56,999 bases of DNA from an uncultured archaeon (GTDB taxonomy: Archaea > Halobacteriota > Halobacteria > Halobacteriales > Haloferacaceae), in contig CAKZPG010000045.1 in NCBI GenBank assembly GCA_937138675.1, positions 1 through 56,999 on the forward strand. The letters run 5' to 3'. Positions 1 to 56,999 of the stretch are shown here, piece after piece (within the stretch, counting starts at the first letter, position 1; every line of letters starts with the position of its first letter). Under the pieces are notes generated by a model, which saw nothing but the letters and a program-made list of their open reading frames with translations, was not told the DNA's origin and made no database searches. A program made the translations under genes and the position numbers.

Positions 1-85
1 GCCAGTTCTTAAACCCGACCGGCAACAGGCCGGGTTCCCTCTGTGGAGGGAAGCCGCGCCGTTTACGGCGCGGAGGATGTCACAA
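1..85 (+). mobile_element. Right end of an IS1341-type (TnpB) element with omega-RNA-like scaffold, partial
   Basis: Three hairpins sit in a row: ACCCG/CGGGT arms at 13-17 and 31-35, TTCCCTC/GAGGGAA at 35-41 and 46-52, and a GC-rich perfect stem at 54-62 and 65-73. They run into GGAGGATGTCACAA at 72-85. From memory, haloarchaeal tnpB genes of the IS200/IS605 superfamily end in just such a hairpin series followed by a GAGGATGTCAC-type terminus, and the omega-RNA that guides TnpB is made from this region. The tnpB body would lie left of the window and is not visible, so whether the element is intact cannot be judged. The terminus position and function are inferred. Confidence 0.5.
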
Positions 86-210
86 CTGCGCCGGCGCCCT
101 CGCCGCGCCCGTCTCCCCGGACCGGGCGTTCGTGGGGGGTGACCAGCGGACCGTCCTCGGCACCGACACAGTCGTTCATCCCCGAGCGACTTGAGCTCTG
201 TGAGCGCTGA

Positions 211-1740
211 CTACCCGTCTTGAGCCCAGTCGAGCGAGCGGCCGACCGCCTCTCGCCACCGGTCGTGGCGTCGCTCGGCCGTTGCCGCTGGCACCTCGGG
301 CTGGAACCGCTGGTCCGCCCGCCAGTGCGACCGAAGTTCGTCGACCGAATTCCAGTAGCCGATCGCGAGGCCGGCGGCGTAGGCCGCCCCGAGCGCCGTC
401 GTTTCGTCCACCACTGGCCGGACGAGGTCGGTCTGGATGATGTCAGACTGCAGCTGACAGAGAAAGTTGTTTCTGACCGCGCCGCCGTCAATGCGTAGGG
501 CGTCCGTCTCTACGCCTGCGTCCGCCGCCATCGCCGCTGCGACGTCTCGCGTTCGGTGGGCGATGGACTCCAGGGTCGCCCGGACGAGATGCTCTTTCTC
601 CGTGTCGCGTGTCATCCCAACGATAGTGCCGCGGGCGCGACCATCCCAGTGGGGTGTGCCGATGCCCCTGAACGCCGGGACCACGTACACCCCGTTCGTG
701 GAGTCGACCGAACGCGCGAGTTCGGCTGTTTCGGCCGGGTCGTTGACAACTCCGATGTCGCGGAGCCAGTCGATCGCCGCGCCCGTCACGAACGTCGCGC
801 CTTCCAGCGCGTACTGGACGGGCTCGCCGGACAACTGGAAGCCAATGGTGGTGAGCAGGCCGTTCTCCGAGGTCACCGCCTCCTCACCGGTGTTCATGAG
901 ATAGAACGATCCGGTTCCGTAGGTGGCCTTCGCGTCACCGGCGTCGAAGCAGGTCTGACCGAACAGCGCGGCCTGCTGGTCGCCCAGCGCGGCGGTCACC
1001 GGCACCTCTGCGCCGAGGAAGCCGTCAGGGTCGGTAGAACCGTAGGCTGTCCGGTCAGAGGAGGGCCGGACCTCGGGCAGGATCGCCTCAGGAATCTTGA
1101 ACTCCGCCAGCAGGCGGTCGTCCCACTCGCCTTTGTGGATGTCGTAGAGCATCGTCCGCGAGGCGTTCGTGACGTCGGTGACGTGTTTGCCGGTGAGATT
1201 GTAGACAAGCCACGAGTCGATCGTCCCCATCAGGAGCTCGCCATCCTCGGCCCGGTCGCGTACGTCCCGGGCCCGGGTGCGTCGGAGTTTAACCGGGTCG
1301 GCGTTGTCGAGTATCCACCCGACCTTGCTTGCAGAGAAGTAAGCGTCGGGCTCAAGACCCGTATGCTCGCGAACATGCGCTGCCGTCTCGGGGCCGAGTG
1401 CCTCGATCCGGTCTGCCGTGCGACGATCCTGCCAGCCGATCGCGTTGTGAACGGGCGCACCGCTCGCGGCGTCCCAGACGACGATCGTCTCGCGCTGGTT
1501 CGCGATCCCGATCGCATCGAGATCGGTCGGGTCGATCCCCGCACTCGCGAGGGCCCGGATGACGACGCGCTCGACGGTTTTCCATATACCAATGGGGTCG
1601 TGTTCGACCCGGTTTAGTTGTGAGGAACCCTGTTGGTGCTGTCCGTATGCGTCTGCGACGACCTGCCCGGCCTGGTCGAAGGCTATGAACCGGGTGCCGG
1701 TCGTCCCCTGGTCGATCGCACCGATGTATGTCCGGGTCAT
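211..1740 (-). CDS. glpK: Glycerol kinase, second paralogue
   Basis: A 509-residue FGGY-family kinase of normal glycerol kinase length, transferring phosphate from ATP to glycerol to give sn-glycerol 3-phosphate. It shows the N-terminal phosphate-binding segment DQGTTGTRF (about residues 10-18), NQRET (81-85), GDQQAALFGQ (253-262) and YGTGSF (274-279). It is closely related throughout to the kinase at 4665-6203. The segment near residues 37-47, QGSSQLNRVEH, departs from the QIYPQPGWVEH form of that neighbour. The ATG start is preceded by an A/T-rich stretch (1780-1810) that can serve as its own promoter. This is probably a duplicated, diverging copy; whether it is the main or an auxiliary glycerol kinase cannot be told. 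Confidence 0.93.
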   Translation of the reverse strand: MTRTYIGAIDQGTTGTRFIAFDQAGQVVADAYGQHQQGSSQLNRVEHDPIGIWKTVERVVIRALASAGIDPTDLDAIGIANQRETIVVWDAASGAPVHNAIGWQDRRTADRIEALGPETAAHVREHTGLEPDAYFSASKVGWILDNADPVKLRRTRARDVRDRAEDGELLMGTIDSWLVYNLTGKHVTDVTNASRTMLYDIHKGEWDDRLLAEFKIPEAILPEVRPSSDRTAYGSTDPDGFLGAEVPVTAALGDQQAALFGQTCFDAGDAKATYGTGSFYLMNTGEEAVTSENGLLTTIGFQLSGEPVQYALEGATFVTGAAIDWLRDIGVVNDPAETAELARSVDSTNGVYVVPAFRGIGTPHWDGRARGTIVGMTRDTEKEHLVRATLESIAHRTRDVAAAMAADAGVETDALRIDGGAVRNNFLCQLQSDIIQTDLVRPVVDETTALGAAYAAGLAIGYWNSVDELRSHWRADQRFQPEVPAATAERRHDRWREAVGRSLDWAQDG

Positions 1741-1831
1741 CCTGTGTGCCGATCTGCGATTATCTCTCGCGTAGTAGCACTATCAAACATGTAAATATCT
1801 GGAACTCGTATAATAGTTGCTACCTGTCGAG

Positions 1832-2302
1832 TTACTCAATTGTCAGCACGTGGAGGTCGAACACGAGCGTCCGACCAGCGAGTTCGTGGTTGAAGTCGAC
1901 CCGGGCGACCCCATCGGCGACGGCGGTGACGTCCCCGTGGAGGTCGTTTTGCGCCTCAACATGGAGGCCGACCTCGGGCGACTGCCCGACCATCGCCTCG
2001 AACGTCTCCACGTCGTACTCTTGCACCCGGCCGGGGTCGTACTCGCCGTAGGCGTCTTCGGGCGGGACAGTGACCGTCGCCTCTTCACCGGCTGTCATCC
2101 CGACGACTGCGCTGTCGAGCCCGTCGATCACCTCCTCGACCCCGACGGTAAATGTGAGCGGCGTTCGCTCGGCCTCGTCGTTGGGCACCAGGCCACTCTC
2201 GGCGATGGTCTCTGGGTTCGAGGCCGCAAATGCGCTTCCGTCTTCGAACCGGCCGACATATGCGACGGTCACGTGATCGCCGGGGCTGACGCGGTCAGTC
2301 AT
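1832..2302 (-). CDS. FKBP-type peptidyl-prolyl cis-trans isomerase (SlyD-like)
   Basis: A 156-residue protein of the archaeal short FKBP/SlyD class, a cytoplasmic foldase that isomerises prolyl bonds and acts as a chaperone. The start VSPGDHVTVAYVGRFEDGSAF is the typical FKBP first strand and loop. The middle region, GVEEVIDGLDSAVVGMTAGE, matches the conserved FKBP core, and the following segment about DAYGEYDP to DFNHELAG is the usual SlyD-type flap and return to the FKBP fold. The ATG overlaps the stop of the upstream Cdc6-like gene by four bases (ATGA), so the two are translationally coupled. No metal-binding tail is seen at the C terminus. Confidence 0.9.
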   Translation of the reverse strand: MTDRVSPGDHVTVAYVGRFEDGSAFAASNPETIAESGLVPNDEAERTPLTFTVGVEEVIDGLDSAVVGMTAGEEATVTVPPEDAYGEYDPGRVQEYDVETFEAMVGQSPEVGLHVEAQNDLHGDVTAVADGVARVDFNHELAGRTLVFDLHVLTIE

Positions 2303-3474
2303 CGTCTGAGGTCGTACAGCCGACGGAACGGCGTCGGCGGAAACCGGAGTTCGACGCGGCTCGGGGGGCGGCCCTTGCCGTCCCGCCGTTCCGAGCGCAC
2401 CCGTTCGACGATGCCGACCTCCGCGATCTCGTAGAGGAATCGTTTGACCGTCCCGCGGGAGAGGTCGACGCCCGGTTGGGTGCTGATTGCCTCTGCCGTC
2501 GCCGTGACCGACGCGCGGTCCTCGGTGTCGAGGTCGACGAGGTTCCGCAGCACCAGTTGTTTGTTCGCCGGGAGCGAGAGCACTCGCGCGAGCGAGACCG
2601 ACGGGCGTGGGATCTCAGCGACTGCATCGTTCAGGTCGCCCTCGGTGAGCCGGGTCCGACCGGCCTGATTCGCACGGTCGGCGGCGATGAAAAGCGCTGT
2701 CAGGGCGTCGTGGGCGTTGCCGTCGGCCCAGCCGGCGATCCGCCGCGCGAGTTCGTGGTCGAGCGCCTGCCGGGCCAGTCCCTCCGAAGCGCGGGTCATC
2801 AGCACGTCGACGAGCATCTGGGGCTGGTAGCGCTCAACATTAATCGTGGACGCGGTGTAGGTCGTCAGCCCGGTCTCTGTTGGGGTGGCCCGACCCACCG
2901 CGAGCCAACTCGCGTTGCTGGGTAGTCCAGCGAACAGGTCGATGAGCGCCTCGCTGTCTCTGCCGTCCGGTTCGGCGACGTGGTCGACGGCGATGACGAC
3001 GCCGGTCCGCGAGCCGTTGAGGATCGTGTTGAGCCGCTCGGTGAGTTCATGTGTACTAATCCCGTGCTCGGGAACCGATTCCTCGACGAGGTTGTCGAGT
3101 ACGGCGTGGTAGAAGCTGAACTCGCTCGTCGTTGTGCGCATGTCGACGTAGACGAAACCGGGCGTGGCCGGGGTATTCGGGCGCGTGCTGGTGTGGATAA
3201 CCGAGCGTGTCCCGACCGAGAACCGTTCGAGGTGTGCGAACAGTGCTGTTACGATGGCCGACTTCCCGGCGCCGAACTCGCCGTAGACGTACGCGTTCGG
3301 CGGGAGGTTCCCATTGAACACCGGGTCAAGATGGTCGAGTAGCCGCTCGAAGACGGGCGCCCGGTCCGAGGGCTCGTCGATGTGGAAAATCGGCGACAAC
3401 GAGTCGTAGTTCTGGATGAGCCGTGGGCCGTCGTCCGGGCGCTGTCGTCGTTTGATCCTCGCGTCGATATCCAT
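2299..3474 (-). CDS. Orc1/Cdc6-like AAA+ ATPase
   Basis: A 391-residue protein with the layout of archaeal Orc1/Cdc6: N-terminal basic stretch, AAA+ core, then a winged-helix-like C terminus. The Walker A is GEFGAGKSA (about residues 65-73) instead of the usual GxTGTGKT. The Walker B position reads VVIAVDHV where DE is normal, so hydrolysis may be weak. The C-terminal third (LVLRNLVDLDTEDRASVTATAEAI and onwards) fits a winged helix. Family members bind replication origins. No origin-type repeats are seen in the 115 bases upstream, so a role as the initiator of a nearby origin is not supported; a regulatory or accessory role is equally possible. Confidence 0.75.
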   Translation of the reverse strand: MDIDARIKRRQRPDDGPRLIQNYDSLSPIFHIDEPSDRAPVFERLLDHLDPVFNGNLPPNAYVYGEFGAGKSAIVTALFAHLERFSVGTRSVIHTSTRPNTPATPGFVYVDMRTTTSEFSFYHAVLDNLVEESVPEHGISTHELTERLNTILNGSRTGVVIAVDHVAEPDGRDSEALIDLFAGLPSNASWLAVGRATPTETGLTTYTASTINVERYQPQMLVDVLMTRASEGLARQALDHELARRIAGWADGNAHDALTALFIAADRANQAGRTRLTEGDLNDAVAEIPRPSVSLARVLSLPANKQLVLRNLVDLDTEDRASVTATAEAISTQPGVDLSRGTVKRFLYEIAEVGIVERVRSERRDGKGRPPSRVELRFPPTPFRRLYDLRR

Positions 3475-3590
3475 ATCTAGGCGTGTCTTAACGGGTGAAT
3501 TCAGTTACACAGTCAAAAGGGCCGTGGTTGGGCACCCATGCGAGCCGTCGAACGGGGGCCCAGAGGCGGCCGAAGGGGGTGATTCGAGCG

Positions 3591-4661
3591 TTAGATCGGC
3601 AGTGGCACCCACGCCGACGACGGGAACACGCCGACGATCGCCAGAACGGCGATGACGAACGTGTTGATGACGATTGCCGCCGCTGGTGGGTCAAAGTGGG
3701 TGTCAGAGTGCGAGTAGAACACTCGCTGGATGACCTCACCGCTCATTGCACCGGTCAGGCCGAACAGCCCACCGACGATCACCGAGGGGAGAATCGCCAT
3801 CTCACCGACGCTGCCAGCGTACGCGACGGCCGCGGTCGCGCCGGGCAGCGTCATATGGTGGGTCACCGGGATCTGGTCGACTCCACAGTTCAAGAAGAGG
3901 AGTGAGGCGGCGCTGATGCCGAATCCAAGGAAGATGCTCCCCGTCTGGACGGTGGTGTAGGCCGCGAGGATGCCGGTGACGGCACCGATCATCGCGACGT
4001 TGGGCCACTTGTACTGATGTGGAAGCCACGGTTCGACCGCGAGACGGTCTGCGGTCGCGCCACCGTCCGCGACGGCATCGCCGCGACGCTCCTCACGCTC
4101 GAACGGGCCCATGTCGAACAGGCCGCTGCCGCCCGTCGAACCGATAAGCGGGTAGCTGTAGACGAGCCGGTGGAAGACCGCCGAGAGGACGACACCCATC
4201 GCGATCGGGTCCCACGGGAGGCTCAGGAGCCCGCCGGAGATCTGTCGGATGACCATCCCGAGAATACCGAAGAGTCCGCCGACTACGAGTACGTCGGGCT
4301 TCGTCCCGAGCGCGTAGGCGATGTTCTTTGCCTCATGGTAGTCGAAGCCAGTGTCCATGTAGCCCTTTCGCGCGGCGTAGGCCGCGGCCGCGGCACCGCC
4401 GGCGAACGACACGTGCGGGCCGAACACCGGGCCGAAGGCGACGAACCCGGTGATCCCGGTGCCGATCTCGGCCTGAACTTCGCCCGTAAGATCAGTCGCG
4501 AGTGTGTTCACTGCCTCGCCCGCGATGACCATGAAGCCGGTGAAGATGAACGCGGGGAGCGCGCCGAGCGCCGCGCCGAAGGCGCCACCCGCGAAGGCGG
4601 CGATTGCGAGCGCCACCCACTCCTGCAGGCTCAGCCCGAGAAGCTGGAGAGGAACCATCAT
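3591..4661 (-). CDS. GlpX-like integral membrane protein of the haloarchaeal glycerol operon
   Basis: A 356-residue protein with about eight hydrophobic segments, for example near residues 14-50, 70-95, 125-160, 220-260 and 270-350, and a polar acidic loop near 185-210. It starts three bases after the stop of glpK, on the same strand. In Haloferax volcanii the gene after glpK is a membrane protein called glpX and suggested to be a glycerol facilitator; position and character match here. That name is unrelated to the bacterial fructose bisphosphatase GlpX. Transport of glycerol is an inference from context, and no aquaporin NPA motifs are visible. Confidence 0.75.
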   Translation of the reverse strand: MMVPLQLLGLSLQEWVALAIAAFAGGAFGAALGALPAFIFTGFMVIAGEAVNTLATDLTGEVQAEIGTGITGFVAFGPVFGPHVSFAGGAAAAAYAARKGYMDTGFDYHEAKNIAYALGTKPDVLVVGGLFGILGMVIRQISGGLLSLPWDPIAMGVVLSAVFHRLVYSYPLIGSTGGSGLFDMGPFEREERRGDAVADGGATADRLAVEPWLPHQYKWPNVAMIGAVTGILAAYTTVQTGSIFLGFGISAASLLFLNCGVDQIPVTHHMTLPGATAAVAYAGSVGEMAILPSVIVGGLFGLTGAMSGEVIQRVFYSHSDTHFDPPAAAIVINTFVIAVLAIVGVFPSSAWVPLPI

Positions 4662-4664
4662 CGG

Positions 4665-6203
4665 TTATGCACTCTCCTCACGGGCCCAGTCAAACGAGCG
4701 CTCAACCGCGTCGTCCCAGCGACTGTAGAGGCCGTCGGCCTCCGAGTCGTCCATCTCTGGCTCGAACTCGCGGGCGATCTGCCAGTTCGACCGGAGTTCG
4801 TCGACCGAGTCCCAGTAGCCAACAGCGAGGCCGGCTGCGTAGGCCGCCCCGAGCGCTGTCGTCTCGTCAACCTCTGGCCGCGCGATGTCGGTCTGGATGA
4901 TGTCAGACTGCAGCTGGCAGAGGAAGTCGTTCTTGACCGCGCCACCGTCGACGCGCAGTGAGGTCATCTCGACGCCGGAGTCGGCCTCCATCGCCTCCGC
5001 GAGGTCGCGGGTCTGGTAGGCGATAGACTCCAGGGTCGCCCTGACGAGATGCTCCTTCTCCGTGCCGCGTGTCACCCCGACAATAGTACCGCGGGCGCGA
5101 CCGTCCCAATGGGGTGCACCGAGGCCCGTAAACGCCGGGACCATGTAGACGCCGTCGGTGGTGTCGACCGAACGCGCAAGTTCGGCAGTCTGGGCGGCGT
5201 TGTTGATCAGGTCGACGTCCTCTAACCATTCGATAGCGGCGCCGGCGATGAAGATGGAGCCCTCCAGTGCGTACTGAACGGGTTCGCCGGACATCTGAAA
5301 GCCGATGGTAGTGAGTAGTCCGTTGTCGGACGCCACCGCCTCTTCGCCAGTGTTCATCAGATAGAACGCGCCGGTGCCGTAGGTGTTCTTCGCGTCACCG
5401 GCGTCGAAGCAGGTCTGGCCGAACAGGGCGGCCTGCTGGTCACCGAGCGCACCCGCGACGGGCACCTCTGCGCCGAGGAAGCCGTCGGGGTCGGTAGAGC
5501 CGTAGGTCGCCTCGTCGGAGGAGGGCCGGACCTCTGGCAGCATCGCCTCGGGGACGTCAAACTCTTCGAGAAGGCCGGGGTCCCAGTTCATCCCCTCGAT
5601 GTCGTAGAGCATCGTTCGTGAGGCGTTCGAGACATCGGTGATGTGGTTCCCCGTGAGGTTCCAGATCACCCACGTATCGATTGTCCCCATCAGAAGTTCG
5701 CCGTCTCGTGCGCGGTCGCGGAGGTCCCGTGAGCGGGAGCTCTGCAGCTTCAGCGGCTCGGCGTTGTCGAGGATCCATTCCGTTTTCGTGGCCGAAAAGT
5801 ACGCGTCCACCTCCAGTCCGGTCTTGTCGCGAATCTCCTCTGCCATTCCCGCATCCTGGAGTTCCTCGACACGGTCGGTCGTCCGACGGTCCTGCCAGAC
5901 GAGCGCATTGTGGACCGGTCGACCCGTCTCCTTGTCCCACACGATAGTGGTCTCGCGCTGGTTCGTGATCCCAAGCGCCTCCAACTGCTCGGCGTTGAGG
6001 CCGGCCTCGTCGAGCCCCGTGTTCACCACTTCCTGCGTGTTCTCCCAGATCTCGACGGGGTCGTGTTCGACCCAGCCAGGCTGGGGGTAGATCTGTTCGT
6101 GCTTCTTGTACGCGTTAGCGACGACCTGGCCGCTGTGGTCGAAGACCATGAAGCGGGTTCCGGTCGTCCCCTGATCTATCGCGCCAACGTAGGTGTCTGT
6201 CAT
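4665..6203 (-). CDS. glpK: Glycerol kinase
   Basis: A 512-residue FGGY kinase with all the usual marks: DQGTTGTRF near residue 10, HEQIYPQPGWVEHDP (about 35-49), NQRETTIVWD (about 84-93), the GDQQAALFGQTCF segment and the YGTGAF motif. It phosphorylates glycerol at the start of catabolism. It is the first gene of a glpK-membrane protein pair and lies divergent from glpABC. The start ATG has a ribosome-binding sequence GGAGA about ten bases upstream on the minus strand, so unlike many haloarchaeal genes it is probably leadered. A near-perfect inverted repeat lies in that leader. Confidence 0.96.
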   Translation of the reverse strand: MTDTYVGAIDQGTTGTRFMVFDHSGQVVANAYKKHEQIYPQPGWVEHDPVEIWENTQEVVNTGLDEAGLNAEQLEALGITNQRETTIVWDKETGRPVHNALVWQDRRTTDRVEELQDAGMAEEIRDKTGLEVDAYFSATKTEWILDNAEPLKLQSSRSRDLRDRARDGELLMGTIDTWVIWNLTGNHITDVSNASRTMLYDIEGMNWDPGLLEEFDVPEAMLPEVRPSSDEATYGSTDPDGFLGAEVPVAGALGDQQAALFGQTCFDAGDAKNTYGTGAFYLMNTGEEAVASDNGLLTTIGFQMSGEPVQYALEGSIFIAGAAIEWLEDVDLINNAAQTAELARSVDTTDGVYMVPAFTGLGAPHWDGRARGTIVGVTRGTEKEHLVRATLESIAYQTRDLAEAMEADSGVEMTSLRVDGGAVKNDFLCQLQSDIIQTDIARPEVDETTALGAAYAAGLAVGYWDSVDELRSNWQIAREFEPEMDDSEADGLYSRWDDAVERSFDWAREESA

Positions 6204-6218
6204 TCGTATTCTCCTTCA

Positions 6219-6240
6219 GGCGACAACGCCCGTTGTTGCC
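6219..6240 (-). promoter_or_regulatory. Inverted repeat in the glpK 5' leader, possible operator or RNA hairpin
   Basis: GGCGACAACG (6219-6228) and CGTTGTTGCC (6231-6240) are inverted copies with one mismatch and a two-base spacer, 16 to 37 bases upstream of the glpK start. An A/T-rich TATA-like tract lies further out, around 6262-6275. The repeat therefore falls between promoter and start, where a repressor site or a transcript hairpin could act. Glp operons of haloarchaea are known to be regulated by glycerol and by GlpR-type repressors; assigning this site to any regulator is inference. Confidence 0.4.
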
Positions 6241-6548
6241 ACCTCACTTTTGGTCTCTTTTTGCTACTATAATAAATATTACTCACGCTTCGGGTACACC
6301 AGTGAATATAACCAATATTATATTAATCTCCCGCGTGCGGGTGTCTTGAGGGACGTTCGTCGGGGTCGTGGCCTGACAGGTGCACAGAACCGGTCCGTCG
6401 CGACGGCGACAGGCTGTCAATGTACGGTCACTCTGCAACACGACGCGACCCCTCAGCGGGTGAGCCAGGTTCAATCGATGGATTTTTAACCGATATGACG
6501 GCTCTATCACGGCGGGCGAAGCTATTTACTGTCGAATTGTGACCACCG

Positions 6549-6559
6549 ATAAATAAAAG
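6549..6559 (+). promoter_or_regulatory. TATA-like box of the glpABC operon
   Basis: ATAAATAAAAG is the only strongly A/T-rich run in the last 60 bases before the glpA ATG (6588). Its centre is about 34 bases from the start, which fits an archaeal TATA box and a transcript with a very short leader. Confidence 0.5.
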
Positions 6560-6587
6560 TAGATTGACTCCGACCGGCAGAGTATAG

Positions 6588-8315
6588 ATGGCATCGGCAC
6601 CACACGTCGCTGTTATCGGCGGCGGTTCGACCGGGACCGGCATCGCCCGCGACCTTGCGATGCGTGGGCTTGACGTGACGCTTGTCGAACAGGGGAATCT
6701 CACGCACGGTACGACCGGACGGATGCACGGACTCCTCCACAGCGGGGGGCGTTACGCAGTCTCAGACCAGAAGAGCGCAGAAGAGTGCATTGAGGAGAAC
6801 CGTGTTCTCCGGGAGATCGCGAGCCACTGCGTCGAGATGACCGGGGGGCTGTTCGTCAAACGCCCTGAGGACTCCGAGGAGTACTTTCGGGAGAAACTGG
6901 CTGGCTGTAGGGAGTGTGGCATTCCGGCCGAGGTAGTCTCCGCGGAGGAAGCCCGAGCGATGGAGCCACATCTCGCGCCCGACATTGACAAGGCCATTCG
7001 GGTGCCCGACGGCGCAGTCGACCCCTTCCGACTCGTGGTTGCGAACGCAGCCAGCGCCCAAGAACACGGCGCGCGCATCGAGACGCACTCGACGGTGACC
7101 GACCTCCTTGTCGAGAATGGCGAGGTCGTCGGCCTCGAGATCGAACACGACTCCGGAACGGGGAAGCGCGTTCACGGCACCGTTGGCGGTACCGAGGAGC
7201 TCCGAGCCGACTACGTCGTCAACGCAACGGGTGCGTGGGCGGGCCGCATTGGCGATATGGCCGGCCTCGACGTCGAGGTGCGCCCCTCGAAAGGCGTGAT
7301 GACAGTCATGAACACCCGGCAGGTCGACACCGTCATCAACCGCTGCCGGCCGAAAGGCGACGCGGACATCGTCGTTCCACACGAGACGACGTGTATCCTT
7401 GGAACGACCGACGAGGAGGTCGCAGACCCCGAGGACTATCCCGAGGAGAAGTGGGAGGTCGAGAAGATGCTCGACACCCTCACAGAGCTGGTTCCGATGC
7501 TTGCGGAGGCACGGACGATTCGGTCTTTCTGGGGCGTCCGACCGCTGTACGAACCGCCGGACGTTGGCAGTGAGAACCCCACAGACATCACGCGCGATTT
7601 CTTTCTGCTTGACCACGAGGAGCGCGACGACCTGCCGGGAATGACGAGCATCGTCGGCGGAAAGTTCACAACGTACCGGATGATGGCCGAGCAGATTTCC
7701 AACCACGTCTGCGGGAAGTTCGGGGTCGACGCCGACTGCGAGACGGCCGAGGTCCCCCTGCCCGGCAGCGAGGAGTTTTCGGTCCTGCGGGACTACATGG
7801 ACGAGTTCGGGCTGCGCTCGCCGATCGGTCGTCGGAGCGTTGAGCGCCTCGGCTCGCGCGCCGACGAGATACTCACAACCGATGGACCGAATCCGACCGT
7901 CTGCTCCTGCGAGGGGGTCACGCGCGCAGAAATACAGGACGCGGTCGACCAGTCAGGATCCGACCTCAACGCCGTTCGAATCCGCACCCGTGCGTCGATG
8001 GGCAACTGCCAGGGCGGGTTCTGTAGCCATCGGATGGCAAACGAACTTCACGGCGAGTACGACGCCGCGACAGTGCGTAAAGCGTGGGACGAACTGCTTC
8101 AGGAGCGCTGGAAGGGCCAACGCCACGCGCTCTGGGGCGAACAGCTCTCGCAGGCAATGCTCAACTACGCGCTCCACGCGACGACGCAGAATCGTGACTC
8201 GGACCCCGCGGACGGCGCGCCGGTCGACTTTTCCGCGTTCGACGGCGGTACGAGCGACACCGCTGGCGCCGTGGACGCGGGCATTGCGACCGACGGAGGC
8301 CGAGATGGCGATTGA
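6588..8315 (+). CDS. glpA: Anaerobic-type glycerol-3-phosphate dehydrogenase, FAD subunit A
   Basis: A 575-residue flavoprotein that oxidises sn-glycerol 3-phosphate to dihydroxyacetone phosphate. The N terminus carries the dinucleotide-binding loop [15 protein letters not shown] (about residues 9-23) followed by a [15 protein letters not shown] segment typical of GlpA/GlpD. The C-terminal part has a BFD-like iron-sulfur segment: [12 protein letters not shown], then MGNCQGGFC. It is the first gene of glpABC, and its stop overlaps the glpB start by eleven bases. In haloarchaea this enzyme is the main route for glycerol even aerobically, passing electrons to menaquinone through GlpB and GlpC. 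Confidence 0.95.
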
Positions 8316-9579
8316 GTCCGAGGTGCTCGTCGTCGGCGGGGGTCTAGCCGGTCTGTCGAGCGCAATCGCCGCCGCTCGCGCAGGCGCAGACGTGCGTCTC
8401 GTCTCCTACAAGCAGAGTACGCTCCGGAACGCCTCGGGACTCGTCGATATCCTCGGCTACACGCCCGACGGCGAAGGGCCACAGGTCGACCCGTTCGCGG
8501 CCATCCCCTCGCTGCCGACCACCCACCCATACCGGACCGTCGGGGTGGGGACGGTGCGGGAGGCGCTTGGAATGTTCGACGAGGTGGCGCCGGACTATCG
8601 CGGCGGGCACACTGACCGAAACGCCCTGCTTCCCACGCATGGCGGGACGGTAAAGCCCACCGCGCGCTACCCAGCGGGCGCGAGCGCCGGCCTTGCCAGC
8701 GACCGGCGCGACGTCCTGCTTGTCGGCTTCGAGGCGACAACGGACTTCGACGCCGAACACGCCGCGGCCCATCTCGAGGCCGCGGGCGTGCCCTTCAACG
8801 CTCGGGGGGCGACGATCCGGTTCCCGGGCGACCTCCAAGCGGACGCGAAGGTGACGCGGTACGCGAAACTGCTCGACACGGACGCGGAGGTGCCGGTTAG
8901 GGGCGCGCCCCGCCCCGCCCGCGATGCTCTTGCCGACCGGGTGAACACCGTCCACGAGGGTGAGCCACGGGTCGGCCTCCCGGCAGTTCTCGGCGACGAC
9001 CACGCCGCAGCGGTGCGGGCGCAACTGGCAGAGCGAATCGGCGCAGATGTTTTTGAAGTGCCGTCTGGCCCCCCCTCACTCCCAGGGCTCAGGCTAGAGG
9101 ATGACCTCTTTGCCGCTCTGGACGAGACGGGCGCCAGCATCGAGACTGGCAACCCGGTCGTCGACTACGACGGCGAGGGCCGCGTCGAGACGGTGTATGT
9201 CGAGAAACACGGCGCGAAGATCCCAAACAGTGCCGACCAGTACGTCCTCGCGACGGGCGGTCTCGTCGGAAAAGGCGTCGAGTCCGACCGGGAGTCAGTG
9301 TACGAGCCTATCTTCGATTGTCATGTCCCCCACGACGAGGACCGCTACGAGTGGTTCGACACGGCAGCGTTCGGCGACCACGCGTTCGCGCGATTCGGCC
9401 TCCGAACCGACGAGGATCTACGCCCGATGGGTGCGAACGGGTCGGTTGAGTTCGAGAACCTGCGGGCCGCCGGGTCGGTTCTCGGTGGCTACGACTTCGC
9501 CGCAGAGAAGTCGGGGAGCGGGGTGTCTATCGCGACAGGGTTTGCCGCCGGTCGGGCGGCCGCGGAGGAGGTCACATGA
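8305..9579 (+). CDS. glpB: Glycerol-3-phosphate dehydrogenase subunit B
   Basis: A 424-residue flavoprotein subunit starting [20 protein letters not shown], with the FAD/NAD-binding loop [17 protein letters not shown] at about residues 11-27. Near the C terminus lie the conserved stretches [13 protein letters not shown] and [11 protein letters not shown]. It lies between glpA and glpC and links the GlpA catalytic subunit to the membrane-associated GlpC. The start was chosen at the ATG overlapping the end of glpA because the open frame extends much further upstream without coding character. It ends in ATGA, where a short frame with a strong ribosome-binding site begins. Confidence 0.93.
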
Positions 9580-9623
9580 GCACTGTTCGTCCCGTCTGCG
9601 GCCCCTGGGGGTGGTCGACGTGA
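9576..9623 (+). other. Fifteen-codon coupling frame between glpB and glpC
   Basis: An ATG overlaps the glpB stop (ATGA, 9576-9579) and is preceded by a strong Shine-Dalgarno run GGAGGAGGT (9564-9572). The frame encodes [15 protein letters not shown] and ends in a TGA that overlaps the GTG start of glpC (GTGA, 9620-9623). It could carry ribosomes from glpB to glpC. It could also mark an ancestral glpC start displaced by a frameshift. The peptide resembles nothing I know. Confidence 0.3.
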
Positions 9624-10990
9624 GCGATGCCGAGTCCCCACCCGACTTTGACCCGGTCGAACCCAACGCAGGCGAGGAGTTCGACCCCGTCGACGTCTTT
9701 CCGGACAGCACCGAGTTCGACCTACGTCCGGGCTCTGACTCCTGTTACAAATGCTCCACCTGCGACACCAACTGCCCGGTCGCGGAGGTCGACGACGATT
9801 TCCCCGGGCCGAAGTTCCAGGGCCCCGAGCAGTGGCGCCTCAAACAGAACGAGGACGACTACAGAGTCGACGACTCGGTGATGGACTGCTCGAACTGCAT
9901 GCGGTGTGACAACGCCTGCCCGTCTGGTGTGCCGCTCTCGCAGATGCACAACACCGCCCGTGGCGAGTACGTCGCCGAGGAGATGTCGAAAACGTCCGTG
10001 GAGTACTGGCGAAATCGAGTGCTGGCGAACTACCGCACGTCCGCATGGCTTGCGAGCAAGGTCCCAAGCGTCGCCAACTTCGCGATGAACTTTGGGCCCG
10101 CCCGGTGGCTAATGGAGAAGACAATGGGTATTACTGCCGAGTACGAATTTCCCGGGTTCGCTGCCGAAACGTTCCGTGACTGGTGGGCGCGCGAGGGCGC
10201 CGCTGCCGGGTCGAGAGAGCGAGCGCGCGAGGCCCGCGAGCGTCGCGGCGAAGACGTAGACGCCGACAAGCGGGTTGCCTACTTCCACGGCTGTTACTCG
10301 AACTACAACACCCCCGAGGTCGGGAAGGCGATGGTCCGGGTGTTCGAGCAGTTCGGCTACGAGGTGGTCGTTCCGGAGCAGGGCTGTTCGGGTACGCCGA
10401 TGTTCGCGAACGGGATGCTCCCCGACGCGCGCCGACACGCCGAGGTGAACGTCTCCTCTATGTCGGACCTAGTCGATCAGGGGTACGACGCAATCGCCTC
10501 GTGTACCTCGTGTTCCATGGCACTCCGCCAGGAGTACCCCGAACTGTTCGACATCGAGGGTATTGAGGACGTGGCCGCACACACCTTCGAGTCCGTCGAG
10601 TATCTCCGCATCCACGAGGACCTGCGCGGGGAGATCGCGGAGGCGGATGTCGACGGCGACCTTGCGGCGGAGTTTGCCTACCACGCCCCGTGTCACGCCC
10701 GGAATCAGGGGCTTGAGCGCCAGTCGGTCGAACTGTTCCGTGACCTCGACGGTGTCGGCATCGAGGATGTCGGCGACTCTTGCTCCGGTATCTCCGGCAC
10801 CTACGGCTGGAAGGAGGAGAAACACGAGAAGTCGATGGAAATCGGCGAGGAGATGTTCGAGCACATGGAGGCTGCCGAGGGAACCACCGGCATGACCGAG
10901 TGCCCGACCTGCGCGATGCAGATGGAACACGGTACCGGCTATGAGATTCGACACCCTCTCGAGCTGCTGGAGGCAGCGCTGGTCGACTAA
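9620..10990 (+). CDS. glpC: Glycerol-3-phosphate dehydrogenase subunit C, iron-sulfur protein
   Basis: A 456-residue electron-transfer subunit that anchors the GlpAB dimer to the respiratory chain. It has two N-terminal ferredoxin-type clusters, CYKCSTCDTNCPV (about residues 37-49) and CSNCMRCDNACPSG (about 90-103). Two later cysteine-rich CCG-type segments follow, HGCYSNYN and the CTSCSMALRQEYPE region, then HAPCH, as in GlpC and heterodisulfide reductase HdrB-like proteins. The GTG at 9620 is taken as the start because it overlaps the preceding short frame; a GTG nine bases earlier is also possible. Confidence 0.93.
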   Translation: MSDAESPPDFDPVEPNAGEEFDPVDVFPDSTEFDLRPGSDSCYKCSTCDTNCPVAEVDDDFPGPKFQGPEQWRLKQNEDDYRVDDSVMDCSNCMRCDNACPSGVPLSQMHNTARGEYVAEEMSKTSVEYWRNRVLANYRTSAWLASKVPSVANFAMNFGPARWLMEKTMGITAEYEFPGFAAETFRDWWAREGAAAGSRERAREARERRGEDVDADKRVAYFHGCYSNYNTPEVGKAMVRVFEQFGYEVVVPEQGCSGTPMFANGMLPDARRHAEVNVSSMSDLVDQGYDAIASCTSCSMALRQEYPELFDIEGIEDVAAHTFESVEYLRIHEDLRGEIAEADVDGDLAAEFAYHAPCHARNQGLERQSVELFRDLDGVGIEDVGDSCSGISGTYGWKEEKHEKSMEIGEEMFEHMEAAEGTTGMTECPTCAMQMEHGTGYEIRHPLELLEAALVD

Positions 10991-11021
10991 GCGAAATAAG
11001 TACTCGCCCTGGAGTCAACTC

Positions 11022-11030
11022 TTTTATCAT
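11022..11030 (+). promoter_or_regulatory. TATA-like box of ppc
   Basis: TTTTATCAT lies about 25 bases before the ppc ATG (11051), in the 60-base gap after glpC. The spacing fits a leaderless transcript, so ppc probably has its own promoter besides any read-through from glpABC. The same nine bases occur at the matching place before the binding-protein gene at 23054. Confidence 0.5.
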
Positions 11031-11050
11031 GTCGCCTCGCATGACGTTGT

Positions 11051-13741
11051 ATGTCACTGCACACACGCGACGTCGAACAGGACGTCCGTGAGCTGAGCAC
11101 GCTCCTTGGGGACGTCTTGGCGGCGCAGACGTCGCCGGCGGCGCTCGAGACCGTCGAGCGGGTCCGCCGGGTGGCGCTCGACACGCGGCGCGACGAGGGT
11201 ACGTCGAGAGAGCTGCTGTGGTCGGCGCTCTCCGGACTGGACGCCGACACACGGGACGTCGTCGCCCGGGCGTTCACGACGTACTTCGAGCTGACCAACC
11301 TCGCCGAGGAGCGTGAACGGGTCCGTTCAATCCGGGCGGGCATCGAGGAGGAGCGCCTCGACCACAGTCTCCGGGCGACGGTCGATCGCCTCGCGGACGC
11401 CGGCGCGGACGCCGAGACGGTCGCCCACGTGCTCGACGACGTGCTCATCGAGCCAACCTTCACCGCTCACCCGACGGAGGCGCGTCGAAAGACGGTGAAA
11501 GCGAAGCTCCGCTCGGTCGCCCAGACAGTCGAGATGCTGGACGAACACCGCCTGACGAGCCGCGAGCGAGCGCGTCTGGAGCGTGGGCTGGAGTCAGAGC
11601 TGACGACGCTCTGGCAGACACCACAGATTCGCGACCGGCGTCCGGAGGTCACCGACGAGGTGCTCAACATCCAGTGGTATCTCGAGAACGTACTGTTCGA
11701 TGTAGTCGCCGACGTCTACGACGAACTGGACCGCGCGCTCGCCGAACACTACCCCGAGGTGGACGTGCCGAAGCTCTTCGAGTTCCGCTCGTGGGCCGGA
11801 AGCGACCGTGACGGCAATCCGTACGTCACACCCGAGGTGACCGCAGAGACGCTGGAGCGCCAGCGCCGGGTCGTCATCGCAAAGTATCGCGACGCCCTCG
11901 ACCGCCTCGGAGGAGTGTTGAGCCAGGACGGCTACAACATCGACGTTGAGCCGGCGCTCACGGACCGCCTCACGGCCGCAAAAGAGCGCCTGCCCGGCGT
12001 CGCGGCCGAGGTCGACGAGCAACACCCTACCGAGCCGTACCGTCAGCTGCTCACGCTGATGCGCGAACGTGTCGAGCGCGTTGGCGACGTCCGGCAGGGC
12101 GGCTACGACTCGCCAGAGACCCTCCTTGCGGATCTTGAGGCCGTCGCAGAGAGCCTTCGAGCAAACGGCGCCGATGTAGTCGCCACCGACGACGTCGCGC
12201 CGCTCGTGCGCCGGGTCGACACCTTCGGGTTCTCGCTCGCGAGTCTCGACCTGCGTGATCACCGCGCGAACCACACCGAGACAGTGGCAACCGTCTTTGC
12301 TGATGTCGGCGTTGCCTACGAGACGATGGACGAGGACGAACGGGTCGCGGCTCTGACCGACGCGATACTCCAGGACGACCCGGTCGTCGACGTTGACGCC
12401 CACGACGAGTTCGAGGGGACGCCCGCCCGCGTCCTCCGCCTGTTCGCGAGCCTCGCGGACTGGCAGCGCGAGTACGGCGTCGACGCCGTCGACACCTACT
12501 GTATCAGCATGACAGAGGAGCCGAGTCACGTCCTCGAGGTTCTCTTTCTTGCTGATCAGGCCGGAGTGGCCGACCTACCGGGCTACTGCGGGCTAGACGT
12601 GGTACCATTGCTCGAAACCGAATCCGCGCTCTCCGGCGCGCGCCGGATCATGGGCACACTGTTCGAGAATGAGGCGTACAGCGCGGCCCTCGCGGCCCGC
12701 AAAGACGTTCAAGAGATCATGCTGGGCTACTCCGACTCGAACAAGGAGAACGGCTATCTCGCGGCGCAGTGGTCGCTTCACCGGAACCAGAAGCGCCTCG
12801 CAGCGATCACCAAGGAGTACGGCGTCGACCTCCGCCTGTTTCACGGGCGCGGTGGCTCTATCTCCCGCGGCGGCGGGCCTATGAACGAGGCGCTTCTGGC
12901 GCTCCCGACCGAGACGGTGACGGGACAGGTCAAGTTCACGGAGCAGGGCGAAGCAATAGCCGAGAACTACGGCAACCCAGTGATCGCCGAGCGAAACGTA
13001 GAGCAACTGCTTGACGCGCAGATTCGCGCGCGCTACCGCGCGCTAACCGCGGGCGACGACACCGCCTCTGACACGCGGCACGAGCCCATGGACGTCGCCG
13101 CAGCGGCGGCACGCGAGGCCTACCGCGACCTGCTTGAGACCGACGGGTTCGTGCGTTACTTCGAGGAGGCGACGCCAATCCGCGTTATCGAGGATCTCAA
13201 CCTCGGCTCGCGGCCGGCCTCGCGGTCCGGCGAGCGCACCGTCGAGGACCTCCGGGCCATCCCGTGGGTGTTCTCGTGGACGCAGGCCCGCTGTATCCTT
13301 CCTGGCTGGTACGGACTGGGGACCGGCCTTCGAACCTACCTCGACGAGGGTGGGGAGCTAGAGACACTCCGGACCCTGTACGAGGAGTGGCCGTTCTTCC
13401 AAACGACTCTCGACAACGCGGCGCTCGCGCTCGCCCGCACAGACCTCGGGATCGCAGGTGAGTACGCCGCGCTCGCGGGCGACGCTGGCGAGCCCTTTTT
13501 TGACCGTATCACAGCCGAGTACGAGCGCTCCGCCGGCGTCGTACTCCAGGTGACCGACCGCGAGCGCCTCCCACCCCGAGAGTGGATCGAACAGAACCTG
13601 GAGCGGCGCAATCCGTACGTCGACCCGTTGAATCTGCTTCAGATAGACCTACTCGACCGCGACGACCTCACTGACGCAGAGCGCCGGACGCTTCGCCTGA
13701 CGGTCAAAGGGGTCGCGGCGGGGATGAAGTCGACCGGCTGA
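11051..13741 (+). CDS. ppc: Phosphoenolpyruvate carboxylase
   Basis: An 896-residue bacterial-type PEP carboxylase, fixing bicarbonate onto PEP to give oxaloacetate. Signature segments are FTAHPTEARRKTVKAKL with the catalytic His near residue 140, GYSDSNKENGYLAAQW (about 559-574), FHGRGGSISRGGGP (about 598-611) and QGEAIAENYG (about 634-643). The C-terminal half holds IPWVFSWTQAR and the usual downstream helices. It follows glpABC directly, which suggests anaplerosis during growth on glycerol, when the pathway enters at triose phosphate and the TCA cycle must be filled from PEP. Confidence 0.96.
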   Translation: MSLHTRDVEQDVRELSTLLGDVLAAQTSPAALETVERVRRVALDTRRDEGTSRELLWSALSGLDADTRDVVARAFTTYFELTNLAEERERVRSIRAGIEEERLDHSLRATVDRLADAGADAETVAHVLDDVLIEPTFTAHPTEARRKTVKAKLRSVAQTVEMLDEHRLTSRERARLERGLESELTTLWQTPQIRDRRPEVTDEVLNIQWYLENVLFDVVADVYDELDRALAEHYPEVDVPKLFEFRSWAGSDRDGNPYVTPEVTAETLERQRRVVIAKYRDALDRLGGVLSQDGYNIDVEPALTDRLTAAKERLPGVAAEVDEQHPTEPYRQLLTLMRERVERVGDVRQGGYDSPETLLADLEAVAESLRANGADVVATDDVAPLVRRVDTFGFSLASLDLRDHRANHTETVATVFADVGVAYETMDEDERVAALTDAILQDDPVVDVDAHDEFEGTPARVLRLFASLADWQREYGVDAVDTYCISMTEEPSHVLEVLFLADQAGVADLPGYCGLDVVPLLETESALSGARRIMGTLFENEAYSAALAARKDVQEIMLGYSDSNKENGYLAAQWSLHRNQKRLAAITKEYGVDLRLFHGRGGSISRGGGPMNEALLALPTETVTGQVKFTEQGEAIAENYGNPVIAERNVEQLLDAQIRARYRALTAGDDTASDTRHEPMDVAAAAAREAYRDLLETDGFVRYFEEATPIRVIEDLNLGSRPASRSGERTVEDLRAIPWVFSWTQARCILPGWYGLGTGLRTYLDEGGELETLRTLYEEWPFFQTTLDNAALALARTDLGIAGEYAALAGDAGEPFFDRITAEYERSAGVVLQVTDRERLPPREWIEQNLERRNPYVDPLNLLQIDLLDRDDLTDAERRTLRLTVKGVAAGMKSTG

Positions 13742-13752
13742 GCCGCGAGCCC

Positions 13753-13770
13753 GGCGGATTCAAGTCCGCC
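13753..13770 (+). other. Perfect 6-bp hairpin between ppc and mgsA
   Basis: GGCGGA (13753-13758) and TCCGCC (13765-13770) pair around a TTCAAG loop. The sequence resembles a tRNA T-arm (TTCAAGT loop), but there is no tRNA body around it. It may be a transcript-end or intercistronic hairpin, or a leftover tRNA fragment. Confidence 0.35.
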
Positions 13771-13787
13771 CGAGATGTGTGCATTGT

Positions 13788-14171
13788 GTGCAGATCGCGC
13801 TTATCGCGCACGACGACGAGAAAGACGACCTGGTTGCGTGGGCGACAGACTACGCCGAGTTCCTCGGCGACCACGACCTGATTGCGACAGGGACGACCGG
13901 CGGGCGTCTAAATGACGAGACGCCGCTCTCAGTGACACGAATGGCTTCCGGACCGCTCGGAGGCGATGTCCAGATCGGGTCGGCGGTCGTGACCGGCGAC
14001 TGTGGCGCTGTCGTCTTTTTCCGTGACCCCCTGACTGCACAGCCCCACGAGCCAGATATCTCCGCGCTGATGCGTATCTGTGACGTCCGCGGGGTTCCGT
14101 TGGCGACGAACCGTGCGACCGCGACGGCGGTGGTCGACGGGCTCGAAGCCGCAGCCGAACGGACAAACTGA
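13788..14171 (+). CDS. mgsA: Methylglyoxal synthase
   Basis: A 127-residue enzyme converting dihydroxyacetone phosphate to methylglyoxal and phosphate. It carries the phosphate-binding ATGTTGGRL (about residues 33-41), the catalytic aspartate region SGPLGGDVQIG, the FFRDPLTAQPHEPDISAL segment with its conserved His and Asp, and a terminal ATNRATA. Length and motifs match the bacterial enzyme. The GTG at 13788 gives the usual start MQIALIAHDD; an in-frame GTG nine bases earlier is possible. Its position after glpABC and ppc suggests relief of excess DHAP and phosphate recycling during glycerol catabolism. Confidence 0.93.
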   Translation: MQIALIAHDDEKDDLVAWATDYAEFLGDHDLIATGTTGGRLNDETPLSVTRMASGPLGGDVQIGSAVVTGDCGAVVFFRDPLTAQPHEPDISALMRICDVRGVPLATNRATATAVVDGLEAAAERTN

Positions 14172-14434
14172 GAATGGTCGGTGCGGGCCGCGCCGTCGCT
14201 ACTCTCTGTGTCGGGTCTCGACCTCCGTTCGTACTCGCAGTTATCCTCGTCCAAAATCCGACGGCTGTTGGGCCACGCCTCATGGAACTCTTTCTGGCTG
14301 CCGTGCTTCCGCTAGCCCTTGGCCCCGGACCTGACCGGAGAATCGGATTGGCTGCGAGGGTACCTAATCACCCGATACAGCCACCGCGATAGATCCTTCA
14401 AAAGTCAACCACAGATGGGTTAGATAAAGTTAAG

Positions 14435-16219
14435 TTGAGTAGCGCCGTCGACCGCGCCGTGTTGAGAGCATTTGTACACGCCGCTGTGGTGTTGGTCGTC
14501 GTGGTCTCCGGGGCCGCGGGGCCGGCGTTCGCGGCAACACCGGTCGCCGAGCAGCCCCGCGCGGTTACGGGCCCGACCGCGCCGGAGGTGAACCAGAACC
14601 AGACGACTGCCAACGGCTGTACGTTCCCGTTCTCGGAGACTGACTCGACGGAGGAGGGGGCGAACGTGACTGTCGACGCGCCGCCAGAGCGCGTGGTGAC
14701 GCTCGGCGCGAGCGCGGCACAGACGATGTGGGAGATAGAAGGCGCACGCGACAAGGTGGTGGCGTACACGACCTTCGCGTCGTACCTCGACGGCATCAAC
14801 GACAGCAGGACGCTGCTGACGTATGATGATAACCAGCGCCTCACGAACAGCTCGCTAGACACCGTCGTCGACCTCGACCCCGACGTCGTCATCGCGGCGA
14901 ACATCATCGACAAGAAGGACGTCCAAGCCCTCCGCGAGCGCGGCGTCACGGTGTACCGGTTCCGGACGGCGACCGACGTCGAGTTCGTCTACCAGAAGAC
15001 CCGGCTCACCGGGCGTCTCGTCGGCGAGTGCGACGCCGCAGACGAGCGGACCGCCGAACTCCGCGCCCAGGTCAAAACGATCCGCCGGGCGACGGCGGAC
15101 GTGCGAGAGAAGCGGGTGTTTAACCCCGGCTTCGGCGGAGTGACGCCCGGCCGGAACACGTTCGTCGACGAGATCATCACGGTCGCGGGCGGGGAGAACC
15201 TTGGGCGGCTCGCCGGCGACGGAACGGGGTACAACGCCTACGATAGCGAACGGATCGCGGCAGCCGACCCCGAATGGGTCACCGGCGCTGGCTTCGTCTC
15301 GACGCCGAGCGGACTCGCCGAAACGACCGCGTCCCGTGAGAACCAGACGATCGTGTTGAACTCCAACCACGTGTTCCAGCCCGCGCCCCGGATCGTCGTC
15401 GCGATGGTGACGATGGTCCGAGCGCTCCACCCCGAGCGCTACCGGGATGCCCGCCTTGGACGGCTCGCCGAGGAGGCCGAAGATGATTCTGGCACCTGGG
15501 AGGTCCCGTACGCCGACGCGGACCCCCGCTACACGACTGTTGAGGACGGCGAGGCCGTGTTCAGGGTCCAGAACGGCGAGCCGCCGACGACGCGGTGGAC
15601 GGCCCCCGAGTCGTTCGCGCCCAACTCGTCGGTCCGGCTGACCGAACTCGCGGTGTCGACTCGCGAGCCGAACCCAATCTACACGGTGCGGGTCAGGAAC
15701 GCGACGAGTGACTCGCCGCAGTTGTCGGACAACACGACGCTTCTCGCGGCGTACGACACCGAGGCCGAGGATCTGTTTGGCGGGACGACGGGCGCGGAGC
15801 TGTCGGTTCGCGTGCCGCTCGAACAGGTCGGGACCGACGAACGGGTCGCGGTCTACGCCCGCACCCCCGACGGCTGGACCGCGCTTTCGACCGAGCGGTC
15901 GGTCAACGAGACGAGCCAGGCTGTCACCGTCACCGCGTCGGCGGACGTGCTCCGTGGGTTCGCCGTCGGCGTGACGCCGGCCGACGCACCGACCGTTGCG
16001 GAGCCGCCGGTGTCCGACCAGTCGACCCCGACCCCGACCCCGACCGCGGTCCCGACGGACTCGCCGACACCGACCGCCACCGTGACGTCAACTGCGACCG
16101 CCACGCAGATGCCGACCGCCACGCCCACACCCACTGCTGGCGGCGGTCCCGGCTTCGGCCCGGTCGTGGCGCTCGCGGCACTGCTCGCGGGCGCCGCGCT
16201 CGCGCTCCGGCGACGGTGA
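14435..16219 (+). CDS. PGF-CTERM-anchored ABC substrate-binding protein, BtuF/FepB class
   Basis: A 594-residue secreted protein. A hydrophobic signal segment (VVLVVVVSGAAGPAFAA) comes first, then a helical-backbone metal- or cobalamin-binding domain (about residues 75-310: PPERVVTLGASAAQTMWEI, LDPDVVIAANI, DEIITVAGGENLG). A beta-rich domain of the type preceding PGF anchors follows (about 385-515), then a Thr/Pro linker with PTPTPTAV repeats. It ends in GGPGFGPVV, a hydrophobic helix and RRR, the archaeosortase PGF-CTERM signal. It probably binds cobalamin or a ferric siderophore at the cell surface. No permease or ATPase gene is adjacent. The start is uncertain: TTG 14435, GTG 14459 or TTG 14462. 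Confidence 0.85.
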   Translation: MSSAVDRAVLRAFVHAAVVLVVVVSGAAGPAFAATPVAEQPRAVTGPTAPEVNQNQTTANGCTFPFSETDSTEEGANVTVDAPPERVVTLGASAAQTMWEIEGARDKVVAYTTFASYLDGINDSRTLLTYDDNQRLTNSSLDTVVDLDPDVVIAANIIDKKDVQALRERGVTVYRFRTATDVEFVYQKTRLTGRLVGECDAADERTAELRAQVKTIRRATADVREKRVFNPGFGGVTPGRNTFVDEIITVAGGENLGRLAGDGTGYNAYDSERIAAADPEWVTGAGFVSTPSGLAETTASRENQTIVLNSNHVFQPAPRIVVAMVTMVRALHPERYRDARLGRLAEEAEDDSGTWEVPYADADPRYTTVEDGEAVFRVQNGEPPTTRWTAPESFAPNSSVRLTELAVSTREPNPIYTVRVRNATSDSPQLSDNTTLLAAYDTEAEDLFGGTTGAELSVRVPLEQVGTDERVAVYARTPDGWTALSTERSVNETSQAVTVTASADVLRGFAVGVTPADAPTVAEPPVSDQSTPTPTPTAVPTDSPTPTATVTSTATATQMPTATPTPTAGGGPGFGPVVALAALLAGAALALRRR

Positions 16220-16220
16220 G

Positions 16221-17492
16221 CTAGTCGCCGAGGCGTTCGACGGTCGCCGAGAGCACGTCCACGCCGATACCGAGTGTCCGCTCGTCAACGTCGAACGTCG
16301 CGGTATGGTGGCCACCAGGGTGGTCTGTGCCGACGACGACGAACGACGCGTCGCCGCCCGCCTCCTTCGCAGCACGCATCAGGTAGGTGGCGTCCTCGCT
16401 GACACCGAGCGGTGCGGTCGAAACGACGTTATCGACATTCGACACTTCCACGGCGACGTCACCGACGACCGCACGCAGACTGTCGTTACTGTCCTCGCGC
16501 GGCGCGGTTGCAATTGTCTCGGTCTCAACCGTACAGTCGTGCATTTCCGCCGCCATATCGAGTGTTCGGTACGCGTGGTCGGCAACGTACTCTCGCAGGT
16601 CGTCGTTCCCGCCTCGCACCTCTAGTTCGATACGGCCCTCGCTCGCGATTACGTTCGGCGCCGAGCCCACGTCCGCGCGACCGACGTTTACGCGGGTCAG
16701 CCCGCCGGAGTTGCGGGGGATGCCGTAGAGGTTCGAGGTGGCCGTCGCGACGGCCTGCATGACGTTTCGGCCGGCCTCCGGCTCCGCACCGGCGTGTGCA
16801 GACTCACCTGCGAACTCGGCGGCCAGTTGGCGGACCGAGAGCGCCTCGTCTGCGCCCGCGACCACCTCGCCGGTCGGGTGGCCAAGGCCGACGTGGAGTG
16901 CAAGAAAGTGGTCAAGCTTGTCGACGTGGCCGCGCGCGGCCATCGGCCGGCCGCCACCGACGACCTCCTCCGCGGGCTGGCAGAACAGCACGAACGTCCC
17001 CGAAAAGTCGCTCTCGGCCACGGCCTCAAGCGTCCCGAGTCCGATCGTCGTGTGGGCGTCGTGCCCGCAGGCGTGCATCACGCCCTCTGTCTTGGAGCGG
17101 TAGCCGCCGGCGGCCGGCGCGTGGCCGTCCGCGGTCGACTCGGTCTGGCGCAAGGCGTCAATGTCGATCCGGAGGCCGACCGTCGGTCCCGGCCCCCGGT
17201 CAAGGACCGCGACGAGACCCGTCAGGCCGCCCGCCGCAGCGTCAAGGACATCCGCGCGCGCCCCGCGGTCCGCCGCACGGTCGTGCCACTGCGCCAGTTC
17301 CTCGTCGTTCGGGACACCCATCCGCGCCTCCGGGTCCAGCGCATCGGTTCCGATGTAGAGTTCGTCAACACCGATCGCCTCAACCTCGTCGACGATCCGG
17401 CTGGTCGTGAGGAACTCACACCACGAGGGCTCGGGATATCGGTGGAGCGAGCGACGGAAGTCGACGAGTCGGTCTTGGATGCGTCGTGCCAT
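16221..17492 (-). CDS. M20-family amidohydrolase
   Basis: A 423-residue zinc-dependent amidohydrolase of the M20D type (related to N-acyl amino acid and aminobenzoyl-glutamate hydrolases), probably cytoplasmic. Motifs are GLRIDIDALRQTE, HACGHDAHTTIGLG (metal His and Asp), the PAEEVVGGGRPM stretch with the metal Glu pair, the dimerisation lid with AGESAHAGAEPE, and the final TDHPGGHHTATFDVDE. The start chosen is the ATG of MARRIQDRLVDFRRSLH, because the open frame upstream (to 17639) is low-quality and lacks family similarity. It converges on the preceding gene with one base between stops. The exact substrate is unknown. Confidence 0.88.
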   Translation of the reverse strand: MARRIQDRLVDFRRSLHRYPEPSWCEFLTTSRIVDEVEAIGVDELYIGTDALDPEARMGVPNDEELAQWHDRAADRGARADVLDAAAGGLTGLVAVLDRGPGPTVGLRIDIDALRQTESTADGHAPAAGGYRSKTEGVMHACGHDAHTTIGLGTLEAVAESDFSGTFVLFCQPAEEVVGGGRPMAARGHVDKLDHFLALHVGLGHPTGEVVAGADEALSVRQLAAEFAGESAHAGAEPEAGRNVMQAVATATSNLYGIPRNSGGLTRVNVGRADVGSAPNVIASEGRIELEVRGGNDDLREYVADHAYRTLDMAAEMHDCTVETETIATAPREDSNDSLRAVVGDVAVEVSNVDNVVSTAPLGVSEDATYLMRAAKEAGGDASFVVVGTDHPGGHHTATFDVDERTLGIGVDVLSATVERLGD

Positions 17493-18199
17493 GCCGTCTC
17501 GCACCACGACCGCCGAAAAAAGCGTTCTGCCCACCGACGGCTTCGCCCGACGGTGGGGTAAACCGGTCGACATTTTCGTGGTCGGCGCTCGCCGACGCAA
17601 GTCCCGTCGTGGCGCGCACACCTTCTCCGATACGAGCATTCTCTCATTGGGTTGGCCCGAGTGAAGCGACCGAGATCGCGATTCTCACTCACTTCGTCAC
17701 TGCTTGTGTCCTCGATCTCAGCATCACGATGCTGCTCGGGGACTACCTCAGCGATCGGCTGGTGCATCGCGAACAGATACTGAAGGCGGTCGGGGCTTGG
17801 TTGGACCGATCGTGGTCTTTCTCGCGATCGCACTCCCCGGATAAGCGGCGTTTCTGACTGCCTTGCTCGTTCTGGCCGTCGCGTCTCTCGGCACTCCCCT
17901 GACCCCTCAATATCGGTACGACATCCGGTCAGGGAATGTTCCAGCGTTCCTCGGCGATATCCCAGTTCTCGTCCTCCTCCTGCTCCTGGTCGGATTCGGG
18001 CTCGGGTTGGGATGGGACGACGTTGTTACGCCGAGGAGGATGTCACAAGAAGTGTGGTGAACCATTGTTTCAGCGCGCTCTACAGGCGGAACAGGCCGAG
18101 TGCCTTGGGGTCAAGCCCCGAGGGTGAAGGCCGTACGCTTATTACGCACGTCATCGTACTGATAAGTACAGGTGCGACGTGGATTAACGATCGTAATCC
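17493..18199. other. Non-coding stretch with a possible membrane-protein fragment
   Basis: There is no convincing gene here. At about 17860-18030 the plus strand encodes hydrophobic stretches (LLVLAVASLGTPL; LVLLLLLVGFGLGLG) without a credible start and broken upstream by a stop, so a decayed membrane protein is possible. The piece ends at the TnpB-terminus-like 14-mer at 18035-18048. Confidence 0.45.
18035..18048 (+). repeat. 14-base copy of the TnpB-element terminus seen at 72-85
   Basis: GGAGGATGTCACAA here is identical to positions 72-85. At the left window edge it closes a hairpin series typical of IS1341-type element ends; here the upstream hairpins are absent. It most likely marks the scar of a deleted or decayed element. 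Confidence 0.45.
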
Positions 18200-18470
18200 G
18201 AAGCAACTGCCGGCAGTTGCGGGGAAATGCGACACCTCTCAACACCCTGCTACGGCAGGTGAGACGGGTGTTGTCGGGCGGGGTGGAGCCGCCGACCCTC
18301 ACGGACGCACCGAGCGTTCGGGTGTGAATTCCAGCCGACCCGGGTCGGGAAGGTCGAGGGGAATTAAATTCGCCTGCGTCCATCCGTCCGGTTCTGGACG
18401 GCACGGAGAAAACGGCGAAGCCCCGGGGCTTGTCCCCGAGGTACTTCACCGTGTATTCGTTGTCTGAATC
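18200..18470 (+). mobile_element. Possible decayed transposon tail
   Basis: A plus-strand frame open to a TGA at 18467 encodes low-complexity GETGVVGRGGAADPHGRTER-type sequence. It is followed by a CCCCGGGG...CCCCGAGG hairpin (18421-18441) and TACTTCACC. From memory, this mixture of Gly/Arg-rich tail and hairpin occurs behind haloarchaeal TnpB genes. The minus strand is also open here, so orientation is uncertain and no product is claimed. Confidence 0.3.
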
Positions 18471-18505
18471 TGCGATAGCATCATGACTATCCGCTTTAGA
18501 TAGGA

Positions 18506-18513
18506 TTTTATAC
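18506..18513 (+). promoter_or_regulatory. TATA-like box of the peptide transporter operon
   Basis: TTTTATAC is centred about 25 bases before the ATG of the first permease gene (18535), as expected for a leaderless haloarchaeal transcript. Confidence 0.55.
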
Positions 18514-18534
18514 ATCCGTCTGACGTGGTATTCT

Positions 18535-19488
18535 ATGTCATTGCGTGGACGGCTGACTGAAACCACACCGGAGCGAGTCTCCGGTGTAACTGATTCGTAC
18601 ATCGTCCGCAACTTCGTTGGTGCGCTGGGAATTATGCTTCGCGACCGAACCACTGCATTCTACTTCGCTATCCTCGTCGGCGTCACACTGCTTGGAGTTG
18701 TGGGGCCGATGCTCGCGCCTTACGGCATCCAGGAGACGCAGTACAATGCGGCGACCGGGCAGGTACTCCAGGCGGCCGGGCCGTCGGTGGCCCACCCCCT
18801 CGGCACGACGTTTGCGGGCTACGACGTACTCTCGCGTCTCCTCGTTGGCGCCCGGCCGACAGTGATCACCGGCCTCCTCGGTGGGGCGATGATCCTCTCG
18901 ATCGGGACGGCAGTGGGCGTGACGGCGGGCTATGTTGGCGGACGGACCGAGACGGTGTTGATGCGTTTCACCGACTTTGTCTACGGTGTCCCGCTCATTC
19001 CGTTCGGCATCGTCCTTATCACCTTTCTCGGAGTTGGGTTTCTCTCGTCTATCGTCGTCATCGGGCTGATCCTCTGGCGCGGCGGGGCCCGGGTGATACG
19101 CGCCCAGACCCTCCAAGTCAAGCAGTACCCGTTCGTTCGGGTGGCGAAGGCGACGGGCGCCAGCACGCCCCGGATCATCGTCAAGCATATTCTGCCGAAC
19201 GTCGCGCCGATGGCCATCTTCTTTCTCTCGCTCGGGGTGGGGTACGCCATCGTCCTGCAGGCCAGCCTCACCTTCCTCGGCGTCGCAGACCCGTTCACGC
19301 CGTCGTGGGGCGTGATGATCCGGAACGCGTTCCGCTCGGGCTATATGTCCGAGGCGTGGTGGTGGTCGATTCCGCCGGGCTTTCTTATCGGCCTGACCGT
19401 CCTCTCGACGTTCATGTTCGGCCGTGGCTACGAAGATCTAGTTAACGAGGACGCCGAGTCCGCGGAGACCGAGGCGGTGGCGGCCTGA
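18535..19488 (+). CDS. Peptide/nickel-type ABC transporter permease, DppC family
   Basis: A 317-residue inner permease of the DppC/OppC type. The N-terminal helix (FYFAILVGVTLLGVVGPML, about residues 42-60) and the HPLGTTFAGYDVLSRLLVGAR segment, which precedes the transport domain, are typical of the C-type subunit. The ABC-coupling loop appears as VRVAKATGASTPRIIVKHILPN. Five to six membrane segments are seen. It leads a five-gene plus-strand operon and ends with an ATGA overlap onto the first ATPase. It imports peptides or similar solutes; the specificity cannot be read from sequence. Confidence 0.9.
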   Translation: MSLRGRLTETTPERVSGVTDSYIVRNFVGALGIMLRDRTTAFYFAILVGVTLLGVVGPMLAPYGIQETQYNAATGQVLQAAGPSVAHPLGTTFAGYDVLSRLLVGARPTVITGLLGGAMILSIGTAVGVTAGYVGGRTETVLMRFTDFVYGVPLIPFGIVLITFLGVGFLSSIVVIGLILWRGGARVIRAQTLQVKQYPFVRVAKATGASTPRIIVKHILPNVAPMAIFFLSLGVGYAIVLQASLTFLGVADPFTPSWGVMIRNAFRSGYMSEAWWWSIPPGFLIGLTVLSTFMFGRGYEDLVNEDAESAETEAVAA

Positions 19489-20537
19489 TGTCCGCTCCAC
19501 TGCTCGAGATTGAGGATCTGACGGTCCAGTACCGAACGAATCAGGGAATGCTCACTGCCGTCTCCGGTGCCTCCTTTACGATCGAGAGGGGGGAGTTCTT
19601 CGGCCTCGCCGGGGAGTCGGGGTCGGGCAAGAGCACGCTCGCGAAGGCGATCATCGGTGGCCTCGACGACAACGGCGAGGTCACCTCGGGGACACTCCGC
19701 TACCGTGGTGAGGAGATTCAAGACCTCGCCGAGACCGAGCTCAACGAGCGCCTCCGCTGGAAGGAGATATCGTGGATCCCGCAGTCCTCGATGAACAGTC
19801 TGGACCCTCTCCAGCGGGTCAGCGAGCAAGCGGCTGAGATCGGCCGGACCCACACTGACCTCTCTGACGAGGCGATCCGCGAGAAACTGAAAGAGATGTT
19901 CGACGTCGTCGGCCTCCAACAGAGTCGGATCGACGACTACCCACACCAGTTCTCTGGCGGGATGCAACAGCGAGCGATAATCGCGCTTGCGCTGTTTCTC
20001 GAGCCCAGCCTCGTCATCGCCGACGAGCCGACGACGGCGCTTGACGTGATCATGCAAGACCAGATCTTCAAATATCTCGACAGAACGAAGACCTCGACCG
20101 ACACCAGTCTCCTGCTTATCACCCACGATATCTCGGTGATCTTCGAGTCCTGCGACAGCGTGGCCATCATGCACGCGAGCCAGGTCACGGAGCGCGGGTC
20201 GGCACAGGCAGTCCACGACAACCCGCGTCACCCGTACGCGTTCATGTTCAAAGAGGCGTTCCCTGATATCCGGGAGCCCAAGCGTGAACTGGAGGTGATC
20301 GACGGATATCCGCCCGAACTGATGGGCGACGTTGACATCTGTAGCTTCGCGGACCGCTGTCCATGGGCGGTAGACGAGTGCCGGCAGAGCGCGCCGTCGT
20401 TGGACCCCGTCGGAGACGACGACGCCACCCACGCCGCGGCTTGTGTCCGCGCCGACGAGGCCTACGAACTGTACGAAGCTGAGGGGACCGACCCCGACGG
20501 CACCGGGCGGACCATCGCCCCGGAGGAGGACGACTGA
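19488..20537 (+). CDS. Peptide ABC transporter ATPase, DppD family
   Basis: A 349-residue ABC ATPase energising uptake. Motifs are Walker A GESGSGKST (about residues 43-51), the signature FSGGMQQR (about 151-158), Walker B LVIADEPTTALD, and the oligopeptide-family C-terminal extension with Cys residues (CSFADRCPWAVDEC, about 283-296) that may hold an iron-sulfur cluster. It overlaps the genes on either side by single-base or ATGA junctions, showing tight coupling. Confidence 0.93.
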   Translation: MSAPLLEIEDLTVQYRTNQGMLTAVSGASFTIERGEFFGLAGESGSGKSTLAKAIIGGLDDNGEVTSGTLRYRGEEIQDLAETELNERLRWKEISWIPQSSMNSLDPLQRVSEQAAEIGRTHTDLSDEAIREKLKEMFDVVGLQQSRIDDYPHQFSGGMQQRAIIALALFLEPSLVIADEPTTALDVIMQDQIFKYLDRTKTSTDTSLLLITHDISVIFESCDSVAIMHASQVTERGSAQAVHDNPRHPYAFMFKEAFPDIREPKRELEVIDGYPPELMGDVDICSFADRCPWAVDECRQSAPSLDPVGDDDATHAAACVRADEAYELYEAEGTDPDGTGRTIAPEEDD

Positions 20538-21829
20538 TGAGTAACGACCCGCCGCTGCTCGAGATTCGGAATCTTGAGAAGTACTTCGAGGAGTCGAGCA
20601 ACGTCCTTGATGTTCTCATGCGGCGCGAACCCTCGCAGATTCAGGCCGTCGACGACGTCTCGCTCACGCTGGAGGAGAACGATTCAGCCGCAGTCATCGG
20701 CGAGTCTGGCTGTGGGAAGACCACCCTACTGCTCACACTTATTGGCCTCCACGACGCCACTGGGGGCGACATCTACTACAAAGGTCAGCCGGTCTCGGAG
20801 TTCGACAAGTCGGACTGGAGGGAGTATCGGAGCAATGTGCAGGTGATCTTCCAGGACCCGTTCAACTCGCTCGACCCGAAAATGACGGTCGCAGAGTCGC
20901 TGAAGGAGCCGCTGAAGATCCATGGGATCGGTGACCGGGACCGACGAGTACGGGAGGTGCTCGAACATGTCGAACTGAGCCCTCCCGAGAAGTATCTGGG
21001 GCGCAAGCCGGCGAATCTCAGCGGCGGTGAGAAACAACGAGTCTCAATCGGCCGCGCGTTGGTTCTTGAACCGGACGTGATCCTCGCGGACGAACCCGTG
21101 TCAATGCTCGATGTGTCGACGCAGGCAGCCGTGCTGAACACGATGAAGAACCTTATCGATGAGTTCGGCGTCTCGATGCTCTACATCTCGCACGACCTCT
21201 CGACGGTCTCGTATATCTCGGAGGTGGTCAACGTAATGTACCTCGGCCGCGTCGTTGAGTCGGCACCGACAGAACAGATCCTCGCGGACCCGAAACACCC
21301 GTACACGGAGGCGCTCGTCTCGGCCATCCCCGTCCCGGACCCGCACTACAACCGGGAGCGAACAGAGATGTCCGGCGCGCCTCGCGACCCGGTCGACCTC
21401 GGCGAAGGCTGTCGGTTCCGCGACCGCTGTCCGGCGGTGATACCGCCCGACGACCTCGAGATACCACAGGCGGCTTACCGGGAGGTGATTGCCTTCCGCG
21501 AGCGATTGGCCCGCGACGACCTCACTCTCGACCGGGTGCGCGCGGAACTGGATGACTCGACCGACACGGACGCGCTCGCGGCGGCGCTCCGCGAGGAGTA
21601 CTTCGACCACGACCTGATGGGCGAGAACGACGCAGTGCTCGACACGGCGCTCTCGGCCCTCGCGGCCGGCGACGGTGACCGAGCAGGCGACCTGTTACGT
21701 GGCCGCTTCGAGAGCGTCTGCGAGCAGACGCCTGCGGATGTCACGACGGACGACGAGTGGACGGTCGCCTGCCACTACTACGATGACGACACACAGATAG
21801 AGGAGAAACGTGTTCCCACGACTGACTGA
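20537..21829 (+). CDS. Peptide ABC transporter ATPase, DppF family
   Basis: A 430-residue ATPase, longer than its partner. Walker A is GESGCGKTT (about residues 55-63), the signature LSGGEKQR (about 158-165) and Walker B VILADEPVSMLD. The oligopeptide-type C-terminal Cys motif is CRFRDRCPAV (about 294-303). About 120 further residues, acidic and helical, follow the usual end of the family (from about 310). A similar tail is known in haloarchaeal DppF proteins; its function is unknown. It forms a heterodimer with the DppD-type subunit. Confidence 0.92.
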   Translation: MSNDPPLLEIRNLEKYFEESSNVLDVLMRREPSQIQAVDDVSLTLEENDSAAVIGESGCGKTTLLLTLIGLHDATGGDIYYKGQPVSEFDKSDWREYRSNVQVIFQDPFNSLDPKMTVAESLKEPLKIHGIGDRDRRVREVLEHVELSPPEKYLGRKPANLSGGEKQRVSIGRALVLEPDVILADEPVSMLDVSTQAAVLNTMKNLIDEFGVSMLYISHDLSTVSYISEVVNVMYLGRVVESAPTEQILADPKHPYTEALVSAIPVPDPHYNRERTEMSGAPRDPVDLGEGCRFRDRCPAVIPPDDLEIPQAAYREVIAFRERLARDDLTLDRVRAELDDSTDTDALAAALREEYFDHDLMGENDAVLDTALSALAAGDGDRAGDLLRGRFESVCEQTPADVTTDDEWTVACHYYDDDTQIEEKRVPTTD

Positions 21830-21907
21830 GACGACGAGCGGACGACGCCCCCGCCAGGGGGCGGGCCACGCGTGGCCCGACCGGCTGGTAGACCACACGA
21901 CGCCCGT

Positions 21908-21915
21908 GGAGGTGA
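21908..21915 (+). promoter_or_regulatory. Shine-Dalgarno site deciding the permease start
   Basis: GGAGGTGA lies four bases before GTG 21920. It supports that GTG as the start of the next permease over the ATG at 21872. Confidence 0.6.
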
Positions 21916-21919
21916 CTCT

Positions 21920-22903
21920 GTGTCGTCCCTGAAGCGGTATTTCGCGGTGCGGAGCGCCCAGACCGTCGTTATGCTCTTTCTCGTATTGACAGCGCTTTTC
22001 GTTCTGTTCCGGTCGATGCCGGGCGACTTTACCACACAGATGGCCGCCGCGGGGGCCAACGAGGCGGCGCTAGCGCGGATACGCGAGCAGTGGGGGCTGA
22101 ACGAGCCGCTGTACGTCCAGTATTTCGAGTATATCAAGAATCTCCTGCGTGGTGACCTCGGTCAGTCGCCGGTCTACCGCGTCGACGTTTGGGAGTTCGT
22201 GAAGCTCCGGATGTTCAACACGTTCATTCTCGTCGCACCGGCGATGACGTTCACCTACCTGTTCGGCTCGGTCGTCGGGACCATCGCGGGGAGCAAACGC
22301 GGCGGACTATTGGAGCGCATCGGCATCGTGCCGGTCATCACTACCGGCTCTTTCCCAGCCTTCTTCACCTCTATTGTCCTCATCGTCGTCTTCGCGGACT
22401 GGTTCAACCTCTTCCCGACCTCCGGAATGCTCTCTGCGACGTCCGCGACGGGTCTTGAGTGGTGGGAACCGTACCTGTCGTGGGACTTTGCACACCACTA
22501 CGTCCTGCCGTTCACCGCCGTCTTCCTGCGGTATCTGTTCATCCCCTCGCTCATTATGCGGACGAGCGTCGTTGAGGTGATGGGACAGGACCACACGGAG
22601 TACCACCGCCTCACCGGTATCTCCCCGACCAAGCGCCTCCGGCACGTCGCCAAGCACGCCAGTCTGCCGGTCATAACAATCTATCCCGTCTCGCTGGCGC
22701 GCGCCCTTGGTGGTGTTGTCCTCATCGAGACGGTGTTCAACTGGCCGGGCATCGGGTTCACGCTGGTGGAGGCGGTCCTCGGGCGGGACTACCCGGTCGT
22801 CCAGTTCGTCTTCTTCATCGTCGCGACGTTTGTCATCCTCTCGAACTTCGTCGTCGATCTGGTCTATGGGGTGATCGACCCGCGAATCCGGATCGACGAC
22901 TAA
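21920..22903 (+). CDS. Peptide ABC transporter permease, DppB family
   Basis: A 327-residue permease of the DppB/OppB type. The first helix (VVMLFLVLTALFVLFRSMPGDF) carries the family's RxMPGD, followed by LREQWGL-like IREQWGLNEPLYVQYFEYI. The coupling loop is EYHRLTGISPTKRLRHVAKHASLPV, and the end FVVDLVYGVIDPRIR is diagnostic for B subunits. The start GTG is chosen by its ribosome-binding sequence. It comes after the ATPases, an uncommon order (C-D-F-B-A). Confidence 0.91.
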   Translation: MSSLKRYFAVRSAQTVVMLFLVLTALFVLFRSMPGDFTTQMAAAGANEAALARIREQWGLNEPLYVQYFEYIKNLLRGDLGQSPVYRVDVWEFVKLRMFNTFILVAPAMTFTYLFGSVVGTIAGSKRGGLLERIGIVPVITTGSFPAFFTSIVLIVVFADWFNLFPTSGMLSATSATGLEWWEPYLSWDFAHHYVLPFTAVFLRYLFIPSLIMRTSVVEVMGQDHTEYHRLTGISPTKRLRHVAKHASLPVITIYPVSLARALGGVVLIETVFNWPGIGFTLVEAVLGRDYPVVQFVFFIVATFVILSNFVVDLVYGVIDPRIRIDD

Positions 22904-23022
22904 GCGGTCGTCATCGACTCCGGATCGAGCGGAGTTCACCTCGAAATTCGATGTTTATACTAGTCACTCAGGCGTGGCTGCATATGTACGGTATAATTTG
23001 AGACAAATGTTACCACCCATAG

Positions 23023-23031
23023 TTTTATCAT
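23023..23031 (+). promoter_or_regulatory. TATA-like box of the binding-protein gene
   Basis: TTTTATCAT is centred about 28 bases before ATG 23054, within the strongly A/T-rich 150-base gap after the permease gene. This suggests the binding protein is made from an additional, leaderless transcript, a usual way to make the receptor in excess over the transporter. Confidence 0.5.
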
Positions 23032-23053
23032 ACCATACTATATTAGTCTAAAT

Positions 23054-24850
23054 ATGGCATCAGCAGACGACACGACAGACTCGACAATCGACCGGCGCTC
23101 GGTACTCCGGGCCTTGGGCGCTGCGTCTGCGGCCGGATTGGCCGGCTGTAGCGGCAGTGGTGGCGGCGGTGGCGGCGGTGGCGGCGGCGACCTCGGCGAG
23201 CGGGTCTCCTCGCTCCAGATGGAGTACTGGTCGGACTACGGTGGGTTCACAACCACCCAAGAGCAGATGGCGCCGATAATCCGGCAGGGTGTCGAGCAGC
23301 ATCTCGGCGTCGGTATGGAGGTCGTACCGAAGGGTATCTCCTCGCAGTTGGGGGAGTTGGCGAACGACCAGAACCGCGCGAACAACATCTCCTTCACCTG
23401 GTGGGTGCCGGCGGCGGACCGCCTCGACCCGCAGGAGCTGTTGAACAACATGCGCATCGACTGGGCGGGGGCCGGCGGCCAGAGTAATTACTCGAACTAC
23501 GCCGACTGCGAGTACACCCAGTTGCTGCAAGATCAGACCACTGCGGAGACGTCGGAGAAGCGCACACAGGGCATGTACGAGACGATTGCGTACATGGCCG
23601 ATGACTGTGCGATCGGCAACCTCTGTCCCGTCGCCAACATCGGTGCGTGGCGGACCGACCGTGTCGAGATGGGCGGCATCGGTAACGGCGGCATCGCCCG
23701 CTCAAACGCTGAGTGGGCGTTCAAGTCCGAACTGACCGAGGGCGACGAAATGGTCGTCGCAATCAACCCCATCGCCACGGAGACGTCGAACTGGCTCACC
23801 CACTCGGCGTCAATGCCGGAGGCTATGTGGCAGCACATGATCAGCTCGCCGGTCCACAAATACAACGAGGACTTCGAGATCGTCGAGTTGCTGGGGTCGG
23901 TCGACGTTGTCGACGCCCAGGAGGTCGTCGTCGAACTGTTCGACGACGCCCAGTTCACCAACGGCGACCCAGTCACCGGCGAGGACGTGAAGTTCACCTT
24001 CGAGCAGATCAAACGCGGCGGGGAGGCAGGCGCGTATCCCGGCGCGGCGCCAGTGCCATACGACTCGATCGAGGCAGACGGGAAGACCTGCCGGTTCACC
24101 TTCACGGAGCCGTACATCCCGTTCGTCAACACGACGCTGATGCGGTGGGGGGTCGTCCACAAGCAGTCCTTTGAGGAAGCGGGGGCCGTTCAGGACCCCG
24201 GCGGCGCACAGTTCGAGACGCCGATCGTCACCTCTGGCCCGCTCCAGGTAACGTCGCTTGACCGCGGCCAGCGAGTCGTGACGGAGCCGGTCGACACCCA
24301 CCCCACATACTCGGCGAGCCAGCCGATAATCTTTGAGGCATTCCGTAACGAGGAGACTATCATCACGGCGCTGGAGGCCGGCGAGGTTGACATCGCGCCC
24401 GAGATCTCGCCGCCGAACGCAAAACGCGTCAATGAGGAGGTAGACAACGCGAAGGCGGAGTTTGCGGGGACCCACACCTCGTACAACCTCCAGTATGTCT
24501 GTCACACGGCCCCGTGCAAGTTCCCAGAGTTCCGCAAGGCTGTTGCGGCGGTCGTGAACCGCCAGAAGCTCATCGACGTGGCGATGAACGGGCAGGTCGA
24601 ACCCGATATGTACCCGACGTACATCTCGCACAATCACCCGCTTTACCCACCCGAGGATATGCTGTACAAGCAGGCCGACGACCCGACCGGGAGCCCCGAC
24701 AAAGGGGTTTCCCTGCTTGAGGATGCTGGCTGGGGCTTCGACGGCGACGGCAACCTCCACTACCCGCCGGACGCGGACCTCGAACCTCTCTGGCCCCAGG
24801 GTGAGGCCCCGAGCGCCGATGACTTCCCCTGCATGGAAGACCTCGGCTGA
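23054..24850 (+). CDS. Peptide-type ABC transporter substrate-binding lipoprotein
   Basis: A 598-residue surface receptor of the SBP_bac_5 (DppA/OppA) family. The N terminus holds a Tat-type signal DRRSVLRALGAASAAGLAGC with a lipobox ending in Cys, then a Ser/Gly linker of ten consecutive Gly. The mature domain has the family's QEVVVELFDDAQFTNGDPVT segment and the ALEAGEVDIAPE region. The lipidated Cys near residue 32 anchors it to the membrane face. It closes the transporter operon. Ligand is unknown; neighbouring amidases suggest peptides or amide-containing compounds. Confidence 0.92.
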   Translation: MASADDTTDSTIDRRSVLRALGAASAAGLAGCSGSGGGGGGGGGGDLGERVSSLQMEYWSDYGGFTTTQEQMAPIIRQGVEQHLGVGMEVVPKGISSQLGELANDQNRANNISFTWWVPAADRLDPQELLNNMRIDWAGAGGQSNYSNYADCEYTQLLQDQTTAETSEKRTQGMYETIAYMADDCAIGNLCPVANIGAWRTDRVEMGGIGNGGIARSNAEWAFKSELTEGDEMVVAINPIATETSNWLTHSASMPEAMWQHMISSPVHKYNEDFEIVELLGSVDVVDAQEVVVELFDDAQFTNGDPVTGEDVKFTFEQIKRGGEAGAYPGAAPVPYDSIEADGKTCRFTFTEPYIPFVNTTLMRWGVVHKQSFEEAGAVQDPGGAQFETPIVTSGPLQVTSLDRGQRVVTEPVDTHPTYSASQPIIFEAFRNEETIITALEAGEVDIAPEISPPNAKRVNEEVDNAKAEFAGTHTSYNLQYVCHTAPCKFPEFRKAVAAVVNRQKLIDVAMNGQVEPDMYPTYISHNHPLYPPEDMLYKQADDPTGSPDKGVSLLEDAGWGFDGDGNLHYPPDADLEPLWPQGEAPSADDFPCMEDLG

Positions 24851-24898
24851 GCGGCCGACGATACCTACTTTCCGTCCCGTCGCGACATCACTTCCACC

Positions 24899-25603
24899 AT
24901 GCATACCTCGGACTCTTCGACCCACGACAGCCCAGTTGAGCGCCTCATCGAGAGTGATGTGTTCGTCCCGAGCGACGGCGACCTCGCTCTGGCGGACGAC
25001 TTCCGCGAGGCGGTCGCTGCGAGTCGCAAGACACTCACCGACGAGGGGCCCGCTCGGGCCCGCGCGGCCGTCGCGACCCTGACCGATGACAAGGAGACCC
25101 GGACCGCGGTCCGGGCAGACGTCGACGCCGACGACGGACTGCTCGCTCGGTATGTCGCCCTGCGCGACCGAGTCGACGACCTCGCGCCCGAACGCGCCCT
25201 TGCGCTGGCGGTCGTGACCGGCCACGTCGAAAATGGCGAGCCGCGCCATGGCGGCGCGCCCGATGCGTTCCTGCCCGTCGACGGGGACGATCTCCTTGAC
25301 CTAGTCTCGCTCTACCGCCGCTGTGTCGTCTACGCGTGGCGCGAGAACTGCTCGCCGTGCGAACGAACCCGCGAGCATTTCGACGCGATGTTCGCCGACG
25401 GTCCGCCAGATGATGTGATGTGTCTCGCCGTCTACGGCCCCAACTGCCCCCGGCTCCTCTCCGAGGAGTTCGACGTTGTCGGCGCCCCGACAACGCTTTT
25501 CACCCTCGACGGCGCCGTCGACTCGCGGCTCGTCGGTCTGCCGGCCCGCGAGGCAGTCGAGAGCGAGGTTGAGACCTTGCGCGAGCGGACGCTCCCGTCT
25601 TAA
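24899..25603 (+). CDS. Thioredoxin-fold protein with CSPC motif
   Basis: A 234-residue acidic cytoplasmic protein. The N-terminal 125 residues are helical and unrecognised. The C-terminal 100 form a thioredoxin-like domain: YRRCVVYAWRENCSPCERTR (active site CSPC near residue 150), then the cis-proline segment VVGAPTTLFTLDG. It probably reduces disulfides or handles a redox partner. Its stop overlaps that of the convergent cupredoxin gene by three bases. No signal peptide is seen. Confidence 0.75.
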   Translation: MHTSDSSTHDSPVERLIESDVFVPSDGDLALADDFREAVAASRKTLTDEGPARARAAVATLTDDKETRTAVRADVDADDGLLARYVALRDRVDDLAPERALALAVVTGHVENGEPRHGGAPDAFLPVDGDDLLDLVSLYRRCVVYAWRENCSPCERTREHFDAMFADGPPDDVMCLAVYGPNCPRLLSEEFDVVGAPTTLFTLDGAVDSRLVGLPAREAVESEVETLRERTLPS

Positions 25604-26040
25604 CTGTCTGTCACGACAACTGTCCCTGTCGTCCCCTCCGACACTGTTGGGATCGAGAAGTAGTGGTACTCGCCCGGTGTTTCGAACATGTGGTGGTAGC
25701 TGTCACCACGCGCGAGCGCCCCCACCAGCGGATAGAGCATCCGCGCGGTCACTTCACGCTTGATCCCGCCGCTCGCGAAGTATGCCCCGCCCGGCGGGAG
25801 GGTGTCCTCGTCGGCGGTCACCGTCCCCGGATGCTGGCCCCTGTTCTCCCAGCGCACGGTCACGCCCGTCGCGATCTGGAGTGTCTTGGGGTCGAACCGG
25901 AGGTCCGGTGTCAGCCGAACCGTCTCGTCCGGGTCCTCTTGACGTCGCTCGTCGCCGCCCAGACAGCCAGCGACTCCGGTGACCCCAACGCAGGCGCCCG
26001 TCCGCACGAGTAGTCGTCGGCGGGTCATCTTGCTCGCCAC
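25600..26040 (-). CDS. Cupredoxin-fold lipoprotein lacking copper ligands
   Basis: A 146-residue protein with a Tat-type lipoprotein signal (TRRRLLVRTGACVGVTGVAGC). It is followed by a cupredoxin fold as in halocyanin: RFDPKTLQIATGVTVRWENRG, then TPGEYHYFSIPTVSEGTTGT. In blue copper proteins the last segment reads YxxCxPHxxxGMxG-like; here Ser, Thr and Thr stand at the Cys, His and Met positions, and the early ligand His position has Gly. The fold is retained but type-1 copper binding is not expected. Role unknown; a structural or alternative-ligand function is possible. It converges on the thioredoxin-like gene. Confidence 0.75.
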   Translation of the reverse strand: MASKMTRRRLLVRTGACVGVTGVAGCLGGDERRQEDPDETVRLTPDLRFDPKTLQIATGVTVRWENRGQHPGTVTADEDTLPPGGAYFASGGIKREVTARMLYPLVGALARGDSYHHMFETPGEYHYFSIPTVSEGTTGTVVVTDS

Positions 26041-26114
26041 GCCGGCCGTAGCGCGCCGTCCTGAATACTTCTTCCGCCGTGCGGATTCAAGTGTAGCCGG
26101 GCGGAATTAGATAT

Positions 26115-27350
26115 ATGAGACTTGACATCGACCGGGACCGACTGGTCGAGTTGGTGCGGACACAGGCGTCGTTCGGCGCCACTGACGATGGTGGACTTCA
26201 CCGTCTCGCGCTCTCCGACGCCGACGCAGACGCGCGAGACTGGCTCGTCGCGCGGCTTGAGGCAGCGGACCTCTCCGTCCGGGTGGACGCGTTCGGCAAC
26301 GTGTTCGGCCGGCGCGAAGGGGCCGACCCGGACGCCGCGCCGGTACTCCTCGGATCACATCTTGACTCTCAGCCCTACGGTGGGATCTACGACGGCGCCC
26401 TCGGTGTCGTCGCGGCCCTGGAAGTCTGCCTGACGCTCAACGACGATGGCGTCCGGACCCGCCGGCCCATCGAGGTGGTGAACTGGACGAACGAGGAGGG
26501 CTCACGGTTCCAGCCGACGATGCAGGGCAGTGGCGTCTGGGCCGGTGAGTTCGACCGGGACGCCCAGTACGAGCGCACCGACGACGACGGGGTGCGGGTC
26601 GTCGACGAACTCGACCGGATCGGCTACCGTGGCGACCACCCTGCCGAACCGCGCGAGCCGTACGACTCGTACCTCGAACTCCACATCGAGCAGGGGCCGG
26701 CGCTTGAGACAGCGGGTGCGGACGTCGGCGTCGTCACAGGCATCGTTGGGCTCTCGTGGGGTGAGGTGACACTGTCTGGGCGCTCCGACCACACTGGCAC
26801 GACGCCGATGCACCTCCGCGCTGACGCGCTGGTGGCTGCCGCGGACGTCACGACGGCGATCCGCCGCCTGCCGGGAGCTTTCGGCGAGCGCACGGTGGCG
26901 ACGGTCGGCTCGCTTGACGTCTCGCCGAACTCCGTCAACATCGTTCCGGAGGAGGTTCAGTTCACCTGGGACGTACGCGCGCCCGCGGACGCCACAGTGC
27001 GTGAGGCGACCGACCGGATCGAACGCGAGGTCACGGCGGCGGCCACCCGCGAGGGAGTTGCCCACGAGGTTGAGCAGTTTCTCACTGCGTCGTCGGTGGC
27101 GTTCCCGGACCGGACCGTCTCGACGGTTGCGACAGCCGCCGACCGTCTTGGCTACGAGGCACTCGACCTCTTCAGCGGCGCGGCCCACGACGCGAGCCAC
27201 GTCGCAGGTGTCTGCGACGCCGGGATGATCTTCGCCGTGAGTGACGACGGCCGGAGCCACACGGAAGACGAACACACGAGCTGGGACGACTGTTACAGCG
27301 CCGCGAACGTCCTCGCGAACGCGGCGCTTGACCTCGCAGAACCGGCGTGA
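26115..27350 (+). CDS. Zn-dependent amidase of the N-carbamoyl-L-amino acid hydrolase family
   Basis: A 411-residue M20/AmaB-type hydrolase that removes N-carbamoyl or similar amide groups from amino acids or ureidoglycine-type compounds. Conserved motifs are LGSHLDSQPYGGIYDGALG (metal His and Asp, about residues 78-96), WTNEEGSRFQPTMQGSGVW (metal Glu pair), YLELHIEQGPALE (about 188-200), SDHTGTTPM, and FSGAAHDASH near the end. It could take part in hydantoin, pyrimidine or purine-ring nitrogen salvage; no hydantoinase is adjacent. The TATA-like AGATATATG just precedes the ATG start. Confidence 0.9.
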   Translation: MRLDIDRDRLVELVRTQASFGATDDGGLHRLALSDADADARDWLVARLEAADLSVRVDAFGNVFGRREGADPDAAPVLLGSHLDSQPYGGIYDGALGVVAALEVCLTLNDDGVRTRRPIEVVNWTNEEGSRFQPTMQGSGVWAGEFDRDAQYERTDDDGVRVVDELDRIGYRGDHPAEPREPYDSYLELHIEQGPALETAGADVGVVTGIVGLSWGEVTLSGRSDHTGTTPMHLRADALVAAADVTTAIRRLPGAFGERTVATVGSLDVSPNSVNIVPEEVQFTWDVRAPADATVREATDRIEREVTAAATREGVAHEVEQFLTASSVAFPDRTVSTVATAADRLGYEALDLFSGAAHDASHVAGVCDAGMIFAVSDDGRSHTEDEHTSWDDCYSAANVLANAALDLAEPA

Positions 27351-27356
27351 ACTATA

Positions 27357-27538
27357 CCATGCTCGCTCAGAGCTGACGCCGTTCGCTCCTTGAGGGGAGG
27401 GCTTCCTGCTTCCACGACGCGCTTTGCAGATACAGGCGTATCCACAGCGAGCGCAGTCTCCACAGGCGTTGCTTTGGCGTATCCCACTCCTATGTCTTCG
27501 AGGCCACGAGAAAGAAGTCGAAAATATTGCGACCGCAT
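27357..27538 (-). pseudogene. C-terminal remnant of a TnpB (IS1341-type) gene
   Basis: The minus strand encodes LSRGLEDIGVGYAKATPVET, then AVDTPVSAKRVVEAGSPPLK and ERTASALSE. From memory this is very close to the C-terminal tail of haloarchaeal TnpB proteins, which follow a DINAAFNILSRG zinc-ribbon end. The preceding residues (MRSQYFRL) no longer match and the expected stop is lost, so about 55 codons of tail survive. The zinc ribbon and RuvC domain are missing, so it is inactive. It sits between two oppositely directed amidase-type genes. Confidence 0.7.
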
Positions 27539-27651
27539 GTGCCTGTGGTCGTCTTACCAACTGATATATCAGAACTATGCGGCGCTGTATCCCTCCCTTG
27601 CTCGCACCTACCGCTCGGTCGGCGCTCGCTGTGGACGAGAGGTTTGTTCAG

Positions 27652-28977
27652 CTAAACGGCGTCCGCGACGGTGTCGGCCAGCCGCTCGCCCCACGCTAGC
27701 AGCCGCTCGTCGGTCCCGAACGCCGAGGCGAACTGGACACCGTACGGGAGACCGTCGGCGCGGCCGGCCGGGAGCGCGACCGTCGGCAAGCCAGCGTGGG
27801 TCCACGGCAGGTTCATCACCGGGTCGCCGGTGCTGTCGATACCCTCGGGGGCAGTGTCGCAGGCGCCAGGGGCAACCCAGACGTCGACGCCGGCCGCGGC
27901 CATCCGGTCGTGGAGTCGGTCACGGAGTGCCCCCCGGCTTCGGCGCCCGACGGCCAGTTCCTCGGCAGTAACGTCCCGGCCGCGCTCCACCAGAGCGGCC
28001 GTTTCCTCGCGGAACAGGTCGCTGTGGGCCTCGTAGCGGTCGTGGTGGACGTCGGCCGCTTCACCCGAGATGAGCGTCTCGTGGCGCTCGTTGATCTCAG
28101 CAATATCGTCCATCGCGGTAACTCGCTCCACCTCGTAGCCCGCCGTGGTTAGCGCGTCGACGACCCGCTCGAACCGCGTTAGCCCGCTCTTTGACGCCTG
28201 TGCGAGGTAAGCGTCGTCGGGGACACCGACTGCGGGAACCGCCATCTGTCCCGCGTCGACCGAGCGCCAGCCGTCACAGACAATTGACGCGCCGAGGGCG
28301 ACGCCGGGCACGTCTCGCGTGAATAGGCCCACGTGGTCGACAGCGTCGGAGTACGGCAGGACACCCGCAGTCGGAATCCGGCCGTAGCTCGGCTTATAGC
28401 CGACGACACCGCAGAACGCTGCTGGCCGGATCACCGAACCGATCGTCTGGGTGCCGAGCGCCAGCGGACAGACCCCAGCGGCGACGGCTGCGGCCGACCC
28501 ACTGGACGACCCGCCGGGCGTGTGGTCAGTGTCGTGGGGGTTACGCGTCGGCCCCGGCGCGGCGTGGGCGAACGCCGTCGTCACTGTCTTGCCCATCACC
28601 AGCGCGCCCGCAGCCCGCAGGTCGTCCACTACGGTCGCCTGTTCACCCGCGAGTCCGCCCGGCGGGAGGTCGGAGCCGGCCTTCGTCGGCAGGCCGTCGA
28701 CGTGAAAGATATCCTTCACTCCGATGGGGACGCCGAACAGTGGCGGGCGGTCGCCGGGGTCGGGGTGTCGGTCGGCCAGCGCCGCGGCCTCGGCCTCCAC
28801 CCACTCCTGGGATTTCGCGCCGTCGACCCACGCTTCGATGTGGGCTTCGGTCTCGTCTAGTCGGTCGTAACAGTCGCTCACGAGCCTCTTCGGGCTCAGG
28901 TCGCCATTCTGGAGGTCTGCCGCGAGTATCGCAAGCCCCGGCCGCCTCGGGAGGTCCGCAAGTACGTTCTCACCCAT
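27652..28977 (-). CDS. Amidase-signature family hydrolase
   Basis: A 441-residue amidase of the GatA/AtzF type with a Ser-cisSer-Lys triad. PLFGVPIGVKDIF contains the catalytic Lys. The Gly/Ser-rich GGSSSGSAAAVAAGVCPLALG contains cis-Ser and the region GTQTIGSVIRPAAFCGVVGYKPSYG the nucleophile Ser. The C terminus has the usual DPVMNLPWTHAGLPTVALPAG. The start ATG (MGENVLADLPRR) was chosen because the long upstream extension of the frame is unsupported. It does not form a GatCAB operon and so is probably a catabolic amidase, here opposite an N-carbamoylase-type gene. Confidence 0.9.
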   Translation of the reverse strand: MGENVLADLPRRPGLAILAADLQNGDLSPKRLVSDCYDRLDETEAHIEAWVDGAKSQEWVEAEAAALADRHPDPGDRPPLFGVPIGVKDIFHVDGLPTKAGSDLPPGGLAGEQATVVDDLRAAGALVMGKTVTTAFAHAAPGPTRNPHDTDHTPGGSSSGSAAAVAAGVCPLALGTQTIGSVIRPAAFCGVVGYKPSYGRIPTAGVLPYSDAVDHVGLFTRDVPGVALGASIVCDGWRSVDAGQMAVPAVGVPDDAYLAQASKSGLTRFERVVDALTTAGYEVERVTAMDDIAEINERHETLISGEAADVHHDRYEAHSDLFREETAALVERGRDVTAEELAVGRRSRGALRDRLHDRMAAAGVDVWVAPGACDTAPEGIDSTGDPVMNLPWTHAGLPTVALPAGRADGLPYGVQFASAFGTDERLLAWGERLADTVADAV

Positions 28978-29139
28978 GGCACGCTCTCTCGCTTTGTACC
29001 CAATTCGCTTTCGGTCGGGGCGAGATAGTCGTCGCGGCGGCCAGGCGTCGGCAGGCACGGCAGTACGCCCACCCACTGAGCTTGATGACGAGTAGCCGCC
29101 AGGTCGGCCCAGGGTCGCTGTGGCGGTAACCCCAATCAC

Positions 29140-29723
29140 GAGCGCGGGTCGTCGACGAACGCGCCGGAGACGAGCGCGCCCCGCTGTGCCCCGTCTGTGC
29201 AGCCTGCACTCCGGCCCCCCGTCACAAGGAGCGCACGGTCGCCAGTGTACTCGTGGAGTCGTGCGGCGAGTACACGCCCGGTATCGCGGCGACCGACGAG
29301 CACGACGCGCTGGCCCGCGCCGCGAGCGCACCACCAGTGACGAGACAGGCCGCAAGCGCCCCGTAGCCGACAAGCTGGACCTTGCTGTCCGGTCGAATCG
29401 TTCCCTCAATCTCGGCTATCTCGACGACGTACGCAAGGAGGCGTCGCTCACGAGGTTGACGACGGAGGCGCCCGTCGCACGACCAAACGCGGCACCGAAC
29501 GCGACACCGAGGGCGGCGACGACGGCGAAAGTCGGACCGTCGCCGGCGACGGCCGCGAGCGCCTCACAGTAGACCGCGCTGGGGTACAAAAGGCGACGCC
29601 GGTGACGAGGGCAAAGAGAGCGCTTTCGGCCACGGCGACGAGCTGGTCGGGCACGGTCCCTTTGGGACGCCCGAAAAAACCACTGCCGGAGAGGCGACCA
29701 GCGGCTCCGGCCGTCTCAGCCAC
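29140..29723 (-). pseudogene. Frameshifted remnant of a membrane protein, unrecognised
   Basis: Reading the minus strand with frame changes gives hydrophobic, protein-like segments: VAVAESALFALVTGVAF, then FAVVAALGVAFGAAFGRATG and VNLV, then LAYVVEIAEIEGTIRPDS and VGYGALAACLVTGGALAA, then RVVLVGRRDTGRVLAARL. At least three frame switches are needed, near 29580, 29430 and 29300. The segments look like an old multi-pass membrane protein followed by a soluble part. The family was not identified, and the gene is almost certainly inactive. Confidence 0.55.
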
Positions 29724-29780
29724 GCGGCTGTCTGCTTTTGTCGCTCTCGCTCCCGTTCGTCGCGTGGGCTCGACGCGGAC

Positions 29781-29814
29781 AGAGCAGAGCAGGGCAGGGA
29801 AGGGTAGGGCAAGG
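29781..29814 (+). repeat. Purine-rich low-complexity stretch
   Basis: Thirty-four bases of AGAGCAGAGC-AGGGCAGGGA-type sequence with only A, G and a few C or T. It sits exactly where the SPASM-domain remnant begins, so it may be a deletion or slippage scar joining the two decayed genes. Confidence 0.5.
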
Positions 29815-30125
29815 CTCCGTCCTCGTGAGCCACGCCGGCGATGTGTACTCTTCCGGCATCCTGCCGGCGTCCGCCGGCGACGTGCGCGAGCGGCCGCTCC
29901 TGGGGGTCTATCGCAAGGCCGACCTCATGCAGGCGCTGCGAGACGCCGACTGGTTCTCCGGCCCCTGCGGGCGGTCTCCATTCCGCTGGTAGTGTGGCGG
30001 CTTGCAGTCCCAGGCGCATGCGACAACGGACGACCCGCTGGAGCGCGACCCGCTCTGTCTGCTCGTCGAGAGAGCCGACGGCTGCGCCGCGACAGACCGT
30101 GTACTGTGCCCCGCCCACCGGTAGT
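29815..30125 (+). pseudogene. C-terminal remnant of a radical SAM/SPASM protein
   Basis: The plus frame reads SHAGDVYSSGILPASAGDVR, then LMQALRDADWFSGPCGRSPF and RW. An in-frame TAG stands at 29990-29992, and the frame continues with CGGLQSQAHATTDDPLERDP LC. From memory this is the auxiliary-cluster end of heme-biosynthesis-like radical SAM proteins (normally CGxCxFRxxCGGxRARAxAxxGDPLxxDPLC). One SPASM cysteine has become Ser, and the nonsense codon replaces a residue just before CGG. The CxxxCxxC radical SAM half is gone. Non-functional remnant. Confidence 0.65.
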
Positions 30126-30169
30126 CGCGCGAGACAGCGGACGAGCGGTTGGGGTCGTGACCGGTCTGC

Positions 30170-30826
30170 TCACCCCTGTACGACGTCGGGCAGGTCGGCG
30201 AGGCTACCGATCGTGTGTCTCGGTTCAACCCCCTCGACTGGGTCGTGATCCGGCCGCGCGAGGAGAGCCGCGTCGACGCCGGCACGAGCTGCTGCCTCTA
30301 CGTCCGTCGCGCCGTCGCCGACGAACAACGCTCGGTCGGGCGGGACCCCAAGGTCGCTGAGGGCGTCGGTGAGCAGGGTCGGCGCAGGCTTGCGGTCCGC
30401 GAGGCTCGCGAGTCGTGGCTTGCGCGCCCGGACGCTCGTCACTCGGTCGCGCAGGCCGTGGCCCTCGAGGACCACCTCCACCGTTGTCTGGAGGTTGTTG
30501 CTCGCTACCGCGAGCGGAGCGTCCACCCGGTTGAGGGCGGCGACGTCGGAGTGGAGGGGTTTCTCGCCGGCACGGATCGCTGCCTGCTCTATCCGTGACA
30601 CCGTCTGATCGCGCCTCGTCCAGACCGTCTCGGGGTCAAGGCCGCGTCTGTCCGCGGCTGCGTACACGCTTTCGGGATCGGTGCCAACCCAGAGCGCCGC
30701 ACGGTCGTTCTCGTCCGGCCGGATACCGAACGAACGGTAGGTCCGGTCTATCGCCGCCGCGAGCATCTCTCGACCGCTCAACCCCACCAGCACACCGTCG
30801 CTGTCGAGAACCACCGCGTCGTACAC
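30170..30826 (-). CDS. HAD-superfamily phosphatase, phosphoglycolate phosphatase-like
   Basis: A 218-residue haloacid-dehalogenase-fold phosphatase. Motif I is VLDSDGVLVG (about residues 5-14), where the catalytic DxD has D at both key positions. Motif II lies in the VASNN segment, the motif III Lys is in the KPRLASLADRKPAPTLL part, and motif IV is FVGDGATDVEAA. The helical cap lies between motifs I and II. The GTG 30826 start was chosen because it directly precedes the conserved YDAVVLDSDG; the region further upstream lies in the divergent promoter shared with the next gene. Substrate unknown. Confidence 0.8.
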   Translation of the reverse strand: MYDAVVLDSDGVLVGLSGREMLAAAIDRTYRSFGIRPDENDRAALWVGTDPESVYAAADRRGLDPETVWTRRDQTVSRIEQAAIRAGEKPLHSDVAALNRVDAPLAVASNNLQTTVEVVLEGHGLRDRVTSVRARKPRLASLADRKPAPTLLTDALSDLGVPPDRALFVGDGATDVEAAARAGVDAALLARPDHDPVEGVEPRHTIGSLADLPDVVQG

Positions 30827-30902
30827 GAACGTCTGTTCGGGGGTGTGTGTGGTAGCCGTTTCGGCCCCGTGAATTTTTCCTGTACGCCGCGTACGGTAGT
30901 CA

Positions 30903-31772
30903 ATGTTCGACGGCTTCGACCGGCGACAAGTCGCCCTCAACGACTCCGTCCTCCACGTCCGGACGGCGGGCGAGGGACCACCGCTTCTCTGTCTCCACGG
31001 CTACCCGCAGACCGGCGCAGCGTGGCACGCCGTCGCGCCGGCTCTCGCCGACGAGTACCGCGTCGTCGTCCCCGACTTGCGGGGCTACGGTGCGAGCGAG
31101 GGGCCCCCGAACCCGACCGCCGCAGACTACGCGAAGCGGGCGCTCGCGCGCGACGCCGCCGATCTGATGTCTGAACTGGGTCACGAGACGTTCGTCGTCG
31201 CGGGCCACGACAGGGGCGCGCGGGTGGGCTACCGCCTCGCCCTCGACCACCCTTGCCGAATTAGGCGGCTCGCGGTGTTCGACATCACACCGACACTGGC
31301 GAAGGCCGAGGCGATGGACTGGCAGGCTGCGGAATCCTCGTTCCACTGGCTCTTTCTCGCCCAGCAACGGCCGCTCCCGGAGACACTGATCCGGGCCGAC
31401 CCCGACCTCTTTCTTGAGTTCCTGCTCAACTCGTGGGCGGGCGACCGGTCGGCGCTCGCCTCCGAGGCCGTGACCGCCTACCGCGACGCCTTCCGGCGAG
31501 AACGGGTGATCAGAGCCACCTGCGAGGACTACCGCGCCGGCCTCTCCGTCGACCTCGACCACGACCGCGCCTCGCGCGCCGCTGGCGACCGGGTCGACTG
31601 CCCGCTCCTCGCGGTCTGGGGCGCTGCCGGCCGGACGGCGAACGCCGACCCACTCGACGTTTGGAAGCGGTGGGCGACAGACGTCCAAGGCGGCCCGGCT
31701 GACTGCGGGCACTTCGTGATGGAGGAGGCACCGACGGAGACGACCGACCGCCTGCGGGCCTTCCTGACCTAA
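30903..31772 (+). CDS. Alpha/beta hydrolase, haloacetate dehalogenase/epoxide hydrolase-like
   Basis: A 289-residue alpha/beta hydrolase. The oxyanion motif is LHGYPQTGAAWH (about residues 36-47), followed by VVPDLRGYGASEGP. The nucleophile elbow GHDRGARV has Asp rather than Ser, as in dehalogenases and epoxide hydrolases. A cap domain covers about 140-220, and the final ADCGHFVMEEAP contains the catalytic His. The Asp nucleophile is the reason for the subfamily call. Substrate is not known. It is divergent from the HAD gene across a 76-base gap with an A/T-rich patch. Confidence 0.85.
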   Translation: MFDGFDRRQVALNDSVLHVRTAGEGPPLLCLHGYPQTGAAWHAVAPALADEYRVVVPDLRGYGASEGPPNPTAADYAKRALARDAADLMSELGHETFVVAGHDRGARVGYRLALDHPCRIRRLAVFDITPTLAKAEAMDWQAAESSFHWLFLAQQRPLPETLIRADPDLFLEFLLNSWAGDRSALASEAVTAYRDAFRRERVIRATCEDYRAGLSVDLDHDRASRAAGDRVDCPLLAVWGAAGRTANADPLDVWKRWATDVQGGPADCGHFVMEEAPTETTDRLRAFLT

Positions 31773-31957
31773 TCCGGTTCCCCCAGATCTCCATACCACC
31801 AGTGCATATTATGAGGTGGTGTGTCTGAACAGGAGACAGTGTTCGACGACGGATTTGACGGCTTCGCGGACGTGAGCGAGGCGCAGGCGACGAAGGCTAC
31901 TGTCCGACAGTCGGTGTGTTCCACGCCTTGGAGACGGCCCCCACGCTCACGCTAAGG

Positions 31958-33139
31958 CTACGTCTCGTCTTGGTCCGACTCCGTCGCCGCTCGCTTGTAG
32001 ATGAGCGTCCGCTGAACTTCGTTCACACCCTCGTACACCCGCGTGACGTGTACATCGCGCCACACCCGCGACACCCGACTGTCGGTAAAGACGGAGCGCC
32101 CCCCGTGGAGTTGCATCGCCCGTTCGGCGACGTCGACGGCAGTCTCGCTCGCGCGCAACTTCGCCATCGACGCCCACTTACCGTCGTACGGGTCGGCCTC
32201 GACCCGTTCTGCCGCCTCGTAGGCGAGCGTCCGAGCGGCGGTGAACTCTGCGAGCATATCCGCGAGGTCGTGTTTGACCGACTGGAACTCCGCCACCGAC
32301 TGACTGAACGCCTCGCGGTCGTGGACGAACTCCCACGCTGACTCGATAGCTGCGGCGGCAGGGCCGAGAGCGTGGCCCGCGACGACGACGCGGTTTGGGT
32401 TGAAAAACCGCGCGAGTATCTCGAACCCCTGTCCCTCCTCGCCGACAAGATTCTCCTCCGGCACGCGGCAGTCGTCCAGGACGACGTGGCCCTGTTTCGA
32501 GGCGCGCAGACCCATCTTCTCGGGGATATGTTCGGCCTCGTAGCCCGGCGCGCCCGTCGGGACGGCAAAGAGCGCGTGGTTCCCATGACGGTCCGGCCCG
32601 TCGTCGGTGCGGCAGTAGAGCAGGACCCAGTCGGCCTCGACGCCGTTCGACACCCAGTACTTCTCACCGTTCAGCACGTAGCCGTCGCCGTCTCGCTCCG
32701 CCCGCGCCTGCATCCCCGCGAGGTCGCTCCCGGTCTGGGGCTCGGAGGCGCCGAGGCCAGAGAGCTGGTCGCCTTCTGCAACGGGTCGGAGGAGCCGTTC
32801 TTTCTGCTCTTCGGTGCCGAACGCCTCCACGGCCTCGGCAGCGAAGGAGGCGAGTTGCATCGTCAGGCCAATACCCGCGTCGCCGCGGAACAGTTCCTCG
32901 ATGAGCGCCAGCCGCTCCGAGAGGTCGAGCCCTCGTCCGCCGTACTCCTCGGCCACGTCTGCGGCGACGAGGCCGGCGTCTTGGCCTGCTTCCAATACCT
33001 CCCACGGGTACTCCCCGGCCGCGTAGTACTCCTCCACAACGGGTTCGACGTGGTCGTTGACGAACGCGCGGGCCTCGCGTCGGATCGGTTCGACGTAGTC
33101 CGGCGGGGTACCGTCAGCGAGCGGGTCAATAGCTGGCAT
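31958..33139 (-). CDS. Acyl-CoA dehydrogenase
   Basis: A 393-residue FAD-dependent dehydrogenase of usual length. It has LASFAAEAVEAFGTEEQKERLL, the FAD-binding GLGASEPQTGSDLAGMQ (about residues 121-137), YWVSNGVEADW, and the C-terminal RVYEGVNEVQRTLI with the family catalytic region. It oxidises an acyl-CoA to the enoyl-CoA in fatty or branched-chain acid breakdown. The ATG 33139 (MPAIDPLADG) fits the family; the open frame goes on upstream without another ATG or GTG. It is divergent from larB, with a 114-base gap. Confidence 0.9.
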   Translation of the reverse strand: MPAIDPLADGTPPDYVEPIRREARAFVNDHVEPVVEEYYAAGEYPWEVLEAGQDAGLVAADVAEEYGGRGLDLSERLALIEELFRGDAGIGLTMQLASFAAEAVEAFGTEEQKERLLRPVAEGDQLSGLGASEPQTGSDLAGMQARAERDGDGYVLNGEKYWVSNGVEADWVLLYCRTDDGPDRHGNHALFAVPTGAPGYEAEHIPEKMGLRASKQGHVVLDDCRVPEENLVGEEGQGFEILARFFNPNRVVVAGHALGPAAAAIESAWEFVHDREAFSQSVAEFQSVKHDLADMLAEFTAARTLAYEAAERVEADPYDGKWASMAKLRASETAVDVAERAMQLHGGRSVFTDSRVSRVWRDVHVTRVYEGVNEVQRTLIYKRAATESDQDET

Positions 33140-33253
33140 ACCCTCGCGGTCGTTTCCCAGGGGCAAGTAGTGAGGGGGCGGCTCATCCTGGGTGACGGTC
33201 GCGCCGCCCGTCGGATCGCGCCGTTCAAGACTCGCGGACACAGACAAACTTGT

Positions 33254-34060
33254 GTGTCCGACGATGCCACGGACCTCCGAAATCTTCTCGACCGGGTCGC
33301 GGCAGGCGAGACATCGCCCGCCGTGGCCCAGGCACGGATCGCGGGCTACGCAATAAGCGACGCCGGTCGGTTCGACGCCGCGCGCGAGTCGCGCCGAGGT
33401 GTTCCCGAGGCGGTCCTCGCGGAGGGCAAGACGCCGACGGAGACTGCGCGGCTTGCCGCGACGGCCGTCGAGACGACAGGCCGCGCGCTCGTCACCCGGG
33501 CCGACGAAGCCGACGCAGAGGCGGTCCGCGAGTCAGTCCCTGGTGACGCGACGGCCCAGTACGACCGGCGGAGCCGGACGCTCGTCGTCCACGCTGCCGA
33601 CTTCGACCCGCCGCGCGTCGACGCGACAGTGAGCGTTGTTGCCGCAGGCACTGCTGATGCCCCCGTTGCTGGCGAAGCGGCCGCTGCCGCTCGTGCTGCC
33701 GGCGCACGGGTTGACCGCGTCGACGACGTGGGGGTAGCGAACCTCCACCGGATGCTCGACTCGCTCGGCGCCATCCGGGGCGCTGATGCCGTCGTCGTCG
33801 CCGCGGGCCGGGAGGGGGCGCTCCCGACGGTCGTCGCCGGCCTTGTGGATCCGCCAGTCGTTGGCGTCCCTGTCTCGACGGGCTATGGCAACGGCGGCGA
33901 CGGGGAGGCGGCGCTCCTGGGGTTGCTCCAGTCGTGTTCGGTCCTCTCGGTCGTCAACGTTGACGCCGGCTACGTCGCCGGGACACAGGCCGGTCTGATC
34001 GCCCGGGCGGTCGGCGCGGCGCGGTCGGAGGCAGCCGGCAGGTCTCCCGAAGAGGAGTAG
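33254..34060 (+). CDS. larB: LarB-type nickel-pincer cofactor biosynthesis protein
   Basis: A 268-residue protein of the LarB family (PurE/AIR-carboxylase-like C-terminal domain). LarB carboxylates the pyridinium ring of nicotinic acid adenine dinucleotide in making the Ni-pincer cofactor of lactate racemase LarA. The N-terminal helix (LRNLLDRVAAGETSPAVAQ) and the Gly/Ala-rich end (VSTGYGNGGDGEAALLGLLQ and NVDAGYVAGTQAGLIARA) are typical. GTG start. LarA, LarC and LarE are not in the window. It lies tail to tail with an FMN-dependent 2-hydroxyacid oxidase, which may share lactate metabolism. Confidence 0.85.
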   Translation: MSDDATDLRNLLDRVAAGETSPAVAQARIAGYAISDAGRFDAARESRRGVPEAVLAEGKTPTETARLAATAVETTGRALVTRADEADAEAVRESVPGDATAQYDRRSRTLVVHAADFDPPRVDATVSVVAAGTADAPVAGEAAAAARAAGARVDRVDDVGVANLHRMLDSLGAIRGADAVVVAAGREGALPTVVAGLVDPPVVGVPVSTGYGNGGDGEAALLGLLQSCSVLSVVNVDAGYVAGTQAGLIARAVGAARSEAAGRSPEEE

Positions 34061-34105
34061 CCAACGCCGGCCAAAGACAGCCTACACCGCCGAGAACAAG
34101 AGTAC

Positions 34106-35290
34106 CTACAGCTCGCCTGCCCGCCGCAGGCTGTCGCGGTCTATCTCCGCCACTGTCCGCCGACCCGACAGCCCCATTGTTAGGTCGAGTTCCGCAAGTA
34201 GGTTTCTGAGGACGAACTTCACGCCCTCAGCGCCGCCCGCCGCCAGCCCGTAGGCGTACGGCCGCCCGAGGAAGACAGCATCGGCGCCGAGTGCCAGCGC
34301 CTTGTACGCGTGCTGGGCGCGGCGGACGCCACTGTCGAAGGTGATCGACACTTCGTCGCCCACTGCGTCCGCGACCTCTGGGAGTGCTTCGATCGCGGTA
34401 ATCGAGCCGTCGACCTGCCGACCGCCGTGAGTCGAGACGCCAACGGCGTCGGCGCCGTGGTCGACGGCGCGTTCGGCGTCACGCGGATTGAGGATTCCTT
34501 TGATCACGACCGGGAGGTTCGTGTTGTCGTGAACGAACTTGAGGTCTGTCCACGTAAGTGATGCGTCGCCAAAGATGTCGAGAAACTCCTCAACGGCGGC
34601 TTCCGGGTCGTCTTCTGGCGGGTCGTCGAGACGCGCACGGAATGCCGGGTCCGAGAAGTAGTTGGCGACGCCCTCACCCTCTAGGAAGGGGTAGTAGCCA
34701 CGTTGAATAAGTCTCTCGCGCCAGCCAAGAATCGGCGCGTCCACCGTGACGACAATTGCGTCGTAGCCAGCGTCCTCGGCTCGCGAGAGGAAGCTCTTGG
34801 CGATCGCCTCGTCCGAGGACCAGTAGAACTGGAACCACTTCGGGATGTCACCCATCAGCTCTGCGACTGTCTCCATGTCTGTTGAGGAGAGTGAGGAGAG
34901 TACAAGCGGGACGTCTAATTCGGCCGCCCCCCGTGCGGTGCCCTCCTCTGCCTCCTCGTGGAGCAGCGATTGGACGCCAAGGGGTGTCAAGCCGAGGGGG
35001 TAGGCGAACTCCCGGCCGAGGAGGTCTACGGAGAGGTCTCGAGACTCAACGCCGCGAAGCATTCGAGGAACGATCCGCCACGCCGAGAAGTCCATCCCGC
35101 GCTCGAAGGTCTTGTCGCCCCCGGCACCGCCGTGGACGTACGCCCGTCCCTCGGGGCGCATCGCCTCGTGGGCGGTCTCGCGCAAGTCCTCGTAGGAGAC
35201 CGGAAGATCAGGCGTCTCGCCCTCTAACATCCCTTTCCGATAGATCTCTGTCACCCGCTCGTCCCCGATTCGTTCTATCCGCTCCTCCAT
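34106..35290 (-). CDS. FMN-dependent alpha-hydroxyacid oxidase/dehydrogenase (lactate oxidase-like)
   Basis: A 394-residue TIM-barrel flavoprotein of the glycolate oxidase/lactate dehydrogenase family, turning L-2-hydroxyacids such as lactate into 2-oxoacids. Marks are YPLGLTPLGVQSLLHEEAE near residue 100, the FMN-binding Lys in VVIKGILN, the catalytic His and Arg in GVSTHGGRQVDG (Thr instead of the usual Asn before His), then FDSGVRRAQHAYKALALGAD and GRPYAYGLA. The ATG at 35290 (MEERIERIGD) is chosen by family length; the open frame upstream has no similarity. It faces larB tail to tail. Lactate is the best guess for the substrate. Confidence 0.87.
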   Translation of the reverse strand: MEERIERIGDERVTEIYRKGMLEGETPDLPVSYEDLRETAHEAMRPEGRAYVHGGAGGDKTFERGMDFSAWRIVPRMLRGVESRDLSVDLLGREFAYPLGLTPLGVQSLLHEEAEEGTARGAAELDVPLVLSSLSSTDMETVAELMGDIPKWFQFYWSSDEAIAKSFLSRAEDAGYDAIVVTVDAPILGWRERLIQRGYYPFLEGEGVANYFSDPAFRARLDDPPEDDPEAAVEEFLDIFGDASLTWTDLKFVHDNTNLPVVIKGILNPRDAERAVDHGADAVGVSTHGGRQVDGSITAIEALPEVADAVGDEVSITFDSGVRRAQHAYKALALGADAVFLGRPYAYGLAAGGAEGVKFVLRNLLAELDLTMGLSGRRTVAEIDRDSLRRAGEL

Positions 35291-35562
35291 GCCCTTGTGT
35301 CTGTGTGGATGAATGTCAAGCCACCGGTCGACCCACTGTGTCTCAATCTGGGGTAGGGACGGACGCCGGCGATACCGCTTATCCGGGCGGGGAGACGCAG
35401 CGACCGGTCTGTCCGGAGGCCCGACTCTCGGCAAGGGTCGCACACGGTGGGCGACAGGTGGCAGCCGACGCAACTATCGACCGAACAGGTCCAGTGAGGT
35501 CGGGGGCTCCACCTCGAAAATGCTGAGCTGGGTCCCATTAGACACGGATAATAATGACAGCA

Positions 35563-35991
35563 TCAGCGGTGTTTCAGTCGCTGCACGTCGTCGTTATCGG
35601 CCTTGCGGCGAAGCGACAGGCCTGTCCGGCGCAAGGACACCTCTGCGAGGGCGCTCACGGGCGACCCGGAGAGAAGATGACCGCCGAGCGTCCGGCTACC
35701 CTCGTGGACCCCGACGTGGATGTGTGGCTCGCTGTCTGCAACTACGCCCGAGAGCGACGTGATCTCCCAGTTGCCAGGCTCTGCTCTCACCACATCTCGC
35801 TCCTCGCGGGGGCGTGAGAGCTTCGACGCGTCAAGATAGTAGACCCGGAGTCGCGAGAGCGTCCCCACACCTCCGACGACCGTCGCGTCCTGCAAGTCGT
35901 GGCGCTCGATCGCATGCTCTATCGACCCGAGCAGGTCGTCACCCGGGTCACACCGCACGGCAACGTCGTCGCCCTCGGCGAATGTCTCCAT
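35563..35991 (-). CDS. PPC/DUF296-domain protein, putative DNA-binding
   Basis: A 142-residue protein with a single PPC (DUF296) domain: VAVRCDPGDDLLGSIEHAIE, VVGGVGTLSRLRVYYLD, WEITSLSGVV, then PHIHVGVHEGSRTLGGHLLSG. The His pair in the last segment is the trimer metal site of the family. In plants the domain accompanies AT-hooks; prokaryotic stand-alone versions have no proven function. Binding of DNA is family inference only. The ATG used starts METFAEGDD. Confidence 0.85.
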   Translation of the reverse strand: METFAEGDDVAVRCDPGDDLLGSIEHAIERHDLQDATVVGGVGTLSRLRVYYLDASKLSRPREERDVVRAEPGNWEITSLSGVVADSEPHIHVGVHEGSRTLGGHLLSGSPVSALAEVSLRRTGLSLRRKADNDDVQRLKHR

Positions 35992-36031
35992 GGCCCGCTC
36001 TCGCCCGCGGGGCACAAGTCGGTTCGCCCGC

Positions 36032-36745
36032 TTACCCTGGCTTGGTGACGGTCCCGTCAGGGTCAACGACGACACTCGTCCCTTCCTCTGCCCTCACCAT
36101 GTGGTCGGCGTCGACGTCTTCAATTGCGGCGAGAAGCGCCACGGCACGGTCGCCCACCGCGACGACCGTCACCCCACCCACTGGGTCACGCCCGGTGACC
36201 TCGTCGTCGTTGAGTCTGCCTGTCCACCTGCGTGACTCGCCAGAGGCGGTGTCGAGCGTTCCGTACATTGGGAGTGCCCCAGAGAGTGACCCCCCCACGG
36301 TCTGTTCGCCCTCGGGGGCGTTCGAGAACAGCAGGTCGACAGGCGCGCCGCGGTCACGGAGGCGCACTGCGGCTGTCTGCGAGGGGTTACAAGGAACGAC
36401 ACCGACGTCAGGGGCGACCGAGAAGCCGTCGGCGTATAGTCCGTCGGTCCGCTCCCGGAGGTCGACAGCGTCGTGGATGCGCGCCCCTGAGGCGTGGAGT
36501 GCCGCGACGTACGACTCCGGCACCGAGGGCGCGATGTCGATATAGTGTGTCGGAGCGACCTCGCTGCTCACGAGTTCGTCCGCGACGGCCGGGGCATACC
36601 CCAAGACGACCGTCGCCTCCCCGATTCTCACGACGCTCGCCACGGCATCGCCCGCCCGGTAGACCACGGCGGTCGCGGGCGTGGAGTCCGCCTGTCGTAC
36701 CCCGTCTATCCCGTCTGTCTCGCCGGTGTCGCCGGACTCACCCAT
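36032..36745 (-). CDS. Conserved-looking hypothetical protein
   Basis: A 237-residue acidic protein, not recognised. No signal peptide and no obvious membrane helix. It contains several alternating hydrophobic strands (VVYRAGDAVASVVRIGEATVVLGYAP, ATHYIDIAPSV, VGVVPCNPSQT) and a C-terminal VTVVAVGDRAVALLAAIEDV, suggesting a compact alpha/beta fold. Codon use and acidity match neighbours. It shares a 114-base divergent promoter region with the MOSC gene, so the two may be co-controlled, but no link of function is evident. Confidence 0.65.
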   Translation of the reverse strand: MGESGDTGETDGIDGVRQADSTPATAVVYRAGDAVASVVRIGEATVVLGYAPAVADELVSSEVAPTHYIDIAPSVPESYVAALHASGARIHDAVDLRERTDGLYADGFSVAPDVGVVPCNPSQTAAVRLRDRGAPVDLLFSNAPEGEQTVGGSLSGALPMYGTLDTASGESRRWTGRLNDDEVTGRDPVGGVTVVAVGDRAVALLAAIEDVDADHMVRAEEGTSVVVDPDGTVTKPG

Positions 36746-36859
36746 GCTGTGATCTTCACCGCCGTGTGGTACTCCCTCTCACCCGGACTAACGAGGCAAT
36801 TGGGAATAATCTTCCGACATAACCGAAGCTACATGATCCTACCGAGTCTCAGTCCTCAT

Positions 36860-37384
36860 ATGTCAGACCAGCCGTCCGACAGGCCGCGCGTCGTTGCGGT
36901 CCACACGGCGCCCGAGTCGGGCGCGCCGATGGAGGCCGCAGAAACTGTTGAGGCCGTCGCTGACCGCGGTATCCGCGGCGACCGCTACTTCGCCGAGACG
37001 GGCACGTTCTCCGACTCGTCGCGCGACGTGGCACGGGACGTGACCTTCGTTGAGGCAGAGACACTCGACGCCGTCGAACGTGACTACGGCCTCGTAGTGG
37101 CGCCCGGCGACCACCGCCGGAACGTCACCACCCGTGGGGTCGGTCTCAACCGACTGGTCGGCCGGCGGTTCGCCGCTGGCGACGCCATCTTCGAGGGTGT
37201 CGAACTCTGTGAGCCGTGTTCGTATCTTGAACGGACGCTGGAGCGTGAAGGAGTGCGCGAGGCGATGGTCCACCGTGGCGGCATCCGTGCCCGTGTCGTT
37301 GAGGGCGGGTCGTTCGGCGTCAACGACGCCTTACGCGAGGTTAGCGCGGCCTGCGGCGCCGCCCGCTCGCGGACGGTCGACTGA
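36860..37384 (+). CDS. MOSC-domain protein
   Basis: A 174-residue MOSC-domain protein (molybdenum cofactor sulfurase C-terminal-like), of the stand-alone type. Marks are EAVADRGIRGDRY near residue 30, RDVTFVEAETL, GDHRRNVTTRGVGLNRLVG (about 82-100) and the cysteine segment VELCEPCSYLE (about 112-122). MOSC proteins handle sulfur or hydroxylamine-type N-oxides with Mo cofactor. It could serve detoxification of N-hydroxylated bases. Start at ATG 36860 (MSDQPSDRP), with a further in-frame ATG upstream at 36833. Confidence 0.85.
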   Translation: MSDQPSDRPRVVAVHTAPESGAPMEAAETVEAVADRGIRGDRYFAETGTFSDSSRDVARDVTFVEAETLDAVERDYGLVVAPGDHRRNVTTRGVGLNRLVGRRFAAGDAIFEGVELCEPCSYLERTLEREGVREAMVHRGGIRARVVEGGSFGVNDALREVSAACGAARSRTVD

Positions 37385-37693
37385 TCCGCGGGTCGACATC
37401 TGACGTCCCCTGTGTGCTAGCGAACAGGACTCCGCTGTCGCCCACGCCACGATATCGATGCTGCGTCTGAGGGTTCGGACGAACTGTTCGAATCCCCCGA
37501 ACGGTTGCCCTGGTCGTCCCTCTCATACCTGCGCCGCACTCCCTGGCGACGAACTCGTCGAACATCTGGTCGCGCGTCGTCTCGCTACCGTAGTCGTCGA
37601 CAGGTTTGCGGAGTCGTTCCGTCGTGACCGCGGCCGTTCACAGATTCACTCGCCGTCGGTTCGGCCATCTTATGAGTAAATGCCGGCGCTGAC
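37385..37693. other. Intergenic, no gene seen
   Basis: This 309-base gap between a plus-strand MOSC gene and a minus-strand CMD-family gene shows only short unconvincing frames (a minus one at 37341-37565) with no start signal or family similarity. A transcription-end region is likely, but no clear terminator hairpin is seen. Confidence 0.5.
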
Positions 37694-38239
37694 CTACTGT
37701 GGATCCCAGCCGACGAACTCATCATCCGGCTCGATCTCGACGCCGAACGCCTCGATCATCCGGCCGAGCGCGAGGTAGCCCGCCGCGGTCGCCGCCGCGC
37801 CTGCGATCTGTCGGTTGTCGAACGTCGCGATGAGGGCGTCGTGAATCTCGTCAGTCACCCCGCCGGTCACGACGGCGCGGGCGTACTCTTGGAGGGCGAC
37901 CTCCGCGTCGTCGAATGGATCTGTGTCGTCGTCGGCAATAGCGGCCAGTTCGGCGAGGCTCAACGCCTCGCTACCGGCGATATTGACATGCTGGTGCCAC
38001 TCGTATGTGTTGCCCGCCTCGGCCGCAGCGGTGAGGATCACGATCTCTCGCTCCCGGTCGGTCAGCCCCGAACTGTCCCACAAGGAGGAGAGAAACGCGC
38101 GCAGGCCTGCAAGAACCTCCTCGTTGTTTGCCACAGCGGCGTAGACGTTGATCGGCTTGCCCGGCTGGAGCGACGACACTACGTAGTCGCGGTGCTGTTC
38201 GTCGACCTCGTCCGGACCGCGGTAAGGAACGCGTGCCAT
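37694..38239 (-). CDS. Carboxymuconolactone decarboxylase-family protein
   Basis: A 181-residue all-helical protein of the CMD/AhpD superfamily: LTDREREIVILTAAAEAGNT then EWHQHVNIA (about residues 58-86), and GAAATAAGYLALGRMIEAF near the end. The CxxC peroxidase motif of AhpD is absent (NTYEWHQH instead), so it is closer to the decarboxylase-like or non-catalytic group. Substrate is unknown; aromatic-acid ring degradation genes are not near it. Divergent from a region with no gene. Confidence 0.85.
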   Translation of the reverse strand: MARVPYRGPDEVDEQHRDYVVSSLQPGKPINVYAAVANNEEVLAGLRAFLSSLWDSSGLTDREREIVILTAAAEAGNTYEWHQHVNIAGSEALSLAELAAIADDDTDPFDDAEVALQEYARAVVTGGVTDEIHDALIATFDNRQIAGAAATAAGYLALGRMIEAFGVEIEPDDEFVGWDPQ

Positions 38240-38733
38240 GGCACGGTGTCACACCTCGTGGCCATAGCTCTTGGCGATCCGCCCCCAACTCCCGGACTCT
38301 TATTCCGGAGGAACACTAACAATAGGATTAGGTGTTCGTTGTGCCGGCGACCCCACACGTCCCGTCAGACGACGACCGACCGCGCCGCGCCCCGAATATC
38401 AACGAGATCGTCGACCGTATACTCGACCGCGACGGTCCGAGCCCATCCGTCGCGTAAGGGGGGCGTCGCGCTGAATCGCCAGTCGACAATCTTCATCCTC
38501 TTGGCGTCTTTATGAGACGATCCGTCAAGGCAGGAGACGGGCCACCGACTCTCGCTACGATGGCGGCTGACCCCGCTTGTTGAGTTCCCCGCTCACCAGC
38601 CGGTACTCTCGGTAGGCAGTCGAATCAGTCGGTCGGAATAGGCAGTTCGGCGCTTGGACGCCTGTCCCGTCCTGCACTTTCACTTTCACCACGCTAGGCT
38701 GGCGTACATACCGGTTGGTACCTTAGATAGGCT
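38240..38733. other. Intergenic, no convincing gene
   Basis: Nearly 500 bases with only short frames. An iterated CACTTTCACTTTCACC is seen at about 38680-38693, and a weak A/T patch at 38705-38711 may be the promoter of the 55-residue protein that follows. Possible start regions for transcripts in both directions lie here. Confidence 0.45.
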
Positions 38734-38901
38734 ATGGCAGCACGTGACGCTAGTGCAGCGGTCCACACCGCATCAATGTTGAACCGGCTGGAAGTCACGG
38801 ACCTGCGGGCGGCGAGCGTCGCCGACTACGCTCGCCACCAGCCCGGCACGCCACTGCACTTCGAGCGCCGCGGCGGGCGGACCTACCTCGTCACCGAGTA
38901 G
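38734..38901 (+). CDS. Small hypothetical protein of 55 residues
   Basis: ATG to TAG encoding MAARDASAAVHTASMLNRLE, then a protein-like stretch VTDLRAASVADYARHQPG and LHFERRGGRTYLVTE. An internal ATG at 38776 could be the real start, leaving 41 residues. GC-rich codon use and the compact beta-hairpin-like end support a real gene. Not recognised; nothing is known about function. It is followed 47 bases later by a small membrane protein on the same strand. Confidence 0.5.
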   Translation: MAARDASAAVHTASMLNRLEVTDLRAASVADYARHQPGTPLHFERRGGRTYLVTE

Positions 38902-38948
38902 TCGGTGCGGAGCGACAGTCGTTTTACGACTGCGATCTAGCATCTACC

Positions 38949-39191
38949 ATGGTAGATGGTTTCCTCGCGACGCTCGACCCCGAGTCAGTCGCCGCTGAGC
39001 GGCCATCGCGGCTGGTCACGGCTCCGCGAGCGGTGTTCGGCTTCCACCTCCTCATCGCCGTTGTGTTCGTTGGCTTTGCCGGCCTCCTTGTGACGCAAGG
39101 CACCCACGTGAGCGCCGCTATCGTCACTTCTATCGCCGGGATGGTCGTCATCGCAGGGTGGGCTGCAGGACGGGTTGTCGCCCGGCGCTAA
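38949..39191 (+). CDS. Small two-helix membrane protein
   Basis: An 80-residue protein: an acidic/basic head of about 25 residues followed by two hydrophobic helices, GFHLLIAVVFVGFAGLLVTQ and AAIVTSIAGMVVIAGWAAG, ending RVVARR. It probably resides in the cell membrane with both ends inside. Unrecognised. The start ATG is preceded by an A/T-rich patch at 38935-38945. Confidence 0.65.
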   Translation: MVDGFLATLDPESVAAERPSRLVTAPRAVFGFHLLIAVVFVGFAGLLVTQGTHVSAAIVTSIAGMVVIAGWAAGRVVARR

Positions 39192-39205
39192 CCTGATCCG
39201 AACCG

Positions 39206-39212
39206 TTTAACC
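39206..39212 (+). promoter_or_regulatory. TATA-like box of the tRNA gene
   Basis: TTTAACC in CCGTTTAACC, about 30 bases before the tRNA start, is the form of promoter usually seen for haloarchaeal tRNAs. Confidence 0.55.
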
Positions 39213-39237
39213 TCGGGACTGCGGTACGTACGGCCAA

Positions 39238-39323
39238 GCCGAGGTAGCCTAGCCCGGCCAAGGCGGCAGATTCGAGATCTGCTGTCCGTTCAGGACACGG
39301 GAGTTCAAATCTCTCCCTCGGCG
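39238..39323 (+). tRNA. tRNA-Ser, anticodon CGA
   Basis: The 5' acceptor arm GCCGAGG pairs with CCTCGGC at the 3' end (39316-39322), followed by discriminator G. The anticodon stem-loop is GCAGA TTCGAGA TCTGC with CGA at the anticodon position, reading codon UCG. The variable arm TGTCC GTTC AGGACA is long, as in class II tRNAs such as Ser and Leu. The T-arm is GGGAG TTCAAAT CTCTC. No CCA is encoded. There is no intron. Confidence 0.93.
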
Positions 39324-39494
39324 CTTCGTTCTCCTGGCGAGCACCCGCTCTGCCCCTCACTCCCCGAACTCGCCGCCAGCAAGGAGTACGACGGTCTCGT
39401 CATCTAGAACCGCTGGCTCTCGGCGCGGCAGGAACGCATAGTTGGAAGTGTCGAAAGGCGCTCGTCGGGCACTCCGCGGTGCCCATGACGGTCG

Positions 39495-39779
39495 TCAACT
39501 AGTCGGCAGCGCCGTCTGCTCGCCCGGAAGCGCCACGGGGTCGTTCTGCGGTTCGCGGTACCGACCGACGAGATAAGCATCCGCGCCCGTGCGGTCGTTG
39601 GGGTTCGCAGCTCGGACCCAGACTGTGCGCCCGCCGGCGACGGCGAGGCCCTTTGCCCACGCTTCGGCGTCCTCGCGGGCCTCGAACCGCCGACGGGCCC
39701 CTCGGCGATTCACGACCGACCCGACCGCGCCGTTTGTCCGGCGGGCGGAAGACTTCACGTCGACGACGTACCCCGTCAC
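39495..39779 (-). CDS. Hypothetical basic protein of 94 residues
   Basis: A short protein, MTGYVVDVKSSARRTNGAVG at the start, then RRFEAREDAEAWAKGLAVAG, a VWVRAANPNDRTGADAYLVG segment and RYREP. The pattern suggests a small beta-alpha-beta domain. It is rich in Arg, unusual beside its acidic neighbours. Unrecognised; I recall similar short haloarchaeal proteins but cannot name one. No membrane segment. Confidence 0.55.
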   Translation of the reverse strand: MTGYVVDVKSSARRTNGAVGSVVNRRGARRRFEAREDAEAWAKGLAVAGGRTVWVRAANPNDRTGADAYLVGRYREPQNDPVALPGEQTALPTS

Positions 39780-39911
39780 GAGCGTCTCTACTGCCCCCTC
39801 CTACTTCGGTTTCCCGCTCTCTCCGGCTCGTCGGACCCGGCCGCTGGCGGCCACACTCTCGGCCGAGCCGGCTGGTAACTCGTACACCACGTCGGCGCGT
39901 GCGCTGCCGTG

Positions 39912-40091
39912 TCAGGTCAACGCTGACAGTCGCGCCACCGCCGTGTGGAGCCGACGGGTCGGGGTGCGACCGAAGAGGAAGACGAGGGCGTAGTCCGCCA
40001 GCACCGAACACCGGTACATCAACCCGACCCCGCGGGCGACGACGGAGTGCGTAGTCTCAACCTCGCTTGCGAGGGTGTGCGTGTTTCTCAC
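39912..40091 (-). CDS. Small hypothetical membrane-associated protein, 59 residues
   Basis: GTG start giving MRNTHTLASEVETTHSVVAR, then GVGLMYRCSVLADYALVFLF, GRTPTRRLHTAVARLSALT and stop. A hydrophobic middle of about 18 residues is flanked by basic ends. The sequence looks conserved and protein-like in this frame only. Nothing is known of its function. The longer upstream open frame to 40556 overlaps the HNH-like gene and is not supported. Confidence 0.45.
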   Translation of the reverse strand: MRNTHTLASEVETTHSVVARGVGLMYRCSVLADYALVFLFGRTPTRRLHTAVARLSALT

Positions 40092-40163
40092 CCCTCGTGG
40101 GCGATACGTATATCGAGAGGCCGGCGGGCGAATCACTTTGTCTCTCCGGCTCTTTTTACTGGC

Positions 40164-40697
40164 ATGAAGGAGGCGCCTGGGGGGACGTCCGTCGGCGTCG
40201 ACGACCCGTACGACCATGTGGGGCGCTGTGACCACCTGACCGACGACGGGCGATGCCGTCTCGCCCTTGACGCGGCACAGGGGCGCCGGGCCGCACCACG
40301 GGCGTTCGTCGACGCCCGCCGGCGCGAGGAGTTTGCCTGCGTCGCCGCCGACGCCGAGTTCCGGGACTGTACGCACTACCGTGTAACGACCGACGGGCGC
40401 GAGTGCGCGCGCTGCGGTCTGACGGCCCTCCCGCTCGCCGACCGCGCGACGAACCGGCGACCGCTTGTGGAGGAACACCACCTCTCGTACCCGGACGGAG
40501 AGACGGGTCACGAGATAACCGTCGGGCTCTGTCGGTGGTGTCACGCGAAGGTCCACGGCTCGTGGGCGCGGGTAGACGACGACGTGAGTCCCGACCCAGA
40601 GGCTGTCGCCACGCGCGAGGAGCGCCGGTCGCGCGTCCTAACCGAGGGGTTCGAGCCAGCGAGCGAGCGCCGTGACGACGAACGAGAGGAGCCGTAG
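40164..40697 (+). CDS. HNH-like zinc-binding protein, uncharacterised
   Basis: A 177-residue protein with four Cys/His clusters: GRCDHLTDDGRC (about residues 20-31), CTHYRV, ECARCGLT (about 80-87), and EEHHLSYPDGETGHEITVGL then CRWCHAKVHGSW (about 102-133). The last part resembles an HNH endonuclease core (HH...LCRWCHAKVH), so zinc-binding and perhaps nuclease-like. A catalytic role is not shown. It starts just after a T-rich promoter patch (CTTTTTACT) and is followed by guaA subunit A. A haloarchaea-specific family, I believe. Confidence 0.7.
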   Translation: MKEAPGGTSVGVDDPYDHVGRCDHLTDDGRCRLALDAAQGRRAAPRAFVDARRREEFACVAADAEFRDCTHYRVTTDGRECARCGLTALPLADRATNRRPLVEEHHLSYPDGETGHEITVGLCRWCHAKVHGSWARVDDDVSPDPEAVATREERRSRVLTEGFEPASERRDDEREEP

Positions 40698-40727
40698 GCT
40701 TTTGACCGCCGCCCGTTCACGGTAGAT

Positions 40728-41324
40728 ATGACTCGTATCGCAGTAGTCGACAATCACGGGCAGTTCACTCATCTTGAGGGACGAGCGCTGCGCGACCTCG
40801 GAGTCGAGGCGGAGATCGTCGACAACGACACGCCCCCGGGCGAGGTGCGTGCCGACGGATTTGTACTCTCTGGCGGGCCGGACATGGACCGGATTGGGCG
40901 ATGTGCGGAGTATCTCACTGACGGCCGGCCAGTCCTCGGCATCTGTCTCGGGCACCAGATCATAGCCGCGGAACTCGGCGGCGAAGTCGACTCAGGCGAC
41001 TACGGCGGCTACGCCGATGTCACAGTTCGGATCGTTGATGAGGACGACCCATTGGTCGGGCCGCTGGCCCCCGCGACGCGGACATGGGCGAGCCACGCCG
41101 ACGAGGTGGTCTCTGTGCCAACAGGGTTCGTACGCACTGCCGAGAGCGACGTCTGCAACGTAGAGGCGATGAGCGACCGTGATCGCGGTCTGTTCGGCGT
41201 CCAGTGGCATCCCGAGGTAGCCCACACCGCGGAAGGTGAGGCGGTGTTCGAGGCGTTCGTCGAGATCTGCCGCGTACGTGCAGAGACTGAGACAGCGGCC
41301 AGCGCCGATACCGGGGGGATTTAG
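40728..41324 (+). CDS. guaA: GMP synthase, glutamine amidotransferase subunit A
   Basis: A 198-residue class I amidotransferase subunit. It hydrolyses glutamine and passes ammonia to the separate ATP-pyrophosphatase subunit GuaAb to aminate XMP. The nucleophile lies in VLGICLGHQI (about residues 69-78), and the His/Glu pair is in LFGVQWHPEVAHT (about 157-169). WASHADEVV marks the GMP-synthase type. Archaea have this split form; the partner gene is not in the window. Confidence 0.92.
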   Translation: MTRIAVVDNHGQFTHLEGRALRDLGVEAEIVDNDTPPGEVRADGFVLSGGPDMDRIGRCAEYLTDGRPVLGICLGHQIIAAELGGEVDSGDYGGYADVTVRIVDEDDPLVGPLAPATRTWASHADEVVSVPTGFVRTAESDVCNVEAMSDRDRGLFGVQWHPEVAHTAEGEAVFEAFVEICRVRAETETAASADTGGI

Positions 41325-41360
41325 GATACGGGGCGGCGGACTCTCAGCTGAGTACTCGGC

Positions 41361-43250
41361 ATGACCACGACCCAGAGCGACCTTGCTGGGCTGTCACGGT
41401 TCATCTTTCGCGCCCCGCGGTGGTACGCCAGCCTTGCGTTCGCGCTGGCGCTTGCCGCGGTCGCGGGCGTCGCTGCCTTCGACACCCGCGCCGGTGTGTC
41501 CGGGTGGTCGCGCCTGCTCCTCCTCGGACAGGACGCGTGGCAGGGTGTCTTCTTCATTGGGGTCCCCACTGTCGTCGCCGCCTTCGCAACGACCGGTGTC
41601 GACCGGTTTCTCGGTGGCCGCCTGACGTACAGCCGTTCGTCACTGCTCGCCCTCGCGAGCGAACTCGTCCTCGTCGTCATCGTCATTGGTGTGGGCGCGG
41701 TAGCTACCCTGACCGCGCTGGATCAGTCGTTCGTCTACGACGCCCTCGTTGTTGCCCTTGCGTCTGTGTTTGCCTTCCGCCTGCTCGTCGTGATGGCCGT
41801 CTCGCGCTCCTCTATTCTCGTCGCGGCCGTCCCCGCCAGCATCCAGACCGTCGCAGCCGGTAGCCTCCTGTTCATCTACTCGGGAACGCTCCGCTTTCTG
41901 GAGTTTGGCGGCCCCATTCTCGATACCTCCCTCTCCCGGGCAGAGCAGGCGCCGCCCGCAGTCACGGCCATCGGCCCCAACCACTTCATGCTCCTCGTGG
42001 TGACCTGTGGGATCTACGCCGCCGCGGTGTTTGGCTTTCTTCACGTCGTCGACCGGCCGTGGCGCCGGAGCCTCGGCGTGTCGATGCTCGACTTTCTCCG
42101 CGGGTTCGTCGGCTACGTTGCCGAGGACTCACACGAACTGGAGGAGTTCTTCGAGCAGCTTGGTGAGGACGCCGTTGTCCCCGTCACCCTCCTTGTCTTT
42201 CGTCGTCCCGGCGGGGCCGAGAAGGCGCGGTTCGTCCTTCCGATGGTCCATCCTGGGCCGATGGGCGAGATCGGCGGTGGGAACCTCCCCGAACGAGTCG
42301 CTACATCCGCCGAGGGGCTGGCCTTCGCGCCCCACGCGACTGCAGGCCACGACTTCAACCTCGTCACCGAACGCGAGGTCGACTCGGTACTCGACGCGGT
42401 ACGACGCGCGGAGTCCGGCCTTCGGTTCGACGAGACCGCGACCCGGAGCGTCCGAGCCGAGCGCGGCGAGGCCTCGCTGCTCGGCCAGCGCTTCGGCGGG
42501 AGCGCCCTTTTTGTCTCCACGTTCGCACCCGGCACCGCCGACGATATCCAGTTCGGCGCCGGGATGCCCGCCCGTCTGGCAGCGCGCGCGACTGGGCTCG
42601 AAGATGTTCTCCTCGTCGATGCCCACAACTGTAACGTCGGCCTTGACGTTGAGGAGATTCCCCACGTCGCCCCGGGCTCAGAACGGGCATTCGACCTGCT
42701 TGACGCTGCCGAGACCGCGGGTAACAGGCTGGTCGCCGGCGAGCCCAGCTCGCTCTCACTCGGGGTCGCGTGGGACGCAACCGACTGGACCCCGCGCGAG
42801 GGGATCGGACCGCTTGGCGTTCGAGTCGCCGTCGTCGATGTCGGGGGCCAGACTACCGCCTACGTCCTTATCGACGGCAACAATATGGTCCCTGGCCTCC
42901 GCCGCCAAATCCTCGACTGCCTGGACGAGCGGGTTGACGCAGCCGAGGTGATGACGACCGACACCCACATCGTGACGACTGTCGAGGCGAACAATCAGGT
43001 GGGCGAAAAGATAGCCGCTGCCGACCTCGTCGAACTGGTGGATGACCTGACTGCAACGGCGCTCAACGATCGTGAACCCGTTCAGTGTGGGATGGCGACC
43101 GAGCGCGCGACCGTCACCGTCTTTGGCAACGACCGCACGGAGACACTCGCTTCACATGCAAACGCCGTCGTCTCGATCGGCGGTGCACTCGCTGGCGCGG
43201 TGATAGTCGCAGCACTTGCGGTGAGCGTTCTTATTTTCTTCCTCACGTGA
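41361..43250 (+). CDS. DUF2070 family membrane protein
   Basis: A 629-residue archaeal membrane protein. Five or more hydrophobic segments fill the first 230 residues (from WYASLAFALALAAVAGVAAFD to FFIGVPTVVAAFATTGV and beyond, ending near AAAVFGFLHVV). A soluble alpha/beta domain of about 370 residues follows (VTLLVFRRPGGAEKARFVLP, GLGDVLLVDAHN-like segments), and a final helix ends the chain. DUF2070 is found widely in Euryarchaeota; function is unknown. The soluble part contains conserved His and Asp residues, for example VHPGPMGEIGGGNLP, suggesting a metal-dependent or hydrolytic activity. Confidence 0.85.
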   Translation: MTTTQSDLAGLSRFIFRAPRWYASLAFALALAAVAGVAAFDTRAGVSGWSRLLLLGQDAWQGVFFIGVPTVVAAFATTGVDRFLGGRLTYSRSSLLALASELVLVVIVIGVGAVATLTALDQSFVYDALVVALASVFAFRLLVVMAVSRSSILVAAVPASIQTVAAGSLLFIYSGTLRFLEFGGPILDTSLSRAEQAPPAVTAIGPNHFMLLVVTCGIYAAAVFGFLHVVDRPWRRSLGVSMLDFLRGFVGYVAEDSHELEEFFEQLGEDAVVPVTLLVFRRPGGAEKARFVLPMVHPGPMGEIGGGNLPERVATSAEGLAFAPHATAGHDFNLVTEREVDSVLDAVRRAESGLRFDETATRSVRAERGEASLLGQRFGGSALFVSTFAPGTADDIQFGAGMPARLAARATGLEDVLLVDAHNCNVGLDVEEIPHVAPGSERAFDLLDAAETAGNRLVAGEPSSLSLGVAWDATDWTPREGIGPLGVRVAVVDVGGQTTAYVLIDGNNMVPGLRRQILDCLDERVDAAEVMTTDTHIVTTVEANNQVGEKIAAADLVELVDDLTATALNDREPVQCGMATERATVTVFGNDRTETLASHANAVVSIGGALAGAVIVAALAVSVLIFFLT

Positions 43251-43333
43251 CCTCTCTGGCGGTGAACAGCGAGGTTTCCCACGCACGGGAGGCATTAGTC
43301 GGTCGCCTCTGGTATCGCACGGATGTGAGTCCG

Positions 43334-43591
43334 TCACGCCCCGGCCGCGAACAGTCCGTCGACAGCTGCCTCCGCAGCGCCGACGGCCATCTCAACCACC
43401 TCGTCCGGGTCGGGATCGGTCTCGTTGGCAGGATTGAGGTAGATATCGACCGAGAGCTGGTCATCCTCGAACGAGACGGTCACGTCGAGGTCTTTGACCT
43501 CGGCTTTTCTATAGTGGTCGAAGACGGCGCCTTCGGCCGCTGCTGCGGCAGTCTCGACGACATCAGCGTCGGTCGGCTCCTCGTCTGGCAC
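43334..43591 (-). CDS. DUF3194 family protein
   Basis: An 85-residue small acidic protein beginning at GTG (VPDEEPTDADVVETAAAAAE). The KAEVKDLDVTVSFEDDQLSVDIYLNP part matches the DUF3194 family of archaeal proteins. It starts fifteen bases after the prefoldin beta stop. In many archaea DUF3194 sits in this prefoldin/KEOPS cluster. No activity is known. Confidence 0.8.
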   Translation of the reverse strand: MPDEEPTDADVVETAAAAAEGAVFDHYRKAEVKDLDVTVSFEDDQLSVDIYLNPANETDPDPDEVVEMAVGAAEAAVDGLFAAGA

Positions 43592-43606
43592 TGGTCTGTG
43601 CCTCGG

Positions 43607-43987
43607 TTACGCGCCGGCACCCGGGCCGCCGGGGCCGGCCGGTCCGCCGCCGAGTAGCCGCTGAAGTTCCTGCTGGAGGTCCTCGAACTGCTCACGGACA
43701 CGGTTCTCCTGCTTTTCGAGAGACTCGACACGCACTTCGAGCGAGCTAATCTTCTCGGCCAGCTGCTCTTTTGCCCCGTCATAGTCGGCCTCGACGAGTA
43801 GTTCGCCGGCCTCGCGGTAGATTGTCGCGCCCTCGTCAACGTCCTCCAAGGCGTCTAGCGCGGCCTGCGACTCGTTGAGCGACTGCTCGGCCTGCTGTTT
43901 CTGCATAGCGACCTGCTGGGCGGTCTCCTGCAGGTCTTGCAGTTCCTCAACTTTCTCCTGTGCCTCCGGCGGGAGGTTGCCCTGCAT
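43607..43987 (-). CDS. pfdB: Prefoldin beta subunit
   Basis: A 126-residue coiled-coil chaperone subunit: [20 protein letters not shown], two long helices (about residues 8-45 and 75-112) separated by a beta hairpin at about 50-70, and a Gly/Pro tail [16 protein letters not shown]. It delivers unfolded proteins to the thermosome as part of the alpha2-beta4 complex. The ATG used is the one giving this canonical N terminus; the longer frame upstream is not family-like. It lies in an operon with L37Ae, rpoP and pcc1. Confidence 0.93.
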
Positions 43988-44021
43988 ACTAAAAACGGAG
44001 GTCCACAGCGTGAAAAAGCCA

Positions 44022-44279
44022 CTACATCGAGTCGGCGAACCGCTCCGCGACGCCCACCAGTCGCGTCCACGTCGCACACGCCGCGCGGAGAGCGACGAGG
44101 TCAGCGGCGACGATACGCACTACGACCGTCTCGTCGTCTTGCTCCACCCCAGTGCGAGAACGATCGTCTACTGCAGCCACGCTCGCCGCCTCAACGCGTA
44201 CCGCATCGGCGACGAGGCTAGCACGCCGCTTGTCGGAGTAGGGAAAGCGCAGGACAGTGTCGTGCGGGCGGTCGACCAT
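44022..44279 (-). CDS. pcc1: KEOPS complex subunit Pcc1
   Basis: An 85-residue small subunit of KEOPS, which makes the N6-threonylcarbamoyl-adenosine of tRNA. The [20 protein letters not shown] and [20 protein letters not shown] segments match the KH-like Pcc1 dimerisation fold. Pcc1 forms the dimer contact of the complex. It sits between rpoP and prefoldin beta, the usual archaeal arrangement. Confidence 0.85.
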
Positions 44280-44303
44280 TGGTTCAGTTCGTCTCGTCTT
44301 ATG

Positions 44304-44438
44304 TCACTTGACATTGACTTCTTTCACGTCGGGGCTGCGTTCCTTGAGCAGCACCCGGTGACCACAGTACGGGCAGCGCACGCCGCCGTACTCGTCAAGT
44401 TCGACATCGCGCTTGCACCGAGAACACTTGTAGCTCAT
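44304..44438 (-). CDS. rpoP: DNA-directed RNA polymerase subunit P (Rpo12)
   Basis: A 44-residue zinc-ribbon protein ([20 protein letters not shown], then [20 protein letters not shown]). Two CxxC pairs at about residues 5-8 and 22-25 hold zinc. It corresponds to eukaryotic Rpb12 and is part of the core polymerase near the assembly platform. The ATG lies seven bases after the L37Ae stop. Confidence 0.95.
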
Positions 44439-44445
44439 CGCCGGA

Positions 44446-44718
44446 TTATTCCTCGTCCGCCTCGGCCAGCGCCGCGCGGATCGATCGTCGGACCTGTTTG
44501 CCGCCGGGCGTCTCTGGACGATACGCGCCGCCGGTGAACGTCTCGCCGGTCTTCTCATTCTTCCAGACTCCGGTGCCGACGCGGGTGACGTCGTCGCCGT
44601 CGACCGTCGCAGAGTTCGTATCGGCCTCGATCTCTCTGACACGACGGCGCGCGACGCGACCGTACCGCGCGCCAAACCGACCCGCGCTCCCGACCTTACG
44701 TGAGTTGTTCTCGGCCAT
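44446..44718 (-). CDS. Ribosomal protein L37Ae (eL43), cysteine-free form
   Basis: A 90-residue large-subunit protein. The N terminus [20 protein letters not shown] and the C terminus [20 protein letters not shown] are typical of eL43. The usual zinc ribbon between them (CPxC...WxCxxC) is replaced: residues [23 protein letters not shown] hold no Cys at all, so zinc cannot be bound. The remaining GTGVW and GGxYxPET landmarks align well. It leads the cluster with rpoP, pcc1, prefoldin beta and DUF3194. Confidence 0.9.
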
Positions 44719-44844
44719 AGTTGCGCGAGATACCCCCGACAGCGGGTTAAACCCTACGAGTCGCCGACGCGCCTCAGCGCCCCGAACAACGTCGTGTAGT
44801 CTCTGTCTCTGGTCTCGAAAGCCGGTGTTCCGGACCGCCTGAGC

Positions 44845-45618
44845 TCACGCCTGAAGATCTGTCTCTGACAGCGCTTCTGAGAGGTCCGCGCGCACACGTT
44901 CGCCCGTCTCACGGTCCATCGCGGTCGTGACCACCCGGTTCTCTTGGACGCTGGAGCCGTCTCGTAGGATCATCCGGACGTTGCCGTTTCCGCCCGCGCG
45001 GGTCACCTTTGCCCGCACCCCGCCCCGAGTCGAGGACCCGCCGGCCTCGATCGGCCCCGGGATCACCTTCTTGACGTGTGGGTGGTCAGCGACCGTCTGG
45101 ATCGCCGTCCAGCCGTCCCGTTTGCCGATGAGCGTCGAGTGTGACCCGCCGAGCTTCTTGACCGGCGCGACATCAACGACGGCCAGCGCGCGCTCTCCCC
45201 GCCCCTCTATCGCAGCGGCAACGGGCTCGTCGTCGCGGACCCGCTTGAGTTCGTGATGAATGTCGGCACGGAGCGTGTCGACGACGGCGCGGTCACCCGC
45301 GACGTACACCGCCTCGGGGCGCTTGCGCCGCACCTCGTCCGCGATCCGGCCTGCGTAGTTCCGGACCTGCCGGCGCTCGGTCTCCGGGTCCTGCTCCGGC
45401 GTTGTCGTCACCGTCGTCTCGCCCACCACCTCGTCGTCGTCGAGTATCGTCACCGTCGTCCGGTCAGGGCCGCAGTCGACCACAACGGCGTCTGCGTTTG
45501 GGGAGCGACAGACCAGGCAGTAGTCCCCCGGCCGGTCGATCGGCGACCCGCACTCCCTACAGTACACGGCGTTGAAAGGACCGGCGCGCACAAGAGTTGT
45601 CCGCTCTGGCTCTGGCAT
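44845..45618 (-). CDS. DUF2103 family protein, zinc-ribbon at N terminus
   Basis: A 257-residue protein. A zinc ribbon YCRECGSPIDRPGDYCLVCR (about residues 19-38) is followed by an alpha/beta domain (VVDCGPDRTTVTILDDDEVVG). The C-terminal DUF2103 domain holds LGGSHSTLIGKRDGWTAIQT, VKKVIPGPIEAGGSSTRGGV and MILRDGSSVQENRVVT. The last pieces are rich in Gly and basic residues, suggesting RNA or ribosome contact. The family is archaeal and of unknown function; position beside ribosome genes supports a translation role only by association. Confidence 0.82.
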   Translation of the reverse strand: MPEPERTTLVRAGPFNAVYCRECGSPIDRPGDYCLVCRSPNADAVVVDCGPDRTTVTILDDDEVVGETTVTTTPEQDPETERRQVRNYAGRIADEVRRKRPEAVYVAGDRAVVDTLRADIHHELKRVRDDEPVAAAIEGRGERALAVVDVAPVKKLGGSHSTLIGKRDGWTAIQTVADHPHVKKVIPGPIEAGGSSTRGGVRAKVTRAGGNGNVRMILRDGSSVQENRVVTTAMDRETGERVRADLSEALSETDLQA

Positions 45619-45791
45619 GGAGGGGTTGCCCTACGCAGCGATCGGATAGCGGGTGTTTTCGCCAACGAGCCGGCTCGTAGGGGAGTTGCTCGGCTCGACA
45701 TGACTCAGCCAGCAGTTTCACAGCCCGGCGAACGTGGTTTCACTTGCCCTCACCCGGTATCTCCGTCCCCAGACAGAATCAGCCGTGTTGT

Positions 45792-47177
45792 TCAAAGCTC
45801 CGCTGGGTCGACTTTCAGATACTCACGCAGGAGAACCGTTGCGTACGACCCTGACGGAAGGGAAAATTCAATTGTGTAGTCGCCATCCCCGTCCGCTTCC
45901 TCAACACTGGCCGTCGTCCGCAGTAGCACTGCCCGGCGCGTGCCAGTTGAGTCGAACCCCTCCGGCAGGGCGAAGTCCGACGGCTCAATCCCGAGGTCGG
46001 CACAGACCGCGCGTTCGACCTCGCCCGGCTCTCCGTCGCCGAACACCGTCTCTGTCCCGACCAGCGGTGCGGTGACAAATGCGCGCCCGCGTCGGCAGTG
46101 ACGTGCCACTACGTCGACGCGACCCTCGTCAACCCGTTTGGTCCGGTCGGGGTCGGGCTGGGCCGGTGCGTCTGGCGGCCCCGAGCGGTCTGCGAACGCC
46201 ACCACGTCGCCAGCGACGGGGTCCGCGAGCGGGAGGCCTCGCTCAATTCGCGCGGAGACGATCCGATTGAACACAAGCGACTGCGCAGCGTTGACGAACA
46301 GCCGCTGAAGCGCGGACGGGACCGCCGAAAGTGCCCAGAGCCAGTCCTCGTCCGGCGACGCGGTGGTCACACTTCGTTCGGCCAGCCGCGAGAGCATCGC
46401 ACGCTCGTGGCCCATCGGTGCGGGCATCCGCTCTGCAGCCTCACCCCACCGCGGGTCGGCGGAGCCGGCCTGGTCGTTGACGAACGCCCGCGCCCCGCGT
46501 GTGTCTTTGGGTTCGGCGTCGGCAGGCGCCCCGCAGTACGCCAGTACGGCACCACGCGGGTCGTCCCGGAGCAGGTGAAGGCCCACCTCGTGGGTCACCT
46601 GCCGACTGCTCCCGAACCGTTGGTGGCCGAAGTAGTTCGGGACACCGACGGTCGGGGGGCCGTCCTTTCTCGCGCGCGGTCCCTCACTGTCTACCCGTAG
46701 GGCCGCGGTCACCGCCTCCGTGTTCTCCGGGTGGGTGGGGTCGCGCACCCGGATCGCGAACCGGTTGCCAGCCAGGTCCCCGAAGGTGAGGTCTCGGCCC
46801 AGTCGCCCGACGGGGTCGATTTCGGCATCACTGAGGTCCGGAAGGTCTGCGGGGCGGGCGTTCCTGATGGTGAATAGTTGTGTCGTCACCGCGTTTCGGT
46901 CTTTGGTTCCAGCCCACGACACCCGCTCACGGCTGGCGCCGAGTGAGTCCGCGAGCCGTCGCGCGAAGTGGGTCGTCTCCCACTCGCGGAGCGTCGCACG
47001 GACCAGTAGGCACGGGTACGAGCCGGGGTCGGCGCCGAGCGGTTCGGGATCAAGTAGCTCGATCTCCTCCACGCGGAAATCTTCCGGCCGGTCGCGCAGC
47101 CGCCCGTCGGTGCCGTCGGCGTCGCTCGCGTACCACGCCATCCCGACAGCGCGCTCAGTGGGGTGGGCTTCGCGCAC
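45792..47177 (-). CDS. truD: tRNA pseudouridine(13) synthase TruD
   Basis: A 461-residue enzyme making pseudouridine at tRNA position 13. The catalytic Asp lies in VSWAGTKDRNAVTTQLFTI (about residues 90-108). Other marks are RPEDFRVEEI near the N terminus, VPNYFGHQRFGSSR (about 183-196) and a TRUD insert domain, including VFNRIVSARIERGLPL. The start MREAHPTERAVGMAWYASDA is usual for haloarchaeal TruD. It begins three bases after the pth2 stop, so the two are co-transcribed. Confidence 0.93.
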   Translation of the reverse strand: MREAHPTERAVGMAWYASDADGTDGRLRDRPEDFRVEEIELLDPEPLGADPGSYPCLLVRATLREWETTHFARRLADSLGASRERVSWAGTKDRNAVTTQLFTIRNARPADLPDLSDAEIDPVGRLGRDLTFGDLAGNRFAIRVRDPTHPENTEAVTAALRVDSEGPRARKDGPPTVGVPNYFGHQRFGSSRQVTHEVGLHLLRDDPRGAVLAYCGAPADAEPKDTRGARAFVNDQAGSADPRWGEAAERMPAPMGHERAMLSRLAERSVTTASPDEDWLWALSAVPSALQRLFVNAAQSLVFNRIVSARIERGLPLADPVAGDVVAFADRSGPPDAPAQPDPDRTKRVDEGRVDVVARHCRRGRAFVTAPLVGTETVFGDGEPGEVERAVCADLGIEPSDFALPEGFDSTGTRRAVLLRTTASVEEADGDGDYTIEFSLPSGSYATVLLREYLKVDPAEL

Positions 47178-47180
47178 GGG

Positions 47181-47519
47181 TCAGTAGAGCGAGAGGTCGC
47201 CAGTCACGGCGTCAACCTCAGCCTCGGGGCCGGGCCCGACCGCCAGCGCCGTGACGGTGCCCGGGTCGACCTGTGTGCGCCCGGCGTCGCGGACGACCGC
47301 GTAGGGCAACCCCCGGCGCTCTGCCTCGTCTGCGAGACGGAAGACGGCGTCCTCGCCAGACGTCTTCAGCACCACCTTCGTCTGGCCCGATCCCTTCCAC
47401 TCGCGGCGTGTCCGGTCGTCAGTGTCTTCATACACTGAGAGCGAGGCGTGGGCGGCCTGCGCGGCGAGCTTGCCGGGGCCCATCCCAAGGTCGGCGCGCG
47501 CGACGATCGCCTGTTTCAC
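47181..47519 (-). CDS. pth2: Peptidyl-tRNA hydrolase, archaeal type
   Basis: A 112-residue Pth2-family enzyme that frees tRNA from peptidyl-tRNA. Marks are [20 protein letters not shown] (about residues 8-27, with the KxxAQxxHA motif), [12 protein letters not shown], and [20 protein letters not shown] near the end. The GTG start at 47519 ([12 protein letters not shown]) fits the family; a longer open frame is not family-like. Operon with truD. Confidence 0.93.
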
Positions 47520-47619
47520 GGTCGGACTGCGAGCGGAGGCGGTAATAGCTCCTCGGTCGGGATGTGAGCTGGTCCGTCCGAACGCCACGGTTTTGTTCCC
47601 TAACTGCGCTTTTATACAA

Positions 47620-47994
47620 GTGAGTAGCATCCGTCCGGAGGAGCTCGACGCTAGCCTCGGGTCGGAGTCGGGTGACGAGCCCTTCGTCCTCGACATCCGC
47701 CCAGCTCCAGCGTTCGACTCGGGGTCGATCGACCGGAGTCATAACGTCCCTGTCTACGGCGACCTGCGCCGTGGCGACGAGTCGACGCTGCGCAACAGAC
47801 TGACCCACGTTCCGCCTGACCGGACGGTCATCGTCGTGTGTAAGATGGGGGTCGTCGCGAGGCGAGCGACGCGCGTTCTTGAGGACGAGGGGTACGACGC
47901 GTCGACACTGCTCGGTGGCATGAGCGGGTGGCGGGGCTACCGGAACAACTCGCTGAGCTACCGGCTTCGGTCGCTCCTCTGGCGCCTACGGTAG
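47620..47994 (+). CDS. Rhodanese-like sulfurtransferase domain protein
   Basis: A 124-residue single rhodanese domain beginning at GTG. Marks are [20 protein letters not shown] (about residues 26-45), the active-site loop [12 protein letters not shown] with the catalytic Cys near residue 76, and [11 protein letters not shown]. It can transfer sulfane sulfur or serve as a thiosulfate-type enzyme. The TTTTATA patch at 47609-47616 lies only about eight bases before the start, too close for a TATA box, so the promoter is unclear. It is divergent from pth2. Confidence 0.85.
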
Positions 47995-48157
47995 GGACAT
48001 ATCCGAGAGGTGCGTGTTTGGCCGTTGAACGCCTCGCTCCGTTCGACTAGGCGTCGCGCTCTGTCTTCTGGGTCTCGTCCGGTCGTCTCGCAGCCCCTTG
48101 CGCATCCCCCCAATACACACCGGGAGCTACTTGAGCCTCCCTCTCCCCCATTCCGGC

Positions 48158-50197
48158 ATGATCCTCTCGGACGCTGATATCCTCGCCCGACTGGAGACGG
48201 GCGACCTCCGGATCGACCCACTCTCCGACCTGGAGCTACAGGTGCAGCCGGCGAGTGTCGACCTGCGCCTCGGCACCGAGTTCTTAGAGTTCCAGCGTGC
48301 GAATATCTCCTGTATCCACCCAAACCGTGCCGACGAGGTCGATGAGTACGTCGAGTCGACCCACGTCTCCGAAGGCGATGAGTTCGTTCTCCACCCCGGC
48401 GACTTCGTCCTTGGCTCGACGAAAGAGCGTGTCGCGGTGCCAGACGACCTCGTCGCCCACGTTGAGGGTCGGTCGTCGCTCGGGCGTCTCGCGGTCGTCA
48501 TCCACGCGTCGCTCCCCACCGACGAGGAGGTGTTTCTGTGGACGCCCGACGAAGGATTCGGGTTCTACGAGATCGGTGACATCGTCGAGAACGAGCGCTC
48601 GGCGCGTGCGGTGTCGTTCGACCCGCAGACGCTGCGCGTCCGGACGCACCGGGTGTCGGACCACATCCGGAACCCAACAAAACGGATCTACCGAGTGACC
48701 CTCGAATCCGGCCGAGAGGTGTCTGTCACGAGAGACCACAACCTGTTCACGCTGGACGAGTACGGAGGCGTCACCCGAATCGCGAGCGAAGACGCCGAAG
48801 GAACGCTCGTGATGGTTCCCGACAGGCTTCCGGAGCCGAGCGCACCACAGACAGAGATCGACCTGGTCGAACTGTTCGGCCCGGACGACGACGACATCAC
48901 GGTCTTCGCTGCCGACGGACTCGGCGAGGTCGACTGGTCAGACGTTTCGAACGGGGTGCGCCGACACTACGAAGGGCAATCGAGCGCGCCGATGAGCGCG
49001 ACGCGCCCATCTTCGCTCCCGTCGGCGGCGGAGATGGCGTTCAAGGAGAGCGATGTTCGCCTCCCCCGAACCCTCCCGGTCACGACGGACCTCGCGTGGG
49101 CGCTCGGGTTCTACGTCGCCGAGGGGTACCGGCGGCGAAAGCAGATCGTGGTGAGTAACACGGACCGGGAGTATCTCGAACGGTTCGCGTCGGTCTTCGA
49201 GCCGAGTGGAGCCGGGTGTTCGTGGTACGAGCGTGACAACGGTGTTACGACCCTCACGGTCTGCTCGGCGCTCTGGTCGAAGGTGTTCGGTGAACTCGCC
49301 GGCGAGGGATCGGAGAAGACCGTGCCAGCACAGGCCTGGGACTGGTCGAACGAGGTGTTGACGGCGCTGTACGAGGGCCTGATCGACGGCGACGGACACC
49401 GCCGCGAGGGGCGGGACACGCTGTACACGGCTAACGGCGACCTCGTGAGCCGCGCGATGTTTCTCGGCGCTCGACTCGGTCTGTTGAACTCGGTCTACCA
49501 CCGCGAGCGCGAACAGTACATCGAGATGAGCGACGTGAGCAACGAGGGCGCGGAGTGGGCGGTAGATTTCAGCGAGAGCGGCCACAAGCGCGGGCAGTAC
49601 GTCCCGACACCGAGCGCACTTCTCAGGCGGTACCGCGACCGTGCGGCGCTCACCATGGCCGACGCGGCTGCGGAGATGGGGTACTCGTCGCCGAGCAGCG
49701 TCGCGAACGTCGAGAACGAAGAGTGGCGGTCGACCAACCGCGAGACGCTCCGTCGATTCCGTGATCTCTACCTCGACTACGACGTCGACACGACGAGACT
49801 CGATCAGATACTCGACAGCGACGTACGGTTCGAGCGGGTCGAATCGGTCGAGACGACCGACCGTGTAGAGCCGACGTACGACCTCGAGGTCCAGCCCAAC
49901 GGTCGAGCCGTCGAGAACTTCATCGGTGGACGTGGCGGCGTCTTCCTCTCGAACACCGCCGGTCTGTGCGACCCCGGGTATCAGGGACAGATCACACTCG
50001 AACTCTCCAACCTCGGCACCGCACCCGTCGCTCTCACGCCCGGGATGCGCATTAGCCAGGTTACGTTCACTCGGCTTTCCTCGCCCGCCAAGCGGCCGTA
50101 TGGTACGGAACGCGGATCGAAGTATCAGGGCCAGACCGGACCGCAAGCCTCGCGCATCGGGTCGGACCCAGAGTTCGCGGAGCGCCGGGAGGAGTGA
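48158..50197 (+). CDS. dcd: dCTP deaminase, precursor with intein
   Basis: A 679-residue precursor. Removing the intein leaves a 197-residue dCTP deaminase, the usual archaeal length. Extein motifs are the nucleotide-binding [12 protein letters not shown] (about residues 31-42), phosphate-binding [15 protein letters not shown], then directly [19 protein letters not shown] with the catalytic Glu. It deaminates dCTP to dUTP for dTMP synthesis. The intein interrupts between VVIHA and TAGL, inside the active site, so splicing is needed for activity. The start ATG ([10 protein letters not shown]) is the canonical one. It is followed two bases later by the thiR-like gene. Confidence 0.94.
48509..49954 (+). 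other. Intein in dcd with LAGLIDADG endonuclease and HTH
   Basis: A 482-residue intein starting with Ser ([16 protein letters not shown]) and ending GVFLSN before Thr of the C-extein. Splicing block B is VTRDHNLF (residues 73-80). Two LAGLIDADG-type motifs are LGFYVAEGY (199-207) and [10 protein letters not shown] (287-296), both with their acidic residue. Block F is [16 protein letters not shown] (456-471). An XRE-like helix-turn-helix occupies about 374-425 ([20 protein letters not shown] onwards). The penultimate His usual in inteins is Ser and the first residue Ser rather than Cys; the +1 Thr is normal. It may splice slowly and may home as an endonuclease. Confidence 0.92.
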
Positions 50198-50198
50198 G

Positions 50199-51110
50199 AT
50201 GAAGTTCGTCGAGGAGGTGGTGGTAGAGGAGTTCCTCCCGACCTACCGCTCGATGCTCGCGGCGGCGCTCAGAGAGCGCGGCCTGACACAGCAGGAGGTG
50301 GCGGCGGCGCTTGGCCTTAGCCAGTCCGCGGTGTCGAAATACGCGCAGGGTGGGGTGGCGCGGACCTCGGCAGTCAAGGAGGACGATCGCGTGCGCGAAC
50401 TGGTCGACCGTGTCGCCGATGGCTTGGCGAGCGGCGAGATAAGCCGCGTTCAAGCGCTCGCGGAGACCGAGGTGGTGATCCGTCGCCTCGCCGACGGGGA
50501 CGTCCTCGCACGCCTCCACGAGGAGGCGATGCCCGACCTCGCAGAGGCCGGGGGGCTCGACCTCCAGGACCCAGAGGGGGTCGTCCTCACGACGGAGCGT
50601 GTCCGTTCGTCAGTCGGGCGGGCGCTCCGGGCACTCACGGCCGCAAGCGGGTTCGCGTTGCTTGTCCCCGACGTGGGCTCGAACGTCGTCGAGTGCCTGC
50701 CCGACGCGCGCGGTATCGAGGACGTGGCGGGCGTCCCCGGGCGCATCGTCGACGTGAAGGGGCGACCGAAAGTCCCGGCCGATCCCGAGTTTGGCGTGAG
50801 CGCCCACGTCGCACAGGTGTTACTCGCGGCCCGCGCCGGCGAGTCGTCCGCCCGCGCCGCCGTGAATATACGGTACGACCCGACGTACGTCGAGACGCTC
50901 CGGGAAACGGGGCTTCAGATGTTCGAGTTCGACCCCGAGGCCGACCGCGAGGGTCCTGATAGTGCCGTCCGGGTGGCGCTGGCGGACCAGTCGACTGGCG
51001 ATCAGTTCGCGCTCTTCCAGACCGGCGCGGTCGGCGTCGAACCCATCATCTACGTTCTCGGGTCGGATGCCCCGACCGTCGTCCGGACGGTGCGCGACGC
51101 CCTCCTCTGA
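50199..51110 (+). CDS. ThiR-like transcriptional regulator (HTH plus ThiN domain)
   Basis: A 303-residue protein. The N-terminal helix-turn-helix is RGLTQQEVAAALGLSQSAVS (about residues 27-46). The C-terminal half is a ThiN domain (VVIRRLADGDVL, then GFALLVPDVGSNVVECLPDA, ADPEFGVSAHVAQVLLAARA and IIYVLGSDAPTVV). ThiN in other proteins acts in thiamine phosphate synthesis; fused to an HTH it forms the archaeal thiamine regulator ThiR, known to repress thiamine genes. No thiamine gene is adjacent here. It starts one base after the dcd stop. Confidence 0.87.
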   Translation: MKFVEEVVVEEFLPTYRSMLAAALRERGLTQQEVAAALGLSQSAVSKYAQGGVARTSAVKEDDRVRELVDRVADGLASGEISRVQALAETEVVIRRLADGDVLARLHEEAMPDLAEAGGLDLQDPEGVVLTTERVRSSVGRALRALTAASGFALLVPDVGSNVVECLPDARGIEDVAGVPGRIVDVKGRPKVPADPEFGVSAHVAQVLLAARAGESSARAAVNIRYDPTYVETLRETGLQMFEFDPEADREGPDSAVRVALADQSTGDQFALFQTGAVGVEPIIYVLGSDAPTVVRTVRDALL

Positions 51111-51112
51111 CC

Positions 51113-51770
51113 GTGCCCAACAGCGCGCGTACCGCACAGTCGTTCTACTCACGCTACGCCCGGCTTTACGACGCTGTGGCGCGATACACCCCCGGCGTCC
51201 TACGCTTGCATGACCGCGCCATTGACGCTCTCAGCCCCACCCGGTGAGACAGTCGTCGAGATGGGTTGTGGGATGGGGGCAAACCTCCCGGGGTTCCGCG
51301 AGCGAGTCGGGCCGGCGGGCCGGGTTGTCGGCCTCAATTTCGCGCCCGGGGCGCTGGCGGTCGCGCGTGACCGGACGGCGCGGTGGGATAACGTCGCTGT
51401 CGTCCGTGCCAACGCCTGCCACCCCTCAGTCAGGCGCGCCGACCGCGCTTTGGCAACGTTCGTTGTCGAGATGCTCGGCGACCCCGCGGCGGCGATCGAG
51501 ACGTGGGTTACTCTCATCTCACCGGGTGGCCGCCTCGCCCCCCTTGACGTCGCTCGCAGGACCCGGCCGGCAACCCGACCGCTGAATCTCGGCTTGGACG
51601 CTTGTCGCGCTCTCCTCGCCGCCCGGGACCCGGGCGCGGACGGGCGATCCGACTCGCGCGCTCGACCAACGAGTCGCCGCGGCCCAGCGCACGGTACTCA
51701 ACCGGACGACACCCGGGTCAAGGAGCGCTACGCCGCCGGGTTCGCACAGCTGGTCGCCGGCGAGGTCTGA
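51113..51770 (+). pseudogene. Frameshifted class I SAM-dependent methyltransferase
   Basis: In the first frame GTG 51113 reads SFYSRYARLYDAVARYTPGV, then HDRAIDALSP before a stop at 51245. A second frame reads PPGETVVEMGCGMGANLPGF, the SAM-binding motif, and RVVGLNFAPGALAVARDR. A further switch near 51645 brings DPTRALDQRVAAAQRTVL, and another near 51700 brings back ERYAAGFAQLVAGEV. The pieces together make one methyltransferase of about 215 residues. At least three frame changes show it is broken, unless sequencing errors explain them. Confidence 0.7.
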
Positions 51771-51835
51771 CCGCTCGCGACCCGCTGTCGCTTCCTGGCA
51801 GTAGCTATTTGATTCCCGGCGTAGAGAAGCGCGTC

Positions 51836-53014
51836 ATGTCCGAAGATACGGGCGCAGTGGCGGGGTCCGGCCTCCACCTGCGCGTCCCCGAGGTCCGGTT
51901 CGGCGACGGCGCCGTAACGCACCTGCCAACCGTCCTCGACGAGGTCGGGGTCAAGCGTCCGCTGGTCGTCACAGACCCCGGCGTCGACGCAGCGGGCGTT
52001 TTAGCCGCGGCCCTTGCGGCCTATGACGGACCGTCCGAACGGCTCGACGCCCCGACGGAGCCCTCGACGGACGACCTCACCCCCGAAGCTCTGCCAGACA
52101 ACGTCGACGGTGTCCTCGCGGTCGGTGGGGGGAGCGTCCTCGACACCGCAAAACTCGCTGCGCTTCTCCTTGCCCACGGCGGGTCGCCCGCCGACTACCT
52201 TGGCGCCGGGAGAGTCCCCGGTCCCGTCGCGCCCACGGTTGCCGTCCCGACCACCAGCGGCACAGGGTCGCAGTCGACACAGACCGCCGTCGTCCACTAC
52301 GAGGGTGTCAAGCGCGGGGTGAGCGACGAGCATCTCCGACCTGACCGGGCCGTCATCGACCCGTCGCTCACGTTCGGCCTGCCACGCGAGGTGACCGCGC
52401 GATCGGGCTTCGACGCGTTCGTCCACGCGCTCGAATCGCTGACCGCGCGAGACCACCGCTGGATCCCCGAGCGGGACATCACATATCAGGGCGCCAACCC
52501 AGTCACTCGGCCGCTCTCGCAACAGGCGCTCTCGCTCGTCCACGGCTCGCTGGAGCGCGCGACGATGGACGGAGACGACCGCGCGGCGCGGCGGGCACTC
52601 TCGCTTGGCTCGCACCTTGCCGGGGTCGCGTTCTCGAACGCCGGCCTCGGGGCCGTCCACGCTCTCGCCTCCGCTGTCGGCGGGATGACCGACGCGGCAC
52701 ACGGCGACTGCCTCGCGGCCTGCGTCGCCACGGGCCTGCGGTACAACCTGCCCGTCCGGCGCGACGCCTACGCGGGGATCGCCGCCGACCTCGGTGTCGG
52801 CTCGACGGCCGAGGAGCTGGTCGGCGAGGTGATGCGGGTTCGCGACGCGCTCGGTCTCCCGGACTCGATTGGAGCGCTCGGTCTGGACCGCGGCGACGCC
52901 GGCGCGATAGTGGCAAACACCCTCGTTCAGGAGCGCCGTCTCGTCACTACACCGCGACTCCCGGACGAGGACGGCGCCGATCTTGAGGCGGCCGTCGTGA
53001 GGTCGTTCGACTGA
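51836..53014 (+). CDS. Iron-containing alcohol dehydrogenase family protein
   Basis: A 392-residue Fe-ADH-type oxidoreductase. NAD(P) is held by GGGSVLDTAKLAALLL (about residues 98-113) and PTTSGTGSQSTQTAVV (about 139-154). Metal ligands are in SGFDAFVHALES (Asp and His, about 186-197) and the HALASAVGGMTDAAHGDC segment with two His. It may interconvert an alcohol or hydroxyacid and its carbonyl partner. The nearest characterised relatives are hydroxyacid-oxoacid transhydrogenases, but substrate cannot be told. The ATG chosen (MSEDTGAVAG) is the one preceding family similarity. Confidence 0.88.
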   Translation: MSEDTGAVAGSGLHLRVPEVRFGDGAVTHLPTVLDEVGVKRPLVVTDPGVDAAGVLAAALAAYDGPSERLDAPTEPSTDDLTPEALPDNVDGVLAVGGGSVLDTAKLAALLLAHGGSPADYLGAGRVPGPVAPTVAVPTTSGTGSQSTQTAVVHYEGVKRGVSDEHLRPDRAVIDPSLTFGLPREVTARSGFDAFVHALESLTARDHRWIPERDITYQGANPVTRPLSQQALSLVHGSLERATMDGDDRAARRALSLGSHLAGVAFSNAGLGAVHALASAVGGMTDAAHGDCLAACVATGLRYNLPVRRDAYAGIAADLGVGSTAEELVGEVMRVRDALGLPDSIGALGLDRGDAGAIVANTLVQERRLVTTPRLPDEDGADLEAAVVRSFD

Positions 53015-53054
53015 CGCCCCCTTTTTGTGTCACGCGTCCCGACAGTCCGTACAT

Positions 53055-54086
53055 ATGAATATGCTCGTCGACGGCCAGTGGACCCGAGACGCCTACGAGA
53101 GTACGAACGAAGACGGCGAGTTCGAACGCTCCGAGACCTCCTTTCGGTCCTACGTCGAGGGTGTCCCGCCCGAAGTCCGCGGCTGGGGCGACCCCGACGC
53201 CCCGGCGTCTTTTCCAGTCGAATCTGATCGGTATCATCTCTACATCTCGCGGGCATGCCCGTGGGCTCACCGCACGGCGCTCGTCCGTCGGCTGGCGGGG
53301 CTTGACGACATTATCTCTCTGTCTGTCGTTGAGCCCGAGCGGTACGACGAAGGCTGGCAGTTCTCCGACGAATATCCCGACCCAATCAACAGCTTCGACA
53401 GCCTCTACGAGACGTACGCTCACGCTGACCCGGACTACACCGGGCGCGTCACCGTCCCAGTCCTCTACGATCGCGCGACGGAGACGGTCGTCAACAACGA
53501 GAGCGCGGAGATCATGCGGATGCTCGACGTGGGTTTTCACAGCCTCGGGAACGGTGTCGACCTCTACCCCGAGGGCGTGCGCAAGGAGGTTGACGATCTC
53601 ATCGACGAGATGTACGAACCGGTGAACAACGGCGTTTATCGCGCCGGATTCGCCGACTCGCAGGCGGCCTACGACGAGGCTGTCGACGACCTGTTCGCGA
53701 CACTCGACCGCTTCGAGGAGCTTCTCGGTGAGCGGCGCTATCTGGCTGGCGAGACGCTGACGGAGGCCGACCTCGCACTGTTTCCGACACTTGTTCGTTT
53801 CGACCACGTATACCACGTCCATTTCAAATGTAACCGGCGGGCAATCCACGAGTACCCAAACCTCTGGAACTACACGAAGGAGCTCTTCCAGCTTCCAGGG
53901 GTCGCGGAGACGGTGAACACCAACCACGTCACCCGGCACTACTACAGGAGTCACGGTAGCGTGAATCCAAAGCGCCTCGTCCCGACCGGCCCGGAGATTG
54001 ACTTCAGTGCGCCACACGACCGCGACCGGCTGGCGGGTGGCCCGCCCGCCGACCTTGTCGACGGGGCGGCGCCCGCTGACGACTGA
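53055..54086 (+). CDS. Glutathione S-transferase family protein, glutathionyl-hydroquinone reductase type
   Basis: A 343-residue Xi-class GST (ECM4-like). Marks are the N-terminal catalytic SRACPWAHRTALVRRLAGL (Cys near residue 69), VTVPVLYDRATETVVNNESA (about 133-152), GERRYLAGETLTEADLALFP (about 228-247) and a final GVAETVNTNHVTRHYYRSH. These enzymes reduce glutathionyl-quinones; haloarchaea use gamma-glutamylcysteine, so the actual thiol may differ. Acts in the cytoplasm against quinone stress. The ATG at 53055 or the one six bases on is the start. Confidence 0.9.
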   Translation: MNMLVDGQWTRDAYESTNEDGEFERSETSFRSYVEGVPPEVRGWGDPDAPASFPVESDRYHLYISRACPWAHRTALVRRLAGLDDIISLSVVEPERYDEGWQFSDEYPDPINSFDSLYETYAHADPDYTGRVTVPVLYDRATETVVNNESAEIMRMLDVGFHSLGNGVDLYPEGVRKEVDDLIDEMYEPVNNGVYRAGFADSQAAYDEAVDDLFATLDRFEELLGERRYLAGETLTEADLALFPTLVRFDHVYHVHFKCNRRAIHEYPNLWNYTKELFQLPGVAETVNTNHVTRHYYRSHGSVNPKRLVPTGPEIDFSAPHDRDRLAGGPPADLVDGAAPADD

Positions 54087-54164
54087 CGAGGCCCCACCCG
54101 CGTCGACAAGCGACGCGCGATACGCCGGCGATGCCCATTTGTCTCACCCGATCGTAACCTATCC

Positions 54165-55238
54165 GTGTCGCCCCTTGACCGTCTCCGTGGTGTCCTCACG
54201 CCCTCGCCGCGGGTCGTCGACTGGTCGCTCCTTGCGCTGACGACCGGGGCGCTCACCACCGGCATCGTGAGCCTCGGGACCGGTCACCCGTCGGGCGCTC
54301 TCCTCTTCATCGGCCACGGCGCCCTCGGCGTCGCCCTCGCAGCCGTCCTTGCCGTGAAACTCCGGCGCGTCCGGCACCGCGTCACTGACCGACGGCTCTG
54401 GGACCCCGCGACGCCCTTCTCCATCCTGACCGCCGTCGTCGTTCTTAGTGCACTTGGGACGGGCACGGCGTGGGCGTTCGGGGCCGAACTGCCGCTGTGG
54501 GGCTGGACACTTCTCAACCTTCATATCGGCCTCGGGCTGCTGGCTGTGCCGCTCGTTCTCATCCACCTCCGTGCGCGGTACCGCCCACTCCGGCGCCGGG
54601 ACGTCGACGGCCGGCGCGACGCGCTCCGGTACGCGGGACTGCTCCTCGCCGGCGCTGTCGCCGTCCGGGGCGAATCGCTGGTTGCGCGGGCGCTCGACAC
54701 GCCGGCAGCGCGGGCGCGGTTCACCGGGTCGCGGCCTACCGACGGTGAGGGCAACGACTCGTTCCCCGTCACCTCGTGGGTCGCGGACGACCCGGCCCCG
54801 GTCGACCACGAGATGTGGCATCTCCGGGTCGACGGTCTTGTCGAGGAGCCACTCGCTCTCGCGCACGCTGACCTCTCGCCCAACGTCACCGACCGCGCGC
54901 TCCTTGACTGTACGAGCGGGTGGTACACGGAACAGGAGTGGCAGGGGGTGCGCCTCGGCAACCTGCTCTCCGAGGCGGGCGTGCGCGACGAGGGCCGGTG
55001 GGTGACGGTATGGTCAGTCACCGGCTACCGATGGTCGTTCCCGCTCGTGGAGGCCCGAGAGATGCTCCTCGCGACGGCCGTCGGCGGCGAGCCGCTAAGC
55101 CATGGTCACGGCGCGCCGCTCCGCCTCGTCGCGCCCGACCGCCGAGGATTTCAGTGGGTGAAGTGGGTCGAACGGGTTGAAGTCAGGCGACGACGGGACG
55201 CGACTCAGTACCTCGCAACGCTCGTGAGCGGCCTGTGA
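54165..55238 (+). CDS. Membrane-fused molybdopterin-dependent oxidoreductase
   Basis: A 357-residue fusion. The first 175 residues hold four to five membrane helices (VVDWSLLALTTGALTTGIVS, then LLFIGHGALGVALAAVLAV, FSILTAVVVLSALGTGTAWA and LNLHIGLGLLAVPLVLIHLR). Conserved His in IGHGAL, LNLHIG and LIHLR could ligate heme b. The rest is a sulfite-oxidase/YedY-type Moco domain: WHLRVDGLVEEPLALAHADL, the catalytic Cys in LLDCTSGWYTEQEWQGV, then SVTGYRWSFPL and GHGAPLRLVAPDRRGFQWVK. It probably moves electrons between a surface substrate and the quinone pool. Start GTG. Confidence 0.88.
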   Translation: MSPLDRLRGVLTPSPRVVDWSLLALTTGALTTGIVSLGTGHPSGALLFIGHGALGVALAAVLAVKLRRVRHRVTDRRLWDPATPFSILTAVVVLSALGTGTAWAFGAELPLWGWTLLNLHIGLGLLAVPLVLIHLRARYRPLRRRDVDGRRDALRYAGLLLAGAVAVRGESLVARALDTPAARARFTGSRPTDGEGNDSFPVTSWVADDPAPVDHEMWHLRVDGLVEEPLALAHADLSPNVTDRALLDCTSGWYTEQEWQGVRLGNLLSEAGVRDEGRWVTVWSVTGYRWSFPLVEAREMLLATAVGGEPLSHGHGAPLRLVAPDRRGFQWVKWVERVEVRRRRDATQYLATLVSGL

Positions 55239-55241
55239 CGC

Positions 55242-55988
55242 TCACCGCAGGTCGCCGCTCCGGATTGCCCGCTCGGCGTATTCCCGGGCGGCGTCGGCGT
55301 CGACCCGTTCGGCGATGCCCTGCAACTCCACGTCGCTCCGCCCAGCGAGCGACCGCGCGTGGGCCGTCATCGCCGGTATCGCCCGCACGACGTTGTCTAT
55401 CACCGGCACGGTCGCGGCCTCGGCCGACCGCGAGAGCGGGTTGAGGTCGACCACTATCTCCGATTTCCCCGTCTTTGCGAGCGCTGCGGCACGGTCGCCG
55501 TCCTCGAGCGGGACGAGGACGACGTCGGCGGCGGCGATGCCGTCGGCGTCCACCCGCGCGCGGTCGTGGTCGAGCCCCGGGACGGTGGCGTCACCGGCGA
55601 GGCCTTTCACCTTGTCGACGCCGTTATCACGCAGGTGTGCGGCGATGCGCTCTATCCGCTTCTCGGTGCGGTGAAAGAGGTTCACCTCGACGTCGGCATC
55701 GGTCGCCCGTGCGAGGTCACCGACCGCCCTGGGGACGAGGGCGGCGACGTTCCCGTTGACTGATATCACCGGGTGGTCGGCGCCGAGCATGAGCGCCGCA
55801 GCGGCGCGTTCGGCCCGCGCCGCGGACTCGATCGTTCGTTCGCCCAGAAGGTAGTCGAACGTCTCACCTCGCCCCTGTGCGACTAGCCCCGCGTGACTCG
55901 TGAGCCCTCGCTTGACCCCCTCGACGATACGCTCGCGTGTCACCAGCGACGTGTGGCGGGGGTGGCTCTCCGGCACGTCCTCGCTCAT
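55242..55988 (-). CDS. 4-phosphopantoate--beta-alanine ligase (phosphopantothenate synthetase)
   Basis: A 248-residue archaeal enzyme joining 4-phosphopantoate and beta-alanine with ATP to give 4-phosphopantothenate. Typical segments are HTSLVTRERIVEGVKRGLTS, HPVISVNGNVAALVPRAVGD (about residues 71-90), then VEVNLFHRTEKRIERIAAHL and ADVVLVPLEDGDRAAALAKT, VVDLNPLSRSAE. The ATG giving MSEDVPESHP is chosen by family length. It lies 23 bases behind pantoate kinase, with which it forms the archaeal route to CoA. Confidence 0.9.
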   Translation of the reverse strand: MSEDVPESHPRHTSLVTRERIVEGVKRGLTSHAGLVAQGRGETFDYLLGERTIESAARAERAAAALMLGADHPVISVNGNVAALVPRAVGDLARATDADVEVNLFHRTEKRIERIAAHLRDNGVDKVKGLAGDATVPGLDHDRARVDADGIAAADVVLVPLEDGDRAAALAKTGKSEIVVDLNPLSRSAEAATVPVIDNVVRAIPAMTAHARSLAGRSDVELQGIAERVDADAAREYAERAIRSGDLR

Positions 55989-56011
55989 CGCTGGCGCTGG
56001 GTCGCCAGCCC

Positions 56012-56866
56012 TCAAAAGTCGTCCGTCCCGTCGACAGTCTTGAGATGCGCCCCGCCCGCGACCCGTGCCGACTCGGGGTCTAAGCCCGCGTTGGAGAGCG
56101 CCCGCCCAACACCAAAGACGGTGTGGCCGAGCATCGCCATCGTCGCGTGCCCGCCGGCGTCGGCCACCCGCGCGACGGCCTTCCGGACCCGGTCGGTCGC
56201 TAGCCCCGCCGCGCACGCGAACCGCCACGACTCACGGACGAACGCCGACAGGGCCGGCTCGGCACGCAGTTCCGTGAGCGCACGCTCGCCTGCCGCGGTC
56301 AGCCGGTCGGTGTCGCCGCCGAGTACCGACTCGGTCGACAGATCACCGAAGACCACCCACTCGACACGAGTCTCCCGCGGGATCGTGAGTGCGTCTATCC
56401 GGCCATGGTCCGGATCCCCTGGGTCGAGACGGACCGGCGCGCCACCGCGAGCCTGCGCCACCACATCTCCCAAGCCGGTGCCCGCAGTCACCTCCGCGGC
56501 GTGGGCGACGCTCACTAAGTCGTCGACGGTTCGTGCGGTTGGGAGAAGCGCGTTCGTCGCCAGTGCCGTGCCGAGCGCCGCCGCTCCGGAGACGCCAAAG
56601 CCAGTTCCAACCGGCAACTCGCTCGTCAGCTCCACCTGGATTGGGGGCGCGTTGAGGGACGAAAGCACCCGGGCGACGGGCGCGACTGCCGCTGGCTCAC
56701 CGTTGAGCCAGACCCCGGGCTCGCCGTCGGTTGAGGCCGCCGTCTCGACGCCGCGCGCGAGCGTCAGTCCCGCGCCGCGCGATCCCGCGACCCGCGGGTC
56801 CGGATCGGGGTATACACCGAAGAAGCCGGTGAGGTGACCGGGAACGAACGCTCGTGCGGTCGGCAT
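56012..56866 (-). CDS. Pantoate kinase
   Basis: A 284-residue GHMP-superfamily kinase phosphorylating pantoate in the archaeal CoA pathway. Marks are the start FVPGHLTGFFGVYPDPDP, the ATP loop LPVGTGFGVSGAAALGTALA (about residues 86-105), then SVAHAAEVTAGTGLGDVVAQ (about 123-142) and a final GGHATMAMLGHTVFGVGRA. It starts from an ATG and is followed by phosphopantothenate synthetase on the same strand, so the two probably form an operon. Confidence 0.9.
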   Translation of the reverse strand: MPTARAFVPGHLTGFFGVYPDPDPRVAGSRGAGLTLARGVETAASTDGEPGVWLNGEPAAVAPVARVLSSLNAPPIQVELTSELPVGTGFGVSGAAALGTALATNALLPTARTVDDLVSVAHAAEVTAGTGLGDVVAQARGGAPVRLDPGDPDHGRIDALTIPRETRVEWVVFGDLSTESVLGGDTDRLTAAGERALTELRAEPALSAFVRESWRFACAAGLATDRVRKAVARVADAGGHATMAMLGHTVFGVGRALSNAGLDPESARVAGGAHLKTVDGTDDF

Positions 56867-56966
56867 GCCACCGACATTGGGTCGGGTACTCCTAAACCCG
56901 TCGTCAGGGGTTGAACGCGACGTTTGTCACCGTATCGAGTGCGCCTATCTTGATTCAGCGAGAGAA

Positions 56967-56999
56967 TCCCGCCGTTCACGGCGGGCGTGAATCGCGTAA
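56967..56999. mobile_element. Hairpin end of an IS200/IS605-type element, cut by the window
   Basis: CCCGCCGT (56968-56975) and ACGGCGGG (56978-56985) form a perfect hairpin with a TC loop, followed by CGTGAATCGCGTAA. Similar hairpin ends with a GTGAATC flank occur in haloarchaeal TnpB elements, by memory. The element itself, if present, lies beyond the window. Orientation is not known. Confidence 0.4.

Follow-up and report, generated by a model that had tools for sequence, protein, structure and literature searches.

The window, a 56,999-nucleotide stretch of DNA from an uncultured haloarchaeon, carries an open reading frame on its forward strand (48158-50197, +) that encodes 679 amino acids followed by a stop codon. 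Pfam profiles matched this frame to DCD (1.9e-44), Intein_splicing (6.3e-16), LAGLIDADG_3 (8e-8) and HTH_31 (3e-6). The NCBIfam profile TIGR02274 (3.7e-63) aligned in two stretches that correspond to both extein halves, which places the host protein in the dCTP deaminase (Dcd) family. Alignment with intein-free Dcd set the boundaries of the intein at residues 118-599 of the frame, i.e., 482 amino acids inserted in phase, with the junctions VIHA/SLPTDEE upstream and GVFLSN/TAGLCDPG downstream (Table 1). The insertion point falls in a conserved segment of Dcd, with RSSLGR on one side and ITLELSN on the other. Judging from the alignment ranges, Dcd residue 117, the last of the N-extein, aligns with residue 113 of 2qxx, the M. 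tuberculosis enzyme. A sequence-only reading of the locus had proposed a dCTP deaminase split by a large intein, and the splicing-domain, LAGLIDADG_3 and HTH_31 matches bear this out together with the intein-free relatives: the 482 residues are absent from their uninterrupted Dcd and so do not belong to the enzyme family itself. Directly downstream, the gene at 50199-51110 starts with an ATG one base past the dcd stop and is possibly co-transcribed with dcd; its product has its own N-terminal XRE-like helix-turn-helix (HTH).

Table 1. Features of the intein-bearing dcd gene, in window coordinates
Feature	Coordinates	Strand	Evidence
N-extein, dCTP deaminase residues 1-117 (to ...[13 protein letters not shown])	48158..48508	+	TIGR02274/PF22769
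Intein, 482 aa, Ser1...Asn482	48509..49954	+	Alignment with intein-free Dcd; PF14890 6.3e-16
Asn55, at the 'NX' histidine position of Ser1/Thr+1 inteins	48671..48673	+	Profile alignment to 5o9i (SRHP vs itNP) and 2cw7; invariant in family
Splicing block [10 protein letters not shown] (Thr74, His77)	48725..48751	+	Thr74 and His77 invariant, 33 rows / 27 distinct
LAGLIDADG motif 1, LGFYVAEG, intein 199-206, catalytic Glu205	49103..49126	+	Alignment; PF14528
LAGLIDADG motif 2, GLIDGDG, intein 290-296, catalytic Asp293	49376..49396	+	Alignment; PF14528 at 400-452
Cro/C1-type HTH accessory domain, between endonuclease and C-terminal splicing block	49604..49816	+	HTH_31 in 22/22 members; helices 369-436
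Splicing block F (TYDLEV...ENF), Asp458 = F:4, Glu469 = F:13	49874..49921	+	Alignment; same Glu in PI-TkoII and 5o9i
Splicing block G, GVFLSN, Ser481 (penultimate), Asn482	49937..49954	+	Both residues invariant in all homologues
C-extein from Thr+1 (TAGLCDPG...ITLELSN...) and stop codon	49955..50197	+	Family profile; alignment with intein-free loci

A scan of the genome collection returned 28 loci, 11 of which encode the intein (two incompletely), the others being intein-free dcd genes. Of the 394 sampled genomes of Halobacteria, 24 (the window genome among them) have an intein-bearing dcd of full length with no internal stop, and seven family groups are represented among these. After duplicate removal, 27 distinct Halobacteria dcd inteins were retained, and the 26 others are 55-81% identical to the window's intein. 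All homologues found are inserted at one fixed site, between ...HA and TAG..., and intein-free loci run straight through it as ...VHATAG... or ...IHATAG.... The recurrence of 27 distinct homologues at an identical site, without stops, and the uninterrupted Dcd of intein-free relatives rule out a chance insertion. The comparison with intein-free dcd alleles of relatives, which the sequence-only reading had called for, thus yielded the uninterrupted site, including in a close pair: Halovenus salina carries the intein and Halovenus aranensis is intein-free, and their exteins share 96% identity at the protein level and 89% at the DNA level. Outside Halobacteria, one copy (L104) emerged when 295 genomes of the phylum were searched by profile; it occupies the same site, has the same motifs and comes from a genome classed only by its shared phylum. 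That genome is small, at 1.2 Mb. Searches for viral, phage and plasmid carriers of the dcd intein found none.

In the intein tree, the window's intein groups with those of L012 and L032 at 100/100, and L012 pairs with the window's intein at a weak support of 87/64. Between L012 and L032, the exteins hardly differ (dN 0.017, dS 0.37; clade support 98/94), but their inteins have diverged, with a dS of about 1.0-1.3. The intein and extein trees disagree in places, which, together with the patchy distribution, supports horizontal movement of the dcd intein. The sequence-only reading saw two intact LAGLIDADG motifs in the intein, and both catalytic acids, E205 and D293, are indeed in place; E205 is kept in all members but L010/L053, which are one allele, and D/E293 in all members. 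Fold matches of the intein were to inteins that contain a homing endonuclease and to I-DmoI. The endonuclease would cut dcd alleles that lack the intein, at the conserved nucleotide-binding segment; repair of the cut allele would then copy the intein into it.

Between the endonuclease and the C-terminal splicing part, HTH_31 matched 22 of 22 aligned family members. When the whole precursor was modeled with AlphaFold2, the exteins came out poorly (mean pLDDT 63). The intein was therefore modeled alone (mean pLDDT 87, pTM 0.86), and this model has five helices at intein residues 369-436, close to the range of 374-425 first assigned to an XRE-like HTH from the sequence. The HTH sequence alone matched nothing meaningful in the PDB (best E 0.2). 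HTHs occur at the same place, just before block F, in haloarchaeal inteins (e.g., L060-L090) whose flanking extein sequence we read as that of cdc21/MCM. The HTH of the dcd intein is therefore not special but a common accessory part in haloarchaeal inteins.

One allele, L010 (also L053; Halovenus sp. B1Sed10_238R1), points to the role of this domain. Its endonuclease is dead, with the first acid changed from Glu to Ala and the second motif reading DGGG. At columns that are otherwise invariant, L010 is changed at 0 of 60 splicing positions, at 9 of 31 endonuclease positions (Fisher p 2.6e-5) and at 3 of 13 HTH positions (p 0.005), with an unchanged extein identity to its neighbors (0.86 vs 0.86). 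When other members were left out in turn, they mostly showed no such pattern, the nearest being L052, on a deep branch. As judged from this one allele, in which the HTH decays with the endonuclease while the splicing residues stay intact, the HTH is most likely part of the homing module, and it would add DNA contacts for homing. The earlier suggestion that the HTH aids DNA-site recognition for homing is thus probably right. Its contribution need not be simple: in TliVMA, the full intein bound DNA less well once its accessory domain was removed, and an alternative cut site was lost; the HTH-like domain had added that site rather than overall specificity (PMC8966425). One could also picture the excised intein as a transcriptional (auto)regulator of dcd, instead of or besides a homing aid, as the Cro/C1-type fold comes with a conserved recognition-helix segment. 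We regard this as very improbable given the joint decay in L010, the same-place HTHs of the cdc21/MCM inteins and the accessory domains of PI-TkoII and TliVMA, which likewise resemble HTH DNA-binding proteins (PMC8966425).

The splicing residues assign the dcd inteins to class 1. Ser1, the block B Thr-x-x-His (Thr74, His77), the block F Asp (Asp458) and the C-terminal Asn482 are invariant in all rows (33 rows, 27 distinct inteins), as are Glu469 and Ser481, and Thr+1 follows the intein in all homologues. After translation, Ser1 would attack the upstream bond, Thr+1 would take over the N-extein, and cyclization of Asn482 would leave the Dcd halves ligated, as these conserved residues suggest. 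What had been read from the window as a first Ser, a Ser in place of the penultimate His and a following Thr holds as Ser1, Ser481 and Thr+1. The penultimate His (G:6) is common but not obligatory in class 1 inteins; here it is replaced by Ser in 27 of 27 distinct Halobacteria inteins and in the outlier outside the class. About 5% of functional inteins carry another residue than His at this position, which in class 2 inteins is always Ser (PMC4031507).

A second histidine is also missing. Cysteine-less Ser1/Ser(Thr)+1 inteins have as their signature the highly conserved 'NX' histidine, which follows Arg or Lys; two of the 58 examined depart from it (PMC10189870). An ungapped local alignment with 5o9i and the alignment with PI-TkoII (2cw7) place Asn55 at this position, and the 27-intein alignment shows it to be invariant and usually preceded by Thr. 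We rejected His52 as the NX histidine, as it varies (Y/H/F) and fails to align there. Glu at F:13 was likewise dropped from the oddities, since the Mvu TFIIB intein and PI-TkoII carry it too; for a Ser1 intein it is nothing out of the ordinary. On these alignments, the dcd inteins lack both histidines that comparable inteins usually keep, with Asn55 and Ser481 in their stead, so that the remaining His77, Thr74, Asp458 and Glu469 would have to suffice. We tentatively propose, at somewhat less than even confidence, that they form a natural Ser1/Thr+1 variant that does without the NX and penultimate histidines and uses Asn55, Ser481 and Glu469, an undescribed arrangement for oxyester splicing. 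That a Ser1/Thr+1 family has lost two assisting histidines is the one point that deserves specialist attention.

The window genome (1.86 Mb, 80.6% complete) is intein-rich, with inteins on contigs C104, C62, C4, C3 and C60. Apart from the dcd intein, it has 12 C-terminal intein matches to TIGR01443. These twelve mostly end in HN; L093 is one that ends in SN. Four intein matches lie in a single 2685-aa frame of C4 and three in a 2070-aa frame of C104; a further intein (L002) lies in what looks like a DNA polymerase II large subunit. For thymidylate synthesis, the window genome has ThyX (Thy1, 1.2e-60; C78:7695-8372) and no ThyA match; a Haloferax volcanii control gave ThyA and no ThyX match.

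Could the atypical residues mean that splicing has been lost, leaving a dead intein in a pseudogene? Apart from the residues themselves, this would fit the failure of the C-terminal model TIGR01443 to detect the dcd intein at E<=1e-3, although it lists the 12 others of the same genome. However, exteins and splicing blocks evolve under strong constraint (low dN/dS), the homologues are free of stops, and no other copy of dcd was found. Twelve other genomes with the intein, each with a listed completeness of 98% or more and several in 1-4 contigs, were checked for an intein-free dcd; it was absent from all 12, and none was found in the window genome, whose 80.6% completeness makes the exclusion of a second copy less firm there. 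Where these 12 genomes have a second TIGR02274 match, it is weaker, below the cutoff and elsewhere in the genome; the window genome follows the same pattern, and its second match overlaps a dUTPase match. With no intein-free dcd, the precursor must splice for Dcd to exist. Splicing of the dcd precursor thus almost certainly works, and a dead intein is extremely improbable.

The sequence-only reading had further suggested that the penultimate Ser slows splicing and that Dcd activity, hence thymidylate supply, is tied to it. In its full form, the weakened active site would make splicing conditional, for example on salt, and so gate Dcd. The absence of the two usually assisting histidines (Asn55, Ser481) is compatible with this, as is a single-copy Dcd in the window genome alongside ThyX and a separate dUTPase. 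Nevertheless, every homologue carries these same residues, which is what a family adapted to them would show, and inteins without the penultimate His do splice, some very fast (PMC4031507). The patchy horizontal spread and the maintained endonuclease fit a selfish element, and most relatives lack the dcd intein altogether. Family-wide fixation of Ser, its occurrence among functional inteins and the lack of an intein-free dcd leave the first suggestion without support, and nothing links Dcd activity to splicing as a regulator. Slow or regulated splicing is thus unsupported, and we judge a regulatory intein improbable.

A dcd intein has been reported before. Soucy et al. (2014; PMC4071816) name two genes of Halobacteria as newly invaded, one of them 'dtd' (deoxycytidine triphosphate deaminase), whose allele comprises six halobacterial sequences, is monophyletic and was found nowhere else. 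The window's intein shares its host gene, class and horizontal distribution; the present set comprises 27 distinct sequences from Halobacteria, plus a genome from outside the class. The passages on the dtd allele make no mention of the HTH or the splice residues, and literature searches for the dcd intein under other names returned nothing relevant. We file the window's intein under this allele by host gene and class, and we infer that the insertion site is the same. Altogether, we conclude with high confidence that it belongs to the published halobacterial dtd allele and is a mobile, full-size intein of class 1 (Ser1/Thr+1, oxyester), residing in a single-copy dcd. Already reported in 2014, and with an HTH that is a common accessory part and unusual splice residues common to all relatives found, the dcd intein is largely ordinary. 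Its main value is as a clear-cut case of a nucleotide-metabolism gene, present in a single copy, that hosts a mobile intein. The new points are modest: the occurrence outside Halobacteria, the decay of the HTH with the endonuclease, and a family splice site without two histidines regarded as important in cysteine-less inteins. The family could serve to probe, with manageable effort, what part of the cysteine-less intein chemistry is dispensable.

Among known systems, the nearest folds to the intein model are PI-TkoII (E 1.3e-25) and TliVMA (6.2e-20). PI-TkoII (PDB 2cw7), the intein of a Thermococcus PolB, is the best fold match (TMq 0.71) and shares Ser1, Glu at F:13 (ENF) and an HTH-like accessory domain. 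Unlike the dcd intein, it keeps both the NX histidine (IRH) and the penultimate His, and it is only 19% identical and sits in another host gene. TliVMA (PDB 7qss; PMC8966425) has the same order of parts, with Hint, LAGLIDADG and an HTH-like domain between the endonuclease and the C-terminal splicing part, but its host is a V-ATPase subunit, its identity is 16%, and the effect of its accessory domain on cleavage sites has been shown experimentally. The Mvu TFIIB mini-intein (PDB 5o9i) offers a close C-terminal splicing motif (ENFIAGFGG...N) and an alignable N-terminal splicing region, whereas it has no endonuclease and retains the NX and penultimate histidines. The haloarchaeal cdc21/MCM inteins combine LAGLIDADG with a Cro/C1-type HTH just before block F, yet they occupy another host gene and end in a canonical ...HNF...VVHN C-terminus.
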